Shown here piece after piece: positions 1 to 64,000 of a DNA stretch of 64,000 nt. This DNA is from Pararhodobacter aggregans (GTDB taxonomy: Bacteria; Pseudomonadota; Alphaproteobacteria; Rhodobacterales; Rhodobacteraceae). Under the pieces are notes generated by a model. It was given only the letters and a program-made list of their open reading frames with translations. It was not told the origin of the DNA and ran no database searches. Every line of letters starts with the position of its first letter. The stretch's first letter is position 1. The translations under genes and the position numbers were made by a program. The stretch lies in assembly GCF_003075525.1 (NCBI RefSeq), contig NZ_QDDR01000003.1, forward strand, positions 186,001-250,000, written 5' to 3'.

Positions 1-701
1 GCCGCCCCAGCCTTGGCGCGCTGCGCCACGCCTATGCCGCGCAGGCCCCGGCCGAGGCCCTCCACGAAGCCCCCGCGCCTTTCACCTCTGCCCGGGTCGA
101 GCCCGAACAGGGCCCGGTCGAAACCCCGCTGGGTGCCGCCCGCGCGCAGCTGCATGAAAACTACATCATCGCCCAGACCAAGGACGGGATCGTCATCGTC
201 GACCAGCACGCGGCGCATGAGCGGCTGGTCTATGAGCGGCTGAAGGCACAGGTCGCCGAACACGGCGTCACCGCGCAGGCGCTGCTGATCCCCGAGATCA
301 TCACCCTGTCCATCAGCGACGCCCAGCGCCTGCTGGACCATGCCGGGGACCTGGCGACGCTGGGTCTGGTGCTGGAACCCTTCGGCGAGGGCACGGTCGC
401 CGTCCGCGAAACCCCCGCCGCGCTGGGCAATTGCGACGCGCGGGGGCTGGTGCTGGATATCCTCGATGAACTCGCTGACCTCGGGTCCTCGCAGAAGCTG
501 GGCGCGCGGATTGATGCCGTCCTCAGCCGGATGGCCTGCCACGGCTCCATCCGCTCGGGCCGCCAGATGCGGGCCGAGGAGATGAACGCGCTTCTGCGCG
601 AGATGGAGGCGACGCCGCTGTCCGGGCAGTGCAACCACGGGCGGCCGACTTACGTTGAGCTGAAACTCTCGGATATCGAGAAGCTGTTCGGCCGGCGATG
701 A
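1..701 (+). CDS. mutL: DNA mismatch repair protein MutL, C-terminal part (5' end outside window)
   Basis: The reading frame is open from the window edge and ends in TGA at 699-701, so only the C-terminal region of MutL is present. MutL couples MutS mismatch recognition to downstream strand removal. The visible part contains the DQHA-x2-E-x4-E endonuclease motif ([12 protein letters not shown], codons from about 201). This means it is an endonuclease-type MutL, as expected in bacteria lacking MutH. The tail has the family-typical [11 protein letters not shown] and [13 protein letters not shown] segments. The last residue codons overlap the start of rmuC (ATGA at 698-701), indicating translational coupling of two DNA-maintenance genes. 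The N-terminal ATPase domain lies outside the window, so completeness cannot be judged. Confidence 0.96.
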
Positions 702-1846
702 CCCTCGATCTATCCGATCCCTGGGTTCTGGCGGCGGGCGGCGCCGGGTTCCTCGTCCTCCTCCTGCTGCTGATTCTCCATGCCGCGCTGAAATCCGCGC
801 GCATCGCCGCGCCGATCGCCGGGCAGATGGCGCAGCTGGGTCAGCGGGTGCAGGCGCTTAGCGACGGCCAGCAGCATCTGGCGGGCGGGCTGCACCATGT
901 GTCCGACGCGCAAGCCCGGGCGCAGACGCAGATGCTGGGGCTGATGGAGCAGCGGCTGGCGGACGTAGCCGACACGATGGGCGAGGCGCTGGAAGGCAGC
1001 GCCGTCCGCACCGCGCGCAGCCTCGGCGACCTGCACGCGCGGCTGGAGGCGATCGACAAGGCGCAGGCGAATATCGAGAAGCTGTCGGGCGATGTGCTGT
1101 CCCTGCAGGACATCCTGTCGAACAAGCAGACCCGCGGCGCCTTTGGCGAGATCCAGCTGCATGACATCGTGGCGCAGGCGCTGCCGTCCGACAGCTACAC
1201 GATGCAGGCGACGCTCTCGAACGGGAAGCGCGCCGATTGTCTGGTGCATCTGCCCAAGCCCCCCGGCCCCATCGCCATCGACGCCAAATTCCCGCTGGAA
1301 CCCTACGAGGCCCTACGCGCGGCCGAGACCGAGGGCGAAAAGCAGGAGGCCCGGCGGATGATGCGCGCCGCGATCCGCCACCACATGCGGGCCATCGCCG
1401 AGAAATACATTCTCGAGGGCGAGACGGCCGAGGGGGCGCTGATGTTCCTGCCCTCGGAGGCGGTCTATGCCGAACTGCACGCCAACTTCCCCGATCTGGT
1501 GCGCGAGGGCTTCGGGCTCAGGGTTTGGGTCGTCTCGCCCACCACCTGCATGGCGACGCTCAACACCATGCGGGCGGTGCTGAAGGACGCGCGGATGAAG
1601 GAACAGGCGGGGGCGATCCGGCGGGAGCTGGCGATGCTCTGCCGCGATCTGGACCTGCTGGGCGGGCGGGTCGAGAACCTCGACCGGCACTTCGCGCAGG
1701 CGACAAAGGACGTGGCCGAGATCCGCACCTCGGCCGACCGCGCCACGCGCCGCGCGCGGCGGCTCGACAATTTCGACTTCGAGGAGGTGGCGCCCGAGAG
1801 CCCGCCGCAACGCCTGACCGACCGGCAGCCCGAACGGCTGGGCTGA
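698..1846 (+). CDS. rmuC: DNA recombination protein RmuC
   Basis: This is a 382-residue RmuC-family protein. The family is thought to limit recombination at inverted repeats, and its core is a restriction-endonuclease-like fold. Residues about 8-29 form a hydrophobic membrane anchor, followed by a Gln/Ala-rich coiled coil to about residue 110. The conserved domain then follows, with [13 protein letters not shown], the [15 protein letters not shown] segment and [14 protein letters not shown]. Length and segment order match the family. The ATG overlaps the mutL stop by 4 bases, so the two are probably co-transcribed. The C-terminal 30 residues are low-complexity and charged. The identity is secure, but the exact biochemical activity of RmuC is not established. 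Confidence 0.95.
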
Positions 1847-1858
1847 ACCCGCGCAGCG

Positions 1859-1891
1859 AAAAGGGCCGGGGAGCGAACCCCGACCCCTTTG
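1859..1891 (+). terminator. Probable transcription terminator downstream of rmuC
   Basis: Just after the rmuC stop, AAAGGGCCGGGG and CCCCGACCCCTTT form an imperfect hairpin ending in a short T run. Because the downstream gene is convergent, it may serve both strands. The stem has a mismatch or bulge, so this is only a probable terminator. Confidence 0.4.
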
Positions 1892-2018
1892 CCTTCCGAA
1901 GTTTCCCAACCCGGAATGCCCCCGCCGCCCGGCCCCAACCGCCAGACGACAAGGGATCTTCAAATGGGGGACGGGCGGGGATGGACCCCGCCCTGGCATC
2001 GCCGATGCTGGAAGGGTG

Positions 2019-4316
2019 TTACGCCCCGTAAGGCACCCAGACCGTCTTGACCTGCACGGACCGCCGCAGGAACTCCCGCGATTGTCCGGCCGGTCCCGTC
2101 CAGTCGCGCATTCGCGACTCGGCCCAGACGGGTTTGAGGTTGCCGGCCGAAAAGGCCTCGGCCTTGCGGCAGAGGTCGGGGTCGGCAAAGACCCAGAGCG
2201 CCGCCACGTCGTCGTGTTTCGCCAGCGTCTCGGCCAGTTCCCCGCGCGGGCCGGTGACGATGTTGACCACGCCCCCCGGCACGTCCGAGGTATCCAGCAC
2301 CTGATAGAGGTCCAGCGCCGGGACCGGATTGGATTGCGAGGCCACGGCCACGACCCGGTTGCCCATGGCGATGGCGGGCAGGACGGTCGAGACGAAACCC
2401 AGAAGCGGCGCTTCCTCAGGGCAGACAATGCCCATGACGCCGAAGGGTTCCTTCATCGCCAGGGTGACGTTGGGGCCGGTGGTGGAATGGACCTTGCCGT
2501 CGTACTTGTCGGCCCAGGCCGCCCAGTAGAACGCGCGTTCCACGGCCTGCGCGACCTCATCCTTCGGCGCGAAGTCTTTGGCGCGGGCGCTCAGGTTCTC
2601 GGCCAGGAAATAGAGGACCTGCGCGCGGTTGTGGCCGGTGACCTTGGACCAGCCCTTGGCCCCATGCGCCGCCTCGACCGCGTTGCGGATGTCCTTGCGG
2701 CCGCCCAGCGGCACCTGCGCGCCCGCCACGGCATAGGAATAGCCGCCATCGGGCCGCTTCTGCGCCCCGCCGATATAGAGCTTGCGGGTACGGTCCACGG
2801 CATCGCCCGAGGCCTCGCCCGGCAGGGCCGAGACGGCGGCGGGGGCCTTGCGTTCCTTGCCACTGGCCTCGTCCGAGGTCAGGTAGGCCAGCATCCCCTC
2901 GCGCGCGCCCTCACGGCCAAAGCCCGATTCGCGCATCCCGCCGAAGGGGGCGTTGGCGTCGAACATGTTGGTGCCGTTGATCCAGACGACGCCCGCCTTG
3001 ACCTGCGCGGCAATGTCCAGCGCGGTCGTCAGGTTTTCCGACCAGATCGAGGCCGCGAGGCCGTAGCGGGTGTTGTTGGCCAGTTCCACCGCCTCACCGG
3101 GGGTGCGGAAGGTCATCAGCGTGACGACGGGGCCGAAGATCTCCTCGGTATTGGCGATGTTGGCGGCGCCCAGATCGGTCAGCAGCATCGGCGGGCAGAA
3201 GGATCCCGGACCGTTCGGCACCGGCGCCTGATGCAGGATCGCGCCCTGTTGCACGGCCTGATCGACCAGCCCCCGGATGCGTTCAAGCTGCGTGGTGTGA
3301 ACCACGGCGCCGACATCGGTAGACTTGTCCAGCGGATCGCCGACGCGCAGCTTCGCCATGCGGGCTTTCAGCCTGGCGGTGAAGGTCTCGGCCACCTGCT
3401 CCTGCACCAGAATGCGCGATCCCGCGCAACAGACCTCGCCCTGGTTGAACCAGATCGCGTCCACCACGCCCTCGACCGCCGCATCCAGATCGGCCTCGGC
3501 GAAGACGATGAACGGCGACTTGCCGCCCAGTTCCAGCGTCAGCGCCTTGCCGGTCCCGGCGGTCTGCTGGCGGATCAGGCGGCCCACTTCGGTCGAGCCG
3601 GTGAAGGCGATCTTGTCCACGTCCGAGGCGACCAGCGCCGCCCCCGTCCGCCCGTCGCCGGTGACGATGTTGACCACGCCTTTGGGCAGCCCGGCCTCGA
3701 CGCAGAGTTCCGCGAAAAGGAGCGCGGTAAGCGGCGTGAATTCGGCGGGTTTCAGGACCACCGTGTTGCCTGCGGCCAAGGCGGGCGCGACCTTCCACGC
3801 CAGCATCAGCAGGGGGAAGTTCCACGGGATGATCTGCCCGCAGACGCCATGCGGCCGCATCCCCGGGAATTCGTCGGCCAGCAGCTCGGCCCAGCCGGCG
3901 TGGTGATAGAAATGGCGCACCGCCAGCGGCACGTCGATGTCGCGCGATTCGCGGATCGGCTTGCCGTTGTCCAGCGTCTCCAGCACCGCGAACAGCCGCT
4001 CGCGCTTCTGCATCAGCCGGGCCAGCGCATAGAGATGCCGCGCCCGCTGCCCGCCGGACAGCTTCGCCCAGCCCTTGGCGGCGGACCGCGCGGCCTTCAC
4101 CGCCTCGGCCACGTCGGCCTCGGACCCCTGCGCGACCTGCGCCAGCTCCGCCCCGGTGGCGGGGTTGGTGACGGCGAAACTCTCGCCCGGTTTGGTGAAG
4201 GCACCGTTGATGAAATGCCCGAAGGCGCGGCCTTTCAGCCAGTCCATGGCGATGGCGGCGGATTCGGGGGCGGGACCGTAGTCCATCATGGCGAGGGCTT
4301 CCGTGACTGTGGGCAT
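2019..4316 (-). CDS. ALDH16-type two-domain aldehyde dehydrogenase
   Basis: This 765-residue protein oxidises an aldehyde to the acid with NAD(P)+. The N-terminal domain (about 20-500) is a full ALDH with the PWNFP motif, the general base Glu262 in LELGGKSPF and the nucleophile Cys296 in GEVCCAGSR. The C-terminal domain (about 515-765) repeats the coenzyme-binding half (KEPFGVMGIVCPEEAPLLGF, GGVVNIVTG) but has no Cys nucleophile segment. It is therefore a pseudo-ALDH domain, the signature of the ALDH16 family known from vertebrates and marine alphaproteobacteria. The start at 4316 is chosen for the GAGGT ribosome-binding site and the 7-base gap to deoC; an upstream ATG at 4370 lies inside deoC. 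Pairing with deoC suggests acetaldehyde from deoxyribose phosphate as substrate (inference). Confidence 0.88.
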   Translation of the reverse strand: MPTVTEALAMMDYGPAPESAAIAMDWLKGRAFGHFINGAFTKPGESFAVTNPATGAELAQVAQGSEADVAEAVKAARSAAKGWAKLSGGQRARHLYALARLMQKRERLFAVLETLDNGKPIRESRDIDVPLAVRHFYHHAGWAELLADEFPGMRPHGVCGQIIPWNFPLLMLAWKVAPALAAGNTVVLKPAEFTPLTALLFAELCVEAGLPKGVVNIVTGDGRTGAALVASDVDKIAFTGSTEVGRLIRQQTAGTGKALTLELGGKSPFIVFAEADLDAAVEGVVDAIWFNQGEVCCAGSRILVQEQVAETFTARLKARMAKLRVGDPLDKSTDVGAVVHTTQLERIRGLVDQAVQQGAILHQAPVPNGPGSFCPPMLLTDLGAANIANTEEIFGPVVTLMTFRTPGEAVELANNTRYGLAASIWSENLTTALDIAAQVKAGVVWINGTNMFDANAPFGGMRESGFGREGAREGMLAYLTSDEASGKERKAPAAVSALPGEASGDAVDRTRKLYIGGAQKRPDGGYSYAVAGAQVPLGGRKDIRNAVEAAHGAKGWSKVTGHNRAQVLYFLAENLSARAKDFAPKDEVAQAVERAFYWAAWADKYDGKVHSTTGPNVTLAMKEPFGVMGIVCPEEAPLLGFVSTVLPAIAMGNRVVAVASQSNPVPALDLYQVLDTSDVPGGVVNIVTGPRGELAETLAKHDDVAALWVFADPDLCRKAEAFSAGNLKPVWAESRMRDWTGPAGQSREFLRRSVQVKTVWVPYGA

Positions 4317-4323
4317 GGCGACC

Positions 4324-5274
4324 TCAGGCGATGGCGTGGCGGTGCGAGGCGGCATAGCGCCCGGTGACATGGTGTTCCAGCTGGCGCTCGATATCGCCCA
4401 GCATGGACGAGGCGCCGAAGCGGAAGAGGTCGGGCTCCAGCCAGTCGCGGCCCAGCTCCTCCTTCATCAGGATCTGCCAGGACAAAGCGTCCTTGCCGGT
4501 CTTCATGCCGCCCGCAGGTTTGAAGCCGATCTTCACCCCGGTCCGGTCGCCGTAATCGCGCAAGGCCCGCACCATGGTCAGCGACACCGGGATCGTGGCA
4601 TTGACGCCCTCTTTCCCGGTCGAGGTCTTGATGAAATCGGCCCCCGCCTGCATCGCGACCATGGACGCCGCATAGACATTCGACAGGGTGACCAGATCGC
4701 CGGTCGCCAGAATCGCCTTCATATGCGCCGCGCCCGAGGCTTCGCGCATCGCCGCGACCTCGTCGTAAAGCGCGTTCCACTCGCCCTGAAAGACATGGGC
4801 GCGGGTGATGACGATGTCGATCTCGTCGGCGCCCTGATCGGCGGCATAGCGGATCTCGGCCAGCCGCAGGTCCAAGGGCATCAGCCCCGCCGGGAACCCC
4901 GTCGCGACCGAGGCCACCGGGATCCCGCTGTTCGACAGCGCGCGCTTGGCCGCGCCCACCATGGTCGGATAGACGCAGACCGCGCCGGTCTTCGGCATCT
5001 CGGCCAGTCCCAGCCCCTCGGCAATCGAATCGGCCAGCGGGCGGCGGGCCTTGGCGCAGAGCCGCGCCACCCGGTCCTCGGTATCGTCGCCGGCCAGCGT
5101 CGTCAGATCCATGCAGCGAATGGCATTGACCAGCCAAGCCGCCTGATGTTCCTTCTTCACACTGCGCCGCGCCAGCAGGCTGGCCGCCCGACGCTCGGCA
5201 GCGGGGCGGTTGACCTGAACGCGGTCGAACCAGTCTTTCGTCAGCGGCATTCCGGGGTTGCGGTCGTGCGTCAT
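4324..5274 (-). CDS. deoC: Deoxyribose-phosphate aldolase DeoC
   Basis: This 316-residue class I aldolase cleaves 2-deoxy-D-ribose 5-phosphate to acetaldehyde and glyceraldehyde 3-phosphate in deoxynucleoside catabolism. The Schiff-base lysine is Lys216 in FIKTSTGKEG. The second active-site lysine is Lys252 in GFKPAGGMK, and the acidic partner is Asp153 in DEIDIVITRAH. The protein is longer than the roughly 250-residue E. coli enzyme and belongs to the longer eukaryote-like/alphaproteobacterial form, with an N-terminal extension of about 50 residues. The start at 5274 is chosen because upstream codons run into the promoter region. The aldehyde dehydrogenase gene follows 7 bases after the stop, forming a two-gene operon that would dispose of acetaldehyde. 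Confidence 0.95.
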   Translation of the reverse strand: MTHDRNPGMPLTKDWFDRVQVNRPAAERRAASLLARRSVKKEHQAAWLVNAIRCMDLTTLAGDDTEDRVARLCAKARRPLADSIAEGLGLAEMPKTGAVCVYPTMVGAAKRALSNSGIPVASVATGFPAGLMPLDLRLAEIRYAADQGADEIDIVITRAHVFQGEWNALYDEVAAMREASGAAHMKAILATGDLVTLSNVYAASMVAMQAGADFIKTSTGKEGVNATIPVSLTMVRALRDYGDRTGVKIGFKPAGGMKTGKDALSWQILMKEELGRDWLEPDLFRFGASSMLGDIERQLEHHVTGRYAASHRHAIA

Positions 5275-5339
5275 GGGGGGAATCCGGGCTCGGGGAGAAG
5301 CGACACTATGGCATGCTCCGGGTAGCACACAATTCCCTT

Positions 5340-5357
5340 TTGACCAAACGGTCAAAT
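5340..5357. promoter_or_regulatory. TetR-type operator-like palindrome between deoC and the ABC ATPase gene
   Basis: A perfect inverted repeat TTTGACC-AAAC-GGTCAAA lies between the divergent genes. Its 7-base arms and 4-base spacer resemble binding sites of TetR/AcrR regulators. On the minus strand one arm contains TTGACC, a good -35 element for deoC, so a bound regulator would probably block deoC transcription. No TetR gene is adjacent within the window. Confidence 0.5.
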
Positions 5358-5453
5358 TACCTCACGTCGCAAGCGACACCGCGCCCGGCCAAAGAAAATT
5401 GACATTCCCGCGACCCGGGAATACCCAAGCGCAACGGTTGGGATTGCCGAAAA

Positions 5454-6542
<1,089 letters not shown>

Positions 6543-6613
6543 ACACGCCGTTCTTTCCCGCTTAACGCGATTGCGGTAGACTTCTGTCAAAACAAGGACA
6601 GAGCAGGCTTTCC

Positions 6614-8032
6614 ATGGATCTCCGCGCCGGATTCCTCTGGCTGTGCGCCGCATGCCTCCTCCCGATCGACGCGGGCGCCAATGTCGATCGCTCGCCGCGC
6701 CCGCACAGCCGCCCGGTTTCGGGCGGCAGCGTCCTCACGCCGCCGACCCGCGCCGCCACCCCGATCGAGGGCGATGAGCGCGAGACGACGCGCGCGCTGG
6801 CCCGCGGCGCGGTGCTGACCGGGCTTGCTCCGGCCGTCAGCCAGCGCCCGCAGGCCCGGCCCGTTGCGCTGGCCCGCGCCACAAGGGCCAGCGCGCCGGT
6901 CATCACCGCCTCGGGCAATGCCCAGTTCGACCGCTGGCTGGCCGGGTTCCGCAGCCGTGCGCGTCAGGCGGGGATCTCCGAGCCGGTGCTCAACGCCTCG
7001 CTCAACGGCATCCGCCCGAACAGTGAGATCCTCCAGCGCGAGGCGCATCAGCCCGAATTCAGCCGCCCGATCTGGGAATACCTCGACAGCGCCGTGTCGC
7101 AGACCCGCATCGCCAATGGCCAGCGCGCCCTGCGCGAACACCGGCGCCTGCTGGACGAGATCGAGGCCCGCTACAACGTCGACCGCGAGGTGGTGGTGGC
7201 GGTCTGGGGGCTGGAAAGCTCCTTCGGCACGCTCAGGGGCCGCACGGCGATCATCCCGGCGCTGGCCACGCTCGCCATGTCCTCGCGCCGCGCGGATTTC
7301 TACGAGGAACAGCTGATCGGCGCGCTGCGCATCATCCAGTCGGGCGACGTGGACCCCAGCCACATGGTCGGCTCCTGGGCCGGCGCCATGGGGCATACGC
7401 AATTCATCCCGACCAGCTACCTCGCCTATGCGGTGGATTTCCGCGGCGACGGGCGGCGCGACATCTGGTCGGACGACCCGACCGATTCGCTCGCTTCGAC
7501 CGCCGCCTATCTCGCCAGCCACGGCTGGCAGCGCGGCCAGCCCTGGGGGGTCGAGGTGGTGATCCCCCGCAATTTCAACCCGCGCCTCGCCAACACCAGC
7601 CGCAGCGTCGGCGAATGGCGCCAATTGGGGGTCGAACCGCAGCGCGGCGCCACCCTGCCCCGCTCGGGCGAGGCGACGCTCCTGTTCCCGGCCGGCTCGC
7701 GCGGGCCCGCGATCCTCGCCTTCCAGAACTTCCGCACCATCAAGCGCTACAACAACGCCGATGCCTATGCGATCGCCATCGGCCATCTGGCCGACCGGCT
7801 GCGCGGCGGCGGCGGCTTCGTCGGCACCTGGCCGCGCGACGACCGCCCGCTCAGCCGGACCGAGCGCGAGGAACTGCAACGCATCCTCGCCCGGGCGGGC
7901 CATTACGACGGCACCATCGACGGCCGCGTCGGCCAGGGCACGCTCAGCGCGGTGCGCGACTGGCAGGCCCAGAACGGCCTGCCGCCCGACGGCTATGTCT
8001 CGCTCGCGCTCCTGCAAAGGATGAGGCGGTAA
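6614..8032 (+). CDS. Lytic murein transglycosylase, MltB family, with peptidoglycan-binding domain
   Basis: This is a 472-residue exported enzyme that cleaves the MurNAc-GlcNAc bond of peptidoglycan, forming 1,6-anhydro ends. The N-terminus is a signal peptide (FLWLCAACLLPIDAGA), followed by a Pro/Arg-rich linker to about residue 100. The SLT_2 catalytic domain has the acid in VWGLESSFGTL and the family motif GAMGHTQFIPTSYLAYAVDF. The C-terminal 60 residues are a PG_binding_1 domain (LARAGHYDGTIDGRVGQGTL...). The signal peptide contains a cysteine but not at a convincing lipobox, so it is probably periplasmic rather than a lipoprotein. It starts 71 bases after the ABC ATPase stop and may be transcribed with it, though no functional link is evident. 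Confidence 0.93.
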   Translation: MDLRAGFLWLCAACLLPIDAGANVDRSPRPHSRPVSGGSVLTPPTRAATPIEGDERETTRALARGAVLTGLAPAVSQRPQARPVALARATRASAPVITASGNAQFDRWLAGFRSRARQAGISEPVLNASLNGIRPNSEILQREAHQPEFSRPIWEYLDSAVSQTRIANGQRALREHRRLLDEIEARYNVDREVVVAVWGLESSFGTLRGRTAIIPALATLAMSSRRADFYEEQLIGALRIIQSGDVDPSHMVGSWAGAMGHTQFIPTSYLAYAVDFRGDGRRDIWSDDPTDSLASTAAYLASHGWQRGQPWGVEVVIPRNFNPRLANTSRSVGEWRQLGVEPQRGATLPRSGEATLLFPAGSRGPAILAFQNFRTIKRYNNADAYAIAIGHLADRLRGGGGFVGTWPRDDRPLSRTEREELQRILARAGHYDGTIDGRVGQGTLSAVRDWQAQNGLPPDGYVSLALLQRMRR

Positions 8033-8050
8033 GGCAAAGCCCCACCGCCC

Positions 8051-8079
8051 CATCTTTGTTCCGGAAATATCCTCGGGGG
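8051..8079 (+). repeat. Dispersed intergenic repeat, copy A
   Basis: The sequence CATCTTTGTTCCGGAAATATCC followed by a G run matches copies near 17.2, 17.3, 21.8 and 21.85 kb. It sits at the convergent ends of the transglycosylase and aminotransferase genes. The approximate consensus is CATCTTTGTTCNYCAAATATCC then GGGGGT. Confidence 0.75.
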
Positions 8080-8082
8080 TTC

Positions 8083-8109
8083 CTCAAGGGGGTGGAAAAC
8101 CCCCTTGAG
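8083..8109. terminator. Bidirectional hairpin between convergent genes
   Basis: CTCAAGGGGGT and ACCCCCTTGAG form a perfect 11-bp stem with a 5-base loop, directly after repeat copy A. Its place between convergent 3' ends suggests a terminator or mRNA-end stabiliser for both genes, although there is no long T run. Confidence 0.5.
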
Positions 8110-8136
8110 CGGGGGGTGCGGGGGTGAGCGGCGTCT

Positions 8137-8163
8137 CTGAAACGCGCCAGTGGCGCGTTTCAG
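8137..8163. repeat. 27-base perfect palindrome downstream of the aminotransferase gene
   Basis: The arms CTGAAACGCGCCA and TGGCGCGTTTCAG are perfectly complementary around a single G. It lies just beyond the 3' end of the minus-strand aminotransferase gene and could be a terminator or a repetitive extragenic palindrome. Confidence 0.55.
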
Positions 8164-8206
8164 CCGCGAACGCCGCGCGGCCGGACCTTGCCCCCCGCTT
8201 CCTCCG

Positions 8207-9076
8207 TCACGCGCGGACCAGCGTCTCGTAGGTATCCGAGACCTTCCGCGTCAGATCGCCCACCTGGAAATGGAACTCGCCGATCTGCCCCACCGGGGTC
8301 ACTTCGGCCGCGGTGCCGGTCAGCCAGCATTCCGAGAACGAGGACAGCTCCTCGGGCATGATGTGGCGCTCGACCACTTCCAGCCCCATGTCCTTGAGCA
8401 TGCCGATCACCGTCTGCCGGGTGATGCCGTTGAGGAAGGCATCGGCCAGCGGCGTATGCACCACGCCGTCCTTGACGAAGAAGACGTTGGCCCCGGTCGC
8501 CTCGGCCACATAGCCGCGGTAATCCATGAACAAGGCGTCCGAGCAGCCCTTGGCCTCGGCCGCGTGCTTGGACATGGTGCAGATCATGTAGAGGCCGGCA
8601 GCCTTGGCCGCGGTCGGGATCGTTTCGGGCGAGGGGCGCTTCCATTTGGCGATGTCGAGCTTGGCGCCCTGCCACTTCGCGTCGCCGTAATACGCGCCCC
8701 ATTCCCAGCCCGCGACCGCCAGCATCACCGGGTTGCGCGCCGCCGAAACGCCCATGTCCAGCCCCGCCCCGCGCCAGGCGACCGCGCGCACATAGGCGTC
8801 GGTCCAGCCATTGGCCTTGAGCATCGCATATTTGGCTTCCTCGATCTGATCGACCGTATAGGGGATCGTCATGTCCAGGAGGCGCCCGGATTCGATCAGC
8901 CGGGCCGAATGCTCGCGGCTCTTGAAGATCTTGCCGTTGTAGCAGCGCTCGCCCTCGAACACCGACGAGGCGTAGTGCATGGCATGGGTCAGGATGTGGA
9001 CCTTGGCGTCGCGCCAGGGCACCAGCGCCCCGTCCATCCAGATGTATCCGTCTCTGTCGTCATACGCGCCGGCCAT
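8207..9076 (-). CDS. ilvE: Branched-chain amino acid aminotransferase (class IV)
   Basis: This 289-residue PLP-dependent class IV aminotransferase transfers the amino group between glutamate and Val/Leu/Ile 2-oxo acids. Diagnostic parts are YIWMDGALVPWRDAKVHILTHAMHY at the N-terminus, the probable PLP lysine in IPTAAKAAGLYM, and the cofactor and substrate loops GYVAEATGANVFFVKDGVV and LNGITRQTVI. The start at 9076 is preceded by GAGGAGG at a good distance; an in-frame ATG 18 bases upstream lacks a site. It faces petP across a 155-base divergent region. The family also contains D-amino acid and aminodeoxychorismate enzymes. The YSSVFEG-like segment ASSVFEGERCY supports BCAT. Confidence 0.9.
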   Translation of the reverse strand: MAGAYDDRDGYIWMDGALVPWRDAKVHILTHAMHYASSVFEGERCYNGKIFKSREHSARLIESGRLLDMTIPYTVDQIEEAKYAMLKANGWTDAYVRAVAWRGAGLDMGVSAARNPVMLAVAGWEWGAYYGDAKWQGAKLDIAKWKRPSPETIPTAAKAAGLYMICTMSKHAAEAKGCSDALFMDYRGYVAEATGANVFFVKDGVVHTPLADAFLNGITRQTVIGMLKDMGLEVVERHIMPEELSSFSECWLTGTAAEVTPVGQIGEFHFQVGDLTRKVSDTYETLVRA

Positions 9077-9176
9077 CGTCGCCTCCTCAGGCACAGAATT
9101 TTCCGATTGTTGCGCCGGTTACGTTCAAACTGGACATAATCTTGCGTCAACCCGCCGGGTTGCTAACAATTGATTC

Positions 9177-9204
9177 TTGGAAAGTCAACAAGGCTGACAT
9201 AAAC
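9177..9204 (+). promoter_or_regulatory. Possible petP promoter
   Basis: TTGGAA at 9177-9182 and CATAAA at 9198-9203 are separated by 15 bases in an AT-richer stretch upstream of the petP start. The spacing is short for a sigma-70 promoter, so this is weakly supported. Confidence 0.3.
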
Positions 9205-9231
9205 AGGGGCTGACCGGAACGGGAGGCACGG

Positions 9232-9732
9232 ATGGCTGACGGGACCACGGGCGGCGAGAACCTGCTGTTCCTGACCGACGAACAGCTGCGCAAGGGGATC
9301 GAGGCGATGTTCTTCGCCTATCGCGGCTTCACGGCCGATCCCGACCGCATCCTCGATGAACTCGCCTATGGCCGCGCCCATCACCGGGCGCTGCATTTCA
9401 TCAACCGCTCGCGCGGGACCACGGTCAACAACCTGCTGGCCGTGCTGGGCGTGACCAAGCAATCCCTCAACCGCGTGCTGCGCACCCTGATCGAGGACGG
9501 GCTGGTCGAATCGCGCGTCGGGCGCGAGGATCGGCGCGAGAGGCACCTCTACCTCACGCCTGCGGGCGCCGAGCTGGAGCGCCAGCTCTCCGAGGCGCAG
9601 CGGGCGCGGATGCGCGCCGCCTATCGCGCGGCGGGGCCGCAGGCGGTGGCGGGGTTCCGGCAGGTGCTGGAGGCGATGATGGACGACGGGATCCGCGCCC
9701 AGTATCTGGCGCTGAAGGACGGCAAAGCATGA
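9232..9732 (+). CDS. petP: MarR-family transcriptional regulator (PetP-like)
   Basis: This 166-residue winged-helix regulator has a MarR core: the recognition region VTKQSLNRVLRTLIEDGLVESRVGREDRRERHLYLTPAG and flanking dimerisation helices. The stop overlaps the start of the next gene (ATGA at 9729-9732), which encodes an OmpR-type response regulator. A coupled MarR-like/response-regulator pair is the petP-petR arrangement described in Rhodobacter capsulatus, where it is linked to expression of cytochrome bc1. GGGAGG precedes the ATG by 5 bases. The name rests on gene order and protein type. No sensor kinase or pet structural genes are adjacent. Confidence 0.8.
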   Translation: MADGTTGGENLLFLTDEQLRKGIEAMFFAYRGFTADPDRILDELAYGRAHHRALHFINRSRGTTVNNLLAVLGVTKQSLNRVLRTLIEDGLVESRVGREDRRERHLYLTPAGAELERQLSEAQRARMRAAYRAAGPQAVAGFRQVLEAMMDDGIRAQYLALKDGKA

Positions 9733-10442
9733 GTGACCAGCCGGCGCATCTGTTGATCGTCGACGATGACGAGCGGATCCGCGACTTGCTCAAGCGGTAT
9801 CTGATGAAGCAGGGCTTCATGGTGACCGCCGCGCGCGACGCGGCGCAGGCCCGGCGGCTGCTGTCGGGGCTGGCCTTCGATCTGATGGTCCTCGACGTGA
9901 TGATGCCCGGCGAGGACGGCGTGGCGCTGACCCGCTGGCTGAGGGGCGAGCTGGCGACGCCGGTGATCCTGCTGACCGCCCGGGGCGAGGCGAAGGACCG
10001 CATCACCGGGTTCGAGGCAGGCGCCGACGATTACCTGTCCAAGCCCTTCGAGCCGCGCGAACTGGTGCTCAGGATCAACGCCATCCTGCGCCGCACCCCG
10101 CGCCCCGAGGCCGACCAGACCCAGCAGCCGGTCCTGATGCTGGGCCGCCTGCGCTACGAGATCGAGACCGGCGATCTGCGCGACGGCAGCGACCCGGTGC
10201 GCCTGACCCAGACCGAGTCGGCCCTGATGAAGGTGCTGGCGGCGCGGCACGGCCAGGTGGTCAGCCGCGAGGCGCTGGTCGATCAGCTGGGCCGCGAGCG
10301 GGGCCTCGGTGCTGAGGTGGCGCAGGAGCGCGCCATCGATGTGCAGATCACCCGCCTGCGACGCAAGCTCGAGGCCGATCCGCGCCGCCCGCGCTACCTG
10401 CAAACGGTGCGCGGCGAGGGCTATATGCTGACCACCGGCTGA
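9729..10442 (+). CDS. petR: Response regulator, OmpR family (PetR-like)
   Basis: This 237-residue two-domain regulator has a receiver domain at residues about 8-120. It carries the acidic pair DDDERIRD, the phosphoacceptor Asp in LMVLDVMMPGEDG, the switch Thr in VILLTARGEAKD and Lys in DYLSKPFEPREL. A winged-helix DNA-binding domain follows (residues about 138-235), with VRLTQTESALMKVLAA, AIDVQITRLRRKLEADPRRPRYLQTVRGEGYML. It is translationally coupled to petP. The family activates target promoters on phosphorylation. R. capsulatus PetR is a recognised homologue in this gene order. No cognate histidine kinase lies in the window. Confidence 0.87.
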   Translation: MSDQPAHLLIVDDDERIRDLLKRYLMKQGFMVTAARDAAQARRLLSGLAFDLMVLDVMMPGEDGVALTRWLRGELATPVILLTARGEAKDRITGFEAGADDYLSKPFEPRELVLRINAILRRTPRPEADQTQQPVLMLGRLRYEIETGDLRDGSDPVRLTQTESALMKVLAARHGQVVSREALVDQLGRERGLGAEVAQERAIDVQITRLRRKLEADPRRPRYLQTVRGEGYMLTTG

Positions 10443-10544
10443 GGGACGCGGCGTCGCGACGAAGCGCCCTGCAAGTCCATCTGAAAAAAAGGCATCTTTC
10501 GCCTTGACCCCGGCGACAGTTCTTTCTAGTTAGCCTCGCATCGT

Positions 10545-10619
10545 GGGCCGGTAGCTCAGCGGTAGAGCAACTGACTTTTAATCAGTTGGCCACAGGTTCG
10601 ATCCCTGTCCGGCTCACCA
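10545..10619 (+). tRNA. tRNA-Lys (anticodon TTT)
   Basis: A full cloverleaf can be folded. The acceptor stem GGGCCGG/CCGGCTC has one G-U pair, the D arm is GCTC...GAGC, and the anticodon stem ACTGA/TCAGT carries the loop CTTTTAA with TTT at 10577-10579. The T arm is ACAGG-TTCGATC-CCTGT. CCA is genomically encoded at 10617-10619. Confidence 0.98.
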
Positions 10620-10625
10620 CTTTCT

Positions 10626-10658
10626 TCCGAAGGCTCGGGCGGCAACGCCCGGGCCTTC
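10626..10658 (+). terminator. Terminator hairpin after tRNA-Lys
   Basis: CCGAAGGC-TCGGGCG pairs with CGCCCGG-GCCTTCGG around a GCAA-type loop and is followed by TCGTTTC. It immediately follows the tRNA and is a convincing terminator or processing hairpin. Confidence 0.75.
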
Positions 10659-11000
10659 GGTCGTTTCAGGCCCCCGCGCCGCGCCTGCTGACGGGCGCCT
10701 TCCCCGCCCCTCCGGCCTTTGTTTCCTGCCCTATTCGCGCCTCCTGCCCCTGACCGGCCAGCGGCGCGCGCCTCCGCCCCGGCCGGGCCAGACCCGCGCC
10801 CGGCGCGGGCGGGATGACGCGAATCACTTGGGGCCGACCGCGCGCGGCGGGTAAAGATATCGTGCACCGCAGATCCTCTTTTCGGCTGGGCGGGATCGTT
10901 CTCTGGTTTATGCTGCGTTGCAGAAGCGTCATGATTCCGTCACGCGACCGTTTCCCGCCCCGGGCAAGTTGCGCGCGACCGTAGCGACCGCAGGTTCAGA
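10659..11000. other. Intergenic region without a supported gene (342 bases)
   Basis: The first 200 bases are very GC-rich with no frame showing family resemblance. Open frames here are only the open antisense frames typical of this GC content. The last 120 bases are AT-richer and probably hold the promoter of the phosphoesterase operon. I see no convincing -35/-10 pair. Confidence 0.5.
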
Positions 11001-11807
11001 ATGCCCGACCGCTCTGCCCCGTTCCCCATGCCGCAGCCCTGCCGGACGCTTTTCCTCTCCGATCTGCATCTGGGCGCGCTGGGTGCCCAGCCCGAGAGGA
11101 TCCTCGAATTCCTGATGGCCAACCCGGCCCAGACCTATGTGCTGGCGGGCGATGTGCTGGACCTCTGGCAGCCGCTGCTGCCGCATTGGACCGGCGCCGA
11201 TCAGGCGGTGATCGACCACCTGAACGCCCGGCAGGCGCAGGGCGCGCGGCTGATCTATCTGCGCGGCAACCACGACCCCTTCCCCGAGCGCGCGCCCGAG
11301 GCCAAGCGCCCCCGGGTCGAGGCGGTCGAAACCCATCTGCACGAAGCCGCCGACGGCCGCCGCTATCTGGTGATCCATGGCGACCAGATCGACGCGCGGA
11401 TCTTCCGGGCCCATGTCTTTACCCGCCTCGGCAGCCGCATCGACCACGCGCTGCGGCTGGTGGACCGCCGCCTGCAACGCCTCTCGCGCTCGGCGCCGGG
11501 GACCGAGGCCCGCAGCTCGATCGAGGCGCTGCTGGCCTGGCTGAACACGCTGATGCACCTTGGCCGCACGCATGAGCGGCGGCTGGTGGAACTGGCCCGG
11601 GCGCAGGGCGTCGACGGGGTGATCTGCGGCCATTTCCACATCGCCGGGCTGCACGCCGATCACGGTCTGGTATATGCCAATTGCGGCGATTGGGTGGATA
11701 GCCTAAGTGGGTTGGTGGAGACTTTCGACGGCCGCCTTCGGCTGGTCACCGCGCCCGAACCCGCGCGCGTCCCGCAGACCGCGACCCCCGACCTGCTGGA
11801 GGCGTGA
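11001..11807 (+). CDS. Metallophosphoesterase, LpxH-like (UDP-2,3-diacylglucosamine hydrolase type)
   Basis: This 268-residue calcineurin-like phosphoesterase has every metal-binding motif present: DLHLG in FLSDLHLGALG, GDVLDLW, GNHDPF, the VIHGDQID block and GHFHIAG. The GDxLDLW and RGNHD spacing resembles LpxH and its alphaproteobacterial relatives that hydrolyse UDP-diacylglucosamine or similar lipid pyrophosphates. It starts the operon 11001-14273 and shares bases with the next gene (TGATG). Context with a GT21 glycosyltransferase suggests a role on a lipid-linked substrate at the cytoplasmic face of the membrane. It cannot be assigned to lipid A synthesis with certainty, because Rhodobacteraceae may use another UDP-diacylglucosamine hydrolase. 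Confidence 0.8.
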   Translation: MPDRSAPFPMPQPCRTLFLSDLHLGALGAQPERILEFLMANPAQTYVLAGDVLDLWQPLLPHWTGADQAVIDHLNARQAQGARLIYLRGNHDPFPERAPEAKRPRVEAVETHLHEAADGRRYLVIHGDQIDARIFRAHVFTRLGSRIDHALRLVDRRLQRLSRSAPGTEARSSIEALLAWLNTLMHLGRTHERRLVELARAQGVDGVICGHFHIAGLHADHGLVYANCGDWVDSLSGLVETFDGRLRLVTAPEPARVPQTATPDLLEA

Positions 11808-12928
11808 TGTCCCTGCTGCTTGCCCTCGGCGCCGCAACCCTGCTGGGGTTGCATCTGGCGAGTGTCGCCCTCTATCTGCACCGGCTGAACCGCCCCCGCC
11901 GCCTGCCCTTCGGCATCGGCAGGCCGACGGTGACGCTGCTGCGGCCGGTCTGCGGGCTGGACCCTTTCGACGCCGAGACGCTGGAAAGCTCGTTCACGCA
12001 GGATTACCCGGATTACGAGGTGATCTTCTGCGCGCAGGCCGCGGACGACCCCGCCGTGCCCCTGCTGCGCCGCCTGATGGCCCGCTATCCGCAGGTTCCG
12101 GCGCGGCTGATGATCGGTTTCGACGCGGTGACCGGCAATCCCAAGCTGAACAACCTGTGGAAGGGCTGGAACGCCGCCGGTTCGGACTGGATCTGCACCA
12201 CCGACGCCAATCTGCTGCTGCCGCCCGACTACCTCAGCACCGTGGTGGGTTCCTGGGGCGCGGGCACCGGCCTTGTTTCCTCGCCGCCCCTCGGCATCCG
12301 GCCCGAGGGCTGGGGCGGGCATCTGGAATGCGCCGTGCTGAATTCGAACCAGGCGCGGCTGCAATACGCCTCGGACAGCCTCGGCAGCGGCTATGCCCAG
12401 GGCAAGACCATGTTCTTCAACCGGGCGCTGGTCGACCGGGCGGGCGGCTTCATCGCGCTCGGCACCTATATCGCCGAGGATGCGACCGCCACCCGCATGA
12501 CCCGCTCGCTGGGGCTGGAGGTGACGCTGGCGCCCCTGCCCTTCGCCCAGCCCGTCGGCAAGCGCAGCCTGCGGCAGGTCTGGGACCGGCAATTGCGTTG
12601 GAGCCGGGTGCGCCGCGACGCCTTCCCGGGCCTCTTCGCGCTGGAATTCCTGAACGGGGCGCTCGCGCCCGTCCTGCTGGCGCTGCTGGCCGCCGGGCCG
12701 TTGTTCGCGCTGGCCTATCTGGCGATCTGGTATCTGGCCGAGGCCTATCTGATCCGCCGCGCCGGTTGGCCCGGCGGCTGGCGTGACCTCGCCGTGCTGC
12801 CGCTGCGCGACCTGATGCTGCCCGCGCTCTGGCTCGCCACCTTCGCCCGGCGCGGTTTCGAGTGGCGCGGCACGACGATGACCAAGCCCGAGCCGGACAG
12901 AAAAGGGCAGATGTCTGTTGCGGAATAA
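11807..12928 (+). CDS. GT21 glycosyltransferase, ceramide glucosyltransferase-like
   Basis: This 373-residue membrane glycosyltransferase has an N-terminal membrane helix (LLLALGAATLLGLHLASVALYL) and the conserved GT21 sequence order. The order is VTLLRPVCGLDPF, the D1-type VIFCAQAADDP, the D2 segment WICTTDANLLLPPDYL, D3 in YIAEDATATR and a Q-x-x-RW signature in RQLRWSRVRR. Two or three C-terminal hydrophobic helices follow. Family members transfer glucose to ceramide; bacterial homologues make glucosylceramide or related glycolipids. The ATG at 11807 has GGAGG upstream and overlaps the previous stop. The acceptor is inferred, and sphingolipid synthesis genes are not in the window. Confidence 0.82.
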   Translation: MSLLLALGAATLLGLHLASVALYLHRLNRPRRLPFGIGRPTVTLLRPVCGLDPFDAETLESSFTQDYPDYEVIFCAQAADDPAVPLLRRLMARYPQVPARLMIGFDAVTGNPKLNNLWKGWNAAGSDWICTTDANLLLPPDYLSTVVGSWGAGTGLVSSPPLGIRPEGWGGHLECAVLNSNQARLQYASDSLGSGYAQGKTMFFNRALVDRAGGFIALGTYIAEDATATRMTRSLGLEVTLAPLPFAQPVGKRSLRQVWDRQLRWSRVRRDAFPGLFALEFLNGALAPVLLALLAAGPLFALAYLAIWYLAEAYLIRRAGWPGGWRDLAVLPLRDLMLPALWLATFARRGFEWRGTTMTKPEPDRKGQMSVAE

Positions 12929-13500
12929 TGGATAACGCCGAACTTCTGGCCCTGGTCCACCAATACGGGCTGGCGATCCTCGCCCCGCTGGCGCTGATCG
13001 AGGGGCCGATCGTCTCGATCCTGGGCGGGTATCTGGCCGGGCACGGGCTGGTCAAGCTGCCCGCGCTTCTGGTCGTGGTGATCGCCGCCGACCTGCTGGG
13101 CGACGCAATCCTCTATGGCATCGGCCGGCGGGGCGGGCGGCTGCTGCCGGCGCGGCTGCGCGCGCGGATGTCCCGCAACACCAAGCTGCAAGACCGCCTG
13201 AAGCGAGAGATGCAGGACCACGGCGCCCGGCTTCTGGTCATCGCCAAGCTGACCCATGGCGCGGGTTTCGCCGTGCTGCTGGCGGCGGGCGCCACGCGCT
13301 ACCCGTTCCCGCGTTTCCTGCTGGTCAATCTGGGCGCCACGATCATCAAGAGCAGCGCCCTTGTGGCGCTGGGCTGGTGGCTGGGCGACCGCTGGCAGCA
13401 TGCCGAGGTCTGGATGGACCGCGCCATCGTCGCCGTGGTGGCGCTGGCGGTGATCCTGCTCATGGTCTGGCTGCACCGCGCCCACCGGAGCGAGGCATGA
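12928..13500 (+). CDS. DedA-family membrane protein
   Basis: This 190-residue integral membrane protein has the DedA/VTT pattern. The re-entrant motif is PLALIEGPIVSILGGYLAGHG, then GDAILYGIGRRGGR with conserved Gly/Arg, and a later FLLVNLGATIIKSSALVALGWWLG helix. DedA proteins are linked to phospholipid or undecaprenyl-phosphate translocation and envelope homeostasis. The start is set at 12928, where ATG shares its A with the preceding TAA. Its stop overlaps the next start (ATGA), so it lies in the middle of a coupled operon. Its place between two glycosyltransferases suggests moving a lipid carrier or product across the inner membrane (inference). Confidence 0.85.
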   Translation: MDNAELLALVHQYGLAILAPLALIEGPIVSILGGYLAGHGLVKLPALLVVVIAADLLGDAILYGIGRRGGRLLPARLRARMSRNTKLQDRLKREMQDHGARLLVIAKLTHGAGFAVLLAAGATRYPFPRFLLVNLGATIIKSSALVALGWWLGDRWQHAEVWMDRAIVAVVALAVILLMVWLHRAHRSEA

Positions 13501-14273
13501 CCCGCCTCACCTGCCTGATCCCCGCCTGGAACGAGGCCGCCCGCCTGCCGGGCGTGCTGGCCGCGGTGCAGGACCATCCGCTGATCGACCGGCTGCTGGT
13601 CATTGACGACGGCTCGACCGACGGCACGGCCGAGGTGGCGCGCAGGCTGGGGGCCGAAGTGCTGGAAATGCCCGTGAACGGCGGCAAGACCGCCGCGCTG
13701 GCCGCCGGGATCGCGGCGCTCACGGGTGAACATGTGCTGCTGCTGGACGCCGATCTGCTGGGGCTGACGGCCGAGGATGTGACCCGCCTCGCCGCCCCCG
13801 TGCTGGACGGGGCGGCCGAGGCCACCATCTCGCTCAGGGGCAATGCGCCGGGGCTGTGGCGGGCCTTGGGCGTCGATTACATCAGCGGCGAGCGGGTGCT
13901 GCCCGTGGCGCTGCTGCAGGCGCTGGCGCCCGAACTGCCCGGCCTGCCGCGCTTCGGGTTCGAGGTGTTCCTGAACCGGGCGATGAAGGCCCATGGCCTC
14001 AGGGTGCAGATCATCGGCTGGCCCGGGGTGGCCAGCCCGTGGAAGGCCGCGAAGCAGGGCCTCTGGCGCGGGCTCCGGGGTGATGCCGCGATGATCCGCG
14101 ACATCCTGCGCTGTCAGAGCCCCCGCGAATTGCTGGCGCAGATCCTCTGGCTGCGGTCTCAGACCGCGCGCCAGAACCGCACATGCAGCGCCAGCGCGGC
14201 GGTGGTCAGCCCCATGACCAGCCCCAGCCAGATCCCCACCCCCTCCCAGCCCAGCAGGAAGCCCAGCCCGTAA
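13497..14273 (+). CDS. Glycosyltransferase family 2 protein
   Basis: This 258-residue GT-A enzyme has the N-terminal motif LIPAWNEAARLPGVL, the nucleotide-binding DDGSTDGTAEVA and the metal-binding HVLLLDADLLGL. It resembles the glucosyl-3-phosphoglycerate or dolichyl-phosphate-sugar synthase type of soluble GT2. The start overlaps the DedA stop by 4 bases. The last 38 codons run antisense through the 3' end of the convergent MATE gene (overlap 14159-14273), and this tail is Ser/Pro-rich. The true C-terminus may therefore be functionally unimportant. The donor and acceptor are unknown; it probably acts in the same glycolipid pathway as its neighbours. Confidence 0.8.
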   Translation: MTRLTCLIPAWNEAARLPGVLAAVQDHPLIDRLLVIDDGSTDGTAEVARRLGAEVLEMPVNGGKTAALAAGIAALTGEHVLLLDADLLGLTAEDVTRLAAPVLDGAAEATISLRGNAPGLWRALGVDYISGERVLPVALLQALAPELPGLPRFGFEVFLNRAMKAHGLRVQIIGWPGVASPWKAAKQGLWRGLRGDAAMIRDILRCQSPRELLAQILWLRSQTARQNRTCSASAAVVSPMTSPSQIPTPSQPSRKPSP

Positions 14274-15508
14274 CCGCAGGGCAGGCCCACCAGCCAGTAG
14301 GAAACGGCAGCAATGACCATCGGCTGCTTGGTGTCCTGAATGCCGCGCAACAGACCCATGGCCATGACCTGCCCCGAATCCGCGAACTGGAACAGCGCCG
14401 CCACCATGAGCAGCGTCACGCCCAGCGGGATGATCGCCGCGCGCTCGGGATCGTCGGGTTTCAGGAACAGGCCCACCATCTGTTCGGCAAAAATCCAGTA
14501 GACGAAGATCGTGGCCAGCGCGAAGCCCAGCGACAGGACCACGGCGGCCAGCGCCCCGGACCTGAGCGCCGCCACATCGCCCCGCCCCCGCGCCCGGCCG
14601 ACCATCACCGTCGCCGCGTTCGAAAGCCCCAGATGGACCATGAAGAACAGCGCCGTGATCTCCAGCGCGATGGAATGCGCGGCCAGCGTGTTCTTGCCCA
14701 GCCAGCCCATCATCACCGCAGAGGCGGCGAAAAGCCCGGTCTCGGCCAAGAGCGCCAGCCCGATGGGCAGGCCCAGCGCATTGACCCGCCGCAGCGCCAC
14801 CCAATCGGGGCGCCAGAAGCGGACCAGCAGCTGGTAATGCTTCAGCGACGGCAGGCTGATGGCATAGACCATCAGCACCACCAGCGTGACGATCTGCACC
14901 AGGACCGAGGCCACGGCCGCGCCCCGCGCCCCCATTTCGGGAAAGCCCAGATTGCCGAAGATCAGCAGCCAGTTGACGCCGATATTGACGAAGACCCCGG
15001 CGATGGTCGCCCAGAGCACCACCTGCGTCCGGCCCAGCGCCGCGAGGTAGCTTTTCATCACCATCGCGACCAGCGCCGGTGCCAGACCGAAGCCGACGAT
15101 GGACAGGTATCCGCCGCCCACCAGCGCCACATCCGGCTCCTGCCCCAGCGCCGCCAGCAGCGAGCCCGACAGCAGGAACAGCGGCAGCGCCACCGCCGCG
15201 AAGGCCAGCGACAGCCAGATCCCCATCCGGGTGACGCGCCGCACCTCGGTATCGTCGCCCGCCGCGGCGGCGGTCGCCACCATCGGCATCACCGCCTGGG
15301 CAAAGCCCATGCCCAGCGTGAAGATGACGAAGAACACCGTCGCCCCCAGCGCCCCGGCCGCCAGATCGGTGACGGTGTACCAGCCCAGCATGACCGTATC
15401 GGTCACATGCAGCAGGAATTGCGCGACATGGCTGCCGACCAGCGGCAGACCCAGAACGAGCACGGCACGGGCATTCGCAAGAAAGCCGGTTTGAACAGGG
15501 GCAGACAT
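14159..15508 (-). CDS. MATE-family efflux transporter
   Basis: This 449-residue protein has about twelve hydrophobic segments arranged as two MATE repeats. The first starts VLVLGLPLVGSHVAQFLLHVTDTVMLGWY and the second has NALGLPIGLALLAETGLFAASAVMMGWLG, the family-typical LP...E..F pattern. MATE pumps export cationic drugs or metabolites using Na+ or H+. The ATG at 15508 is chosen over an upstream in-frame ATG because MSAPVQTG directly precedes the first helix. The substrate cannot be inferred. The 3' end overlaps the GT2 gene on the other strand by 115 bases. Confidence 0.92.
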   Translation of the reverse strand: MSAPVQTGFLANARAVLVLGLPLVGSHVAQFLLHVTDTVMLGWYTVTDLAAGALGATVFFVIFTLGMGFAQAVMPMVATAAAAGDDTEVRRVTRMGIWLSLAFAAVALPLFLLSGSLLAALGQEPDVALVGGGYLSIVGFGLAPALVAMVMKSYLAALGRTQVVLWATIAGVFVNIGVNWLLIFGNLGFPEMGARGAAVASVLVQIVTLVVLMVYAISLPSLKHYQLLVRFWRPDWVALRRVNALGLPIGLALLAETGLFAASAVMMGWLGKNTLAAHSIALEITALFFMVHLGLSNAATVMVGRARGRGDVAALRSGALAAVVLSLGFALATIFVYWIFAEQMVGLFLKPDDPERAAIIPLGVTLLMVAALFQFADSGQVMAMGLLRGIQDTKQPMVIAAVSYWLVGLPCGYGLGFLLGWEGVGIWLGLVMGLTTAALALHVRFWRAV

Positions 15509-15600
15509 GGGTGAATTCCGAGAACAAACGCCCGGCAAAATGGCCGAGCCGTCCTCTATGCCTGCGATCCCGTTCCTTGAAAAGACCCGGAGGTTGTTTT

Positions 15601-16641
15601 TTAACCTGCGAAGCGTTCGAACTCGGCCCGGGCCCGGCCCCAGACGCCCTGCTCCGGCGCGTCCAGCGCCATCAGATGCGGCAGCAGCTGCGCCGCGAAA
15701 TCCTGCGAGGATTCGACCGGCAGCAGCGAAGGCAGGTTGTCGATGGCCATGACATCGAGCGGCGGGTTCTCCGCCACCCGCAGTACCGGCGCCGCCCAGT
15801 CGGTCGCCCGGTCATAGACCGGCACCGGGTTATAGGCGCTGCCCGGGTCGCAGGCGATATCGCCGATCACCGTCAGGCGGCGCGCGCGCGTCCCGGCATC
15901 GGCGGGCACGAAGACCGGGCAACCGGGCCGGGCGAGGATGCAGTTGAAAAAGAGGTCATGCGCCAGAACCTCGGGGAAGGGCCCGCCACTGGCGGTCTCG
16001 GCCATGTCCCAGCGGGTGACGGCCAGGCCCAGCGCCTCCAGCAGATCCGCCGCCCCGGTGCCGACCCGACCCAGCGCACCGATAATCAGGGCGGTGGGTT
16101 TGCGGCCCGCCAGGTCGGCGGCCAGATCGGCGATCATCGCCTCCTTGTCGGCATGGCGGTGGACCGGCGGGCAGAGCCCGCCCGCTTGCTGCGCCGCCCA
16201 GGCCTTGACGCTGACCCCCGCGCCCGCGAAGCCCGCCCAATAGCCGAAGGCCGCGACGCGGCGCCCGCGCTCGTCCACCAGCGATTCAAGATCGTAAAGC
16301 GTGCCGCCCCCGTCCCGGAACCGTTTCAGCAACGCAGGTCCGGCGGGCTGGCCCTTGTAGGCATGACCGAACAGAATGTGGCGGTGCCTGAGCGGCGTGC
16401 CATCCTCGGGCAATTCCTTCAGGCCGAAGACGATGGCGTCCGAGGGCGCCTCGGGCCAGCTGGCATAGGGCGCGCGCTCGCAGCCCGCCGCGAGGTAAGG
16501 CGCCAGCGGCAGCGCCCGCACCGGGCTTTCCTCGACCGTGACGCGGAAGCCCTTGGCGATCAGCGCCGCCGCGCCCTCGGGTGTCAGACCCACCCGCTCC
16601 TCGTTCGGCCGCTGCTCGGCCCGGACCCACAGATGCACCAT
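15601..16641 (-). CDS. Saccharopine dehydrogenase (NAD+, L-lysine-forming type)
   Basis: This 346-residue enzyme of the AlaDH/PNT-like LYS1 family interconverts saccharopine with lysine and 2-oxoglutarate. Evidence includes the N-terminal WVRAEQRPNEERVGLTPEGA (conserved Arg/Glu pair), the lysine-forming signature ILFGHAYKGQ, YDLESLVDERGRRVAAFGYWAG and the nucleotide-binding ALIIGALGRVGTGAADLL. The start is separated by one base from the stop of the methionine sulfoxide reductase gene upstream, so the two form an operon. In bacteria the enzyme is more likely to work in lysine degradation or osmolyte-related metabolism than in synthesis (inference). No partner lysine-ketoglutarate reductase is adjacent. 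Confidence 0.88.
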   Translation of the reverse strand: MVHLWVRAEQRPNEERVGLTPEGAAALIAKGFRVTVEESPVRALPLAPYLAAGCERAPYASWPEAPSDAIVFGLKELPEDGTPLRHRHILFGHAYKGQPAGPALLKRFRDGGGTLYDLESLVDERGRRVAAFGYWAGFAGAGVSVKAWAAQQAGGLCPPVHRHADKEAMIADLAADLAGRKPTALIIGALGRVGTGAADLLEALGLAVTRWDMAETASGGPFPEVLAHDLFFNCILARPGCPVFVPADAGTRARRLTVIGDIACDPGSAYNPVPVYDRATDWAAPVLRVAENPPLDVMAIDNLPSLLPVESSQDFAAQLLPHLMALDAPEQGVWGRARAEFERFAG

Positions 16642-16642
16642 G

Positions 16643-17095
16643 TCAGACTCCGGCAAAGGTTTCGGCCAGGATCGCGGCCAGCGCGCGCGCGTCCTCGTCG
16701 GTGAAGGCATCGGGCCGGTCGCTGTCGATGTCGAAGACGCCGATCACAGCGCCCCGCCCGTCAAAGACCGGCAGCACCAACTCGGACCGCGTGGACGAGG
16801 AACAGGCGATATGCCCGGGGAAAGCCTCGACATCCGGCACCAGCTGCACCGCCCGCGTGCGCGCTGCCGCCCCGCAGACGCCGCGCTCGAAAGGGATCAC
16901 CAGACAGCCATGGCCGCCCTGATAGGGCCCGATCTTCAGCAGACCCGGCGCCACGACCCGGTAGAACCCGGTCCAGTCGAAGCGGTCATCGGCATGATGC
17001 ACCTCGCAGGCGAGCGTCGCCATCAGCGCCACCACATCGGTCTCGCCCTCGGTCAGGGCACGGATTGTCTGGGCAAGGGCAGGATAATCGGCCAT
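16643..17095 (-). CDS. msrC: Free methionine-(R)-sulfoxide reductase (GAF domain)
   Basis: This 150-residue single-GAF-domain protein reduces free L-methionine-R-sulfoxide with thioredoxin. The three redox cysteines of the fRMsr family are all present: one in GGHGCLVIPF, one in RGVCGAAA and one in FPGHIACSSSTRSEL. The flanking motifs LVPDVEAFPGHIA and GVFDIDSD are also present. The start at 17095 has GGAGG upstream; an upstream in-frame ATG lies in the repeat-containing leader. It is the first gene of a two-gene operon with saccharopine dehydrogenase, and the metabolic link between them is unclear. Confidence 0.93.
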   Translation of the reverse strand: MADYPALAQTIRALTEGETDVVALMATLACEVHHADDRFDWTGFYRVVAPGLLKIGPYQGGHGCLVIPFERGVCGAAARTRAVQLVPDVEAFPGHIACSSSTRSELVLPVFDGRGAVIGVFDIDSDRPDAFTDEDARALAAILAETFAGV

Positions 17096-17149
17096 CGGCG
17101 CCTCCGTTTCGCTGACCTCTGCCACAGCGCGGGCGGCGAAGAAAGGGGG

Positions 17150-17206
17150 GCGCTGCCCCCCTCGGCCTGACGGCCTCACCCCCCGGGATATTTGACGCGC
17201 AAAGAA
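17150..17206 (-). repeat. Dispersed intergenic repeat, copy B (degenerate)
   Basis: GGGATATTTGACGCGCAAAG is an inverted, degenerate version of the repeat and is preceded by a G-run/C-run hairpin (GGGGGGCGCTGCCCCCC type) and GGCCT...GGCCTCACCCCCC. It lies in the leader of msrC, head to head with copy C. Confidence 0.6.
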
Positions 17207-17299
17207 GCGGCCTTAACCAGGCATCAAGGTTAACGCCGCACGGCCCCCCGCGCCCCTCCCGGCTCAAGCGCGACGGCACAGCCGCCGCGCGCCCCCTTC

Positions 17300-17347
17300 C
17301 ATCTTTGTTCCTCAAATATCCCGGGGGTCCGGGGGCAGCGCCCCCGG
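17300..17347 (+). repeat. Dispersed intergenic repeat, copy C
   Basis: CATCTTTGTTCCTCAAATATCC is followed by GGGGGT and a hairpin CCGGGGGC-AGC-GCCCCCGG. It sits downstream of the LrgB-like gene (minus strand), where it may also end transcription. Confidence 0.75.
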
Positions 17348-17368
17348 GGCTGCCGCATGCGCGCCGCG

Positions 17369-18085
17369 TCAGAGGAAGAGCCGCAGCACCACCGGCGCCA
17401 GCAGCGCCGTCAGGATCGCGTTGAGCCCCATGCCGATCCCGGCGAAGGCGCCCGCCGTCGGATGCACCTGAAAGGCCCGCGCCGTGCCGATGCCATGCGC
17501 CGCCGTCCCCACCGCCAGCCCCCGCGCCCGCCAGTCCCGCAGCCGCAGCGCGTCAAGAAGCGGCGTCGCGATCAGCGCGCCGGTGATCCCGGTCAGGATC
17601 ACCAACACCGCCGCCAGCGTGGGCGAGCCGCCCAGCCCCTCGGCGATGCCGATGGCGACCGGCGCGGTGGTGCTCTTGGGCGCCAGCGAGGCCAGCGTCG
17701 CCAGATCCAGCCCCAGCGCCCGGCCGATCGCCAGGGCCGAGATCATGGCCACGACCGACCCCGTGACCACCCCGGCCAGCACCGGCAGCACGGCGCGGCG
17801 CAGCCGGGCGCCCTGCCGGTAGAGCGGCACCGCCAGCGAGACGGTGGCCGGGCCCAGCAGGAAATGCACGAATTGCGCGCCCTCGAAATAGGTCGCGTAG
17901 GGCGTGCCGGTGGCCCAGAGCATCAGCCCCAGCAGCACGACCGAGATCAGCACGGTATTGGCCAGCGGCGGGCGGCCCAGCGCCTCGGCCACCAGATCGG
18001 CCAGCGCATAGGCCAGCAGCGTCAGCGTCAGCCACAAGAGCGGCCCCTGCGCGAGATAGGACCAGATCTCGGCCACGTCACGCAT
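17369..18085 (-). CDS. LrgB/CidB family membrane protein
   Basis: This 238-residue integral membrane protein has the LrgB pattern: QFVHFLLGPATVSLAVPLYRQ near the middle, then LAPKSTTAPVAIGIAEGLGG, and GTAAHGIGTARAFQ near the C-terminus. LrgAB/CidAB proteins affect murein hydrolase activity and, in several bacteria and plants, export of pyruvate or glycolate. It overlaps the LrgA-like gene by 8 bases. The substrate is unknown here. The upstream MarR gene may regulate it. Membrane topology predicts about seven helices. Confidence 0.9.
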   Translation of the reverse strand: MRDVAEIWSYLAQGPLLWLTLTLLAYALADLVAEALGRPPLANTVLISVVLLGLMLWATGTPYATYFEGAQFVHFLLGPATVSLAVPLYRQGARLRRAVLPVLAGVVTGSVVAMISALAIGRALGLDLATLASLAPKSTTAPVAIGIAEGLGGSPTLAAVLVILTGITGALIATPLLDALRLRDWRARGLAVGTAAHGIGTARAFQVHPTAGAFAGIGMGLNAILTALLAPVVLRLFL

Positions 18086-18431
18086 CGTGCGACCCCGTCA
18101 GCCGCGCCACCAGCGTGAAGGCCAGCGCCCCGGCGGCGATGGCCAGCGCCGTGGAAATCAGGATCGCCGCACCCAGCGCCAGCGCCTGAGGCCCCAGCCG
18201 GTCCAGATGCCCGACCACCCCCACCCCCGCCGGCACGAAGAGCAGGGACAGATGGCGCAGGATCCCCTCGCCCACCGGCATCACCGCCTCGGCCACCCGG
18301 GGCAGCAGGACCATCAACGCCCAAAGCAGCGCCATGCCCAGCACCGGCCCCGGCACGGGCAGCGACAGCAAGCGGGCGCCGACCTCGCCCGCCAGCTGGC
18401 AGGACAGGATCAGCGCCAGGGCGCGGATCAT
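18078..18431 (-). CDS. LrgA/CidA family membrane protein
   Basis: This 117-residue, four-helix membrane protein has the holin-like LrgA arrangement: QLAGEVGARLLSLPVPGPVLGMALLWALM and LSLLFVPAGVGVVGHLD. It normally pairs with LrgB. Its start overlaps the end of the MarR gene by 4 bases (ATGA) and its end overlaps the LrgB start, giving a tight three-gene unit. Family roles range from control of autolysis to pyruvate transport. Confidence 0.9.
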   Translation of the reverse strand: MIRALALILSCQLAGEVGARLLSLPVPGPVLGMALLWALMVLLPRVAEAVMPVGEGILRHLSLLFVPAGVGVVGHLDRLGPQALALGAAILISTALAIAAGALAFTLVARLTGSHDA

Positions 18432-18865
18432 TTCGGATCGTCCAGCAGCGCGGCGATCCCGGCCTCCAGCCCCTCGACCAGCGGGCCGAGCCGGGCCTTC
18501 ATCTCTTCCTGATAGCCGATCGCCACCGGCAGCAGCCGCGCCACCAGCGCCTCGCCCTCGGGCGTGAGCCTGAGCAGCAGAAGCCGCCGGTCGCTGTCAT
18601 TCACCGCCTTGGTGATGTAGCCCGCCGCCTCCAGCCGAGAGGCGGCGCGGCTGACCTTGGATTTCTCCATATCGACCCGCGCCTCGACATCGCGGACCGA
18701 GACATCGCCGCCCTGATGCAGATGCACCAGCACCCGCCATTCCGGGATCGAGATGCCGAATTCCTCGCGGTAACGCTCGGCAAAGGCCCGGCTGATGCGG
18801 CCCGCCACCGCGTTCAGGCGGTAGGGCAGAAAGGTGTTCAGGTCGAAGGCGTTGGCGTCGGTCAT
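18428..18865 (-). CDS. MarR-family transcriptional regulator (possible HmgR)
   Basis: This 145-residue winged-helix regulator has the MarR core EWRVLVHLHQGGDVSVRDVEARVDMEKSKVSRAASRLEAAGYITKAVNDSDRRLLLLRLTPEG. It is translationally coupled to the lrgA-like gene and divergent from hmgA. The 194-base divergent region contains TTGCATATGCAA, a MarR-type palindrome inside the likely hmgA promoter. Regulation of homogentisate degradation is therefore plausible, and MarR-type repressors of hmgA are known in other proteobacteria. It could instead, or also, control lrgAB. No ligand-binding residues can be named from sequence alone. Confidence 0.82.
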   Translation of the reverse strand: MTDANAFDLNTFLPYRLNAVAGRISRAFAERYREEFGISIPEWRVLVHLHQGGDVSVRDVEARVDMEKSKVSRAASRLEAAGYITKAVNDSDRRLLLLRLTPEGEALVARLLPVAIGYQEEMKARLGPLVEGLEAGIAALLDDPK

Positions 18866-18985
18866 GCGCGGTCAATTTCGAGGATCAGGGGAGGTGGCGG
18901 CCAGCCGACCACACTTGACGGGCGAAATCAATCGGCCCCTCGGCGCGGCTTTGCTGCTCCCCGCCCGCAGATCCGCCGGGGGGCC

Positions 18986-19014
18986 TTGACTTTGTTGCAT
19001 ATGCAATAAATATT
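18986..19014 (+). promoter_or_regulatory. Likely hmgA promoter with overlapping MarR-type operator
   Basis: TTGACT (18986-18991) and an AT-rich -10 region (TAAATATT, 19007-19014) frame the perfect 12-base palindrome TTGCATATGCAA at 18995-19006. A dimeric regulator bound there would sit between -35 and -10 and repress transcription. The adjacent MarR gene is the natural candidate. Confidence 0.6.
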
Positions 19015-19059
19015 TGGTGCATCGCAGATGACCCATTCCGCCCCAGCGAGGAGCCCGCC

Positions 19060-20430
19060 ATGAACGACCAGAGCCTGCCCATCGGCATGATCCGCGCCCC
19101 CTCGGTCACCGGCCCGCATGAAGGCTACATGCCCGGCTTCGGCAATGATTTCGAAACCGAGGCGCTGCCGGGCGCCCTGCCGCAGGGCCAGAACTCGCCG
19201 CAGAAGGTCAATTACGGCCTCTATGCCGAGCAGCTTTCGGGCACCGCCTTCACCGCGCCCCGCGGCCAGAACGAGCGGACCTGGTGCTACCGCATCCGCC
19301 CCTCGGTCAAGCATACCGGCCGCTTCGCCAAGATCGCCGTCGAGGGCTGGAAAACCGCGCCGCATGTGCTGCCCGATGTCATCAGCCTGGGCCAGTACCG
19401 CTGGGACCCGGTCCCGATGCCGGGCCAGGGCGAGAGCTACAGCTGGATCACCGGCATGCGGACCATCACCACGGCGGGCGACGTCAACACCCAGGTCGGC
19501 ATGGCGAGCCATGTCTATCTGGTGACCACCTCGATGGTGGACGAATATTTCTACTCGGCCGATTCGGAATTGCTGGTGGTGCCTCAGGAAGGGCGCCTCA
19601 GGTTCTGCACCGAGATGGGGATCATCGACCTCGAACCCAAGGAAATCGCCATCCTGCCGCGCGGGCTCGTGTACCGGGTCGAGGTGCTGGACGGCCCGGC
19701 GCGCGGCTTCGTCTGCGAGAATTACGGCCAGAAATTCGACCTGCCTAACCGCGGGCCGATCGGCGCCAATTGCCTGGCCAATCCGCGCGACTTCAAGACC
19801 CCGGTCGCGGCCTTCGAGGACAAGGAAACCCGCTCGCGCGTGGTCATCAAATGGTGTGGCCAGTTCCACGAGACCTTCATCGACCATTCGCCGCTGGACG
19901 TGGTGGCCTGGCACGGCAATTACTGCCCGGTGAAATACGATCTGCGCACCTATTCGCCGGTCGGCGCGCTGCTGTTCGACCACCCGGACCCGTCGATCTT
20001 CACCGTGCTGACGGCGCCCTCGGGGCAGGAGGGGACGGCGAACATCGACTTCGTGCTGTTCCGGGAACGCTGGATGGTGGCCGAGAACACCTTCCGCCCG
20101 CCGTGGTATCACAAGAACATCATGTCGGAACTGATGGGCAACATCTATGGCCAGTATGATGCGAAGCCCCAAGGCTTCCAGCCGGGAGGCCTGAGCCTGC
20201 ACAATTGCATGTTGCCGCACGGGCCCGACCGGGACGCGTTCGAGGGCGCCTCGAACGCCGATCTGAAGCCGCATCTTCTGGACAACACCATGTCCTTCAT
20301 GTTCGAGACCCGCTTCCCGCAGCACCTGACGGAATGGGCCGCGACCAAGGCGCCCTTGCAGGACAATTACCTCGATTGCTGGACCTCGCTGGAGAAGAAA
20401 TTCGACGGCACGCCCGGTATCAAGGACTGA
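19060..20430 (+). CDS. hmgA: Homogentisate 1,2-dioxygenase
   Basis: This 456-residue Fe(II) ring-cleaving dioxygenase turns homogentisate into maleylacetoacetate in tyrosine/phenylalanine degradation. It has the family start [17 protein letters not shown], the cupin core and the C-terminal iron-binding region. That region contains [23 protein letters not shown] and [15 protein letters not shown], which supply the histidines and glutamate of the iron site. Length equals the family norm. The ATG at 19060 has GAGGAG upstream. It is followed by fah after a palindrome and is preceded by a regulated promoter. Maleylacetoacetate isomerase is not in the window. Confidence 0.97.
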
Positions 20431-20436
20431 CCCCTT

Positions 20437-20464
20437 GTAGGATGGGCAATATTGCCCATCCTAC
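20437..20464. repeat. 28-base perfect palindrome between hmgA and fah
   Basis: The arms GTAGGATGGGCAAT and ATTGCCCATCCTAC are perfectly complementary with no loop. A related GTAGGGTGCGTGC palindrome follows gltB. It resembles a repetitive extragenic palindrome and could tune hmgA versus fah mRNA levels. Confidence 0.65.
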
Positions 20465-20488
20465 GGGACGACAATTGCTGGAGTTTTC

Positions 20489-21745
20489 ATGACCCTGATC
20501 CGTTCCTGGCTGACCGCGGCCAACGACCCCGCCTGCCCCTTCCCGCTCAACAACCTGCCCTGCGGCGTTTTCTCGACCCCGGGCGGCGCGCCCCGCTGCG
20601 GCGTGGCGATCGGCGATCAGGTGCTGGACGTGGCGGGGATGGAGAAGGCAGGCCTGCTGCATCTGGCCGAGAAGCCGCTGCTGCAGGCGGCGGCCTGGAA
20701 CCCGCTGATGGACGCCGGCCAGCCGGTCTGGGAGAAGCTGCGCAGCGCCCTGATGGGCCATCTGCGCGAGGGCTCCGACACCCAGGACCAGCTCGCCGCC
20801 TATCTGCACCCGCTGTCCTCGGTCCGGCTGCACCTGCCCTTCCAGGTCACCGAATACACCGATTTCTACGCCGGCAAGAACCACGCCTTCAACGTCGGCA
20901 CCATGTTCCGCGGCCCCGAGAACGCGCTGCCGCCGAACTGGCTGCACATCCCGATCGGCTACAACGGCCGCGCCTCCTCGGTCGTGGTCTCGGGCACGCC
21001 GGTGCGCCGCCCCTGGGGCCAGCTGAAGGGCCCGCAGGACGAGGCCCCGCGATTTGCCCCCTGCGCCCGCTTCGACCTTGAGCTGGAAATGGGCGCCGTG
21101 GTCGGCAAACCCTCGTCCGGGCCGGTGACGGTGGCCGAGGCTGACGACATGATCTTCGGCTATGTGCTGCTCAACGACTGGTCGGCGCGCGACATCCAGG
21201 CCTGGGAATACGTCCCGCTGGGCCCGTTCCAAGCCAAGGCCACGGCCACCACCATCAGCCCCTGGATCGTGACCAAAGCCGCCCTCGGCGCCTTCCGCGC
21301 CTCGACGCCCGCCCGCGAGAAACCGCTGCTGCCCTATCTCGAGGAACCGCGGCCGATGCTCTATGACATCCAGCTCTCGGTCGAGCTGGCGACCGAGGGC
21401 GGCCCCGCGACCGAGATCTGCCGCACCAACTACCGCGAGATGTACTACTCCGCCGCCCAGCAACTGGCGCATCACACCACCTCGGGCTGCCCGATGCGGG
21501 TGGGGGACCTTCTGGGCTCGGGCACCATCTCGGGTGCCACGAAGGACAGCCGCGGCTCGCTGCTGGAACTGAGCTGGGGCGGCAAGGAGCCGCTGACCCT
21601 GCCCGGCGGCGGCACCCGCAGCTTCCTGGAAGACGGCGACACGCTGACCCTGAAGGGCCAGTGCAAGGGCGAGGGCTATACCATCGGCTTCGGCGATTGC
21701 ACCGGGACCATCCTGCCCGCGCTGGCGGATCCCTACGCGCGGTGA
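20489..21745 (+). CDS. fahA: Fumarylacetoacetase
   Basis: This 418-residue hydrolase performs the last step of tyrosine degradation, splitting fumarylacetoacetate into fumarate and acetoacetate. The N-terminal SH3-like domain has CPFPLNNLPCGVFSTP. The catalytic region includes YTDFYAGKNHAFNVGTMFRG (metal Asp and catalytic His), LELEMGAVVGKPS (metal-binding Glu pair) and LNDWSARDIQAWEYVPLGPFQAK. The C-terminus has MRVGDLLGSGTISG. Length and order match eukaryotic-type FAH. It lies 58 bases after hmgA, separated by a palindrome. Repeat copies D and E follow it. Confidence 0.97.
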   Translation: MTLIRSWLTAANDPACPFPLNNLPCGVFSTPGGAPRCGVAIGDQVLDVAGMEKAGLLHLAEKPLLQAAAWNPLMDAGQPVWEKLRSALMGHLREGSDTQDQLAAYLHPLSSVRLHLPFQVTEYTDFYAGKNHAFNVGTMFRGPENALPPNWLHIPIGYNGRASSVVVSGTPVRRPWGQLKGPQDEAPRFAPCARFDLELEMGAVVGKPSSGPVTVAEADDMIFGYVLLNDWSARDIQAWEYVPLGPFQAKATATTISPWIVTKAALGAFRASTPAREKPLLPYLEEPRPMLYDIQLSVELATEGGPATEICRTNYREMYYSAAQQLAHHTTSGCPMRVGDLLGSGTISGATKDSRGSLLELSWGGKEPLTLPGGGTRSFLEDGDTLTLKGQCKGEGYTIGFGDCTGTILPALADPYAR

Positions 21746-21753
21746 AACAGAAA

Positions 21754-21772
21754 GGGGGGCTTTGCGCCCCCC
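21754..21772 (+). terminator. G/C-run hairpin after fahA
   Basis: GGGGGGC-TTTGC-GCCCCCC follows the fahA stop and belongs to repeat copy D. It is a likely transcription end for the hmgA-fahA operon, though it has no T run. Confidence 0.45.
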
Positions 21773-21792
21773 TCGGCCTGCGGCCTCACCCC

Positions 21793-21819
21793 CCGCAGGA
21801 TATTTGAAGAACAAAGATC
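21793..21819 (-). repeat. Dispersed intergenic repeat, copy D (inverted)
   Basis: GGATATTTGAAGAACAAAGAT is the reverse complement of the repeat core and pairs with copy E 26 bases downstream, giving a large cruciform-capable inverted repeat between convergent genes. Confidence 0.8.
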
Positions 21820-21842
21820 ATGGTTAGCGAATCGTTAAGCCC

Positions 21843-21872
21843 CATCTTTGTTCTCCAAATATCCCGGGGGTG
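21843..21872 (+). repeat. Dispersed intergenic repeat, copy E
   Basis: CATCTTTGTTCTCCAAATATCC followed by CGGGGGTGAG is the best copy in the window. It lies downstream of the DUF3775 gene and is followed by a GAGGGGGCAGCGCCCCCTC hairpin. Confidence 0.8.
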
Positions 21873-21934
21873 AGCCGCGGATGCGGCGAGGGGGCAGCGC
21901 CCCCTCCTTGCCCGGCCGGGGCCAGGCGCGGACC

Positions 21935-22258
21935 TCAGCGGTCGTAGAAATCCTCTTCCGCCTCGGTCACGTCGATCTCCAGCGCCTCGAGCCCCGCTTC
22001 CAGGTTCTCGGACAGATGCGGCATCCCCATCAGGTAATCCGCCGTGGGCGTCGTCGCTTCGGCGAAGGCGGTTTCCAGCGCTTCGGCGTAATCCTCGGGC
22101 TCGAAGGCGCCGCGGCCGACCCAGGCGATCGCCACCAGATGCGCCTTCTCGTCATCATTCAGCGCGTCGATGAAGGCGTGCACCTCGCCCGGGCGACCGC
22201 GTTCGCGGGCCTGAAAGATGATATGGACCACCTTCTTGATGCTGATTTCGGGCGTCAT
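21935..22258 (-). CDS. DUF3775 domain protein
   Basis: This 107-residue soluble acidic protein matches the DUF3775 type by MTPEISIKKVVHIIFQARE, VHAFIDALNDDEKAHLVAIAWVGRG, YAEALETAFAE and DYLMGMPHLSENLEAGLEALE. The function is unknown. The start at 22258 has AGGAGATCGCG upstream, a strong site, although the open frame extends much further. The acidic C-terminus (TEAEEDFYDR) is typical. It stands alone between convergent fahA and the SDR operon. Confidence 0.82.
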   Translation of the reverse strand: MTPEISIKKVVHIIFQARERGRPGEVHAFIDALNDDEKAHLVAIAWVGRGAFEPEDYAEALETAFAEATTPTADYLMGMPHLSENLEAGLEALEIDVTEAEEDFYDR

Positions 22259-22329
22259 CGCGATCTCCTGTCCGTGACTCCAGCATCGCGCCGATGACCC
22301 GCGCGTGCAAGGGGGCGTCAGCCCGGCGC

Positions 22330-23052
22330 TCAGGATCGGGCGAAAAGCCGGTTCCAAAGCGGCGTGGGCAACAGCCGCCCGGCGCGGAACAGCCAGGAGA
22401 AAAGCATCGGGAAGGAGGTGGCGGGCCTTCCGGACCGGATGGCGCCCAGAACCCGCGCCGCGGCATCCTCGGGCTCCATCAGGAAGGGCATGGAGAAATC
22501 GTTGCGATCGGTCAGCCGGGTGCGGATGAAGCCCGGGTTGACCAGCTGCACCCGAACGCCGGTGCCCCGCAGATCCGCCTGCAGGGACTGGCCGAGGTTC
22601 ATCAGCGCGGCCTTGGACTGGCCGTAGCCCAGGCTGCCGGGCAGGCCCCGGAACCCCGCCAGCGAGCCGGTCAGCACCACGCGCCCCTGATTGCGCGCGA
22701 TCATGCCGGGCAGGACATGGCCCAGCACCCGCACCGCGCCATTGAGGTTCACGTCGAGCATGGTCTCGATGCGGACGCTGTCCCATTCCTGCGCCGTCAT
22801 CGGCCAATAGGCGCCCGCCAGATAGATCAGGCCGTCGACCGGCCCCGCGGCCTCGGCCGCGGTGGCGACGGCGGCGGGGTCGCTCACATCGAGGGGCAGC
22901 GCCCTGGCGTCGAGATCACCGGCCAGCGCCCGCAGCCTTTCCTCGCCCCGGGCCGAGAGGATCAGCCGCGCGCCTTCGGCCGCCATCGCGGTGGCCAGCG
23001 CCCGGCCCAGCCCCTCGGAGGCGCCGATCAGCCACCAGCGCTGGTCCTTCAC
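22330..23052 (-). CDS. Short-chain dehydrogenase/reductase
   Basis: This 240-residue NAD(P)-dependent SDR has the Rossmann motif in WWLIGASEGLGRALATAMA, the NAG-like segment LIYLAGAYWP, the catalytic Ser in VVLTGSLAGFRG and Tyr-x3-Lys in LGYGQSKAALM. Translation starts with GTG at 23052, overlapping the DUF3833 stop by 4 bases. It is the last gene of the four-gene operon divergent from rpoE-chrR. In Rhodobacter sphaeroides a comparable SDR lies beside rpoE and belongs to the singlet-oxygen regulon. The substrate is unknown. Confidence 0.88.
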   Translation of the reverse strand: MKDQRWWLIGASEGLGRALATAMAAEGARLILSARGEERLRALAGDLDARALPLDVSDPAAVATAAEAAGPVDGLIYLAGAYWPMTAQEWDSVRIETMLDVNLNGAVRVLGHVLPGMIARNQGRVVLTGSLAGFRGLPGSLGYGQSKAALMNLGQSLQADLRGTGVRVQLVNPGFIRTRLTDRNDFSMPFLMEPEDAAARVLGAIRSGRPATSFPMLFSWLFRAGRLLPTPLWNRLFARS

Positions 23053-23600
23053 GCCGGCACCTGCCGCATGGTCGCCACCAGCTCGGCCACCTTGATGCCG
23101 AACTTGCGGAACTGGCTGCGGTTGATGATCGTGCCGTTCTCCATCAGGTACATCCAGTCGGTCACGTCCAGCACCCAGCCCCCGGCGTGATCGGGCAGGC
23201 GGATGCGGTATTGCAGCTGAAGGCCCGCCCCTTCCTGCCGGCCGCGACCGGGGTCGGTGAGGTCATCGGCCTCGGCCTTGATGGCGCCGTCGTTGCCCAG
23301 CGTCAGGCGCCACTGGCGTTGCTGGGTTTCGCCGCTGGCGTAGCGGAACGTCTCGTCCAGCAGGCCGCGGTTGCCGTCCCAGCGGCCCTCCATCTGCGCG
23401 ACAAAGCGCGAGGTGACGCGGCCGGTCGGGCCATAGATCACCCCTTCGCAGAGCAAGGGCCCCGAGAGGTGGCGGCGGATATCCAGCTGCGGCGACATTG
23501 CCGCGTAATCGCCGGGCTGCTGGGCGGTGAAGCCCAGAAAGCGGCGGGCGATCAGCGCGGCCATCAGCACGCCGACCAGGGTGAGCAGAACCTCGGTCAT
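23049..23600 (-). CDS. DUF3833 domain protein, membrane-anchored
   Basis: This 183-residue protein has one N-terminal helix (VLLTLVGVLMAALIARRFLGF), suggesting export with a membrane anchor, followed by a lipocalin-like beta-rich domain. The DUF3833 features are LSGPLLCEGVIYGPTGRVTSRFVAQMEG, FRYASGETQQRQWRL and VTDWMYLMENGTIINRSQFRKFGIKVAEL. The start at 23600 overlaps the DUF1365 stop (ATGA). The whole upstream frame is also open but is not coding. Function is unknown, and the context implies a role in membrane or fatty-acid stress responses. Confidence 0.85.
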   Translation of the reverse strand: MTEVLLTLVGVLMAALIARRFLGFTAQQPGDYAAMSPQLDIRRHLSGPLLCEGVIYGPTGRVTSRFVAQMEGRWDGNRGLLDETFRYASGETQQRQWRLTLGNDGAIKAEADDLTDPGRGRQEGAGLQLQYRIRLPDHAGGWVLDVTDWMYLMENGTIINRSQFRKFGIKVAELVATMRQVPA

Positions 23601-24352
23601 CGCGAAACCTCCTCGACGGGCGGGGTGGGGCGGGGGCGATAGGCCGCCCCCTTCCACCAGAGTTTCAGCGCCTGCCAATGGATCAGCGCCAGCACCCGGC
23701 GCGAGCCCAGCGGGCGGCGCAACATGGCGCCGATCAGCCCGGGCGCGGTGGCGGGTTTGCGCAACCCGGTGAGCGTGGCGACGAGGCCGCCCTTGGCATG
23801 GCCATAGGCGATGCGGATGGCGATGGCCTCGGGGCGGATGTCGAAGCGGAAGCGGTAGTCGCCCTCGACCGGCTGGAAGGGCGAGACATGGAAGATCTTC
23901 TGCGCTTGCAGCGAATCCTCGACCGTGATCGCCGCCCAATCGTCGCGGCGGCAAAGATAGGAATGGCGGTCGCCGAAGGTGTTGCTCACCTCGGCAATCA
24001 CGCAGATCAGCGCGCCCCCGGGATCGTGGCAGAGCCAGAAACTGACCGGGTTGAACACATGACCCAGCACGCGGGGTTGCGCCAGCAGGTCGATCCGCCC
24101 GATGGGCGGCGCCCCGGCATCGGCCAGCACCGCGCGCACCCATGCCGCGCCCTGACCGCGCCCGCGCTCGCCGCCATGGTCGGTGTCGTGCAGGGACATG
24201 AGGTTCGCGCGGTTGCGCGACAGCAGCCAGGGCATGCGCTGCGGCGCCTCGGCGTCGATCAGCAGGTAATCGACGCCATAGGCGAAGCGGTTCGCCAGCG
24301 CCCCCGCGCGCCCGTGAAAGGTGCGCCCGGCGATATGCTCGACCGCGCTCAT
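23597..24352 (-). CDS. DUF1365 family protein
   Basis: This 251-residue protein of the DUF1365 family usually sits beside a flavin oxidoreductase and a cyclopropane-fatty-acid-synthase-like methylase. Typical segments are FAYGVDYLLIDAE, LLAQPRVLGHVFNPVSFWLCHD, VIAEVSNTFGDRHSYLC and KIFHVSPFQPVEGDYRFRF. Its biochemical role is not established. Homologues in Rhodobacter sphaeroides are under sigma-E/ChrR control, and the neighbouring methylase there makes furan-type fatty acids. Both ends overlap neighbouring genes by 4 bases, so it is in a tightly coupled operon. The usual methylase gene is missing here. Confidence 0.88.
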   Translation of the reverse strand: MSAVEHIAGRTFHGRAGALANRFAYGVDYLLIDAEAPQRMPWLLSRNRANLMSLHDTDHGGERGRGQGAAWVRAVLADAGAPPIGRIDLLAQPRVLGHVFNPVSFWLCHDPGGALICVIAEVSNTFGDRHSYLCRRDDWAAITVEDSLQAQKIFHVSPFQPVEGDYRFRFDIRPEAIAIRIAYGHAKGGLVATLTGLRKPATAPGLIGAMLRRPLGSRRVLALIHWQALKLWWKGAAYRPRPTPPVEEVSR

Positions 24353-25641
24353 GCCGCCTCCTGCGCCAGAGGCTGGCCCATCTTCGCCACCACATCCACG
24401 GCGCTGGCGAAACCGTCCTCGTGGAAGCCGTTGCGCATCCAGGCGCCGCAGAACCAGGTGTTGCGGTGGCCGTTCAGCACCTTCAGCACATCCTGCGCGG
24501 CAAAGGCGGCCAGATCGAAGACCGGATGGCGGAAGGTGTTCTGGTCATAGATCAGCTCGTCCGGGATCGGGCGGGTGCTGTTGAGGGTCACGAACATCGG
24601 ATCCTCGGCCGGGATCGGCTGCAGCGAGTTCATCCAGTAGCTGAGGCTGATACGGTCGCGATCCTCGGCCGAATGCTCGGTATAGGTCCACGAGGACCAG
24701 ACCTTGCGGCGCCGGGGCATGACCGAGGCGTCGCAATGCAGGATCGAATCGTTGTCCTGATAGCGGATCGCAGAAAGCGAGACGCGCTCGGTCTGGCTGG
24801 GATCGGCGAGCAGGCTCAGCGTGGTGTCGGAATGGGTGGCGAAGATCACCTCGTCGAAGGCCTCCCACTCGCCGCCCTGCACCCGGACCTCGGGCCCGGT
24901 GGCGGTGCGGCGAACGCCCGCCACCCCGGTGCCGAGGCGCAGCGCCACGCCGCGGGCGAGGAGGTCACGCTCCAACCGCCGGACGTATTCGACGGAGCCG
25001 CCGCGCACCGTGTACCATTGGTGCTGCCCGCCGTTCGACAGCAGCGCGTGGTTGCGGAAGAACTGGACCATGGCCCGGGCCGGGAAATCCATGATCTTGG
25101 CCTTGGGCGTCGACCAGATGGCGCCGGAAAAGGGCTGGATATAGCGCTCGCGGAACCAGCGCCCCATGCCGAGATTGTCCATCAGCCCGCCGATGCTGAG
25201 GCCGGGGTCCTGCGCCGCCTTCTCGGCATTGGCGTTGAAATGCACGATGTCGCGGACCATGCGCAGGAACCGCGGATCGGCCAGATTGCGGCGCGCGGCG
25301 AAAAGCGTGTCGAGCGAGGCCAGCGCATATTCGCAGGCGCCATTGTCGAAGGAGGCACCGAAGCTCATCGCAGCCGGGGCGGTCGGCACGTCGAGCGCCT
25401 CGAACATCGCCGTCAGGTTGGGGTAATTCGCGTGGTTGAAGACGATGAAGCCGGTGTCCACCGGCTGGTCGCCCCGCTTGCCCGCCATCACGGTCCGCGC
25501 ATGTCCGCCCAGACGCGGCTCGGCCTCGATCAGGGTGACGCGGTGGCCCGGCGCCAGCAGCCAGGCGGCGGCCATGCCCGAGCTGCCGCCGCCGATCACG
25601 GCGATGTGCCGGGGGGAATGGGCGTGGGGTTCGAAGGGCAT
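24349..25641 (-). CDS. FAD-dependent amine-oxidase-like oxidoreductase
   Basis: This 430-residue flavoprotein has the dinucleotide-binding motif IAVIGGGSSGMAAAWLLAPGHRVTLIEAE and a second FAD contact at VDTGFIVFNHANYPNLT. The C-terminal NAD_binding_8/amine-oxidase-like region contains FATHSDTTLSLLADP and TWFCGAWMRNGFHEDGFASA. This family pairs with DUF1365 and is often annotated as a protoporphyrinogen-oxidase- or carotenoid-desaturase-like dehydrogenase, but the substrate is unknown. The start has AGCAGGAGTGACAG upstream. It is the first gene of an operon divergent from rpoE-chrR, suggesting a role in photo-oxidative stress (inference). Confidence 0.87.
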   Translation of the reverse strand: MPFEPHAHSPRHIAVIGGGSSGMAAAWLLAPGHRVTLIEAEPRLGGHARTVMAGKRGDQPVDTGFIVFNHANYPNLTAMFEALDVPTAPAAMSFGASFDNGACEYALASLDTLFAARRNLADPRFLRMVRDIVHFNANAEKAAQDPGLSIGGLMDNLGMGRWFRERYIQPFSGAIWSTPKAKIMDFPARAMVQFFRNHALLSNGGQHQWYTVRGGSVEYVRRLERDLLARGVALRLGTGVAGVRRTATGPEVRVQGGEWEAFDEVIFATHSDTTLSLLADPSQTERVSLSAIRYQDNDSILHCDASVMPRRRKVWSSWTYTEHSAEDRDRISLSYWMNSLQPIPAEDPMFVTLNSTRPIPDELIYDQNTFRHPVFDLAAFAAQDVLKVLNGHRNTWFCGAWMRNGFHEDGFASAVDVVAKMGQPLAQEAA

Positions 25642-25742
25642 CTGTCACTCCTGCTGGTTTGCAGGAGGTACGGGGCAGAATCGCGTTTGGATGCGCTCCG
25701 TCCGAAATTTTTTCGCGGGCGCGGGATTTTCGTGCGCCCCGG

Positions 25743-25772
25743 TGATCCGGCCCGGACTGCGCCGCGTAGTGG
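25743..25772 (+). promoter_or_regulatory. Candidate sigma-E (RpoE) promoter of rpoE-chrR
   Basis: TGATCC at 25743-25748 is followed after 18 bases by TAGTGG at 25767-25772. TGATCC is the -35 element reported for Rhodobacter sphaeroides RpoE promoters, which autoregulate rpoE-chrR. The -10 match is weaker. A transcript starting near 25779 leaves a leader of about 97 bases before the favoured GTG start. Confidence 0.6.
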
Positions 25773-25875
25773 GGGCATGTTGCAAGCGATGCCCGATCAG
25801 ACGACAATGCCCCGGCCGGTGCTGCCCCCAAGGCAGCGCATCGCGGCACGGCCTGTCACGAAGGAGCGGCACCAG

Positions 25876-26421
25876 GTGACGATCGACGACGACGCCGCGC
25901 GGCATTGCGCGCAGATGCTGGCCGTCGCCCGCCACGCCGACCAGACCGCCTTTGCTGCGCTCTTTGCGCATTTCGCGCCGCGGCTGAAGGCGTTCCTGAT
26001 GAAATCCGGCGCGACGGCGGCCCAGGCCGAGGATTGCGCGCAGGATGTGATGGCGACGGTCTGGCGCAAGGCGGGGCAGTTCGACCCCGAGCGGGCCAGC
26101 GTGGCGACCTGGATCTTCACCATCGCCCGCAACCGCCGCATCGACCTGTTGCGCCGCGACCGGCGACCCGAGCCCGAGGACCTGCCCTGGGGCCCCGAAC
26201 CCGAGCCCGATCAGGCCGACGCGCTGGCCCTGCAACAGGATAGCCAACGGCTGGGCGAAGCACTTGCCCAGCTTCCCGAAGAACAACGCGCGCTGATCGA
26301 GCGGGCCTATTTCGGCGATCTCAGCCATTCCGAGATTGCCGCGGCCACCGGCCTTCCGCTGGGCACGATCAAGTCGCGCATCCGTCTGGCGCTGGAGAAG
26401 CTGCGCCAGAAACTGACCTGA
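25876..26421 (+). CDS. rpoE: RNA polymerase sigma factor RpoE (ECF, singlet-oxygen type)
   Basis: This 181-residue ECF sigma factor has region 2 with AFAALFAHFAPRLKAFLMKSGATAAQAEDCAQDVMATVWRKA and ATWIFTIARNRRIDLLRRDRR. Region 4 has LAQLPEEQRALIERAYFGDLSHSEIAAATGLPLGTIKSRIRLALEKLR. It is held inactive by ChrR, encoded 11 bases downstream. The GTG at 25876 is chosen because AAGGAG precedes it by 9 bases and the length then fits the family. In-frame ATGs at 25777, 25789 and 25807 lack such a site, and the first would coincide with the predicted transcript start. The frame remains open far upstream, antisense to the oxidoreductase, but that part is not coding. Confidence 0.92.
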   Translation: MTIDDDAARHCAQMLAVARHADQTAFAALFAHFAPRLKAFLMKSGATAAQAEDCAQDVMATVWRKAGQFDPERASVATWIFTIARNRRIDLLRRDRRPEPEDLPWGPEPEPDQADALALQQDSQRLGEALAQLPEEQRALIERAYFGDLSHSEIAAATGLPLGTIKSRIRLALEKLRQKLT

Positions 26422-26432
26422 GGTACCACGCG

Positions 26433-27071
26433 ATGATCCGTCATCATCTCTCTGACGCGCTGCTGACCGGCTATTCGGCCGGCACCCTGCCCGAGGCTTT
26501 CAGCCTGCTGGTCGCGACGCATGTCTCGCTCTGCGACGAATGCCGCGCCCGGCTGGCGGCGCTGGATGCCGTGGGCGGCGCGCTGCTGGACCGGCAGGAG
26601 GCCGTGCCGATGGCCGAGGGCGCGCTGAGTGCGACGCTGGCCCGGATCAGCGGCACGGCGCCCGAGGCACGGCCCGCGGCCCCTGCCCCCGGCCTCTTCC
26701 CCGAGCCGCTGCGCGCCTATGTCGGCGGCGATGCCGGGGCGGTGCGCTGGCGTCCGGTCGGTGGCGGCGTGCGGCAGGCGATCCTGCCCACCGCCGCGGG
26801 GGCCAGCGCGCGCCTCCTCTACATCCCGGGCGGCACGGCGGTGCCGGATCACGGGCACCGCGGGACGGAACTGACGCTGGTGTTGCAGGGCGCCTTCCGG
26901 GACGAGACCGACCGCTTCGCCCGGGGCGATGTGGAAACCGCCGACGAGGCGCTGGAACACACGCCCATCGCCGAGGCGGGCGATCCCTGCATCTGCCTCG
27001 CCGTGACCGACGCGCCGCTGCGCTTCAACGGGCTGATCCCGCGGCTGCTGCAGCCCTTCCTCAAGATCTGA
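26433..27071 (+). CDS. chrR: Zinc anti-sigma factor ChrR
   Basis: This 212-residue anti-sigma factor binds and inhibits RpoE until singlet oxygen or organic peroxide triggers release. The N-terminal zinc anti-sigma domain has HHLSDALLTGYSAGTL and the H-x3-C-x2-C motif in THVSLCDECRARL. The C-terminal cupin domain, which responds to singlet oxygen in Rhodobacter sphaeroides, has LYIPGGTAVPDHGHRGTELTLVLQGAFRDETDRFARGD with metal-type His/Glu residues. GAGGT precedes the start. It is co-transcribed with rpoE. Confidence 0.95.
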   Translation: MIRHHLSDALLTGYSAGTLPEAFSLLVATHVSLCDECRARLAALDAVGGALLDRQEAVPMAEGALSATLARISGTAPEARPAAPAPGLFPEPLRAYVGGDAGAVRWRPVGGGVRQAILPTAAGASARLLYIPGGTAVPDHGHRGTELTLVLQGAFRDETDRFARGDVETADEALEHTPIAEAGDPCICLAVTDAPLRFNGLIPRLLQPFLKI

Positions 27072-27131
27072 GGCCCCCTTCCGGGTCCCGGCCGGGCATG
27101 GCAGGATGCCGCCCTCAACACGGGAGGCGGC

Positions 27132-27572
27132 ATGCAGGATCTGGTGGATCGGGTGGGGCAGGAGATCGGCCTTTCGCCCTGGGTGAGCCTCGATCAAGCG
27201 CGGATCGACGCCTTCGCCGAGCTGACCGAGGACCGGCAGTTCATCCATATCGACCCGGTGCGCGCCGCCGATACCCCGTTCGGCGGCACCATTGCCCATG
27301 GCTATCTGACGCTCTCGATGCTGAGCCGCCTGTTCGAAACCGCCGAGATCCCCTTCCCGCCGGTCCGCGCCAGCCTGAACTACGGTTTCGACAAGCTGCG
27401 GTTCCTGACGCCGGTGCGCGCGGGTGCCCGCATCCGCGCCCGGTTCACCCTGCAAGGGGTCGAGGAACGGCCGGGCGGGCTGCTGCTGCGCCTCGACACC
27501 AGGGTCGAGATCGAGGGCGCCAGCCGCCCGGCGCTGGCCGCCGACTGGCTGGTGATGCTGCAACTGGCCTGA
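27132..27572 (+). CDS. MaoC-type (R)-hydratase / NodN-like protein
   Basis: This 146-residue hot-dog-fold protein has the hydratase motif VSLDQARIDAFAELTEDRQFIHIDPVRAADTPFGGTIAHGYLTLSML, containing the Asp/His active-site pair. The second half includes LNYGFDKLRFLTPVRAGARIRARFTL. Family members hydrate trans-2-enoyl-CoA to (R)-3-hydroxyacyl-CoA or act on related thioesters. A good GGGAGG site lies 6 bases before the ATG. It is the next plus-strand gene after chrR, but the 60-base gap makes cotranscription uncertain. Confidence 0.9.
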   Translation: MQDLVDRVGQEIGLSPWVSLDQARIDAFAELTEDRQFIHIDPVRAADTPFGGTIAHGYLTLSMLSRLFETAEIPFPPVRASLNYGFDKLRFLTPVRAGARIRARFTLQGVEERPGGLLLRLDTRVEIEGASRPALAADWLVMLQLA

Positions 27573-27591
27573 CCAGCGCGCCTGAACCGGC

Positions 27592-28068
27592 TCAGCCCTG
27601 CTCCTTCAGCAGGCGCCGCTTCTGGCGGTCCCAGTCGCGCTTGGCCTCGGTCTCGCGCTTGTCGTGGTTCTTCTTGCCCTTGGCGATGCCGATCTTCAGC
27701 TTCACCATGCCGCGGTCGTTGAAATACATCACCAGCGGCACCAGCGTCATGCCCTGCTTGGCCGTCGCCGCCCAGAGCTTCGCCAGCTCTTTCTTGCTGA
27801 CCAGCAGCTTGCGCTTGCGGCGTTCCTCATGCCCCCAGGTCTTGGCCTGGGCATAGGGGGCGATGGCGCCGTTGATGAGCCACAGCTCGTTCTCCTCGAC
27901 CGAGGCATAGCTCTCGGCGATGTTCGCCCCGCCATCGCGCAGCGACTTCACCTCGGACCCCATGAGCATGATTCCGCATTCGAGATCGTCCTCGATGAAG
28001 TAATCGAAGCGCGCCCGCCGGTTCTCGGCGATCACTTTACTGTTGGGGTCATGCTTTTTCTGGGTCAT
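27592..28068 (-). CDS. smpB: SsrA-binding protein SmpB
   Basis: This 158-residue RNA-binding protein delivers tmRNA to stalled ribosomes. The OB-fold core is [46 protein letters not shown]. The basic C-terminal tail [25 protein letters not shown] is required for decoding-site engagement. The start at 28068 is chosen as MTQKKHDP, since upstream codons show no family resemblance. It is convergent with the MaoC gene, with only 19 bases between stops. The tmRNA gene itself is not in this window. Confidence 0.97.
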
Positions 28069-28164
28069 TGTCGCGAGATATTGGTTTGATCCCAAGCTGT
28101 CCAGTGGCGCCACCGGCGCCAGGCATCACTGTTGAGGGACAAGCACCATAGTTGAGGGAAAGGA

Positions 28165-28569
28165 ATGCCGACCGTGAAACCGCTTCTGCCACTCGCCGCG
28201 CTGATCCTCGTCGCCGCCTGCGACATGCCGCCGTCCGGCGCACCCTATTCGCGCGCGCCCATCGCCGCCCCGGCACCGCCGCCCGCCCCGGTCGAAACGC
28301 GCCCCGGACCGGCGATCACCGTGCCCGGCTATCAGCCCGATCCCATGCCGAACGAACCTGCGCGCGTCACCACCCCGGGCGATACCTGCGGCGCCTCCAG
28401 CCTGCAGGGCTTCGTGGGATCCGTCGCGCCCTCGCCCTTCCCGGCCTCGGGCCCGGTGCGGGTCTATGCCGAGGGCGACCCGGTGACCATGGATCACAAC
28501 CCCTCACGCGTGAATGTCGTGGTGGACGGCGACAACCGTCAGCGCGTCGTCGCCATCAGCTGCGGCTGA
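28165..28569 (+). CDS. Lipoprotein with peptidase-inhibitor I78-like domain
   Basis: This is a 134-residue secreted lipoprotein. The signal peptide PLLPLAALILVAAC ends in a lipobox with Cys19. A Pro-rich linker follows to about residue 73. The C-terminal 60 residues resemble the I78 peptidase-inhibitor family: CGASSLQGFVGS at its start, VRVYAEGDPVTMDHNPSRVNVVVDG and terminal VVAISCG, with the conserved two cysteines. I78 members such as Aspergillus elastase inhibitor block serine proteases. Here the target is unknown, and many bacterial members are annotated without proven inhibition. GGGAAAGG precedes the ATG. Confidence 0.72.
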   Translation: MPTVKPLLPLAALILVAACDMPPSGAPYSRAPIAAPAPPPAPVETRPGPAITVPGYQPDPMPNEPARVTTPGDTCGASSLQGFVGSVAPSPFPASGPVRVYAEGDPVTMDHNPSRVNVVVDGDNRQRVVAISCG

Positions 28570-28586
28570 TCGAAAGCACGCGATGA

Positions 28587-28613
28587 GACCGGGCGCCAAC
28601 CACGCGCCCGGTC
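28587..28613 (+). terminator. Hairpin after the I78-like lipoprotein gene
   Basis: GACCGGGCGC and GCGCCCGGTC form a perfect 10-bp stem with a 7-base loop 18 bases after the stop. It is a probable terminator, without a long T run. Confidence 0.55.
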
Positions 28614-28809
28614 CCTGACTTGCCGGTCGCCGGTCCGCCGGATGGGGGTCCGACAGGGGCGACCGTCCTTTCCACGAGGCCTCAGGGTCGCCGGTGAAGC
28701 GGGCGAAACCTTGGCAGAGCCGGGGCAAGACGGGGGTCATTCGGCGATAAATGCCAACCGCCAGGACCGGGGACTTGATTTCGCCGCGCCCCGGCGTCAC
28801 CCTTTTGTC

Positions 28810-29151
28810 ATGAACGTGCAACGCTTTGTGCCCGCCGGATCCGCCTATCCCGAACAGGTCAGCTTCGACCGGTTCGAACTGGGCCAGATCCTTTCGGTCT
28901 ATGGCCGGTTCGTCGCGGCGGGTCTGTGGCGCGATTACGGCATCTCGTGCCTAAAGGACCGCGCCGTCTTTGCCATCTTTCGCCGCGCCGCCGAGAACCC
29001 GCTCTACCGGGTCGAGAAGATCCCGGCGCTCAGGGGCAAGCAGGGGCTCTACGCCCTGTTCGGCCCCGAGGGTCAGGTGCTCAAACGCGGCAGCACGCTG
29101 AAAGGGGTGCTGGCGCCCCTGGAACGCAAGCTCCTGCGCCCGCTGGACTGA
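28810..29151 (+). CDS. DUF2794 domain protein
   Basis: This 113-residue soluble basic protein has features of alphaproteobacterial DUF2794: PEQVSFDRFELGQILSVYGRFVAAGLWRDYGI, LKDRAVFAIFRRAAENPLYRVEKIP and QGLYALFGPEGQVLKRG. The function is unknown. The start at 28810 is MNVQRFVP, since the frame upstream is open but not conserved-looking and a pseudouridine synthase gene follows 27 bases after the stop. The 240 bases before it hold only the preceding hairpin and no clear promoter. Confidence 0.82.
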   Translation: MNVQRFVPAGSAYPEQVSFDRFELGQILSVYGRFVAAGLWRDYGISCLKDRAVFAIFRRAAENPLYRVEKIPALRGKQGLYALFGPEGQVLKRGSTLKGVLAPLERKLLRPLD

Positions 29152-29178
29152 TCGGGCCCGCCGCGTTAGGCACGGGCC

Positions 29179-29829
29179 ATGATCGTGATGCCCTACAACC
29201 CGCCCCCCGGCGATCCCGTCATCCTGTATCAGGACGACGACCTACTGGTCATCGACAAGGCCTCGGGCCTGTTGTCGGTGCCGGGCAAGGGCGAGGGCAA
29301 GCAGGACAGCCTCATCACCCGCCTGCAGGCCGTATTGCCGCAGGTCCGGCTGGTGCACCGGCTGGATTGCGACACCTCGGGGGTCATCATCTTCGGCCTG
29401 ACCCCGCAGGCGCAGGCGCATCTGGGCCAGCAATTCGAACACCGCAAGACGCAGAAGCGCTATGTCGCCCTGATCGCCGGCCACCCGGCCGAGGCACAGG
29501 GGCGCATCGACCTGCCGCTCTGCGTCGACTGGCCGAACCGGCCGAAGCAGCATGTGGATCACGAAATCGGCAAACCTGCCCAGACCGACTGGAAGGTGCT
29601 GCGGCCTGAGGGCGAGAATACCCGCGTGGTGCTCAAACCGCTGACCGGGCGCAGCCACCAGCTGCGGGTCCACATGCTGGAGATGGGCCACCCGATCCTG
29701 GGCGACCCGCTCTATGCCACGGGCGCGGCGCTGGAGCACCCGCGCCTCATGCTGCATGCCGAGGAATTGCGCCTGCGCCACCCGATGACCGGCGCGGCGC
29801 TGACCTTCAGGGCGCCGGTTCCGTTCTGA
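29179..29829 (+). CDS. RluA-family pseudouridine synthase
   Basis: This 216-residue enzyme converts uridine to pseudouridine in rRNA or tRNA. The catalytic aspartate lies in VHRLDCDTSGVIIFG. Other family segments are VIDKASGLLSVPGKG, KRYVALIAGHPAE, LKPLTGRSHQLRVHMLEMGHPILGDPLY and LMLHAEELRLRHPMTG. No S4 domain precedes the catalytic domain, which places it with RluA/RluE-like or TruC-like short members. The specific target base cannot be deduced. Confidence 0.92.
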   Translation: MIVMPYNPPPGDPVILYQDDDLLVIDKASGLLSVPGKGEGKQDSLITRLQAVLPQVRLVHRLDCDTSGVIIFGLTPQAQAHLGQQFEHRKTQKRYVALIAGHPAEAQGRIDLPLCVDWPNRPKQHVDHEIGKPAQTDWKVLRPEGENTRVVLKPLTGRSHQLRVHMLEMGHPILGDPLYATGAALEHPRLMLHAEELRLRHPMTGAALTFRAPVPF

Positions 29830-29835
29830 ACGGGT

Positions 29836-30300
29836 TCAGGCGGCCTTGGTATCGGTCTGCTGGGTGAGGATGGCGAAGAGCTTGTCGGTCTCTTCATTCG
29901 CGCGCAGCTTGGCGCAGACGGCGGGGTCGCGCAGCGTGCGCGAAACCAATGCCAGGGCTTTCAGATGCTCGACCCCCGCATCGCGCGGGGCAAAGAGGGC
30001 AAAGACCAGATCGACAGGCGCCCGGTCGACCGAGCCGTAATCGAGCGGCCGGTCCAGGCGGATGAATACGCCGCGCACGCGTTCGATCCCGTCGATGCGC
30101 GCATGTGGCAGCGCCACGCCGTGGCCTACGCCGGTCGGCCCCAGGCTCTCGCGTTCCTGCAGCGCGTCGATGGCGACCGCCTCGTCCAGCCCATGCGCGG
30201 CGGCGGCGGTTTCAGCGAGGTCCTGGAAAAGGCGCTTCTTGCTTTTCACGGCGTTGCAGACCCGGATCGCTCCGGGGGTCAACAGATGGGCCAGTTCCAT
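29836..30300 (-). CDS. ptsN: PTS IIA-like nitrogen regulatory protein PtsN
   Basis: This 154-residue EIIA-Ntr protein is the phosphoryl acceptor of the nitrogen PTS. The phosphorylated histidine lies in GVGHGVALPHARIDGIE, and the rest follows the PTS EIIA type-2 fold (AAHGLDEAVAIDALQERESLGPTG...). It usually affects potassium, phosphate and carbon/nitrogen balance rather than sugar import. It ends the operon lptC-lptA-lptB-rpoN-hpf-ptsN, an order conserved across proteobacteria. A hairpin lies between it and hpf. Confidence 0.95.
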   Translation of the reverse strand: MELAHLLTPGAIRVCNAVKSKKRLFQDLAETAAAAHGLDEAVAIDALQERESLGPTGVGHGVALPHARIDGIERVRGVFIRLDRPLDYGSVDRAPVDLVFALFAPRDAGVEHLKALALVSRTLRDPAVCAKLRANEETDKLFAILTQQTDTKAA

Positions 30301-30330
30301 ACGCGCTCTTGCCTCACGTCGCTAAGGGCG

Positions 30331-30365
30331 CCGGCCTCCGGGATCTTGCGAATCCCGGAGGCCGG
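30331..30365 (-). terminator. Strong hairpin between hpf and ptsN
   Basis: CCGGCCTCCGGGAT and ATCCCGGAGGCCGG form a perfect 14-bp stem with a 7-base loop. It has no T run on the minus strand, so it may partly terminate or stabilise the hpf transcript rather than block ptsN completely. Confidence 0.55.
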
Positions 30366-30371
30366 ACCAAA

Positions 30372-30938
30372 TTATTGCGGGTCGATCCAGCCGATGTTGC
30401 CGTCCTCGCGCCGGTAGACCACATTGAGCCCGCCGTGCCGCTCGTTGCGGAACACCAGAACCGGGGTATGCGAAAGCTCCATCTGCATGACCGCCTCACC
30501 GGCCGAGATCGACGGAATGCGCGTCTCCATCTCGGCAATGATCATCGGTGCAAGCGTATCGGGCTCATCGCCTTCCGACCCGTCGTCAGACGCGAGGATA
30601 TACGCGGATGCCCCGCCGAATTCAACCGGCGCCGGCCGGTCGCGGTGATGGTCCTTCAGACGGCGCTTGTAGCGGCGCAATTGCTTGTCCATGCGCTCGC
30701 AACAGGCGTCAAAAGCGGCATAGATGTCGTTGGCCTGGCCCTTGGCCTGAGCGGTCAGGCCGGTGCTGAGGTGAACGGTCGATTCGCAGACATAGGCGTG
30801 CGCGTCACGGGAAAAGACGATATTCGCGTCGGTGGGACGCTGCGAATACTTCTCCATCACATTGCCCAGCTCACTTTTGACGTGCGTCTGAAGCGCCTCG
30901 CCAACGTCGATCTGCTTTCCGCTGATCTGGTACCGCAT
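30372..30938 (-). CDS. hpf: Ribosome hibernation-promoting factor, long form
   Basis: This 188-residue protein has an N-terminal S30AE domain (MRYQISGKQIDVGEALQTHVKSEL..., residues 1-100) and a C-terminal dimerisation domain (ISAGEAVMQMELSHTPVLVFRNERHGGLNVVYRREDGNIGWIDPQ). It therefore belongs to the long HPF class that forms 100S ribosome dimers in stationary phase. A good AGAAGGAGAGG site precedes the ATG. It is placed 81 bases after rpoN, as in many proteobacteria. Confidence 0.95.
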   Translation of the reverse strand: MRYQISGKQIDVGEALQTHVKSELGNVMEKYSQRPTDANIVFSRDAHAYVCESTVHLSTGLTAQAKGQANDIYAAFDACCERMDKQLRRYKRRLKDHHRDRPAPVEFGGASAYILASDDGSEGDEPDTLAPMIIAEMETRIPSISAGEAVMQMELSHTPVLVFRNERHGGLNVVYRREDGNIGWIDPQ

Positions 30939-31019
30939 GAACCTCTCCTTCTGGTGACGGATGCCCCGAGGCCAACGTGACCGCGGGCATCTCCGCCGAT
31001 ATGACCTGACGGCGCGGGC

Positions 31020-32306
31020 TCAGTCTCGATGCCGCGCCGCAGCCATTCTCCGGCGCGTTGCCGTGCCGGGAATTCTCAAGCCTTGCCTGTATTTGGCGAC
31101 AGTTCGCCGGGCGATGTCAACGCCCTGCTCACGCAACAATCCGGCAAGGGATTCGTCCGACAGCGGGCGGCCATGGGGCTCGGCGGCGATCAGCTCGGCG
31201 ATGCGCCGCTGCACCACCCGCGACGAAACGACGCCCTCGGCCGTGGGCAGCCCGGTCGAGAACAGGACCCCCAGCGGCCAGAGCCGTCCGTCGATGTCGA
31301 TGGCCTTGCCCGCCAGCGCCCGCCCCACGGTCGAGGGATGCAGCCCCAGCGCCCCGGCCAGATCCTGCCGCGTCGCCGGCAGAAGGCCCGCGATCCCCTC
31401 CCGGAAAAAGCCCGCCTGATGGTCGGCCAGCCAGTCGCCGATCCGCGCCAGCGTGTGCCCGCGTTGTTCTAGCGCCGCCAGCAGCGCCCGGGCCCGGACC
31501 AGCAGCTCGGGCGCGAAACCCTCGCTCGCGGCCTTGTGAACCATCGCCGCGTCCAGCCGCAGCCGGGGGCGCGAGGTTTCGGCGGGCTCGACGCTCAGCT
31601 TGCCCCCCTCGCCACGCACCAGCCGCAGGTCGGGCAGCAGCGGCGCGGCCTCGACCTCGGGCCCGGCGGCGGGCAGGGCCGGGCGCGGGGTCAGACCCTT
31701 GAGCAGCGCCGCCCGCGCCTCGGCCCCGGCGGGGTCGAGCCCCAGCTCGCGCCCGATCCGCGCCCAGTCCCGCCGGGCAAAGAGCGGCAGCAGCCGCAGG
31801 GTCGCCGCGGCCTCGTCCGGGTCCAGCCCCTTGTCCACCAGCTGCAGCAGCAGGCATTCGGTGACATTGCGCGCGCCGATCCCGGGCGGGTCGCAGCGAT
31901 GCAGCGCCGCCAGCGCCTGCTCCAGCCGCTCGGTGTCGATGCCCTGTTCCTCGGCCAGCACCTCGAGATCGGTGTCCAGAAACCCGTCCGGCCCCAGTTC
32001 GGCGACCAGGAACAGCGCCAGCGCGGCGATCCCGGGCGGCAGGTCCATCCGCTCGATCTGCAGGCGCAGGTCTTCCTGAAACGGGGCCGAGCGCGCCTGC
32101 GCATCAATGTCGAGCCCCTCGAAGGGCGCCGAGGGGCGGGACGCCGGACGGTCGAGCAGCAGGAAAGGATTGCGCGCAGCCTCGCGCGCCAGTTCGTCGG
32201 CCAGTTCGCCCGGCCCCATGCGCAGCATGCTGAGCCTGAGCCGAACATCCGGGGTCAGCGCCAGCCGCTGCTGTTGCCGCAGCTCAAGCCTCGGGTTCAG
32301 CGCCAT
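31020..32306 (-). CDS. rpoN: RNA polymerase sigma-54 factor RpoN
   Basis: This 428-residue sigma-54 factor needs enhancer-binding ATPases for transcription. Region I is seen as LRQQQRLALTPDVRLRLSMLRMG. The core-binding and helix-turn-helix segments include RQDLAGALGLHPSTVGRALAGKAI, and the C-terminal RpoN box appears as ARRTVAKYRQ near residue 405. Compared with E. coli RpoN the acidic region II is shortened, as is usual in Rhodobacteraceae. It lies between lptB and hpf. It probably serves nitrogen regulation or related functions. Confidence 0.95.
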   Translation of the reverse strand: MALNPRLELRQQQRLALTPDVRLRLSMLRMGPGELADELAREAARNPFLLLDRPASRPSAPFEGLDIDAQARSAPFQEDLRLQIERMDLPPGIAALALFLVAELGPDGFLDTDLEVLAEEQGIDTERLEQALAALHRCDPPGIGARNVTECLLLQLVDKGLDPDEAAATLRLLPLFARRDWARIGRELGLDPAGAEARAALLKGLTPRPALPAAGPEVEAAPLLPDLRLVRGEGGKLSVEPAETSRPRLRLDAAMVHKAASEGFAPELLVRARALLAALEQRGHTLARIGDWLADHQAGFFREGIAGLLPATRQDLAGALGLHPSTVGRALAGKAIDIDGRLWPLGVLFSTGLPTAEGVVSSRVVQRRIAELIAAEPHGRPLSDESLAGLLREQGVDIARRTVAKYRQGLRIPGTATRRRMAAARHRD

Positions 32307-32354
32307 CGGACAGCTCCGCCGTTGTCGGCGGCCCCGACGTCAGCGGCCCCGTCT

Positions 32355-33107
32355 CTAGCGGAACGAGTCGCCCAGATAGACCCGGCGCACATCCGCATTG
32401 CCCACAACCTCGTCCGGCGTGCCGCTCATCAGCACGGTTCCATCATGAAGGATATAGGCACGATCCACGATCTCAAGGGTCTCGCGCACGTTGTGATCGG
32501 TAATCAGCACGCCGATGCCGCGCGCCGTCAGATCGCCCACCAGCCCGCGGATATCGCCCACCGCGATCGGATCGACCCCGGCGAAGGGTTCGTCCAGCAG
32601 CACGAAGGACGGGTTCGAGGCCAGACAGCGGGCGATCTCGGCCCGCCGCCGCTCGCCGCCGGACAGCGCCAGGGCGGGCGACTTGCGCAGTTTCTCGATG
32701 CGGAATTCGTGCAGCAGCTCTTCCAGACGGGCGGCGCGGGTGGCGCGGTCGGGCACGGCGATCTCCAGGATCGCCGAGATGTTGTCCTCGACCGAAAGGC
32801 CGCGGAAGATCGACATCTCCTGCGGCAGATAGCCGATGCCGAGGCGCGCGCGGCGGTACATCGGCCAGCCCGTCACATCGAGCCCGTCAATCGAGACATG
32901 GCCGCCATCCACCGGCACCAGCCCCGCCACGCAATAAAAACAGGTGGTCTTGCCCGAGCCGTTGGGGCCCAGCAGCGCCACGACCTCGCCCCGGTGCAGG
33001 TCCAGGTCGATGCCCCGCAGGATCGGGCGGCGCTTGTAGCTTTTCTTCAGGCCACGGATGCGCAATCCGTCGGGCCGGGCGTCGGGGTCATCCATCGGTG
33101 GCGTCAT
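32355..33107 (-). CDS. lptB: LPS export ABC transporter ATP-binding protein LptB
   Basis: This 250-residue ATPase powers lipopolysaccharide extraction by LptB2FG. It has Walker A GPNGSGKTT, the Q-loop region IGYLPQEMSIFRGLSVEDN, signature LSGGERRR, Walker B SFVLLDEPFAGVDP and the H-loop in VLITDHNVRETL. The QEMSIFRGLSVEDN segment is specific to LptB. The ATG at 33107 overlaps the lptA stop by 4 bases, supporting that start over a second ATG 12 bases later. LptF/G genes are not in the window. Confidence 0.96.
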   Translation of the reverse strand: MTPPMDDPDARPDGLRIRGLKKSYKRRPILRGIDLDLHRGEVVALLGPNGSGKTTCFYCVAGLVPVDGGHVSIDGLDVTGWPMYRRARLGIGYLPQEMSIFRGLSVEDNISAILEIAVPDRATRAARLEELLHEFRIEKLRKSPALALSGGERRRAEIARCLASNPSFVLLDEPFAGVDPIAVGDIRGLVGDLTARGIGVLITDHNVRETLEIVDRAYILHDGTVLMSGTPDEVVGNADVRRVYLGDSFR

Positions 33108-33601
33108 TCCATGCGGATGATGGTCCGCACCCGGCCGACCATCCGGCCGGTTCCGGCCCTGAGATCCGCGACGAAGCGTTCGCCCGACAACAGGTTCTCT
33201 CCCTGCACCAGCATCACCGCGCCGGTCATTTCCAGGGATTGCGCATCGAGGGAATAGACCGCCTCACGCGATTCCAGCGCCTCGCTGGGGGTGGACATCG
33301 TTACCCCGCCCGAGGCCACCAACCGGCTGATCCGCTGCTGCCCCTCGCGGGCGCCCGCAGCATATTCCAGCCTGAGCGCCCCGGCCGAGATCCGCATGTC
33401 GCCCTGCACCGCCAGAACGTTCCCGCTGAACTCCGACGCGCCGGTCGTCTGATCGACAGTGAGCAGATCCGCCGTCACCTCCAGGGCCGAACCTTCCAGC
33501 CTGAGCGACTGGCCGAAGCTGATCTGCACCCCTTCCTGCGCCGAGGCGGGAAGCGCGGCGAGCATCAGCACCGCAAGCAGTCGGAGGAAGAGACGCGGCA
33601 T
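33104..33601 (-). CDS. lptA: LPS transport periplasmic protein LptA
   Basis: This 165-residue exported protein forms the periplasmic bridge of the LPS transport machine. A signal peptide (LFLRLLAVLMLAALPASAQ) is followed by an OstA-like beta-jellyroll with SEFSGNVLAVQGDMRISAGALRLEY and SREAVYSLDAQSLEMTGAVMLVQGENLLSGERFVADL. The ATG at 33601 shares a base with the lptC stop (TGATG). It is part of the rnd-lptC-lptA-lptB unit. Confidence 0.92.
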   Translation of the reverse strand: MPRLFLRLLAVLMLAALPASAQEGVQISFGQSLRLEGSALEVTADLLTVDQTTGASEFSGNVLAVQGDMRISAGALRLEYAAGAREGQQRISRLVASGGVTMSTPSEALESREAVYSLDAQSLEMTGAVMLVQGENLLSGERFVADLRAGTGRMVGRVRTIIRME

Positions 33602-34236
33602 CACGGGGCCCCTTGGTTTTCTGGCTGATAGTTCAACCGCACACCGCCCCCGAAAACAAGCACATAACCGGCGCCATCGGTGGAATCGGCCCGCATCTCC
33701 ATGTTTCCGGCCTGAATTGTGCCCGCGGGTGCGGCCCCTTCGACAGCGCCCGCGGCGCGCACGCGGGTCGAATCCAGCAGGCCGTCCAGCCGCTCGGTCG
33801 CCAGCCGGTAGCCGGGGCTGACCGTAACCTCCAGCCCGCCGCCCAGTTCGAAACTGCCCCGGCCGCGGTCGATGATCCCCTCATGCGCCGCAGCGTGCAT
33901 CGTCTCGCCGTCCCGGCCCTCCAGCTGCAGATCCAGCCCCGTAACCTCAAGCCGCATGGTCGCGCCGGGGTCGGAACGCGCGGTCTCGGCGACGATGGTC
34001 AGCGCCGCGCCATCCTCGGTCACGCCGGCGAAGCGGGCGCCCGACAGGCGCGGATCGCGGGCGCGGTCCTCGACGTCGATCTCGGCATTCGAAATGGCCT
34101 GCGTGGGATCGACAGTCCGGGCCAGCAGGAAGACCAGCGACAACAGCGTCAGCGCGGTCAGCGGCAGCAGGACTTTCAGGATCCCTACGGTCCTGCTGTA
34201 GCCTGCCCTGCGCTGTCCGGGTTCCGCCAATGCCAT
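33601..34236 (-). CDS. lptC: LPS export protein LptC
   Basis: This 211-residue bitopic inner-membrane protein passes LPS from LptB2FG to LptA. The N-terminal helix is VGILKVLLPLTALTLLSLVFLLA (about residues 17-39). The periplasmic domain has the repeated beta-strand pattern, e.g. ISNAEIDVEDRARDPRLSGARFAGVTEDG and IIDRGRGSFELGGGLEVTVSPGYRL. Sequence conservation of LptC is low, so the call relies strongly on its position directly before lptA and on topology. It starts one base after the RNase D stop. Confidence 0.88.
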   Translation of the reverse strand: MALAEPGQRRAGYSRTVGILKVLLPLTALTLLSLVFLLARTVDPTQAISNAEIDVEDRARDPRLSGARFAGVTEDGAALTIVAETARSDPGATMRLEVTGLDLQLEGRDGETMHAAAHEGIIDRGRGSFELGGGLEVTVSPGYRLATERLDGLLDSTRVRAAGAVEGAAPAGTIQAGNMEMRADSTDGAGYVLVFGGGVRLNYQPENQGAP

Positions 34237-34237
34237 G

Positions 34238-34849
34238 TCAGTGCGCGAAGATATCCACCTCGGGCCAGCCGGCAAGGTCGAGCTTGGCACGCATCGGCAG
34301 GAAATCGAAACAGGCCTGCGCCATCGCGGTGCGGCCCTCACGCGCCAGCATCCCTTCCAGCACCTCTTTCAGCCGGTGCAGGTACAACACGTCCGAGGCC
34401 GCGTAATCCTTCTGCGCCTGAGTGATCTCGACCGCGCCCCAGTCGCTGGATTGCTGCATCTTGGAAATGTCGACGTTCAGCAATTCCGACAGCAGGTATT
34501 TCAGCCCGTGCCGGTCGGTATAGGTGCGCACCAGCTTGGAGGCGATCTTGGTGCACCAGACGGGCGCGGCCAGCACGCCGAAGCGATGTTCCATCACCGC
34601 GATGTCGAAACGCCCGAAATGGAAGAGCTTCAGCACCTTGGGATCGGCCAGCAGACGGGCGAGATTCGGCGCCTCGGTCTGGTCCTGGGCGATCTGCACC
34701 AGATGCGCGTTGCCGTCGCCGCCCGACAGCTGCACCAGGCACAGCCGGTCACGGTGCGGGTTCAGGCCCATCGTCTCGCAATCGATGGCCACCACGAGGC
34801 CGAGGTCCAGACCGTCGGGCAGATCGTTCTGGTAGAGAAAATTCGCCAT
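34238..34849 (-). CDS. rnd: Ribonuclease D (exonuclease domain only)
   Basis: This 203-residue 3'-5' exonuclease of the DEDDy family has Exo I LVVAIDCETMGLN (D-x-E), Exo II LKLFHFGRFDIAVM and Exo III KDYAASDVLYLHRL with the Tyr. It lacks the C-terminal HRDC domains of E. coli RNase D, the normal short form in alphaproteobacteria. The start at 34849 (MANFLYQND) is preferred over an upstream ATG at 34882. It is directly followed by lptC, an arrangement I regard as conserved in this group. Confidence 0.93.
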   Translation of the reverse strand: MANFLYQNDLPDGLDLGLVVAIDCETMGLNPHRDRLCLVQLSGGDGNAHLVQIAQDQTEAPNLARLLADPKVLKLFHFGRFDIAVMEHRFGVLAAPVWCTKIASKLVRTYTDRHGLKYLLSELLNVDISKMQQSSDWGAVEITQAQKDYAASDVLYLHRLKEVLEGMLAREGRTAMAQACFDFLPMRAKLDLAGWPEVDIFAH

Positions 34850-34946
34850 GAGGATGGTCTTTCGCCGGGAATGCGAACCCATCTAGTCCCGGGGGCGGGC
34901 CACGTCAATTCTGCGCACCCCCGGGCCTTTCTCGATGGCGCGGGCC

Positions 34947-35831
34947 TCAGCCCATCCGGTCCGAGGCATAGGCCCCGGGCGAGGCCGGGAAAACCACGGT
35001 GCGGTGGCCGTTCTGGAAGACCCGATGCTGGGCATGGGCATGGACCGCCCGGGCCAGCACCTGCGCCTCGACATCGCGGCCGAGCGAGACGTAATCGGCC
35101 GGGTTCTGCGCATGGGTCACGCGCACCGTGTCCTGTTCGATGATCGGACCCTCGTCCAGATCGGCGGTGACGTAATGCGCCGTGGCGCCGATCAGTTTGA
35201 CGCCGCGCTGATAGGCCTGCTTGTAGGGGTTCGCGCCCTTGAAGCTGGGCAGGAAGGAATGGTGGATGTTGATGATCCGCCCCGACATCTTGGTGCAGAG
35301 CGCATCGGACAAGACCTGCATGTAGCGCGCCAGCACGATCAGCTCGGCGCCGGAACCCTCGACCACCTCCAACAGCCGGGCCTCGGCCACGGGCTTGTTC
35401 TCTTTGGTGACGTTGATGTGCCAGAAGGGCAGATCGTGGTTCACCACCACCTTCTGGTAAGTCATGTGGTTCGAGACCACACCGACCAGCTCCACCGGCA
35501 GGGCACCGATCCGCCAGCGATAGAGCAGGTCGTTCAGGCAATGGCCGAAGTTCGACACCATGAGCAGCACCTTCATGCGGCCGGCCGTGTCGTGGATCCC
35601 CCAATCCATGTCGAAAGCCTCGGCCACCGGGGCGAAGCCCGCGCGCAGGGCCTCGATGGTGGCACCGGTCTCGGCGGCGAAGCTGATTCGGGTGAAGAAC
35701 TTGCCGCTTTCCAGATCGTCGTACTGGGCGGCGTCGGTGATGTTGCATCCCGCCTCGGCCAGATAGCCCGAGATTGCGGCAACGATCCCGCGGCGCGAGG
35801 CGCAGCGGACGGTCAGAACGTAGGGAATCAT
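34947..35831 (-). CDS. purU: Formyltetrahydrofolate deformylase PurU
   Basis: This 294-residue enzyme hydrolyses 10-formyl-THF to formate and THF, balancing one-carbon pools. An N-terminal ACT domain (YVLTVRCASRRGIVAAISGYLAEAGCNITDAAQ) precedes the formyl-transferase-like catalytic domain. The catalytic Asn-His-Asp set lies in RIINIHHSFLPSFKGANPY and ATAHYVTADLDEGPIIEQD. The start at 35831 is MIPYVLT. It stands alone on the minus strand. In Rhodobacteraceae it often serves C1 metabolism or methionine/glycine balance (inference). Confidence 0.96.
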   Translation of the reverse strand: MIPYVLTVRCASRRGIVAAISGYLAEAGCNITDAAQYDDLESGKFFTRISFAAETGATIEALRAGFAPVAEAFDMDWGIHDTAGRMKVLLMVSNFGHCLNDLLYRWRIGALPVELVGVVSNHMTYQKVVVNHDLPFWHINVTKENKPVAEARLLEVVEGSGAELIVLARYMQVLSDALCTKMSGRIINIHHSFLPSFKGANPYKQAYQRGVKLIGATAHYVTADLDEGPIIEQDTVRVTHAQNPADYVSLGRDVEAQVLARAVHAHAQHRVFQNGHRTVVFPASPGAYASDRMG

Positions 35832-35995
35832 GGCGGGGCTTCCTGAAGGGAGGGGCTGGCGTCGGTCGATCCTGAGGGATTCTGCGACGCGGCATAAGGC
35901 CCCGACACAACGCCGGCGACACAAATCACGCGGCCTGCGACGCCGAAACCGAACCGCTGACGCCGATCGTCAACTTCGGTTCCCGCCCCGCCCCG

Positions 35996-36664
35996 TCAGC
36001 CCAGCGTGCGGCCGAAGAAATCCAGCGTCCGCTGCCAGGCCAGCGCTGCCGAGGCCGCGTCATAACTGGCCCGCTGGTCGCAGTTGAAGCCGTGGCCCGC
36101 GCCTTCGTAGACGTGGAACTCGGCCCCGGGCACGGCGGCGCGCACCGCCTCGTAATTCTCGGGCGGGATGCCAGTATCCTCGGCCCCGTAGTGGAACTGC
36201 ACCGGGCAGCGCGGCAGCTGGGCAATCAGCCTGTTGACCATCCCGCCGTAGAAGCTGCTGGCGCCCGCGAAGCCTTCCAGCTGAGACGCCGCCGCATAGG
36301 CGACCGAGCCGCCCAGGCAGAAGCCGACAATCCCGGTCTTGCCCGCCCCCGCCAGATGGTCCCGCGCCGCCGCCACGTCGAGCAGGCATTTGCCCATGTC
36401 GAAGAGCGGGATCATGCCGCGGGCACGCGCCACCTCGTCGGGGGTATAGCCGGTCTGGAAATCGGGCTCGATCCGGTCGAAGACCGCCGGGGCAACGGCC
36501 CGGTAACCCGCCTCGGCCAGCCGGTCGCAGATCGAGCGGATATGGCTGTTGACGCCGAAGATCTCCTGCACGACGACAATGCCGCCCCGGGGCGTGCCCG
36601 CAGGCTCGGCCAGCCAGGCGCCCAGTTCGAAGCCGTCAGCGGCGGTGAGGGTGATGTCGGTCAT
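35996..36664 (-). CDS. Dienelactone hydrolase family protein
   Basis: This 222-residue alpha/beta hydrolase has the Cys-Asp-His triad of the dienelactone hydrolase class. The nucleophile Cys is in GIVGFCLGGSVAY, Asp in HYGAEDTGIPPEN and His in YEGAGHGFNC. The N-terminal VVVQEIFGVNSHIRSICDRLAEAGYRAVAPAVFDR is typical. Family members hydrolyse lactones in chloroaromatic degradation, but most chromosomal copies have unknown substrates. There are no aromatic-degradation genes beside it. The start is at 36664, 137 bases from the tRNA-Leu gene. Confidence 0.9.
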   Translation of the reverse strand: MTDITLTAADGFELGAWLAEPAGTPRGGIVVVQEIFGVNSHIRSICDRLAEAGYRAVAPAVFDRIEPDFQTGYTPDEVARARGMIPLFDMGKCLLDVAAARDHLAGAGKTGIVGFCLGGSVAYAAASQLEGFAGASSFYGGMVNRLIAQLPRCPVQFHYGAEDTGIPPENYEAVRAAVPGAEFHVYEGAGHGFNCDQRASYDAASAALAWQRTLDFFGRTLG

Positions 36665-36746
36665 GCGGGCAACTCCTGCTTTTGGATGGCAGGGTGCCGA
36701 ATAAAGCCGGGCGACGCCAGCCTGTTGTTGCGCTCTGCGTGACCCA

Positions 36747-36783
36747 GGAAAAGCGAAACCCCGCAAGGCAGAACCTTGCGGGG
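36747..36783 (-). terminator. Rho-independent terminator of tRNA-Leu
   Basis: On the minus strand CCCCGCAAGG and CCTTGCGGGG form a 10-bp stem with a 5-base loop, followed by TTTCGCTTTTCC. It directly follows tRNA-Leu. Confidence 0.85.
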
Positions 36784-36797
36784 CTTACGAGGACGCT

Positions 36798-36882
36798 TGG
36801 TGCCCAGAAGAGGACTCGAACCTCCACACCTTGCGGTACAGGTACCTGAAACCTGCGCGTCTACCAATTCCGCCATCTGGGC
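36798..36882 (-). tRNA. tRNA-Leu (anticodon CAG)
   Basis: On the minus strand the gene begins GCCCAGATGGCGGAATTGG. It has anticodon stem CAGGT/ACCTG with loop TTCAGGT (CAG), a long variable arm as in class II tRNAs, a T arm with GGTTCGAGTCC, and an acceptor end TCTGGGC followed by A and encoded CCA. Confidence 0.97.
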
Positions 36883-37083
36883 TGATTGCGTGAGCGGTGG
36901 ATTATCCGGGGGCCGTGGGAGTGTCAACGGGGGCCACGAAAAAATCCGCGGGTCCGGCAAGAAATTTCCCGCGCCCTCCTCGCCGCAACGCAGCGACAGG
37001 CGGCGGCGCGGACCGCTTTGGACTTGTCCGCAAGGGGGGGCGGCGGTATTGAGCATCAAGTCTATAAAGGCGCGGAGGGCGAG

Positions 37084-38073
37084 ATGACGAAACTGGTCAC
37101 GATCCTGGGCGGTTCGGGCTTTGTCGGGCGCTATGTCGCGCGGCGCATGGCACAGGCCGGCTGGCGGGTTCGCGTCGCGACGCGGCGCCCGAACGAGCGG
37201 CTCTATGTCCGCACCTACGGCTTTGTCGGTCAGGTCGAGCCGGTTCTGTGCAACATCCGTGACGAGGCCTCGATTCGCGCCGTGATCCGCGGCGCCGATG
37301 CGGTGGTGAACTGCGCGGGCATCCTGCTGGAATCGGGCAAGAACACCTTTGACGCGGTTCAGGCCAAGGGCGCCGGCACCGTCGCCCGCCTCGCCGCCGA
37401 GGAAGGCGTCAAGCAGCTGGTGCATCTGTCGGCCATCGGCGCCGATGCCGAGGCCGAAAGCGATTATTCCCGCACCAAGGCCGAGGGCGAAGCCGCCGTG
37501 CTGGCCGCCTTCCCGGGCGCGGTGATCCTGCGGCCCTCGATCATCTTTGGCCCTGAGGACGATTTCTTCAACCGCTTCGCCGGGATGACCCGCTTCTCGC
37601 CGCTGCTGCCGATCGCCGGGGGCAAGACGCTGTTCCAGCCGGTCTATGTCGATGACGTGGCCGAAGCCGCCGTCAAGGGCGCGATGGGCGAGGCTCCGGC
37701 CGGTGTCTATGAGCTGGGCGGTCCCGAGGCGCTGAGTTTCCGCGCGCTGATGGCGATGATGCTGGACATGATCCGCCGTCACCGCGTCATCGTGAACCTG
37801 CCGAACTGGCTGGCCAGCGTCACCGCGACCCTGTTCGGCACCGCGCAATTCCTGACCGCGGGCCTGTTCACCAACCGCGTGCTGACCCGCGACCAGATCC
37901 GCGACCTGGGTCAGGACCGCGTGGTCGCCCCCGGCGCCAAGGGCCTGGCCGATCTGGGCATCCGGCCGACGCCGATGGACCTGATCCTGCCGACCTATCT
38001 GTGGCGCTTCCGCCCGGCCGGCCAGTACGAGTCGATCAAGGAATCGGCGAGCGGGCTGCGCGGGCAGGAATAA
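37084..38073 (+). CDS. NDUFA9-like NAD(P)-binding protein (complex I associated type)
   Basis: This 329-residue atypical short-chain dehydrogenase has the nucleotide motif VTILGGSGFVGRYVARRMAQAGWRVRVATRRP. Further features are VVNCAGILLESGKNTFDAVQAKG, the LSAIGADAEAESDYSRTKAEGE segment and a C-terminal membrane-proximal region. It belongs to the bacterial counterpart of the mitochondrial complex I subunit NDUFA9/39-kDa protein, a supernumerary subunit also found in alphaproteobacteria such as Paracoccus denitrificans. It may bind NADPH structurally. The GAGATG context supports the start at 37084. No nuo operon is adjacent. Confidence 0.85.
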   Translation: MTKLVTILGGSGFVGRYVARRMAQAGWRVRVATRRPNERLYVRTYGFVGQVEPVLCNIRDEASIRAVIRGADAVVNCAGILLESGKNTFDAVQAKGAGTVARLAAEEGVKQLVHLSAIGADAEAESDYSRTKAEGEAAVLAAFPGAVILRPSIIFGPEDDFFNRFAGMTRFSPLLPIAGGKTLFQPVYVDDVAEAAVKGAMGEAPAGVYELGGPEALSFRALMAMMLDMIRRHRVIVNLPNWLASVTATLFGTAQFLTAGLFTNRVLTRDQIRDLGQDRVVAPGAKGLADLGIRPTPMDLILPTYLWRFRPAGQYESIKESASGLRGQE

Positions 38074-38094
38074 GCCCGCGCCCCCTTTCCGGCC

Positions 38095-38898
38095 TCAGGC
38101 ATAGGCCATCCACAACAGCACCGCCCCCAGCACGATCCGGTAGATCACGTAGGGGGTGAAGCTGACCGCGGCCAGAAAGCGCATCATCAGCTTCAGCGCG
38201 ATCAGCGCCGCCACGAACGAGATCGAGGCGCCGATCAGCCCGTCCAGCGCGGCGCGGGCATTGGCCGTCTCGACCAGATCCAGCGCCGTCAGCACGCCCG
38301 AGGCCATGATCGTCGGGATCGACATCAGCATGCTGAGGCGTGCGGCGTCGTGCCGCTCGAACCCCAGGAAGCGGGCGCCGGTGATCGTCGCGCCCGACCG
38401 CGAGGTGCCGGGGATCAGCGCCACCGCCTGCCACAGGCCCAGAACCACCGCATCGCGCAGGGTCCAGTTTTCGGCCCGGCGCTGTTCGCTGCCCATCTTG
38501 TCGGCGGCATAGAGCACCACGCCGAAACCCAGCATGGTCCAGCCGATCACCGCCATGGAGCGCATGCTGTCGACCAGCCCGGTCACTTTCAGCACCAGCC
38601 CCAGCAGGATGACGGGAATCGTCGCCACGATCAGCAGAAAGGCCATCCGCGCGCCGGGCGAATCAAGCCGCCCGCGCGCCATGTCCGGCAGCCCGCGCCA
38701 GACCTGGGCGACATCCTGCCGGAAGTAGAGCATCACCGCCAGCAGCGTCCCCACATGGACGCTCACATCCAGCGCAACCCCTTGATCCTGCAGCCCGGTA
38801 AGCTGCGGAAACAGGATCAGATGCGCCGAGCTGGAGATCGGCAAAAACTCGGTAATTCCTTGAATTAACGCAAGAATAAAGATGTGGTAGAGTGGCAT
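38095..38898 (-). CDS. uppP: Undecaprenyl-diphosphatase UppP (BacA)
   Basis: This 267-residue membrane protein dephosphorylates undecaprenyl diphosphate to recycle the cell-wall lipid carrier. It has the two signature motifs: GITEFLPISSSAHLI near the N-terminus and the PGTSRSGATITGARFLG motif in the second half, containing the catalytic Ser/Arg/Glu/His residues. About eight helices are visible. The start at 38898 is MPLYHIFI, since the upstream frame enters the AT-rich gltD promoter region. High expression gives bacitracin resistance in other bacteria. Confidence 0.95.
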   Translation of the reverse strand: MPLYHIFILALIQGITEFLPISSSAHLILFPQLTGLQDQGVALDVSVHVGTLLAVMLYFRQDVAQVWRGLPDMARGRLDSPGARMAFLLIVATIPVILLGLVLKVTGLVDSMRSMAVIGWTMLGFGVVLYAADKMGSEQRRAENWTLRDAVVLGLWQAVALIPGTSRSGATITGARFLGFERHDAARLSMLMSIPTIMASGVLTALDLVETANARAALDGLIGASISFVAALIALKLMMRFLAAVSFTPYVIYRIVLGAVLLWMAYA

Positions 38899-39113
38899 GA
38901 AAGGGATCCCGGCTGCAGTCGGCGGCACCTTACGCCGTTTTGTGAAAAGCGGAAGTGACAAATGGTAGGTAAGTACTACTAACATATTTTCATGCAACAC
39001 CCCGCAGATTCGACTACTTGCCGCAGAAATAAGTTGGATATAGGTAACTCATACTGACTTTTATTGCGGCGCGGTTCGTCGTATGCCAGCGCGACATTTC
39101 GGGAGGCCCAGCC
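38899..39113 (+). promoter_or_regulatory. AT-rich divergent promoter region of uppP and gltD
   Basis: This 215-base stretch is much richer in A/T than its surroundings and contains several -35/-10-like elements (for example TTGCCG at about 39018 with TATAGG 15 bases later). No element stands out enough to call. GGGAGG at 39101 is the gltD ribosome-binding site. Confidence 0.4.
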
Positions 39114-40550
39114 ATGGCAACACAGCGCATGCTTCAGTTCGTCACCAAGTCGAAGCAGATGCCCAGCAAGCGGGCGGCCGACGAGCGGCGCGAGGACTTC
39201 GCCGAGATCTACCGCGAATTCGCCGCCGAAAAGGCCGAGGAACAGGCCAGCCGCTGCAGCCAGTGCGGCGTGCCCTATTGCCAGACGCATTGCCCGCTGC
39301 ACAACAACATCCCCGACTGGCTGATGCTGACCGCGACGGGCCGCCTGCGGGAAGCCTATGAGCTGAGCCAGGCGACCAATACCTTCCCCGAGATCTGCGG
39401 CCGCATCTGCCCGCAGGACCGGCTCTGCGAAGGCAATTGCGTCATCGAGCAATCGGGCCACGGCACCGTCACCATCGGCGCGGTCGAGAAATACATCACC
39501 GATACCGCCTGGGAAAACGGCTGGGTCCAGCCCGGCAAGCCGATGGTCGAGCGTGACCAGTCGGTCGCCATCATCGGCGCGGGCCCGGGCGGGCTGGCGG
39601 CAGCGGACAACCTGCGTCGCGCCGGCGTGCAGGTCACGGTCTATGACCGCTATGACCGCGCGGGCGGGCTGCTGACCTATGGCATTCCCGGCTTCAAGCT
39701 GGAAAAGCCGGTCGTCATGCGCCGGATCGAGCAGCTGGAAGCCGCGGGCGTGCAATTCGTGCTGAACTGCACCGTCGGCCAGGACATCAGCTTTGACGCG
39801 ATCCGCGGCAAGCATGACGCGGTGCTGATCGCCACCGGCGTCTACAAGTCGCGCGACCTGGAAGGGCCGGGCGCGGAACTGGGCGGCATCGTCAAGGCGC
39901 TGGATTACCTGACCGCCTCGAACCGCAAGAGCTTTGGCGACGAGGTGCCGAATTTCGATTCCGGCCTGCTGAACGCCGAGGGCAAGCGCGTCGTCGTCAT
40001 CGGCGGCGGCGACACGGCCATGGATTGCGTGCGGACCGCCGTGCGGCAGGGCGCGACCTCGGTCAAGCTGCTCTATCGCCGTGACCGCGACAACATGCCC
40101 GGCTCGCAGCGCGAAGTGCAGAACGCCGAGGAAGAGGGCGTCGATTTCGTCTGGCTGACCGCTCCCGCCGGGTTCGAGGGCGAGGACAGCGCGTCCGGCG
40201 TCGTGGTGCAGAAGATGCGTCTGGGCACGCCCGACGCCTCGGGCCGCCGCTCGCCGGAACTGATCGAGGGCGCCGATTACCTGGAGCCCGCCGATCTGGT
40301 CATCAAGGCGCTCGGTTTCGAGCCCGAGGCCCTGCCGACCCTCTGGGGTGTGCCGGAACTGACCGTGACGCGCTGGGGCACGATCCGCTGCGACCATGCC
40401 ACGCATGCGACCAGCCTGCCCGGCGTCTATGCCGTGGGCGACATCGTGCGCGGCGCCTCGCTGGTGGTCTGGGCGATCCGCGACGGGCGCGAAGCGGCCG
40501 AGTCGATCCTGTCCTATCTGGCGCAGCCCGCCTCGGTGGCGGCCGAATGA
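39114..40550 (+). CDS. gltD: Glutamate synthase (NADPH) small subunit
   Basis: This 478-residue beta subunit of GOGAT feeds electrons from NADPH to the alpha subunit. The N-terminal cysteine-rich 4Fe-4S region has RCSQCGVPYCQTHCPLHNNIPDWL and CGRICPQDRLCEGNC. An FAD motif follows (VAIIGAGPGGLAAADNLRRAG), then the NADPH motif (VVVIGGGDTAMDCVRTAV) and the C-terminal VYAVGDIVRGASLVVWAI. It has the AT-rich promoter region upstream. Its stop overlaps the next gene by 4 bases. The alpha subunit gltB lies about 1.2 kb downstream on the same strand. Confidence 0.96.
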   Translation: MATQRMLQFVTKSKQMPSKRAADERREDFAEIYREFAAEKAEEQASRCSQCGVPYCQTHCPLHNNIPDWLMLTATGRLREAYELSQATNTFPEICGRICPQDRLCEGNCVIEQSGHGTVTIGAVEKYITDTAWENGWVQPGKPMVERDQSVAIIGAGPGGLAAADNLRRAGVQVTVYDRYDRAGGLLTYGIPGFKLEKPVVMRRIEQLEAAGVQFVLNCTVGQDISFDAIRGKHDAVLIATGVYKSRDLEGPGAELGGIVKALDYLTASNRKSFGDEVPNFDSGLLNAEGKRVVVIGGGDTAMDCVRTAVRQGATSVKLLYRRDRDNMPGSQREVQNAEEEGVDFVWLTAPAGFEGEDSASGVVVQKMRLGTPDASGRRSPELIEGADYLEPADLVIKALGFEPEALPTLWGVPELTVTRWGTIRCDHATHATSLPGVYAVGDIVRGASLVVWAIRDGREAAESILSYLAQPASVAAE

Positions 40551-41284
40551 TCGCGGCGCGGCCCCACGCCCGCCCTGCCCTGAGCCGCCGCGGCCTTGTC
40601 GCGGCCGGTTTGGGCGTGGCCATGCTGGGGGCCGCGACGCAGGCCGGGGCCGAGGATTTCACGCCGCCCCAGGGCTGCACCGCCTTTCTGGCGGTCCAGA
40701 CCCGGGCCTGCACCGTCTCGCAGCATTACACCTGCACAGACGCGCCGGGCGATCTGTGGCGCATGGATTTCGACGAACAGGGCGCCTTTTACCTGGGCCT
40801 GATCGACGCCGAGGCGCAATGGATCGAAAGCCGCTCCCTGCCCAGCGGCACAATCACCCGCACGCTGCTTCCGGCCCGTGACGCGGCCTCGGTCTCGACG
40901 CTGCTGTCCACCGGCTACGACGATTGGGATTTCGACGAGATCCGCGGCGGGGAACGGACCCGCGTGACGGGCTTCGACCGGCTGACCGGCGGGACCGAGG
41001 TGATCGACGGCGAGACGCTGCTGGGGACCGAGTTCGAGACCCGCTATTACAATGAGGCCGGGACGCTGCTGAGCACGATCACCGGGCGCGAATACGTCTC
41101 GGCCACGCATCGGCGGTTCTTTTCGGGGATCCGCACCTGGCGTTCGGGCGATCAGGAAAACACCACCGACAGCTCGCCCGCGGAATTCCTCTATCCCGGC
41201 GATCCGGGCTTTGCCTCGACCCAGCCGCGGCACAATTGCGGGCCGATGCTGAGCGCCCTGCCCCTGGCGGAGGATCACGCATGA
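40547..41284 (+). CDS. Exported protein of unknown function between gltD and gltB
   Basis: This 245-residue protein has a twin-arginine-like N-terminus (LSRRGLVAAGLGVAMLGAATQAGA) followed by a mature part with four cysteines (in GCTAF, RACTV, YTCTD and HNCGPM), suggesting disulfides in the periplasm. I do not recognise a domain. The sequence is rich in Asp/Glu/Thr with beta-strand-like patches such as DLWRMDFDEQGAFYLGLID. It starts in an ATGA overlap with gltD and ends in an ATGA overlap with the GFA gene, so it is translationally coupled within the glutamate synthase operon. Co-expression with GOGAT does not prove a shared role. Confidence 0.75.
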   Translation: MIAARPHARPALSRRGLVAAGLGVAMLGAATQAGAEDFTPPQGCTAFLAVQTRACTVSQHYTCTDAPGDLWRMDFDEQGAFYLGLIDAEAQWIESRSLPSGTITRTLLPARDAASVSTLLSTGYDDWDFDEIRGGERTRVTGFDRLTGGTEVIDGETLLGTEFETRYYNEAGTLLSTITGREYVSATHRRFFSGIRTWRSGDQENTTDSSPAEFLYPGDPGFASTQPRHNCGPMLSALPLAEDHA

Positions 41285-41724
41285 TCGAGACCCGCAAAGG
41301 CGGCTGCCTCTGCGGCGCCGTGCGCTTCGAGGCCGACCTCACCAAGCGCGAATTCGGCGCCTGCCATTGCGAGATGTGCCGCCGCTGGACCGGCTCGGCC
41401 CTGCTGGGGATCACCGTGCCCACCGGCAATGTCCGCTGGACCGGCGAGGCGCATATCGCCACCCGCCAGACCAGTGCCTGGGCGATGCGCGCCTGGTGCC
41501 GGGACTGCGGCTCGAACCTTTATTTCCGGGTTACCGCCGACAGCGAATGGGCGGGCAATACCGAGCTTCCCATCGGCCTGTTCGACGATGCGAACGGGCT
41601 GATTCTGTCCAACGAGATCTACATCGACCACAAACCCGACAGCTACAGCTACGCGGGCGAGGGGCGAACCCTGTTGACCCGGCAGGACTGCATCGACCGA
41701 TTCAGCCAGCTTGCCAGCGAGTGA
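41281..41724 (+). CDS. GFA-family zinc protein (glutathione-dependent formaldehyde-activating-like)
   Basis: This 147-residue protein has the GFA/CENP-V zinc-binding cysteine pattern. The pairs are seen in GGCLCGAVRFEA and FGACHCEMCRRWTG, with CRDCGSNLYFR toward the middle. The founding member Gfa of Paracoccus denitrificans was described as accelerating S-hydroxymethylglutathione formation, although later work questioned that activity, and most members have unknown function. It starts in an ATGA overlap with the upstream gene and ends 13 bases before gltB. Confidence 0.88.
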   Translation: MIETRKGGCLCGAVRFEADLTKREFGACHCEMCRRWTGSALLGITVPTGNVRWTGEAHIATRQTSAWAMRAWCRDCGSNLYFRVTADSEWAGNTELPIGLFDDANGLILSNEIYIDHKPDSYSYAGEGRTLLTRQDCIDRFSQLASE

Positions 41725-41737
41725 GAAGGAGACTGCC

Positions 41738-44700
41738 ATGACCGTCTATGATGAAAACTGGGTCGCGGCCGAAGAAGCCAAGCGTCAGTGGATGGATGCC
41801 AACGGTCTTTACAAGACCGATGACGAGCATGCCTCCTGCGGCGTCGGCCTCGTCGTCTCGATCAACGGCAAGCCCTCGCGGCAGGTCGTCGTCAACGGCA
41901 TCAACGCGCTGAAGGCGGTCTGGCACCGGGGCGCGGTCGATGCCGACGGCAAGACCGGCGACGGCGCGGGCATCCATGTGCAGATCCCGGTCCCCTTCTT
42001 CCATGACCAGGTGCGCCGCACGGGTCACGAGCCCGACCTCGACGCGCTGATCGCCGTGGGCCAGGTGTTTCTGCCGCGTACCGATTTCGGCGCGCAGGAG
42101 CGCTGCCGGACCATCGTCGAGGCCGAAGTGCTGCGGATGGGCTATTACATCTATGGCTGGCGCCATGTGCCGGTCGATACCTCGGTCCTGGGCGAGAAGG
42201 CCAACGCCACCCGCCCCGAGATCGAGCAGATCCTCATCAAGAACACCAAGGGCACGGACGAAGAGACCTTCGAGCGTGAGCTCTACGTCATCCGCCGCCG
42301 GATCGAGAAGGCCGCCGCCGCGCAGCAGATCCAAGGGCTCTACCTGTGCTCGCTGTCGTGCCGCTCGGTGATCTACAAGGGGATGATGCTGGCCGAACAG
42401 GTCGCCGTCTTCTACCCCGACCTGATGGACGAGCGCTTCATCTCGTCCTTCGCGATCTATCACCAGCGCTATTCGACCAACACCTTCCCGCAATGGTGGC
42501 TCGCCCAGCCGTTCCGCATGCTGGCCCATAACGGCGAGATCAACACGCTGAAGGGCAACGTCAACTGGATGCGGTCGCACGAAATCCGCATGGCCTCGTC
42601 CGCCTTTGGCGAGATGGCCGAGGATATCAAGCCGATCATCCCGGCGGGCACCTCGGATTCGGGCGCGCTGGACGCGGTGTTCGAGGTTCTGGTGCGCTCG
42701 GGCCGCTCGGCGCCGATGGCCAAGACCATGCTGGTCCCCGAGGCCTGGTCCAAGGCAACGGTTGAACTGCCGCAGGCCTGGCAGGACATGTATTCCTATT
42801 GCAACTCGGTGATGGAGCCCTGGGACGGCCCGGCGGCGCTGGCCATGACCGATGGCCGCTGGGTCTGCGGCGGCCTCGACCGCAACGGGTTGCGTCCGAT
42901 GCGCTATGTGGTGACCGGCGACGGGATGCTGATCGCCGGTTCGGAAACCGGGATGGTGCCGGTCGACGAGATGACGGTGCGCGAAAAAGGCGCCCTCGGC
43001 CCGGGCCAGATGATCGCCGTCGACATGAAAGAGGGCAAGCTCTACCGCGACGTGGCGCTCAAGGACCGTCTGGCTGCCAGCCAGCCCTTCGGCGAATGGA
43101 CCGACAAGATCGTCGAGCTGAACAAGCTGCTGGCCGATGTGCCGGAACTGCCGATCTTCGACGGCGAATCGCTGCGCCGCCGCCAGATCGCCGCCGGCTA
43201 TTCGATGGAAGAGGTCGAGCAGGTCCTGACGCCGATGGCCGAGGACGGCAAGGAAATGATCGCCTCGATGGGCGATGACACGCCCGCCGCGGTGCTGTCG
43301 AAGGTCTATCGCCCGCTGAGCCATTTCTTCCGCCAGAACTTCAGCCAGGTGACCAACCCGCCGATCGACAGCCTGCGCGAAAGCCGGGTGATGTCGCTGA
43401 AGACCCGCTTCGGCAACCTCAAGAACGTGCTGGATGAAAGCAGCGCGCAGACCGAGATCCTGGTCCTCGAATCCCCGTTCATCGCCAACGAGGAATTCAA
43501 GGTCATGGTCCGCCAGTTCGGCGACGGCGTGGCGATGATCGACTGCACCTTCGAGGATGGCGCGGGCGAGGACGCGCTGCGTCAGGGGCTGGAGCGGATC
43601 CGGGCCGAGGCCGAGGATGCCGTCCGTTCGGGCAATTCGCACATCGTCCTGACCGATGAAAAGCAGGGCCCCGGCCGCGTCGCCATGCCGATGATCCTGG
43701 CCACCAGCGCCGTGCATTCCTGGCTGACCCGTAAGGGGCTTCGCACCTTCACCTCGATCAATGTCCGGGCCGCCGAATGCATCGACCCGCATTATTTCGC
43801 GGTGCTGATCGGCTGCGGCGCGACCACGGTGAACCCCTATCTGGCGCAGGACACCATCGCCGACCGCATCGGTCGCGGCCTGATCGAGGGCTCCTTGGTC
43901 GACGCGATGCGCCGCTACCGCGACGCCATCGACGCCGGTCTGCTGAAGATCATGTCGAAGATGGGCATCTCGATCATCTCGTCCTATCGCGGCGGGTTGA
44001 ACTTCGAGGCCGTGGGCCTGTCCCGCGCCATGGTCGCCGAGTATTTCCCCGGCATGCACAGCCGGATCTCGGGCATCGGTCTGCACGGCATCCAGATGAA
44101 GGTCGAGGAAGTGCACGACAAGGGCTGGAAGGCTCCGGTCGGCCCGCTGCCGGTCGGCGGTTTCTACAAGGCGCGCCGCTCGGGCGAAAAGCACGCCTGG
44201 GAAGCCCAGACCATGCACCTGCTGCAAAACGCCTGCGAGCGCGCCTCCTATGATCTGTGGCGCAAGTATACCGCGGCGTTGCAGGCGAACCCGCCGATCC
44301 ATCTGCGCGACCTTCTGGACTTCAAGCCGCTGGGCCGTCCGCTGCCCATCGAGGAGGTGGAATCGATCACCTCGATCCGCAAGCGCTTCGTCACCCCCGG
44401 CATGTCGCTGGGCGCGCTGAGCCCTGAGGCGCACAAGACCCTCAACGTCGCCATGAACCGGATCGGCGCCAAATCCGACTCGGGCGAGGGTGGCGAGGAT
44501 CCGGCGCATTTCTTCCCCGAGCCCAACGGCGACAACCCGTCGGCCAAGATCAAGCAGGTGGCCTCGGGCCGGTTCGGCGTCACCGCCGAATACCTGAACC
44601 AGTGCGAGGAACTGGAGATCAAGGTCGCGCAGGGCGCCAAGCCCGGCGAGGGTGGCCAGCTGCCCGGCATGAAAGTGACCGAGCTGATCGCGCGGCTGCG

Positions 44701-46276
44701 GCATTCGACCAAGGGCGTGACGCTGATCTCGCCCCCGCCGCACCACGACATCTATTCGATCGAAGACCTCGCGCAGCTGATCTATGACCTCAAGCAGATC
44801 AACCCGCGGGCCAAGGTGACGGTCAAGCTGGTGGCGTCGTCCGGCGTCGGCACGATTGCGGCCGGCGTGGCCAAGGCCAAGGCCGACGTGATCCTGATCT
44901 CGGGCCACAACGGCGGCACCGGGGCCTCCCCGGGCACCTCGATCAAATACGCGGGCCTGCCGTGGGAGATGGGCCTGACCGAGGCGCATCAGGTCCTCGC
45001 CATGAACAACCTGCGCGACCGGGTGACGCTGCGCACCGATGGCGGGCTCCGCACGGGCCGCGACATCGTCATGGCGGCGATGCTGGGGGCCGAGGAATTC
45101 GGCATCGGCACCGCGGCGCTGATCGCCATGGGCTGCATCATGGTGCGTCAGTGCCAGTCGAACACCTGCCCGGTGGGCGTCTGCACCCAGAACCCGGAAC
45201 TGCGCGCCAAGTTCACCGGCAACGCCGACAAGGTGGTGAACCTCATCACCTTCTACGCCTCGGAAGTGCGGGAAATCCTCGCCTCGCTGGGGGCGCGGTC
45301 AATTGACGAGATCATCGGCCGGGCGGATCTGCTGGCGCAGGTCAGCCGCGGGTCGGCGCATCTCGATGACCTCGACCTCAACCCGCTGCTCATCACCGTC
45401 GATGGCGCACGCTCGATCCGCTACGACCGCGACAAGCCGCGCAACGCCGTGCCGGATACGCTGGATCACGAGATCATCCGCGACGCCGCCCGCTTCTTCG
45501 AGGAAGGCGAGAAGATGCAGCTGAGCTACGCGGTGCGCAACACCCACCGCACGGTCGGCACCCGCGCCTCCAGCCATATCGTCAAGAAGTTCGGCATGCG
45601 CAATTCGCTGCAGCCCGATCACCTGACGGTCAAGCTGGCCGGTTCCGCCGGTCAGTCGCTGGGCGCCTTCGCGGTGCGCGGGCTGAAGCTGGAAGTGTTC
45701 GGCGATGCCAACGATTACGTGGGCAAGGGGCTGTCGGGCGGGCTGATCGTGGTGCGTCCGCGCATGTCCTCGCCGCTGAAGGCCTCCGAGAACACGATCA
45801 TCGGCAACACGGTCCTCTACGGCGCGACGAACGGCAAGCTCTTTGCCGCCGGTCGCGCGGGTGAGCGGTTTGCCGTGCGCAACTCGGGTGCCTCGGTGGT
45901 GGTCGAGGGCTGCGGCTCGAACGGCTGCGAATACATGACCGGCGGCGTGGCGGTGATCCTCGGTTCCATCGGGGCGAACTTCGGCGCCGGGATGACCGGC
46001 GGCATGGCCTATGTCTATGACCCCGAAGACGCGGCCGAAAACCTGATCAACATGGAATCGCTGGTCACCTGCCCGGTGACGGTGGCGCATTGGGAAGATC
46101 AGCTGAAATCGCTGCTGGAACAGCATGTGGCCGAGACCGAAAGCGCCAAGGGCGCCGAGATCCTGCGCCGCTGGGATGTGGAGAAGGCGAATTTCCTGCA
46201 GATCTGCCCGAAGGAAATGCTGGTCCATCTGCCGCACCCGCTGGCCCACGAGGCCCAGGCGATGCCGGCCGAGTAA
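41738..46276 (+). CDS. gltB: Glutamate synthase (NADPH) large subunit
   Basis: This 1512-residue alpha subunit of GOGAT makes two glutamates from glutamine and 2-oxoglutarate. A 33-residue propeptide precedes the catalytic Cys34 of the class II amidotransferase domain (DEHASCGVG). The central domain follows, then the FMN-binding synthase domain with the 3Fe-4S cysteines (MGCIMVRQCQSNTCPVGVC) near residue 1145. The C-terminal beta-helix GXGXG domain follows (YVGKGLSGGLIVVRP, IGNTVLYGATNGKLFAAGRAGERFAVRNSGA). Full length and motif order are canonical. GAAGGAG lies 7 bases before the ATG. It is the last gene of gltD-hyp-gfa-gltB and ends in a strong terminator. Confidence 0.97.
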   Translation: MTVYDENWVAAEEAKRQWMDANGLYKTDDEHASCGVGLVVSINGKPSRQVVVNGINALKAVWHRGAVDADGKTGDGAGIHVQIPVPFFHDQVRRTGHEPDLDALIAVGQVFLPRTDFGAQERCRTIVEAEVLRMGYYIYGWRHVPVDTSVLGEKANATRPEIEQILIKNTKGTDEETFERELYVIRRRIEKAAAAQQIQGLYLCSLSCRSVIYKGMMLAEQVAVFYPDLMDERFISSFAIYHQRYSTNTFPQWWLAQPFRMLAHNGEINTLKGNVNWMRSHEIRMASSAFGEMAEDIKPIIPAGTSDSGALDAVFEVLVRSGRSAPMAKTMLVPEAWSKATVELPQAWQDMYSYCNSVMEPWDGPAALAMTDGRWVCGGLDRNGLRPMRYVVTGDGMLIAGSETGMVPVDEMTVREKGALGPGQMIAVDMKEGKLYRDVALKDRLAASQPFGEWTDKIVELNKLLADVPELPIFDGESLRRRQIAAGYSMEEVEQVLTPMAEDGKEMIASMGDDTPAAVLSKVYRPLSHFFRQNFSQVTNPPIDSLRESRVMSLKTRFGNLKNVLDESSAQTEILVLESPFIANEEFKVMVRQFGDGVAMIDCTFEDGAGEDALRQGLERIRAEAEDAVRSGNSHIVLTDEKQGPGRVAMPMILATSAVHSWLTRKGLRTFTSINVRAAECIDPHYFAVLIGCGATTVNPYLAQDTIADRIGRGLIEGSLVDAMRRYRDAIDAGLLKIMSKMGISIISSYRGGLNFEAVGLSRAMVAEYFPGMHSRISGIGLHGIQMKVEEVHDKGWKAPVGPLPVGGFYKARRSGEKHAWEAQTMHLLQNACERASYDLWRKYTAALQANPPIHLRDLLDFKPLGRPLPIEEVESITSIRKRFVTPGMSLGALSPEAHKTLNVAMNRIGAKSDSGEGGEDPAHFFPEPNGDNPSAKIKQVASGRFGVTAEYLNQCEELEIKVAQGAKPGEGGQLPGMKVTELIARLRHSTKGVTLISPPPHHDIYSIEDLAQLIYDLKQINPRAKVTVKLVASSGVGTIAAGVAKAKADVILISGHNGGTGASPGTSIKYAGLPWEMGLTEAHQVLAMNNLRDRVTLRTDGGLRTGRDIVMAAMLGAEEFGIGTAALIAMGCIMVRQCQSNTCPVGVCTQNPELRAKFTGNADKVVNLITFYASEVREILASLGARSIDEIIGRADLLAQVSRGSAHLDDLDLNPLLITVDGARSIRYDRDKPRNAVPDTLDHEIIRDAARFFEEGEKMQLSYAVRNTHRTVGTRASSHIVKKFGMRNSLQPDHLTVKLAGSAGQSLGAFAVRGLKLEVFGDANDYVGKGLSGGLIVVRPRMSSPLKASENTIIGNTVLYGATNGKLFAAGRAGERFAVRNSGASVVVEGCGSNGCEYMTGGVAVILGSIGANFGAGMTGGMAYVYDPEDAAENLINMESLVTCPVTVAHWEDQLKSLLEQHVAETESAKGAEILRRWDVEKANFLQICPKEMLVHLPHPLAHEAQAMPAE

Positions 46277-46282
46277 CCCGTA

Positions 46283-46304
46283 GGGTGCGTGCTTGCACGC
46301 ACCC
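46283..46304. repeat. Palindrome after gltB
   Basis: GGGTGCGTGC-TT-GCACGCACCC is a perfect 10-bp-arm palindrome preceded by GTA. It resembles the GTAGGATGGGC palindrome between hmgA and fahA and is probably a member of a repetitive palindrome family. Confidence 0.6.
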
Positions 46305-46312
46305 TTCCCCAC

Positions 46313-46350
46313 GAAAAAAGGGGCCGCGCGCGCGGCCCCTTTCCTTTTGT
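46313..46350. terminator. Bidirectional rho-independent terminator (gltB / livK-like gene)
   Basis: GGGGCCGCGCG and its complement CGCGCGGCCCC form a stem flanked by AAAAAA on the left and TTTCCTTTT on the right, so it can end transcription of both convergent operons. Confidence 0.9.
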
Positions 46351-46362
46351 CCGGCGGACGGA

Positions 46363-47550
46363 TCACTCCATCGGCACTTCCTGCATGGTGTCGCCGTCGA
46401 TCTCGGCCAGGGTGTTCCAATGCCCCTCGCCGACCTGGCTGATGAAGATGTTGTTGGCGCCCTGATGGCCCGCACCGAAGTTGATATGGGTGCCCAGCAG
46501 CGGATCGTCGTAATCCAGCGCTTCCATCGCCGCGACGAAGCCCTCGGTCGTCAGGTCCGGCCCGGCGGCTTCCAGCGCCATCACCATCTGTTCGGCGGCG
46601 GTGTAGCCCAGCATGGCGAAACCGCTGGCCGGCTGGCTGTAGCGCGCCTCGTAGGCGGCGATGAAGGCGGCCGGGGCCTCTTCATCGGCGCGGGCCCGCA
46701 GGTCCTGCCACCCGGCCGAGGCATAGAGCCCGTCGGTCACGCCGCCCGGCACCATGGCCACGGGCTCCAGGAACCCGGCCGAGGAGGTGAGGAAGCTCAC
46801 GTCGGTCCAGCCCAGCCGCTTGGCGGTGCCGACCACGGTGATCCCCTGCCGCACGCCCAGCGCCTGGGTGACGATCTGGCAGCCCGCGTCGCGCAGACGG
46901 CTGACGGCACCGACGAAATCTTCCTCGTCGGGGCGGTGGGTAGTCTCTTCGCCGAAGGTCAGGCCCAGCCGCTCGGCCGCCTCATGCGAGGCCAGCGCGA
47001 TCTCCTCGCCGAAATCGGTCGGCAGGTACATCGAACAGACCGTGGTCGCGCCGGTGGTGTTGTGCAGATACTCGATCCCGGCCTGGATCTGGTCGTAATA
47101 GCTGGAGAAGCCGGTGAAGTTCATGCCGGGCGGATCGGGCAGGACCGCGCGGGCCGCGGTCAGCGGGTTCAGGTTCGGCACGCCCCGGCGTTCCATCAGC
47201 GGGTAATGCGCGAGGTTATGCGGCGTGCCCAGGTTCAAGAGCATGGCGAAGACGCCGTCGCGCTCGATCAGCTTGTTATAGGCCTGGGTGGCGCGGGGCA
47301 GCTGATAGCCGTGATCCTCGACGATGTAGCGGATCATGCGGCCATGCACGCCGCCATTCTCGTTCACCATGTCGATATAGAGGTTGGCGCCGTTCACCGC
47401 AGGCGTCGAGACCGCCGCGAACACGCCCGACAGGTCATGCGCCCCGCCGATCAGGATCTCAGTATCGGTGACGCCGCGCGTCTGCGCGCCGGCGCCGGCA
47501 GCCAGCGCCGTGAAGGCGGCCGCCGTCAGAAGCATCTTGGTCGTCGTCAT
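46363..47550 (-). CDS. Branched-chain-type ABC transporter substrate-binding protein
   Basis: This 395-residue periplasmic binding protein (Peripla_BP_6, LivK-like) has signal peptide MLLTAAAFTALAAGAGAQ and then the mature start TDTEILIGGAHDLSGVFAAV. The two-lobe features are NENGGVHGRMIRYIVEDHGYQLPRATQAYNKLIERDGVFAML, YLPTDFGEEI and GYTAAEQMVMALEAAG. This subgroup binds branched-chain, aromatic or fatty-acid-like ligands. A CCTCC complement (GGGGAGGAAGAC) lies just upstream of the ATG at 47550. It is the last gene of the liv-type operon, after the acyl-CoA ligase gene, an unusual place for a binding protein. It faces gltB across a shared terminator. Confidence 0.9.
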   Translation of the reverse strand: MTTTKMLLTAAAFTALAAGAGAQTRGVTDTEILIGGAHDLSGVFAAVSTPAVNGANLYIDMVNENGGVHGRMIRYIVEDHGYQLPRATQAYNKLIERDGVFAMLLNLGTPHNLAHYPLMERRGVPNLNPLTAARAVLPDPPGMNFTGFSSYYDQIQAGIEYLHNTTGATTVCSMYLPTDFGEEIALASHEAAERLGLTFGEETTHRPDEEDFVGAVSRLRDAGCQIVTQALGVRQGITVVGTAKRLGWTDVSFLTSSAGFLEPVAMVPGGVTDGLYASAGWQDLRARADEEAPAAFIAAYEARYSQPASGFAMLGYTAAEQMVMALEAAGPDLTTEGFVAAMEALDYDDPLLGTHINFGAGHQGANNIFISQVGEGHWNTLAEIDGDTMQEVPME

Positions 47551-47594
47551 GTCTTCCTCCCCTTTCGGACCCCCGCGGGGCCCCTTTGCGATCG

Positions 47595-49460
47595 TCAATA
47601 CATGGCGTCGATCAGCGCCTTGTGCCGCTGCTCGACGGTTGCGCGTTTCAGCTTCATCGTGGCCGTTAGCTCCTCGTCCTCGGCCGTCAGAAGCACGTCG
47701 ATCAGGCGGAAATCCTTGATCTGCTCGACGCGCGCGAACTCCTTGTTCACCGCCTCCACCTCGCGGCGGATCAGGTCCAGCACCGGCTCGGCGCGGCACA
47801 GCGAGCGGAAGTCGCTGAACGGCACCTTGTGGTCCTGGGCGTATTTCTCGACGTTCTCCTGATCGATCATGATCAGGCAGGTCAGATACTTGCGGCGGTC
47901 GCCGATGATGACCGCATCCGAGATGTAATGGCTGAACTTCAGCCGGCTCTCGATCTCGGCCGGGGTGATGTTCTTGCCGCCCGCGGTGATGATGATGTCC
48001 TTCATCCGGCCGGTGATGGTGACAAAGCCCTGATTGTCGATGCGGCCGACATCACCGGTGCGCATCCAGCCGTCCTCGGTAAAGGCCTCGGCGGTCTTGT
48101 CGGGCTTGTTCAGATAGCCGGTGAAGACATTGAGCCCTTTTACCTGGATCTCGCCATCCGGGGCGATCCGCGTCTCGATCCCGGCGCAGGTCTGGCCGAT
48201 GGAGCCGACCTTGTTCGCCCCCGGCAGGTTGATCGTGCCGATGCCCGAGGTCTCGGACATGCCCCAGCCCTCGTAGACCGGGACGCCGATGGCGAAATAC
48301 CAGCGCAGAAGATCGGGCGAGATCGGCGCGGCGCCGGTCAGCCCGTGGATGATCCGGTCCATCCCCAGCATGCGCCGCAGATTGGCCAGCACCAGGAAAT
48401 CCCAGATCCGATAGCGCAGCGCCACGCCCGCGGGCACCGGCCGGTCGTCCAGCAGGCATTCCGCCCGTGCCCGCCCCGCCTTCAGCGCCTGGGCGAAGGC
48501 CCAGCGCCCGATCAGCGTGCTTTCCTGCGCCATCAGCAGGACGCGGGAATAGATCTTTTCCCAGACCCGCGGCACAGCGACGAAACCATGCGGCGAGATT
48601 TCCCGCAGGTTGTCGAACACCGTCTCCGGGCTTTCGGCGAAATTCACCGTCGAGGAGACGATGAGCGGCGTATAGAGCGAGACGATGCGTTCGAGGATAT
48701 GGCACAGCGGCAGGAAGCAGAGCTGTTCCGCCCCCTTGGTGAAGGGCAGGTTGTAGAGGCTGACCTCCATCCCGGCCATGATGTTTTCCTGCGTCAGCAT
48801 CACCCCCTTGGGGTTGCCCGTCGTGCCCGAGGTATAGATCAGCACCGCCGTGTCGCCGGGCTGCACCGCGTCGATGGCGGCGTCGAACTCGGCCGCCGAT
48901 CCGCCGCGCCCGCGCTCGACCAGATCGCTGAGGAACAGGCATTTCTCATGCCGGAAGTCGTGCAGCCCCTCCTTGTCGAAGATCACCACATGCCTGAGGC
49001 CGGGCATCTGCCCCTCGACCGCCAGGAACTTGTCGAGCTGTTCGTCATTCTCGACGAACAGGATCTGCGTGTCGCTGTCATTGACCAGATAGGCCAGCTG
49101 CGAGGGCGAATCGGTGGTGTAGACGCCCGAGGAAATGGCCCCCAGGCATTGCGCGGCCATGTCGCACTGGATCCATTCCAGCCGGTCCTCGGACAGGATC
49201 GAGATGACCTGCCCCTTCTCCAGCCCCAGCGCCCGCATGCCCAGCGCGATCTCGCGCACGCGGTCCAGGTAATCGGCCCAGGAAAAGGCCTGCCAGATGC
49301 CCAGCTCCTTGGCCCGGTGCGCCGTGGCGCTGCCGTTCTCCTGGCAGCGGGCGCGCAGCAGGGCGGGGATGGTGGCATGGCCGTCGATATGCACCGGGCG
49401 CTTGCCCGGCTGGGCGTTGACGCGGACGCCCTTGATAACCGTCTGGGGAAGCGTGCTCAT
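47595..49460 (-). CDS. AMP-dependent acyl-CoA synthetase (long-chain type)
   Basis: This 621-residue ANL-superfamily ligase activates a carboxylic acid through an acyl-adenylate and then CoA. It has the P-loop AVLIYTSGTTGNPKGVMLTQ, the adenylate-binding GWGMSETSG, motif DEDGW-like (AFTEDGWMRTGDVGRID) and the hinge GRMKDIIITAGGKNITPAEIE. The C-terminus resembles long-chain fatty-acid ligases of the FadD15/AAE type. It overlaps the livF-type gene by 4 bases, so import and activation are coupled. The substrate is not determined; a fatty or aromatic acid imported by the same operon is likely. Confidence 0.93.
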   Translation of the reverse strand: MSTLPQTVIKGVRVNAQPGKRPVHIDGHATIPALLRARCQENGSATAHRAKELGIWQAFSWADYLDRVREIALGMRALGLEKGQVISILSEDRLEWIQCDMAAQCLGAISSGVYTTDSPSQLAYLVNDSDTQILFVENDEQLDKFLAVEGQMPGLRHVVIFDKEGLHDFRHEKCLFLSDLVERGRGGSAAEFDAAIDAVQPGDTAVLIYTSGTTGNPKGVMLTQENIMAGMEVSLYNLPFTKGAEQLCFLPLCHILERIVSLYTPLIVSSTVNFAESPETVFDNLREISPHGFVAVPRVWEKIYSRVLLMAQESTLIGRWAFAQALKAGRARAECLLDDRPVPAGVALRYRIWDFLVLANLRRMLGMDRIIHGLTGAAPISPDLLRWYFAIGVPVYEGWGMSETSGIGTINLPGANKVGSIGQTCAGIETRIAPDGEIQVKGLNVFTGYLNKPDKTAEAFTEDGWMRTGDVGRIDNQGFVTITGRMKDIIITAGGKNITPAEIESRLKFSHYISDAVIIGDRRKYLTCLIMIDQENVEKYAQDHKVPFSDFRSLCRAEPVLDLIRREVEAVNKEFARVEQIKDFRLIDVLLTAEDEELTATMKLKRATVEQRHKALIDAMY

Positions 49461-50227
49461 CGCCAGGTCTTCCTCTTCTTCCAGCGCCGCTCGCCCCGCG
49501 CGCCTTCGTTGGCGTGGCCCAGATAGAAACTGCGGATGTCTTCCGAGGCCGCGAGCTTCTCGGCGGTGTCCGACATGACGATGCGGCCCAGCTCCATCAC
49601 ATAGCCCTGATCGGCCAGATCCAGCGCCACGGCGGCGTTCTGTTCGACCAGCATCATCGTCACGCCCTCGTCCTGGTTGAGGCGCCGCAGGATGGTGAAG
49701 ATCTCTTGCGTGAGAAGCGGCGACAGGCCGAGGCTGGGCTCGTCCAGCAGCATGATCTTCGGGCGCAGCATCAGCCCCCGGCCGATGGCCAGCATCTGCT
49801 GTTGCCCGCCCGACATGGTGCCCGCCTCCTGCCCCCGGCGTTCGGCGAGGATCGGGAAATAGCTGAACACCATGTCCCGGTCGCGGGCGATCTCGGCCTT
49901 GTCGTGGCGGGTATAGGCGCCGAGCGCGAGGTTTTCCTCGACCGTCAGCAGCGGAAAGACCTCGCGCCCCTCAGGCACCTGCACGATGCCGCGGCGCACC
50001 ACCTGATGCGGCTCGCGGCCCTGGATCTCCTCGCCCTCGAACAGGATCTGGCCCTTTTCGGGGTCCATGATGCCGGAAATCGTCTTCAGCAGCGTCGTCT
50101 TGCCCGCGCCATTGGCGCCCAGCACGGTGACGACCTGCCCCTTGTGAACCTCCAGACTGACGCCCCGGATCGCCATGATCGGGCCGTAGAAGGTTTCGAG
50201 GTTCCGCACCTCAAGCAGCGCGCTCAT
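49457..50227 (-). CDS. livF: ABC transporter ATP-binding protein, LivF type
   Basis: This 256-residue ATPase has Walker A GANGAGKTT, the Q-loop IVQVPEGREVFPLLTVEEN (a LivF hallmark), signature MSGGQQQML, Walker B IMLLDEPSLGLSP and the H-loop-region MMLVEQNAAVAL (Gln-Asn, as in LivF). The start at 50227 overlaps the LivG stop. The C-terminus is extended and Arg/Lys-rich (ERRWKKRKTWR). It works with LivG on the LivHM permease in the operon. Confidence 0.92.
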   Translation of the reverse strand: MSALLEVRNLETFYGPIMAIRGVSLEVHKGQVVTVLGANGAGKTTLLKTISGIMDPEKGQILFEGEEIQGREPHQVVRRGIVQVPEGREVFPLLTVEENLALGAYTRHDKAEIARDRDMVFSYFPILAERRGQEAGTMSGGQQQMLAIGRGLMLRPKIMLLDEPSLGLSPLLTQEIFTILRRLNQDEGVTMMLVEQNAAVALDLADQGYVMELGRIVMSDTAEKLAASEDIRSFYLGHANEGARGERRWKKRKTWR

Positions 50228-51024
50228 ACCCGCACCCCCGCCGCGTTCGCGGTTTTCGAGATGGCCGAGGTGCCGAGATAGGCCTCGATCACCGCCGGAT
50301 GCGCCTGCACCTCGGCGGGCGTGCCCTCGGCGAGTTTCGCGCCATCGGCCAGCGCCAGCACCCGGTCGCAGACCTTGCTGACCAGCCCCATGTCGTGTTC
50401 CACCATCAGCACGGTGATGCCCATCTGGCGACGGATGTCGTCGATCCACCAGCGCATATCCTGCGTTTCCTCGACCGAGAGGCCCGAGGCGGGCTCGTCC
50501 AGCAGCAAAAGCCGCGGCTTGGTGGACAGCGCGCGGGCGAGTTCCACCACCTTGCGGACGCCGTAAGGCAGGCCGGCGATGCGCGTGTCGCGATAGGGTT
50601 GCAGGTCCAGGAAGTCGATCACCTCCTCGACCGCGTGGCGATGCTCGCGCTCTTCCTGCCGGACGCGGCCCGCGAACAGCATCTGTTCGACCAGCGTGCT
50701 GCGCCGGTGCCGGTGCCGCCCGACCAAGAGGTTCTGCAGCACCGTCGCCATCTCGAAGAGTTCGATGTTCTGAAAGGTCCGGGCGATGCCGAAATTGGCG
50801 ATCTCATGCGCCTTGTGGTTCAGCAGGTTGTGGCCGTCGAAGGTGATCGACCCCGACACCGGCCGGTAGAAGCGCGAGATCATGTTGAAAACGGTGGATT
50901 TTCCGGCGCCGTTCGGCCCGACCAGGGCAAAGACCTGCCCCTCCTCCACCGCCATGCTGAGGTTGTTGACCGCCGTCACGCCGCCGAACTTGAGCGTCAC
51001 GCCATCGAGGGACAGAAGGCTCAT
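50224..51024 (-). CDS. livG: ABC transporter ATP-binding protein, LivG type
   Basis: This 266-residue ATPase has Walker A GPNGAGKST, GIARTFQNIELFEMATVLQNLLVGRH (LivG-type Q-loop), a weak signature replaced by LPYGVRKVVELARAL (PYG rather than SGG, as common in LivG), Walker B LLLLDEPASGLS and the H-loop MVEHDMGLV. It overlaps livF downstream and livM upstream by 4 bases each. It is part of a complete LivHMGF importer. Confidence 0.92.
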   Translation of the reverse strand: MSLLSLDGVTLKFGGVTAVNNLSMAVEEGQVFALVGPNGAGKSTVFNMISRFYRPVSGSITFDGHNLLNHKAHEIANFGIARTFQNIELFEMATVLQNLLVGRHRHRRSTLVEQMLFAGRVRQEEREHRHAVEEVIDFLDLQPYRDTRIAGLPYGVRKVVELARALSTKPRLLLLDEPASGLSVEETQDMRWWIDDIRRQMGITVLMVEHDMGLVSKVCDRVLALADGAKLAEGTPAEVQAHPAVIEAYLGTSAISKTANAAGVRV

Positions 51025-52100
51025 CTCAGGCGCTCCGTCTTCAGATAGGATTTCTGGCGGCGGAACATGTCGCGGCGGGCGAAGGGGAAGAGCTGCAGCC
51101 AGGTCCGCATCTTCAGCCAGCGGCCGTAAAGCCCCATCGGCTCGAACAGGATGAAGGCGATGAGGATCATGCCGAACACCCCCGTCTCCAGCCCGGGGAT
51201 GGAGGTGGAGCCCAGCTGATCGGTGACGATGGACAGGAATTGCGGCAGGAAGGCGATGACGATCGCGCCGAGAAAGGCGCCGTGGATGAAGCCCAGACCG
51301 CCGATGATGATCGCCATCAGCAGCTGGATCGAGATCAGGAAATTGAACGTCTCATTGTTGAAGGCCCCGGCGAACAGGCCCATCAACGCGCCGCCCAAGC
51401 CCGCGAAGGCGCAGCTCAGCCCGAAGGCCAGCGTCTTGGTGCGGGCCACGTCCACGCCCATCGCCTGCGCCGAAATCTCGGAATCGCGGACGGCGGCGAA
51501 GGAGCGGCCCAGCGGCGAGCGCAACAGGTTGCGGTAGAAGAACGTCACCATCAGCGCCGTGCCCAGCGCCAGATAATACCAGGTCTCGGGCGCGGCCCAG
51601 CGGTTGATCTCGATCCCGAAGATCCAGATCTCGGGCGCGAAATAGCCGTTCACGCCGCCGGTCCAGGGCGAGAGGATGACGATCAGGTCGTCCATCAGGA
51701 TCGACAGCGCCAGCGTGAAGATCGCCAGATACACCCCGTGCAGCCTGAGCGCCGGGATGGCGATGATCCCGCCGATGATGCCGGTGAACACCCCGGCCAG
51801 CAGGAAGGCCGCGAGGAACGGCAGCCCCAGCTCCATGAAGTTGACGCAGGAATAGGCCCCCATCGCCATGAAGGCGGAATGACCGAGGCTGACCTGCCCG
51901 GTCTGCCCGGTCAGCAGCATCAGCCCCAGCCCGGCGACGGCCCAGATCAGCACGTTGGTCATCTCGCCCAGGTAGAAGCTGTCGATCACCCAAGGCAGGG
52001 CCAGCAGCACCAGCAGGAGGGCCGCATAGAGCGAGAAGTTCCACCAATCGGGGAACAGGCGGATGTCGTGGTCGTAGCTCGTCTTGAAATGGAACCGCAT
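51021..52100 (-). CDS. livM: ABC transporter permease, LivM type
   Basis: This 359-residue integral membrane permease has about nine hydrophobic segments. LivM hallmarks are GLGLMLLTGQTGQVSLGHSAFMAMGAYS near the N-terminus and SRAAVRDSE-type loop RSFAAVRDSEISAQAMGVDVARTKTLAFGLSCAFAGLGGALMG. The N-terminal 35 residues form a cytoplasmic leader longer than average. It forms the translocation pore with LivH and lies 4 bases after its stop. Confidence 0.93.
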   Translation of the reverse strand: MRFHFKTSYDHDIRLFPDWWNFSLYAALLLVLLALPWVIDSFYLGEMTNVLIWAVAGLGLMLLTGQTGQVSLGHSAFMAMGAYSCVNFMELGLPFLAAFLLAGVFTGIIGGIIAIPALRLHGVYLAIFTLALSILMDDLIVILSPWTGGVNGYFAPEIWIFGIEINRWAAPETWYYLALGTALMVTFFYRNLLRSPLGRSFAAVRDSEISAQAMGVDVARTKTLAFGLSCAFAGLGGALMGLFAGAFNNETFNFLISIQLLMAIIIGGLGFIHGAFLGAIVIAFLPQFLSIVTDQLGSTSIPGLETGVFGMILIAFILFEPMGLYGRWLKMRTWLQLFPFARRDMFRRQKSYLKTERLR

Positions 52101-52104
52101 CCGC

Positions 52105-52980
52105 TCAGACCTTCTTCACGCGGACCTGCGCGAACAGCCCGTGCGGGCGGAACACCAGAACCAGGATGAGCAGCGCATAGGGCGCGATCTGCGAGTAACC
52201 GGCAGGGAAATAGCGCGCGGCGAAGGGCTCGATGATCCCGACGATCAGCCCGCCCATCAGCGCCCCCGGCAGGCTGCCGAAGCCGCCGATCACCGCCGCG
52301 GCGAAGGCCTTGATGCCGATGAACCCGGCCGAGATGGCCAGCGTCCCCTTGGACGCATAGAGGATCCCCGCCACGCAGGCGACGACCCCCGCCAGCGCCC
52401 AGACCGCCCCCTGCACCCGCTTGACCGGGATGCCCATGTAATAGGCCGCCATCTGATTCTGGCTGGCGGCCTGCATGGCGAGGCCCAGCTTGGTGCGCTG
52501 GAAGAACTGCCACAGGCCCAGCGTCATGGCGAGTGTGACCACGATCACCGCGATATCGGCCATCGACAGCACGACGCCGCCCATCCGCACATCGCCCAGC
52601 GCAAGGGGTGAATGCAGGTTCTGCGGCTCGTGCCCCCAGATGACCCCGGCGACGAAGCGAATCACAAAGCCCAGCGCGATGGTCAGGATGACGACCGCCG
52701 TCTGGCTCTGCCCGAACATGAAGCGCAGGATGGCGATATCCAGCAGATACCCCAGCGCCCCCATTATCAAGAGCGCCAAGGGCACGGCCAGCCAGAAGTT
52801 CAGCCCCATGTATTGCGGGTTGACCAGGCCCACCATGACGAAGGCGCCCAGCATCATCAGGTCGCCCTGGGCGAAGTTCACGGCCTCGGTCGCCTTGTAG
52901 ATCAGCACGAATCCCAAGGCGACGAGACCGTATACGCAGCCGTTCGCGAGACCGCTCAACAGCAGTTGCAGCACATCCAT
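52105..52980 (-). CDS. livH: ABC transporter permease, LivH type
   Basis: This 291-residue permease has the LivH hallmark GLANGCVYGLVALGFVLIYKATEAVNFAQGDLMMLGAFV and the loop LGLAMQAASQNQMAAYYMGIPVKRVQGAVWALAG, plus GSLPGALMGGLIVGIIE near the end. It is the first gene of the livH-livM-livG-livF-ligase-binding-protein operon. GGGAGGACC lies just before the ATG. The transport substrate depends on the unusual last-gene binding protein. Confidence 0.93.
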   Translation of the reverse strand: MDVLQLLLSGLANGCVYGLVALGFVLIYKATEAVNFAQGDLMMLGAFVMVGLVNPQYMGLNFWLAVPLALLIMGALGYLLDIAILRFMFGQSQTAVVILTIALGFVIRFVAGVIWGHEPQNLHSPLALGDVRMGGVVLSMADIAVIVVTLAMTLGLWQFFQRTKLGLAMQAASQNQMAAYYMGIPVKRVQGAVWALAGVVACVAGILYASKGTLAISAGFIGIKAFAAAVIGGFGSLPGALMGGLIVGIIEPFAARYFPAGYSQIAPYALLILVLVFRPHGLFAQVRVKKV

Positions 52981-53319
52981 GGATGGTCCTCCCAGACCCG
53001 CGCCGCCCCTGACCCGGCGTTGGCCGCCGGTGCCGGTCCTCCGGACGCGTCAATCCAGAATTGCTGCAACCCTCCTGCGATTCAACCGTTTTTCGACCGA
53101 ATGGGAAAAAGCGACGTCGGGGAACCCTGCGTCCCGACACCATGGCAAAAGTGTGGCAAAGGTTTGCACACATTTGGATTTGTAGCCCCGGCGGAAACAA
53201 AACTCTTCTTCTGCGTGCATTGCGGGGTTATTCTTCACGTGTGTCCGACCGTATTTTTCGCTGCCCTGACCAGTACGGGTCGTATCGATCTGCTGCAAAG
53301 CTAACCTTTGGGGGTTCTC
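52981..53319. promoter_or_regulatory. Divergent promoter region with palindrome (liv operon / transglutaminase-like gene)
   Basis: This 339-base region holds no supported gene. It is moderately AT-rich around 53140-53300. A perfect palindrome GCAAA-GG-TTTGC lies at 53156-53167, next to direct repeats of TGGCAAA at 53143 and 53154. This could be an operator for either divergent unit. On the minus strand TTGACG near 53047 is a possible -35 for livH, but I could not find a matching -10. Confidence 0.4.
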
Positions 53320-54393
53320 ATGCCAAATCTCGCTGCCGAAAAGTTCAACCCTGAATTGCTCTCGCTGTTCAGGGACTCAACTCTCGGCCTTTATCTGGAC
53401 GGTTTCGAGGACGAGATCTTCGCCCGTGGCCGCGTCCGTCACCTTGCCCCCGGCGCCCATCTGGAGATGACCGGCGATGCGCCGCTCAATGTCGTGCTCG
53501 ACGGTCGCCTGGCCGGTGCGCGGGGCTGGTACGGGCCCGGCAACCACTTCGGCGCCGACCAGAATGACCTTCTGGCGGTCGACATGCCGGCCCGCGTCTG
53601 GTCGCTGGACAGCCAGAACGCCAGCCGCGAGCAGCACCGCGTCATCGCCAAGGCGCTGATCGGCGCCGATGCCGCCGAACTGGCCGCGACGCCCCCCGAG
53701 CACCTGCCCGACCCCGAGACCCTGTGTAACCACGAACACCCCGAGATCCGCCGTCAGGCCGCCCGTCTGCGCCGCGCCACCCCCGCCAGCACCGCCGAGG
53801 CGATCCTCAAGTTCGTCCATGCCATGCCCTACCGCTTCGGCGCCTGGCAGGAGCGCGCCTCGGACACGCTGGTGCGCGGTGTCGGCATGTGCACCACCAA
53901 GACCAACCTGCAGGTCGCGCTGATGCGCGCCGCGGGGCTCGAGGCCGGCTTCGCCGAAATTCCGATTTCCACCAGTGTGTTGGGCAAGCTGATGCCGACC
54001 GGCTGGCTGGCCCTGCAACGCCCGAGCGTGCGCCATTACTTCGGCGCGGTGAAGCTGGGCGGGCGCTGGCACGGGGCGGATGCCTCCTACGATTACGCCA
54101 GCTATCGCATCTTCCTGGAGATGTTCCCCTGGATGGCGCCGCGCGAAGAGCCGGTCCTGACCGAGGGCAGCCCCTATATCCCGTCGATGGAGATCCAGCA
54201 CCTCGACCTCTTCGACATCACGGTCGTACCCTCGATCGCCGAGGAGATGGGCAAGCGCAGCCGCTTCCTGACCCGTCATTTCGAGGCGCTGAACACCCGC
54301 GTCGACCGCGCCCGCGGGGCGCATCTGAAATGGCGTCCGGGCCTCGACCAGATTGCGCAGACCAGCGCGCAGGACGACGAGGTGCGTGCATGA
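53320..54393 (+). CDS. Transglutaminase-like protein with N-terminal cNMP-binding-like region
   Basis: This 357-residue protein has a C-terminal transglutaminase/protease-like core with a plausible triad: Cys191 in VGMCTTKTNLQVALMRAAG, His239 in VRHYFGAVKLGG and Asp254 in WHGADASYD. The Cys context with ALMRAAGLEAGFAEI is the usual family pattern. The N-terminal 110 residues (HLAPGAHLEMTGDAPLNVVLDGRLAG...GPGNHFGADQNDLL) resemble a degenerate cyclic-nucleotide-binding beta-roll, a reading I hold with limited confidence. There is no signal peptide, so it is cytoplasmic. The ATG at 53320 is used although weak upstream sites exist. Its stop overlaps the CoaBC-like start (ATGA), implying joint function. 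The true substrate is unknown. Confidence 0.75.
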   Translation: MPNLAAEKFNPELLSLFRDSTLGLYLDGFEDEIFARGRVRHLAPGAHLEMTGDAPLNVVLDGRLAGARGWYGPGNHFGADQNDLLAVDMPARVWSLDSQNASREQHRVIAKALIGADAAELAATPPEHLPDPETLCNHEHPEIRRQAARLRRATPASTAEAILKFVHAMPYRFGAWQERASDTLVRGVGMCTTKTNLQVALMRAAGLEAGFAEIPISTSVLGKLMPTGWLALQRPSVRHYFGAVKLGGRWHGADASYDYASYRIFLEMFPWMAPREEPVLTEGSPYIPSMEIQHLDLFDITVVPSIAEEMGKRSRFLTRHFEALNTRVDRARGAHLKWRPGLDQIAQTSAQDDEVRA

Positions 54394-55658
54394 GCCTTTA
54401 CGACTGGGACTTCCGGGCACCCACGCCGTCCAGCATGGGCGACCACGACGTGCCCCGGGCGTCCGACCGGCTGGCGGGCAAGCGCATCGCGCTGCTCGTC
54501 ACCGGCGGCATCGCGGCGATGAAGACCCCGGAAGTGGCGCGCGGCCTGCGCCGCCACGGGGCCGAGGTGGTGGCCTTCGCCAGCGAGGACGCGCTGCGCT
54601 ACGTCGCGCGCGAGGCGCTGGAATGGGCCACCCTGGGCCCGGTGGTGACCGGCCTGACCTGGCGGGCCGAGCATCTGAGCGATTCGCAGCCCTTCGACGC
54701 CTATCTGCTGGCCCCGGCCACCCATTCGACCATCGCCAAGATGGCGCATGGCATTGGCGATTCGGTCGTCACCTCGACGCTGATCTCGGCTTTGGGGCGA
54801 ATGGAGCAGGGCCGCGCGCAGGTGCTGGTGGCGCCGACCATGCACGGCACGATGCACAACGCGCAGCTGGTGGACAACGCCCGCCGTCTGGCCGCGCAGG
54901 GCGTGCATCTGATCGCGCCGCGCGACGCCTATGGCAAGCACAACCTGCCGGAAACCGAGTTCCTCTGCATCGCGGTCGGCCGGGCGCTCAGCCAGTCGCG
55001 GCTGCGCGGGCGGCGGATCATGGTCACGGCGGGCCCCACCCCGGTGCCGATTGACGGTGTGCGGCGCATCGTCAACCGCTTCCGCGGGCGACTGGGCGCG
55101 CAGGTGGCCGAGGAACTGACCTGGCGCGGGGCCGAGGCCGAACTGATCCTCGGCGACGGCGCCTGGCGGCCGAAGACGCCGATGCCGATCACCGTGACCC
55201 GCACCTATGACGAATACCGCGACACGGTGGTCGAGCGGGTCAAGGCCGGGGTCTGGGCCGGGATCTTTTCGGCGGGCGTCGCCGATTACCGGCCGAAACA
55301 GGCGGTGCAGGGCAAGATCGCCTCGGGCCAGTCCAGCCTGATGCTGGAGTTGGAGCCGACCGAAAAGGTCATCGACATGGCCATGGCCGCCGATCCCGAC
55401 ATGCACACCGTCGCCTTCAAATATCTGGAAGGCGTCAGCGAGGACGAGCTGATCCGCGTCGCCGCCAAGCGGCTGGACCGGGCCGGGGTGGTTGTGGCGA
55501 CCCGGGGCGAGGATACCCGCGGCACCGACCAGCGGGCGCTGATGGTCTATCCGCATGGCGTCACCCCGATCGAGAACAAGCGGGCCATCGCCAACGCGAT
55601 TGCCGACCACCTGGAAGGCCTGGCCGGGCAAGCGGCGATGCTGAACGCTGCCGAATAG
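54390..55658 (+). CDS. Divergent CoaBC-like flavoprotein, probably not a canonical PPC decarboxylase
   Basis: This 422-residue protein has the CoaC flavoprotein half (IALLVTGGIAAMKTPEVARGL; LLAPATHSTIAKMAHGIGDSVV) and the CoaB ligase half (IMVTAGPTPVPIDGVRRIVNRFRGRLG; GIFSAGVADYRPK). Hand comparison with E. coli CoaBC keeps the catalytic His (His95). In place of the conserved Asn of PxMNxxM there is His152 (PTMHGTMH), and no cysteine lies in the usual substrate-clamp loop (residues 179-192). In the ligase half SSGKMG becomes FRGRLG and KxKK becomes KIAS, though Asn229 and Lys309 remain. A Pro-rich 28-residue extension precedes the flavin domain. Annotation pipelines will call it CoaBC. I favour a paralogue with altered chemistry. 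Confidence 0.78.
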   Translation: MSLYDWDFRAPTPSSMGDHDVPRASDRLAGKRIALLVTGGIAAMKTPEVARGLRRHGAEVVAFASEDALRYVAREALEWATLGPVVTGLTWRAEHLSDSQPFDAYLLAPATHSTIAKMAHGIGDSVVTSTLISALGRMEQGRAQVLVAPTMHGTMHNAQLVDNARRLAAQGVHLIAPRDAYGKHNLPETEFLCIAVGRALSQSRLRGRRIMVTAGPTPVPIDGVRRIVNRFRGRLGAQVAEELTWRGAEAELILGDGAWRPKTPMPITVTRTYDEYRDTVVERVKAGVWAGIFSAGVADYRPKQAVQGKIASGQSSLMLELEPTEKVIDMAMAADPDMHTVAFKYLEGVSEDELIRVAAKRLDRAGVVVATRGEDTRGTDQRALMVYPHGVTPIENKRAIANAIADHLEGLAGQAAMLNAAE

Positions 55659-55682
55659 CCCCGCGAACGACCGGCACGGCCC

Positions 55683-55722
55683 CCGTCCCGCCCCTTCCCT
55701 CGGGGGGCGGGACGGTCCTTTT
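55683..55722 (+). terminator. Terminator of the transglutaminase-like/CoaBC-like operon
   Basis: CCGTCCCGCCCC and GGGGCGGGACGG form a perfect 12-bp stem with a 9-base loop, followed by TCCTTTTCC. It ends the two-gene operon 24 bases after the stop. Confidence 0.85.
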
Positions 55723-55741
55723 CCGGGGGACCGCGGTGCGG

Positions 55742-56446
55742 TCAGATCATGCGGATCACGTCCTTCTCGACGGCCAGCATGTAGCCCTGACGGGGAATGT
55801 TGCGCACCAGAAGCTCGCTGACGATCTGGTTGCCCAGCGAATCGCGCAGCCGCTTGATGCGGGTGGCGCCCGCCGCTTCCTCGCAATCCGACTCGCGGCG
55901 TCCGGTGATGACCGCTTCCAGCGAGGTGCCGGTCAGCATCTCGTCATCCATCCGCGCCTCGGCCAGAACCGCCAGCGCCTCGACCGCGGCTTCGGTCAGG
56001 TTGAATTCCAGATCGTTGATATAGACCTTGCGCTCGGACCGGCTGATGACCAGCGAGGACACCTGGATCCCGGTCTTCTGCACCACGGCCAGCTTGCGGT
56101 TCAAGGCGATCAGCGCCAGCACGAGGACCAGCGAGGTGATGAGCAGAAGGCTGGCAAAGACGATCAGCACGAAGATCACGCCGCGATAACTGACCAGAAC
56201 CTCGGTGAAGGTGGTGCCCGATTGCGCCAGGATCTCCAGCAGCCGCAGTTCAGCCTGTCCGGTCAGATCCGAATTCTCGGCAAAGATCTGCAGGACGCGG
56301 GCGTTGAACTCGTTGGTATCCGGCAGGTTCAGGAACAGCAGAATGGCGGCCGCCGCCAGGATGAGGACGATGGCCGCCAGACCGAGCTGAATCGCCCGGG
56401 ACCCGCCGCGGGTGAGGGAGTTCTCAGTAAGAGAGGTAGTGTCCAC
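55742..56446 (-). CDS. Membrane-anchored winged-helix regulator
   Basis: This 234-residue protein has two membrane helices (about residues 19-41 and 88-113) enclosing a short periplasmic loop of about 45 residues. A cytoplasmic C-terminal domain of about 115 residues has the OmpR/PhoB-type winged-helix plan: KVYINDLEFNLTEAAVEALAVLAEARM, then a recognition-like helix AAGATRIKRLRDSLGNQIV and the wing SELLVRNIPRQGYMLAV. DNA-binding domain last and membrane part first is the reverse of ToxR/CadC. Translation starts with GTG at 56446 and overlaps the small secreted protein gene by 23 bases, suggesting coupling. No receiver domain is present, so it may sense an envelope signal directly. Confidence 0.78.
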   Translation of the reverse strand: MDTTSLTENSLTRGGSRAIQLGLAAIVLILAAAAILLFLNLPDTNEFNARVLQIFAENSDLTGQAELRLLEILAQSGTTFTEVLVSYRGVIFVLIVFASLLLITSLVLVLALIALNRKLAVVQKTGIQVSSLVISRSERKVYINDLEFNLTEAAVEALAVLAEARMDDEMLTGTSLEAVITGRRESDCEEAAGATRIKRLRDSLGNQIVSELLVRNIPRQGYMLAVEKDVIRMI

Positions 56447-56714
56447 CGGTATAGCCCGAGTTTGCTGGCGCAGAGTTGCTGGTCACTGTGGACACAATAT
56501 TCTGCAAGGTCCAGCCGGACCGCGACAGACGGGATTGAAGATATTGCGAGGCGGCCTGCGCGCTGCAGCTGTTTCCGGGGATCTGGGCGATCCCATAGGC
56601 CAGCTGCACCGGGTTCTGACGCGATGCGCGGTATTCCGCGTAACAGGCAGCCTGGGCAGGCAGGGCCAGCGTCATCAGCAGGGCCAGGGAGAGAATCGGC
56701 AGTTTCATGCGCAT
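56424..56714 (-). CDS. Small secreted protein, two cysteines, unknown function
   Basis: This 96-residue protein has a signal peptide (KLPILSLALLMTLALPAQAA) ending around Ala22. The mature part of about 73 residues contains CYAEYRASRQNPVQLAYGIAQIPGNSCSAQAASQYLQSRLSRSGWTLQNIV. Its two cysteines could pair, and its C-terminus is Ser/Tyr/Gly-rich (SGYTGGHYLSY). I recognise no family. AAGGA lies 7 bases before the ATG at 56714. The end overlaps the start of the membrane regulator gene by 23 bases, so the small protein and regulator are likely co-expressed. Confidence 0.7.
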   Translation of the reverse strand: MRMKLPILSLALLMTLALPAQAACYAEYRASRQNPVQLAYGIAQIPGNSCSAQAASQYLQSRLSRSGWTLQNIVSTVTSNSAPANSGYTGGHYLSY

Positions 56715-56776
56715 GTCGGGGTCCTTCGGGGGAATGGCGGGATCTTCGGCAAAGATGCGCCGACCCCCTGCGCTAT

Positions 56777-56843
56777 GCAATATCGGGGCGATGGAACCCA
56801 CGGACGACACAGGCGTTATCGGATAACCGACCCGCGATATTGC
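56777..56843. promoter_or_regulatory. Operator-like inverted repeats in a divergent promoter region
   Basis: GTTATC-G-GATAAC at 56815-56827 is a perfect 13-base palindrome. It is flanked by GCAATATCG (56777-56785) and its reverse complement CGATATTGC (56835-56843). The region lies between the divergent small secreted protein and the cysteine-repeat protein, and next to a membrane-bound regulator that could bind it. Confidence 0.45.
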
Positions 56844-56955
56844 CTGTCACGACCGGTACGCGCAGCGTGAAGCCATGCCGGCAAGGCCTCTCTCGAGTCC
56901 CTTCGTGGCTGGGCCCTTGCCGACCCGTCAACCCGCATCCCTGAAAGGTCAGGTC

Positions 56956-57699
56956 ATGACAAACTCCACCCCCCTTCGCCGCTTTGCGGCCGGGCTGCTG
57001 CCGCGTCGGGCGACGATGTTCGCCGCCGCAGCCGCCGTGGCCCTCGCCGGTGTCAGCGCCGCCCCCCGTCCGGCGCAGGCCGACAATGCCGAGGACATCC
57101 TGCGCTTCCTCGCCGGTGCCATCGTCATCGGCGCCATCGTCAACGCCATCGACGACAACAGCACGCCCGCCTACACCGGCCGCTGGACGCTGCCCGGCCA
57201 GTGCCTGGAAACCATCCGGGTGAACGGGCGGAACATCAATTCCTACAACGCCCGCTGTCTGAACCGCGCGGGCTACGACAACCTGCCCGGCAATTGCCGC
57301 TACGAGTTCCGCGTCAACAACGGCAATGCCCGCACCCGCACCGGCTATATCGCCGAATGCCTCTATGACGCCGGTTACAGCCGGTCCTCCGGGGGCGGCT
57401 GGAGCCAGCCGCCGCGCTGGGACGACCGCTGGGACAACGACCGCCGTCCGCCCTATGGCGGGCGCCATCCCGACCGTCGCCCGCCCTATGGTGGCGGTGG
57501 CTGGCAGCGCCCCATCACCCGTCTGCCCGACCAGTGCAGCATGCATTTCCGCATGAACGGCAGCCGGGTTGACGGCTATTGGGCGAACTGCCTGGAAAAC
57601 GCCGGTTTCTACAACCTGCCGGGCTATTGCCAGGTCCGCTCCACCGACGGCCAGCGCATCTATACCGGCCAGTGCCTGCGGCAGGAAGGCTACCAGTAA
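56956..57699 (+). CDS. Secreted cysteine-repeat protein of unknown function
   Basis: This 247-residue exported protein has an N-terminal signal (RATMFAAAAAVALAGVSAAPRPAQA) and a short hydrophobic segment (ILRFLAGAIVIGAIVNAI). The rest contains four related units built on LPGQC/LPDQC...ARCLNRAGY, e.g. LPGQCLETIRVNGRN with NARCLNRAGYDNLPGNC, and LPDQCSMHFRMNGSRVDGYWANCLENAGFYNLPGYC. Each has paired cysteines. A Pro/Arg/Gly-rich spacer (about residues 140-185) with the repeat RRPPYGG separates the two halves. It is probably disulfide-stabilised in the periplasm or at the cell surface. The start at 56956 is set by its position before the signal peptide. No known domain is recognised. Confidence 0.72.
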   Translation: MTNSTPLRRFAAGLLPRRATMFAAAAAVALAGVSAAPRPAQADNAEDILRFLAGAIVIGAIVNAIDDNSTPAYTGRWTLPGQCLETIRVNGRNINSYNARCLNRAGYDNLPGNCRYEFRVNNGNARTRTGYIAECLYDAGYSRSSGGGWSQPPRWDDRWDNDRRPPYGGRHPDRRPPYGGGGWQRPITRLPDQCSMHFRMNGSRVDGYWANCLENAGFYNLPGYCQVRSTDGQRIYTGQCLRQEGYQ

Positions 57700-57845
57700 G
57701 CCGCGGAACATTTGCAGATCACCGGTCCAATGTAAGCGTTTCGTAACGATTGCCCGCGATGGTGAGAACAGTAACGAGTGGGTCGGTGCCGGCGCCGATC
57801 AGTGAGTAGCAGGGCATGTCATCGCTCCCGGTCCCCGGACCGGGC

Positions 57846-57869
57846 GGGGCGGGTCGAAAGGCCCGCCCT
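57846..57869 (+). terminator. Possible hairpin in the rnhB leader
   Basis: GGGCGGG and CCCGCCC flank a short A-rich loop (GTCGAAAGG) and are followed by TTGCTGTTG. It may end transcription of the cysteine-repeat gene before rnhB. Support is modest. Confidence 0.4.
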
Positions 57870-57906
57870 TGCTGTTGCCCGGCACCGTTGCGGGCAGACG
57901 CGGCGC

Positions 57907-58539
57907 ATGGTTCAACGGCGCATGACCCTCGCACGCCCCCGCCCCGATCTGTCGCTGGAAACCGCCCTTGGCCTGCCGCTGGTGGCTGGCGTCGATGAGG
58001 TGGGCCGCGGCCCGCTGGCGGGCCCCGTCACCGCCGCCGCGGTAATCCTGGACCCTGCCCGCATCCCCCCAGGCATCGACGACAGCAAGCGGCTGAGCGA
58101 ACGGATGCGCCAGCGACTGGCGCTGGAGATCCGCGAGAGTGCGCTGGCCTTCGCCGTGGCCCATGCCAGCGTCGAGGAGATCGACGCGCTCAACATCCTC
58201 GAGGCCAGCCACCTCGCCATGCGCCGCGCGCTGGCTGCCCTCACACCCGCCGCCCAGCACGCGCTGATCGACGGCAACCGCCTGCCCAAGGGGCTGGAGA
58301 TCCCGGCGCAGACCGTGGTGAAGGGGGATGCGATCAGCCTGTCCATCGCCGCCGCCTCGATCCTGGCCAAGGTGGAGAGGGACGCGATCATGCGTGAACT
58401 TGCGCTCGCAAACCCCGGATATGGTTGGGAAAAAAACATGGGCTACCCCTCGGCCCAACACCGCGTTGCACTTGAGCAACAGGGGGTCACCCCACATCAT
58501 CGCCGCAGCTTCGGCCCCGTCCGCAAGATGTTGTGTTAA
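57907..58539 (+). CDS. rnhB: Ribonuclease HII
   Basis: This 210-residue endonuclease removes ribonucleotides from DNA:RNA hybrids. It has the type 2 catalytic residues: Asp-Glu in [23 protein letters not shown], Asp in [13 protein letters not shown] and the later Asp in [12 protein letters not shown]. The C-terminus [35 protein letters not shown] is typical. Two in-frame ATGs, 57907 and 57922, are possible; neither has a strong site, and I keep the first. ccrM follows on the same strand after 112 bases with its own promoter. Confidence 0.95.
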
Positions 58540-58558
58540 GAACGCAAAATAAACACCT

Positions 58559-59758
<1,200 letters not shown>

Positions 59759-59810
59759 CGCGCATTTGTTTACCGCCAGCGTCCTGTCGCCAGATGGGAC
59801 GCCACTTTGC

Positions 59811-59837
59811 CCCCCGGCTTCGGCCGGGGGCTTTTTT
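59811..59837 (+). terminator. Rho-independent terminator of ccrM
   Basis: CCCCCGGC-TTCG-GCCGGGGG is an 8-bp stem with a UUCG tetraloop, followed by CTTTTTTCTT. It is a textbook terminator. Confidence 0.95.
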
Positions 59838-59924
59838 CTTACCTTGATCTAGCGCTCGCGCCCGGCGGTCAAGGGCGAAGACCCGCGACCGGCCCCGATC
59901 GGCACCCAACCGCCGGACAGGCGA

Positions 59925-59953
59925 AAACCGGCGCCGGGCTGCGGCGCCGGTTT
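59925..59953 (-). terminator. Terminator of the GntR/small-protein operon
   Basis: AAACCGGCGCC and GGCGCCGGTTT form a perfect 11-bp stem with a 7-base loop. On the minus strand it is followed by TTTTCGCC, giving a rho-independent terminator 50 bases beyond the small gene. Confidence 0.8.
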
Positions 59954-60002
59954 CGGCGTTCGGGATCGGGAACCACCGGGCCGGTTTGCCCGCGTCCGGG
60001 GC

Positions 60003-60170
60003 TCAGGCGTCCTTGTCGGCGTTCTTCTCGGCGGCTTTCTTCATCCGCGCCAGCAGTTCCGCCTTGTCCGGGGCGCCGCCCAGCTTGCCCTTGGGATGTT
60101 CGACGACCGTCTTGTTGCGGGGCTGTTTGCCCGCGCCGCTGCGCCCGCCCGATTTGCTGTAATCTGCCAT
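60003..60170 (-). CDS. 55-residue basic protein of unknown function
   Basis: This short open frame begins with ATG at 60170, with AGGACAGAAG upstream. It encodes a Lys/Gly/Arg-rich protein (MADYSKSGGRSGAGKQPRNK at its start; PKGKLGGAPDKAELLARMKKA later) and ends in TGA at 60003-60005. It lies 11 bases after the GntR stop and before the operon terminator, so it is transcribed with the regulator. It resembles small conserved hypothetical proteins of Rhodobacteraceae in style, but I cannot name a family. It could bind nucleic acid. Confidence 0.72.
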   Translation of the reverse strand: MADYSKSGGRSGAGKQPRNKTVVEHPKGKLGGAPDKAELLARMKKAAEKNADKDA

Positions 60171-60181
60171 CTTCTGTCCTT

Positions 60182-60952
60182 TCAGTCCCGCGCCAGCTCG
60201 TGCTGATACCTGAGCCGCGCGACGTCTTCGTTGCGATCCGCCTTGCGCAGGTCGCTCAGCGTTTGTTCCACATAACTCATATGATGCTCGGCCGCAGCCC
60301 GTGCGGCGAGCGGATCGCGCATCTGGATGGAATCGTTGATCGCCCGGTGCTGTTCCAGCAACAGATCGCGCGTCGTGCGCTGCCGGAACATCTGCTGGCG
60401 GTTATAGAAAACCCCCGCCTTCAACAGGTCGAACATGGCCCGCATCATGTGCAGCATGATGATGTTGTGGCTGGCCTCGATGATCGCCAGGTGGAATTCG
60501 GCGTCCAGCTCCGCCTCGTCGGCCGGGTTGCGCTTCTGATGCGCCGCTTCCATCTTGCGAAACACCGTGTCGATGACCTTGAGGTCGGTCTCTGATCCGA
60601 AGCGCGCGGCGCGGTCGGCGGCCATCCCCTCCAGATCGCGGCGGAAGCTCACGTAATCGAAGACCGCCTCGTCATGGCTGGCGAAAAGCTGGGTCAGCGC
60701 GCCCGAAAAGGCCGAGCCCAGCATGTCAGCCACGAACACGCCCGAGCCCGCCCGGCTGACCACCAGCCCCCGCGCCTGCAGATCGGCGATCGCCTCGCGC
60801 AGGGACGGACGGCTCACCCCCATCCGCTCGGCCAGCTCGCGCTCGGCCGGCAGACGCTCGCCCGGACGCAACAGGCCGCGCAGGATCAGAAGCTCGATCT
60901 GGCGAACCACCCCCTGCGACAGCCTTTCCTGATGAACCGGTTGAAACGGCAT
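60182..60952 (-). CDS. GntR/FadR-family transcriptional regulator
   Basis: This 256-residue regulator has an N-terminal winged helix-turn-helix ([60 protein letters not shown], residues about 10-75). It is followed by an all-helical FCD ligand-binding domain with the metal-site-like residues of FRRDLEGMAADRAARF, DAEFHLAIIEASHN and EHHMSYVEQTL. This resembles the PdhR/LldR/GlcC subgroup responding to small carboxylates, but the ligand is unknown. GGGAGAGCC precedes the ATG at 60952. A symmetrical GGTCA-N7-TGACC lies 16 bases upstream and may be its own operator. Confidence 0.9.
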   Translation of the reverse strand: MPFQPVHQERLSQGVVRQIELLILRGLLRPGERLPAERELAERMGVSRPSLREAIADLQARGLVVSRAGSGVFVADMLGSAFSGALTQLFASHDEAVFDYVSFRRDLEGMAADRAARFGSETDLKVIDTVFRKMEAAHQKRNPADEAELDAEFHLAIIEASHNIIMLHMMRAMFDLLKAGVFYNRQQMFRQRTTRDLLLEQHRAINDSIQMRDPLAARAAAEHHMSYVEQTLSDLRKADRNEDVARLRYQHELARD

Positions 60953-60967
60953 GGCTCTCCCTCGATT

Positions 60968-60984
60968 GGTCAAGAGATATGACC
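60968..60984. promoter_or_regulatory. GntR-type operator-like inverted repeat
   Basis: GGTCA-AGAGATA-TGACC lies immediately upstream of the GntR gene. FadR/GntR regulators often bind T/G-GTC...ACC-type half-sites in their own promoter, so autoregulation is plausible. Confidence 0.4.
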
Positions 60985-61063
60985 GCAGCCGGCGTCAAGC
61001 AATGGGCTATCAACGAAAAGGGGCCGGGCGCATGGCCCGGCCCCCGTCGCGCTGTCCAGCCGG

Positions 61064-61699
61064 TCAGCTGGGGCGGATGGTGATGACCACGCGGCGGTTC
61101 TGCGCCCGGCCCGAGGCGGTGTCGTTCGAGGCGACGGGCTGCGATTCGCCCATGCCGCGCGCCTGCACCCGGTTGCCCGGCACGCCCGCGCCGATCAGCA
61201 CGCCCGCGACCGCATCGGCCCGGCGCAGCGAGAGCTGCTGGTTGTAGGATTCCGAACCGGTCGAGTCGGTATGGCCGGTCACATAGACGATGCTCAGCGG
61301 GTAGGAGTTGATGTTCTGCGCCACGCTGCGCAGCATCTGCGCCAGATCCGGGCGGACCGAATAGCTGTCGGTGGCGAACAGGATGTCCTGCGCCATGGTC
61401 ACGGTGATTTCCTGCCCGGTGTTGACCACCGTCGCGTTCGAACCGAGCTGCGCGCGCAGTTCCGCCGCCTGACGGTCCATATGCGCGCCGATGGCACCGC
61501 CCGCGATGGCACCGAGGCCAGCGCCGACCAGCACCTCGGGGGTGCGGTTGCCCTGGCCGGTGGCCAGGCCCAGCAGACCGCCGGCCAGCGCGCCGGTCAT
61601 GGCGCCGGTCTGGGTGCGGTTCATTTCGCCCGTCGAGGTGGTGCAGGCCGCGGTGAGCGAGAGCGCGGCAAGCGCCGCGAACGCCTTGGATGCCATCAT
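61064..61699 (-). CDS. OmpA-family lipoprotein with glycine-zipper region
   Basis: This 211-residue outer-membrane lipoprotein has signal peptide AFAALAALSLTAAC with lipobox Cys19. A glycine-zipper membrane segment follows (GAMTGALAGGLLGLATGQGNRTPEVLVGAGLGAIAGGAIGAHMD, about 34-75). The C-terminal OmpA peptidoglycan-binding domain has ILFATDSYSVRPDLAQML, VYVTGHTDSTGSESYNQQLSLRRADAVAGVL and GESQPVASNDTASGRAQNRRVVITI. It resembles YiaD/Pal-like envelope stabilisers. AAGGAG precedes the ATG at 61699. It is monocistronic on the minus strand. Confidence 0.93.
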   Translation of the reverse strand: MMASKAFAALAALSLTAACTTSTGEMNRTQTGAMTGALAGGLLGLATGQGNRTPEVLVGAGLGAIAGGAIGAHMDRQAAELRAQLGSNATVVNTGQEITVTMAQDILFATDSYSVRPDLAQMLRSVAQNINSYPLSIVYVTGHTDSTGSESYNQQLSLRRADAVAGVLIGAGVPGNRVQARGMGESQPVASNDTASGRAQNRRVVITIRPS

Positions 61700-61827
61700 G
61701 GAAATACTCCTTCGGAATGGTTTGGCCGAAACCCTAGCGAAAGGCGTTTCCCGGCGACAGAGCCCGCAGCATGCCGCTCGCGTCAAGATTGCTTGATCGG
61801 CGGGTTGCCGCCAGCGGCATCGGCGGC

Positions 61828-62679
61828 TCAGGCCGCCTCGTCGCGCGCCGCCTCCCAGGCCAGCATGGCCCGCTTCACCGGAATCCCCCAGTGATAGCCG
61901 GTCAGCGCGCCCGATTTGGCCAGCGCCCGGTGGCAGGGGATCAGCCAGGAGATCGGATTGCGCCCGACCGCCGCCCCCACCGCCCGGTTGGCGGTCGGCT
62001 GGCCGATGGCGCGGGCGATCTCGGAATAGGTGGTGACCTTGCCCGAGGGGATGGACAGCAGCGCCTCCCAGACCTTGATCTGGAAGGGCGCGCCGATCAG
62101 GTAGAGCGGCGTCTCGCTCAGCCCGCCCTTCGCGCCAAAGGCGGTGTCGACCCAGGGCCTCAGCCGCATCGGATCCTCGACAAACCGCGCCTTCGGCCAG
62201 CGCCCGGTCAGATCGGCAAAGGCCGCCTCCGCCCCCATCTCGGCGGCGAAACCCATGCCGCAGAGCCCCTTGTCGGTCCCCATGACCAGCGCCGGGCCGA
62301 AGGGGCTGTCGAACCAGCCCCAATGGATCACCAGCCCCGCCCCGCCCTTGGCGTAATCGCCGGGCGTCATCGCCTCCCAGCGCAGGAACAGGTCATGCAG
62401 CCGCCCCGGGCCCGACAGCCCGCTGGCATGCGCCGCCTCCAGCACGGTGAACCGCTCGGCCAGCAGGCGCCGGGCATGGCCCAGCGCCAGATATTGCTGG
62501 TAGCGTTTGGGCGAGACGCCGACCCATTGCGTGAAGACCCGCTGGAAATGCGCCGGGCTCATGCCCAGCCGCCCGGCCAGCTCCTCCAGCGAGACCCGCT
62601 CGCCCGCCGCGTCGATCTCGGCAATCGCCCGGCCGATGACCCCGTAATGATAGGCCCGCTCGTCCTGATCCCCGTCCAT
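61828..62679 (-). CDS. Ada-like AraC/methylated-DNA-cysteine methyltransferase fusion
   Basis: This 283-residue protein joins an AraC-type helix-turn-helix domain (SLEELAGRLGMSPAHFQRVFTQWVGVSPKRYQQYL, residues about 25-105) to an O6-methylguanine methyltransferase domain. The acceptor cysteine is in NPISWLIPCHRALAKSGALTGYHWG, preceded by IPSGKVTTYSEIARAIGQPTANRAVGAAVGRN. The N-terminal zinc-binding phosphotriester-repair domain of E. coli Ada is absent, so it cannot sense phosphotriesters in that way. The start at 62679 has AAGGGG upstream and is preferred to an ATG at 62694. It probably repairs O6-methylguanine and may regulate a gene. Confidence 0.9.
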   Translation of the reverse strand: MDGDQDERAYHYGVIGRAIAEIDAAGERVSLEELAGRLGMSPAHFQRVFTQWVGVSPKRYQQYLALGHARRLLAERFTVLEAAHASGLSGPGRLHDLFLRWEAMTPGDYAKGGAGLVIHWGWFDSPFGPALVMGTDKGLCGMGFAAEMGAEAAFADLTGRWPKARFVEDPMRLRPWVDTAFGAKGGLSETPLYLIGAPFQIKVWEALLSIPSGKVTTYSEIARAIGQPTANRAVGAAVGRNPISWLIPCHRALAKSGALTGYHWGIPVKRAMLAWEAARDEAA

Positions 62680-62766
62680 CGCCCGCCCCTTCATTCTGCT
62701 GCAAATACGCCCTTCGGCACCAACCTATCCCCCGGGTGCCCGGGCTTCGACCCGGAACCTGCGCTT

Positions 62767-63942
62767 TCAGCCCGCCCACCAGTCGCGCGGCTTCAACCGT
62801 TTGGCCCGGCCGGACCGGTCGTCCAGCCACAGGGCCAGCCGTCGCAGCGGCGAGAGCGCCAGCTTCAGCCACAGCCGGTTGCGCCGCTTGCTGAAATCGC
62901 GGTTGAACGGGCAGACCCGCAGGCAGATCGCGCAGTCGGAGGCCAGTTTCGCCCAATAGCCGAAGCATTTCTCGGCGTCCGAGGTCCATTTGACCACGCC
63001 CTTGATGGCGCTGCGGTTGGTGCCGCCTGCCTCGGGCGCGCCGAAGGGCAGCGCCTTGACCGGGCAGCCCTCGGCGCAGCGGGTGCAGATGTCGCAGACC
63101 GCCTTCACGCCCAGCGGTTTCGGCGCGTCATGGGCCAGCGGCAGGTCGGTGAAGATCTTGGAAAACCGCAGCCTCGGCCCGAATTCGGGGGTGATGACCA
63201 GCTGGTTGCGGGCGTATTCGCCCAGACCCGCCTTCACCGCGAAGGGGATGACCAGCCCGGTGTCGTTCATCGAGGCCACTGCCCGATAGCCCATGTTGCG
63301 GATGAAGGCCGCAAGCTGCATCACGATCGCCGCCTCGTGGCTGTATTCCCGCCCCGTCGCCGCCCCGGCCAGCGCCGAGGGATAGGTCTGCACCAGCGGC
63401 GCATCCATCTGGTGCCCCAGCACGATGACCGAGCCGAGGCCGGGCGGCAGATCCACCGGCACCTCGGAAAAATCGCGGGTATCGACCTGCGAGGCATAGA
63501 TCCAGCGCGGGTCCATCCCGGTGATGCCGCAGAGGTCCGCGCCAAAGAAGCGGGCGACGCGCTTGACCTCCTCGGCCATCGCCGCCGGGTCCTCGACCGG
63601 CACCTGCACCGGCGCCACCGGCGTGTCGGCGCGGATCGGCGCCTGAAACCCCTCGCGCACCCCCTCGGCGGCGGATCGGTTCGAGATGATATCGCTGACC
63701 AGCCAGGCCGCGTTCCGCAGCGCGAAATCCTTCTGCTGGAACCCCTCGCCCTTTCGCGGTGTGGCGTCGATCCGGTAGCTGCCGAAGAAGGCATCACTCT
63801 GTTTCGAGCGCACCGCAGGATCCCAGAATGCCCGGGTGAAGATGTCGTCGCGCTGGCGGAACCGCTCGAAATCCGCCGTCACCTCGATCCCGGCGGCGGC
63901 ATCGAGCGGATCGGGCGGCAGGTTGTGACCGGGCATGCTCAT
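62767..63942 (-). CDS. Reductive-dehalogenase-like iron-sulfur protein
   Basis: This 391-residue cytoplasmic protein resembles the corrinoid/iron-sulfur RdhA class. Features are VARFFGADLCGITGMDPRWIYAS, IRNMGYRAVASMNDTGLVIPFAVKAGLGEYARNQLVITPEFGPRLRFSKIFTDLPL, two ferredoxin-type clusters in KAVCDICTRCAEGCPVKALPF and KLASDCAICLRVCPFNRDF, and the KCFGYW segment typical of RdhA. It lacks a Tat signal, so it is not a respiratory type, and it lacks the C-terminal reductase of the aerobic BhbA type. A related epoxyqueuosine reductase (QueG) also uses this fold. The N-terminal 100 residues are unlike QueG. Substrate is unknown. No corrinoid-binding residue can be fixed by eye. Confidence 0.8.
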   Translation of the reverse strand: MSMPGHNLPPDPLDAAAGIEVTADFERFRQRDDIFTRAFWDPAVRSKQSDAFFGSYRIDATPRKGEGFQQKDFALRNAAWLVSDIISNRSAAEGVREGFQAPIRADTPVAPVQVPVEDPAAMAEEVKRVARFFGADLCGITGMDPRWIYASQVDTRDFSEVPVDLPPGLGSVIVLGHQMDAPLVQTYPSALAGAATGREYSHEAAIVMQLAAFIRNMGYRAVASMNDTGLVIPFAVKAGLGEYARNQLVITPEFGPRLRFSKIFTDLPLAHDAPKPLGVKAVCDICTRCAEGCPVKALPFGAPEAGGTNRSAIKGVVKWTSDAEKCFGYWAKLASDCAICLRVCPFNRDFSKRRNRLWLKLALSPLRRLALWLDDRSGRAKRLKPRDWWAG

Positions 63943-64000
63943 GGCATCGACGCTACGCGGCGGGACCCGGTCAAGTCAAAGCCTCTGGACGCAGGCCCTG

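Follow-up and report, generated by a model that had tools for sequence, protein, structure and literature searches.

The window analysed here, 64,000 nucleotides of the Pararhodobacter aggregans genome, encodes a CoaBC-like protein in which motifs of both halves differ from those of the canonical enzyme. Does such a protein still contribute to coenzyme A synthesis, or has it turned to something else? An earlier note on this stretch described a paralogue with remodelled sites and deduced, from the replacement of an Asn and a Cys, that it acts on another substrate. The description stands, and the deduction is not supported. The features discussed below are the following.

53320..54393, + strand: partner gene, with a cyclic-nucleotide-binding-like N-terminal domain and a transglutaminase core (structure model, mean pLDDT 88.9)
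54390..54393, + strand: ATGA overlap of the partner stop and the CoaBC-like start, read in the sequence
54390..55658, + strand: CoaBC-like protein, here called H-type, 422 aa, start ATG, stop TAG
54480..54890, + strand: flavin domain (HFCD, CoaC-like), residues 31-167, Pfam PF02441
54672..54674, + strand: codon of the catalytic His95 (AEHLSD), His in 40/40 aligned H-type rows
54834..54860, + strand: PTMHGTMHN, at the site of canonical PAMNxxMW
54909..54965, + strand: clamp loop, shortened, LIAPRDAYGKHNLPETEFL, Cys absent
55002..55616, + strand: ligase half (CoaB-like), residues 205-409 (PF04127 over residues 205-367, CoaB-type matches up to 409)
55074..55097, + strand: NRFRGRLG, at the site of canonical N-x-SSG-x-x-G
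55314..55325, + strand: KIAS, at the site of KxKK (KISS in 2gk4)

The translation of 54390-55658 is an intact open frame with both CoaBC domains. The protein matches the Pfam family Flavoprotein (PF02441) with 75.3 bits against a gathering threshold of 22.7 (E 5e-21) and the family DFP with an E of 2e-26, above the curated cut-off, and falls short of the CoaBC equivalog TIGR00521 (204 bits vs 219.7). The motifs listed in the earlier note were all recovered in the translation: PTMHGTMH at residues 149-156 instead of the canonical PxMNxxMW, a clamp free of Cys from residue 174 to residue 192, FRGRLG for SSGKMG (within NRFRGRLG, 229-236) and KIAS for KxKK (within GKIAS, 308-312), together with the retained His95, Asn229 and Lys309. 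His95 lies ahead of the PAT motif, as expected of an HFCD protein. By the curated cut-off, the window's protein is outside the canonical CoaBC equivalog and is a variant of the known CoaBC kind.

Its relatives were retrieved with an alignment of three Rhodobacteraceae orthologues, and we kept the best 80 of 95 confirmed loci in public genomes. These 80 span at least six named phyla: record titles and ranks name Pseudomonadota, Bdellovibrionota, Planctomycetota, Cyanobacteriota, Acidobacteriota, Myxococcota and SAR324, and single bins titled Bacteroidetes and KSB1 are also among the carriers. The hallmarks of the H-type are AEHLSD, P[TA]MHG[ST]MHN and a shortened, Cys-less clamp, PRxxYGKHNLP. 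In an alignment of 40 H-type rows, window's protein included, His95, Met151, His152, Gly153, Met155, His156, Gly182 and Lys183 are invariant, E94-H95 is common to the rows, and the clamp Cys is found in none (0/40), a consistency that speaks against chance; residue 193, just past the clamp, is a Cys in only 9 of them. Since MHG[TS]MHN was one of two search patterns and occurs in 78 of the 80 fetched relatives, the family as seen is biased towards this motif and the conservation of its seven residues partly reflects how the relatives were chosen; the clamp and His95 played no part in that choice. Related proteins with MHGDMHN (G657) or PTMN exist, and G537 reads MHGSMHH. An exact search for the 21-base motif matched 1 of the 114 genomes of a Bdellovibrionota sample, and was too narrow given such variation.

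In a flavin-domain tree, unrooted, lacking a UbiX outgroup and not including the MHGDMHN and PTMN relatives, one branch splits the 40 H-type rows from 13 canonical ones with a support of 100/100. Judged by its motifs and this tree, the H-type is a widespread, little-noticed and separate deep clade of CoaBC-like proteins. The literature searched (titles and the starts of abstracts, with most subscription journals outside its scope) contained no paper on the clade and no H-type enzyme activity. Cargo of phages or plasmids was ruled out by a scan of viral sequences, with 0 relatives among 17 pattern matches, and a scan of plasmids, in which 53 records matched, all at less than 60% identity, and each annotated row among the 30 matches listed was coaBC.

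The earlier note proposed looking for a canonical CoaBC elsewhere in the genome, and there is one (G000:C20:23447-24616, 391.9 bits), with PAMNVRMW, MACGEHGPGRM, NRSSGQQG and KMKK. It shares 30% identity with the H-type protein, and its clamp window counts 25 residues vs 19 in the H-type rows. The canonical ACGEHGPGRM aligns against a gapped DAYGKHNLP, which suggests that the Cys-bearing piece of the clamp was deleted in the H-type. The same note held that an Asn or Cys reappearing at a shifted site would undo its reading; neither does, as ruled out by the alignment to the genome's own canonical CoaBC and by the 40-row alignment. Because the canonical enzyme is present, the window's copy is dispensable for CoA in its own genome and could have drifted.

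What do the missing residues imply? For AtHAL3a, a review (PMC9604783) names His90, Asn142 and Met145 as required in the first step and Cys175 in the reduction. This published scheme, with His, Asn and Met in the first step and Cys in the reduction, speaks against the H-type as a decarboxylase of 4'-phosphopantothenoylcysteine (PPC).

Several accepted CoaBCs lack the same residues. Mycobacterium smegmatis CoaBC (6TGV) reads PAMHTEMW and, in the alignment, has a clamp without Cys. The clamp Cys is also missing in 3 of 45 canonical CoaBCs (Shinella, Tsukamurella and Limosilactobacillus), and the Tsukamurella protein reads PAMH as well; the count covers 45 of 48 tried, as no canonical frame could be read for L041, L232 and L233. 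All three belong to the 7 that came from plasmid records, and none of the 38 others, which are Rhodobacteraceae plus one Rubrivivax, lacks the Cys. Ten stand-alone CoaC-like proteins from Bdellovibrionota were also read, and nine of them have no clamp Cys. The clamp of M. tuberculosis CoaBC is presumably like that of M. smegmatis. In M. tuberculosis, silencing of coaBC reportedly kills the cells (PMC8205227). Since the M. smegmatis and Tsukamurella enzymes do without both residues, their absence is no proof of lost PPC decarboxylation and, on these alignments, is not diagnostic of it.

We searched 49 H-type genomes, drawn from 50 of the 80 loci, with TIGR00521, and 12 H-type proteins themselves exceed its cut-off (225-251 bits). 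Eleven of the 49 are Rhodobacteraceae. Of these, 7 retain the canonical CoaBC, and the four members of the Roseibaca lineage (G531, G533, G534 and G574, where G531 and G179 are evidently one genome) encode a stand-alone CoaB in its place. Adding G000 and G506 brings the Rhodobacteraceae H-type genomes searched to 13; 9 of them have canonical CoaBC, and all 13 have canonical CoaB, fused or alone. Outside this family, 37 of 38 H-type genomes have neither a canonical CoaBC nor a complete canonical CoaC by TIGR00521, Rubrivivax (G550) having the only one. In G536 and G540 the H-type is paired with a separate CoaB, which reads intact in G540. Eleven genomes, mostly titled Planctomycetota or Phycisphaerae, have an H-type consisting of the flavin domain alone and a separate CoaB (read in five; four are intact and the fifth is cut by a contig end); the fused form occurs in three other Planctomycetota bins (G553, G557, G559). 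In G572 the ligase half of the H-type is decayed, and a second piece resembling CoaB has a broken frame. The remaining 23 genomes carry the H-type alone, except that two also give weak matches (20-23 bits). Beside its H-type, G567 has an additional CoaC-like fragment (36 bits). A suspected CoaC remnant before the CoaB of G536 is weak evidence, as 6 of the 45 canonical CoaC halves outscored every one of 100 shuffles.

Most of these sole-copy genomes are metagenome assemblies whose completeness is not given, and a missing match alone is weak evidence: a CoaBC match is absent from 12 of the 114 genomes of the Bdellovibrionota sample. We ran PF02441 on 43 of the 49 genomes and set aside as controls the four with canonical CoaC (G526, G527, G529, G550). 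Among the other 39, 25 encode exactly one HFCD protein, 13 encode one more, and G567 encodes two more, a UbiX and the 36-bit fragment. All additional full-length HFCD proteins (14/14) pass the UbiX model TIGR00421, and the H-type is the only complete non-UbiX PF02441 protein in 39/39 genomes without canonical CoaC. In a Planctomycetota survey, 117 of 118 genomes had at most two HFCD proteins among the best matches listed.

In the Roseibaca lineage, the stand-alone CoaB is intact in four genomes, with NRSSGAQG and KMKK, and there is no other HFCD protein besides the H-type. In G179 this CoaB starts 30-60 bases past the upstream gene, depending on the start chosen, and is followed immediately by a dUTPase-like gene, the same order as in G000 (neighbours named by eye). 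Since it sits between neighbouring genes, the CoaC half is gone from the locus and not hidden in an assembly gap. In a sample of 199 genomes of the family, 197 have a TIGR00521 match and 196 have one over the cut-off; three carry the H-type, one of them G179, the only genome matched solely below the cut-off. The titles of three of the four Roseibaca-lineage genomes (R. ekhonensis, R. domitiana and Roseibaca sp. Y0-43) do not say MAG. The product of CoaB is PPC, which is useful only when decarboxylated. Hence, with CoaB intact and no other HFCD protein, the H-type is the only candidate decarboxylase seen in Roseibaca, and this pattern of gene loss points to PPC decarboxylation by the H-type.

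We therefore favour, with a probability of about 0.7, the reading that the H-type is a second, deeply branching CoaBC whose flavin half decarboxylates PPC as CoaC does. Its function, as judged from its distribution, is probably still CoA synthesis and not something new. The N-terminal FMN domain would turn PPC over by a CoaC-like decarboxylation, with the usual oxidation and decarboxylation carried out by FMN and His95, and His152 would substitute for the Asn of PxMNxxM in holding the substrate. As the Cys-bearing segment is missing, the enethiol would have to be reduced without a clamp Cys, perhaps by means of the invariant Gly182-Lys183 region or water. The C-terminal half would be a retained CoaB-like ligase of the K-I-x-S / F-K kind. 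In P. aggregans the H-type would work beside a canonical CoaBC; in Roseibaca, where the latter is reduced to CoaB, the H-type would supply the decarboxylase. If so, the textbook need for the PxMN Asn and the clamp Cys falls, enethiol reduction without Cys becomes a testable question, and an apparently missing CoA step is filled in genomes where the H-type scores below the CoaBC cut-off. With H-type present, canonical CoaC half lost and CoaB kept, Roseibaca is a natural test lineage.

The ligase half and the gene upstream leave more room for other readings. K309, S312, D299, F343 and K344 are kept in 35/35 H-type ligase halves, and Asn229 in 29, being absent from 6. At the second position of the SSG motif, 18 have T, 15 have R and 2 have S, and the FRG loop is present in the Rhodobacteraceae-type members. 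KIAS need not signal a changed chemistry, since KIxS and FK resemble 2gk4, which has KISS at this site. The FRG of NRFRG, unlike the SSG of canonical CoaBs, is on these comparisons the real oddity of the ligase half. Among 18 Rhodobacteraceae-type orthologues (153 pairs), simple NG86 estimates put the median dN/dS of the flavin half at about 0.12 and that of the ligase half at about 0.18; given these low values, both halves are maintained, although canonical CoaB is present in 13/13 such genomes searched.

The partner gene has its core residues at Cys191, His239 and Asp254, numbered from the ATG at 53320 (an alternative start is the TTG at 53308), and the ATGA overlap makes translational coupling with the H-type gene probable. 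The transglutaminase core was found in all 18 partner rows, with the three residues invariant; a cyclic-nucleotide-binding family matched 2 of the 18 (best E 6e-10), and the window's own protein is not one of them. A relative of the partner lies directly upstream of the H-type in 23 of 25 Rhodobacteraceae-type loci; of the two misses, L103 begins 205 bases from its contig end, and in L096 the partner is reduced to a piece in another frame. Of the 55 other loci, 2 show this arrangement; one is a weak case (Rubrivivax), where the gene just ahead of the H-type is a different transglutaminase-like protein. Among 198 genomes of the family, 10 had partner matches at E 0.001 or better, strong only in the H-type carriers G000 and G179. 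Beyond generic families (kinases, ABC ATPases) and genes shared within a single lineage, the partner is the only recurring neighbour, and no recurring small gene or precursor peptide gene was recognised near the H-type, in clusters of ORFs of at least 80 aa. A plain role in CoA synthesis does not account for the conserved partner. With the FRG loop and the overlapping partner, an extra role in Rhodobacteraceae is conceivable.

Such a role could coexist with PPC decarboxylation: the flavin half would keep this reaction, and the FRG ligase and the partner would attach cysteine, and subsequently cysteamine, to a different carboxylate or a protein. The purifying selection on both halves in spite of a canonical CoaB, the fully conserved partner Cys, His and Asp, and the other transglutaminase-like gene in Rubrivivax are all in favour of it. 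Nevertheless, we consider it unlikely, as no substrate or precursor gene was recognised nearby (only the partner recurs among ORFs of at least 80 aa), and G537, G538 and G539 carry FRG with no second CoaB match. A distinctly unlikely elaboration is a two-gene module of Rhodobacteraceae, the deltaproteobacterial bin L115 and Rubrivivax, in which the altered ligase half would link cysteine to a carboxylate that is not phosphopantothenate, the Cys-less flavin half would decarboxylate the product to a cysteamine amide, and the partner would make or break this amide under the control of a nucleotide-like ligand; the same flavin half would have taken over CoA synthesis in Roseibaca.

The earlier note's own reading, in which the CoaBC paralogue is neofunctionalised and has some other acid, peptide or cofactor as its substrate, draws on the retained canonical CoaBC, the replacement of both Asn and Cys, the FRG loop and the partner of the Rhodobacteraceae-type loci. 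It is doubtful at best. The same flavin-site pattern is seen where the H-type is the only complete non-UbiX HFCD protein (39/39), Roseibaca has lost the canonical CoaC half and retains an intact CoaB with the H-type, and accepted CoaBCs lack these residues too, both of them in 6TGV and Tsukamurella and the Cys in Shinella and Limosilactobacillus. It is very improbable that the H-type is unrelated to CoA and that a non-homologous PPC decarboxylase, or the salvage of pantetheine, serves the lineages lacking canonical CoaC. Such routes lie beyond the reach of homology searches, and in M. tuberculosis phosphorylation of pantetheine is described as a way around CoaBC (PMC8205227), but the same unseen replacement would be needed in several phyla, and the CoaB found intact in the four Roseibaca-lineage genomes, G540 and four Planctomycete-type genomes makes a product that needs a decarboxylase.

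The reading of the H-type as a second CoaBC can finally be set against known systems. The streptococcal CoaB-type chain 2gk4 (TIGR02114) has KISS and GFK, like the KIxS and FK of the H-type; unlike it, 2gk4 is a stand-alone ligase with NHSTGHLG and no flavin domain. Its PDB title is conserved hypothetical protein, and we take it to be the streptococcal PPCS in line with the TIGR02114 name. The RiPP cysteine decarboxylases EpiD, MrsD and CypD share the HFCD fold family with the window's protein but have no ligase half, and their profile matches reach 25-54 bits vs 214 for 6TGV. A RiPP maturase is unlikely: the CypD-type NCBIfam model gives the window's protein 17 bits against a cut-off of 215, and no recurring small gene was recognised among ORFs of at least 80 aa. 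The PPC decarboxylase AtHAL3a (1MVL, 1E20) shares the catalytic His and the same proposed first step, and uses Asn142 and Cys175, both missing in the window's protein (PMC9604783). Canonical CoaBC/Dfp (TIGR00521) has the same domain order, HFCD flavin fold family, catalytic His, ligase Asn and first Lys; it differs in having PxMN where the H-type has PxMH, a long clamp with Cys where the H-type has a shortened one without, and SSG and KxKK where the window's protein has FRG and KIxS, and it falls in a separate clade. The closest solved full-length protein is M. smegmatis CoaBC 6TGV, which, unlike the H-type, has a long clamp with SGPGRL, the SSG motif and a Trp after the second Met, and which shares with it the PAMH type and the Cys-less clamp.

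The CoaBC-like gene of the window is overlapped by the gene before it (window 53320-54393), which encodes a transglutaminase-like protein with a cyclic-nucleotide-binding-like domain at its N-terminus. A sequence search for solved relatives of this transglutaminase-like protein found none.

Stand-alone CoaC-like proteins with the motif P[TA]MN are found in Bdellovibrionota (loci L271-L275 and L280-L284), and the genomes that encode them also have a separate CoaB match. Most of these proteins carry, after the motif, a clamp like EEDRxKVP, and the clamp Cys is absent from nine of the ten, being present in L284. They are possibly an intermediate type. Across the Bdellovibrionota sample, the search for CoaBC gave no match at all in 12 of the 114 genomes.

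In G572, a genome outside Rhodobacteraceae, two loci (L251 and L253) cover an H-type protein and a CoaB-like piece encoded separately from it. The ligase half of the H-type protein has decayed, and the reading frame of the CoaB-like piece is broken in the assembly used.

The flavin domain was also matched weakly inside large frames, of about 1205-1218 aa, on four contigs (G005:C31, G043:C1, G141:C1, and G524:C914). Finally, in two Rhodobacteraceae, the family of the window, the CoaBC match is split in two within a single long frame, of 547 aa in contig G023:C11 and of 460 aa in contig G170:C51. This suggests an insertion within an otherwise canonical CoaBC protein.
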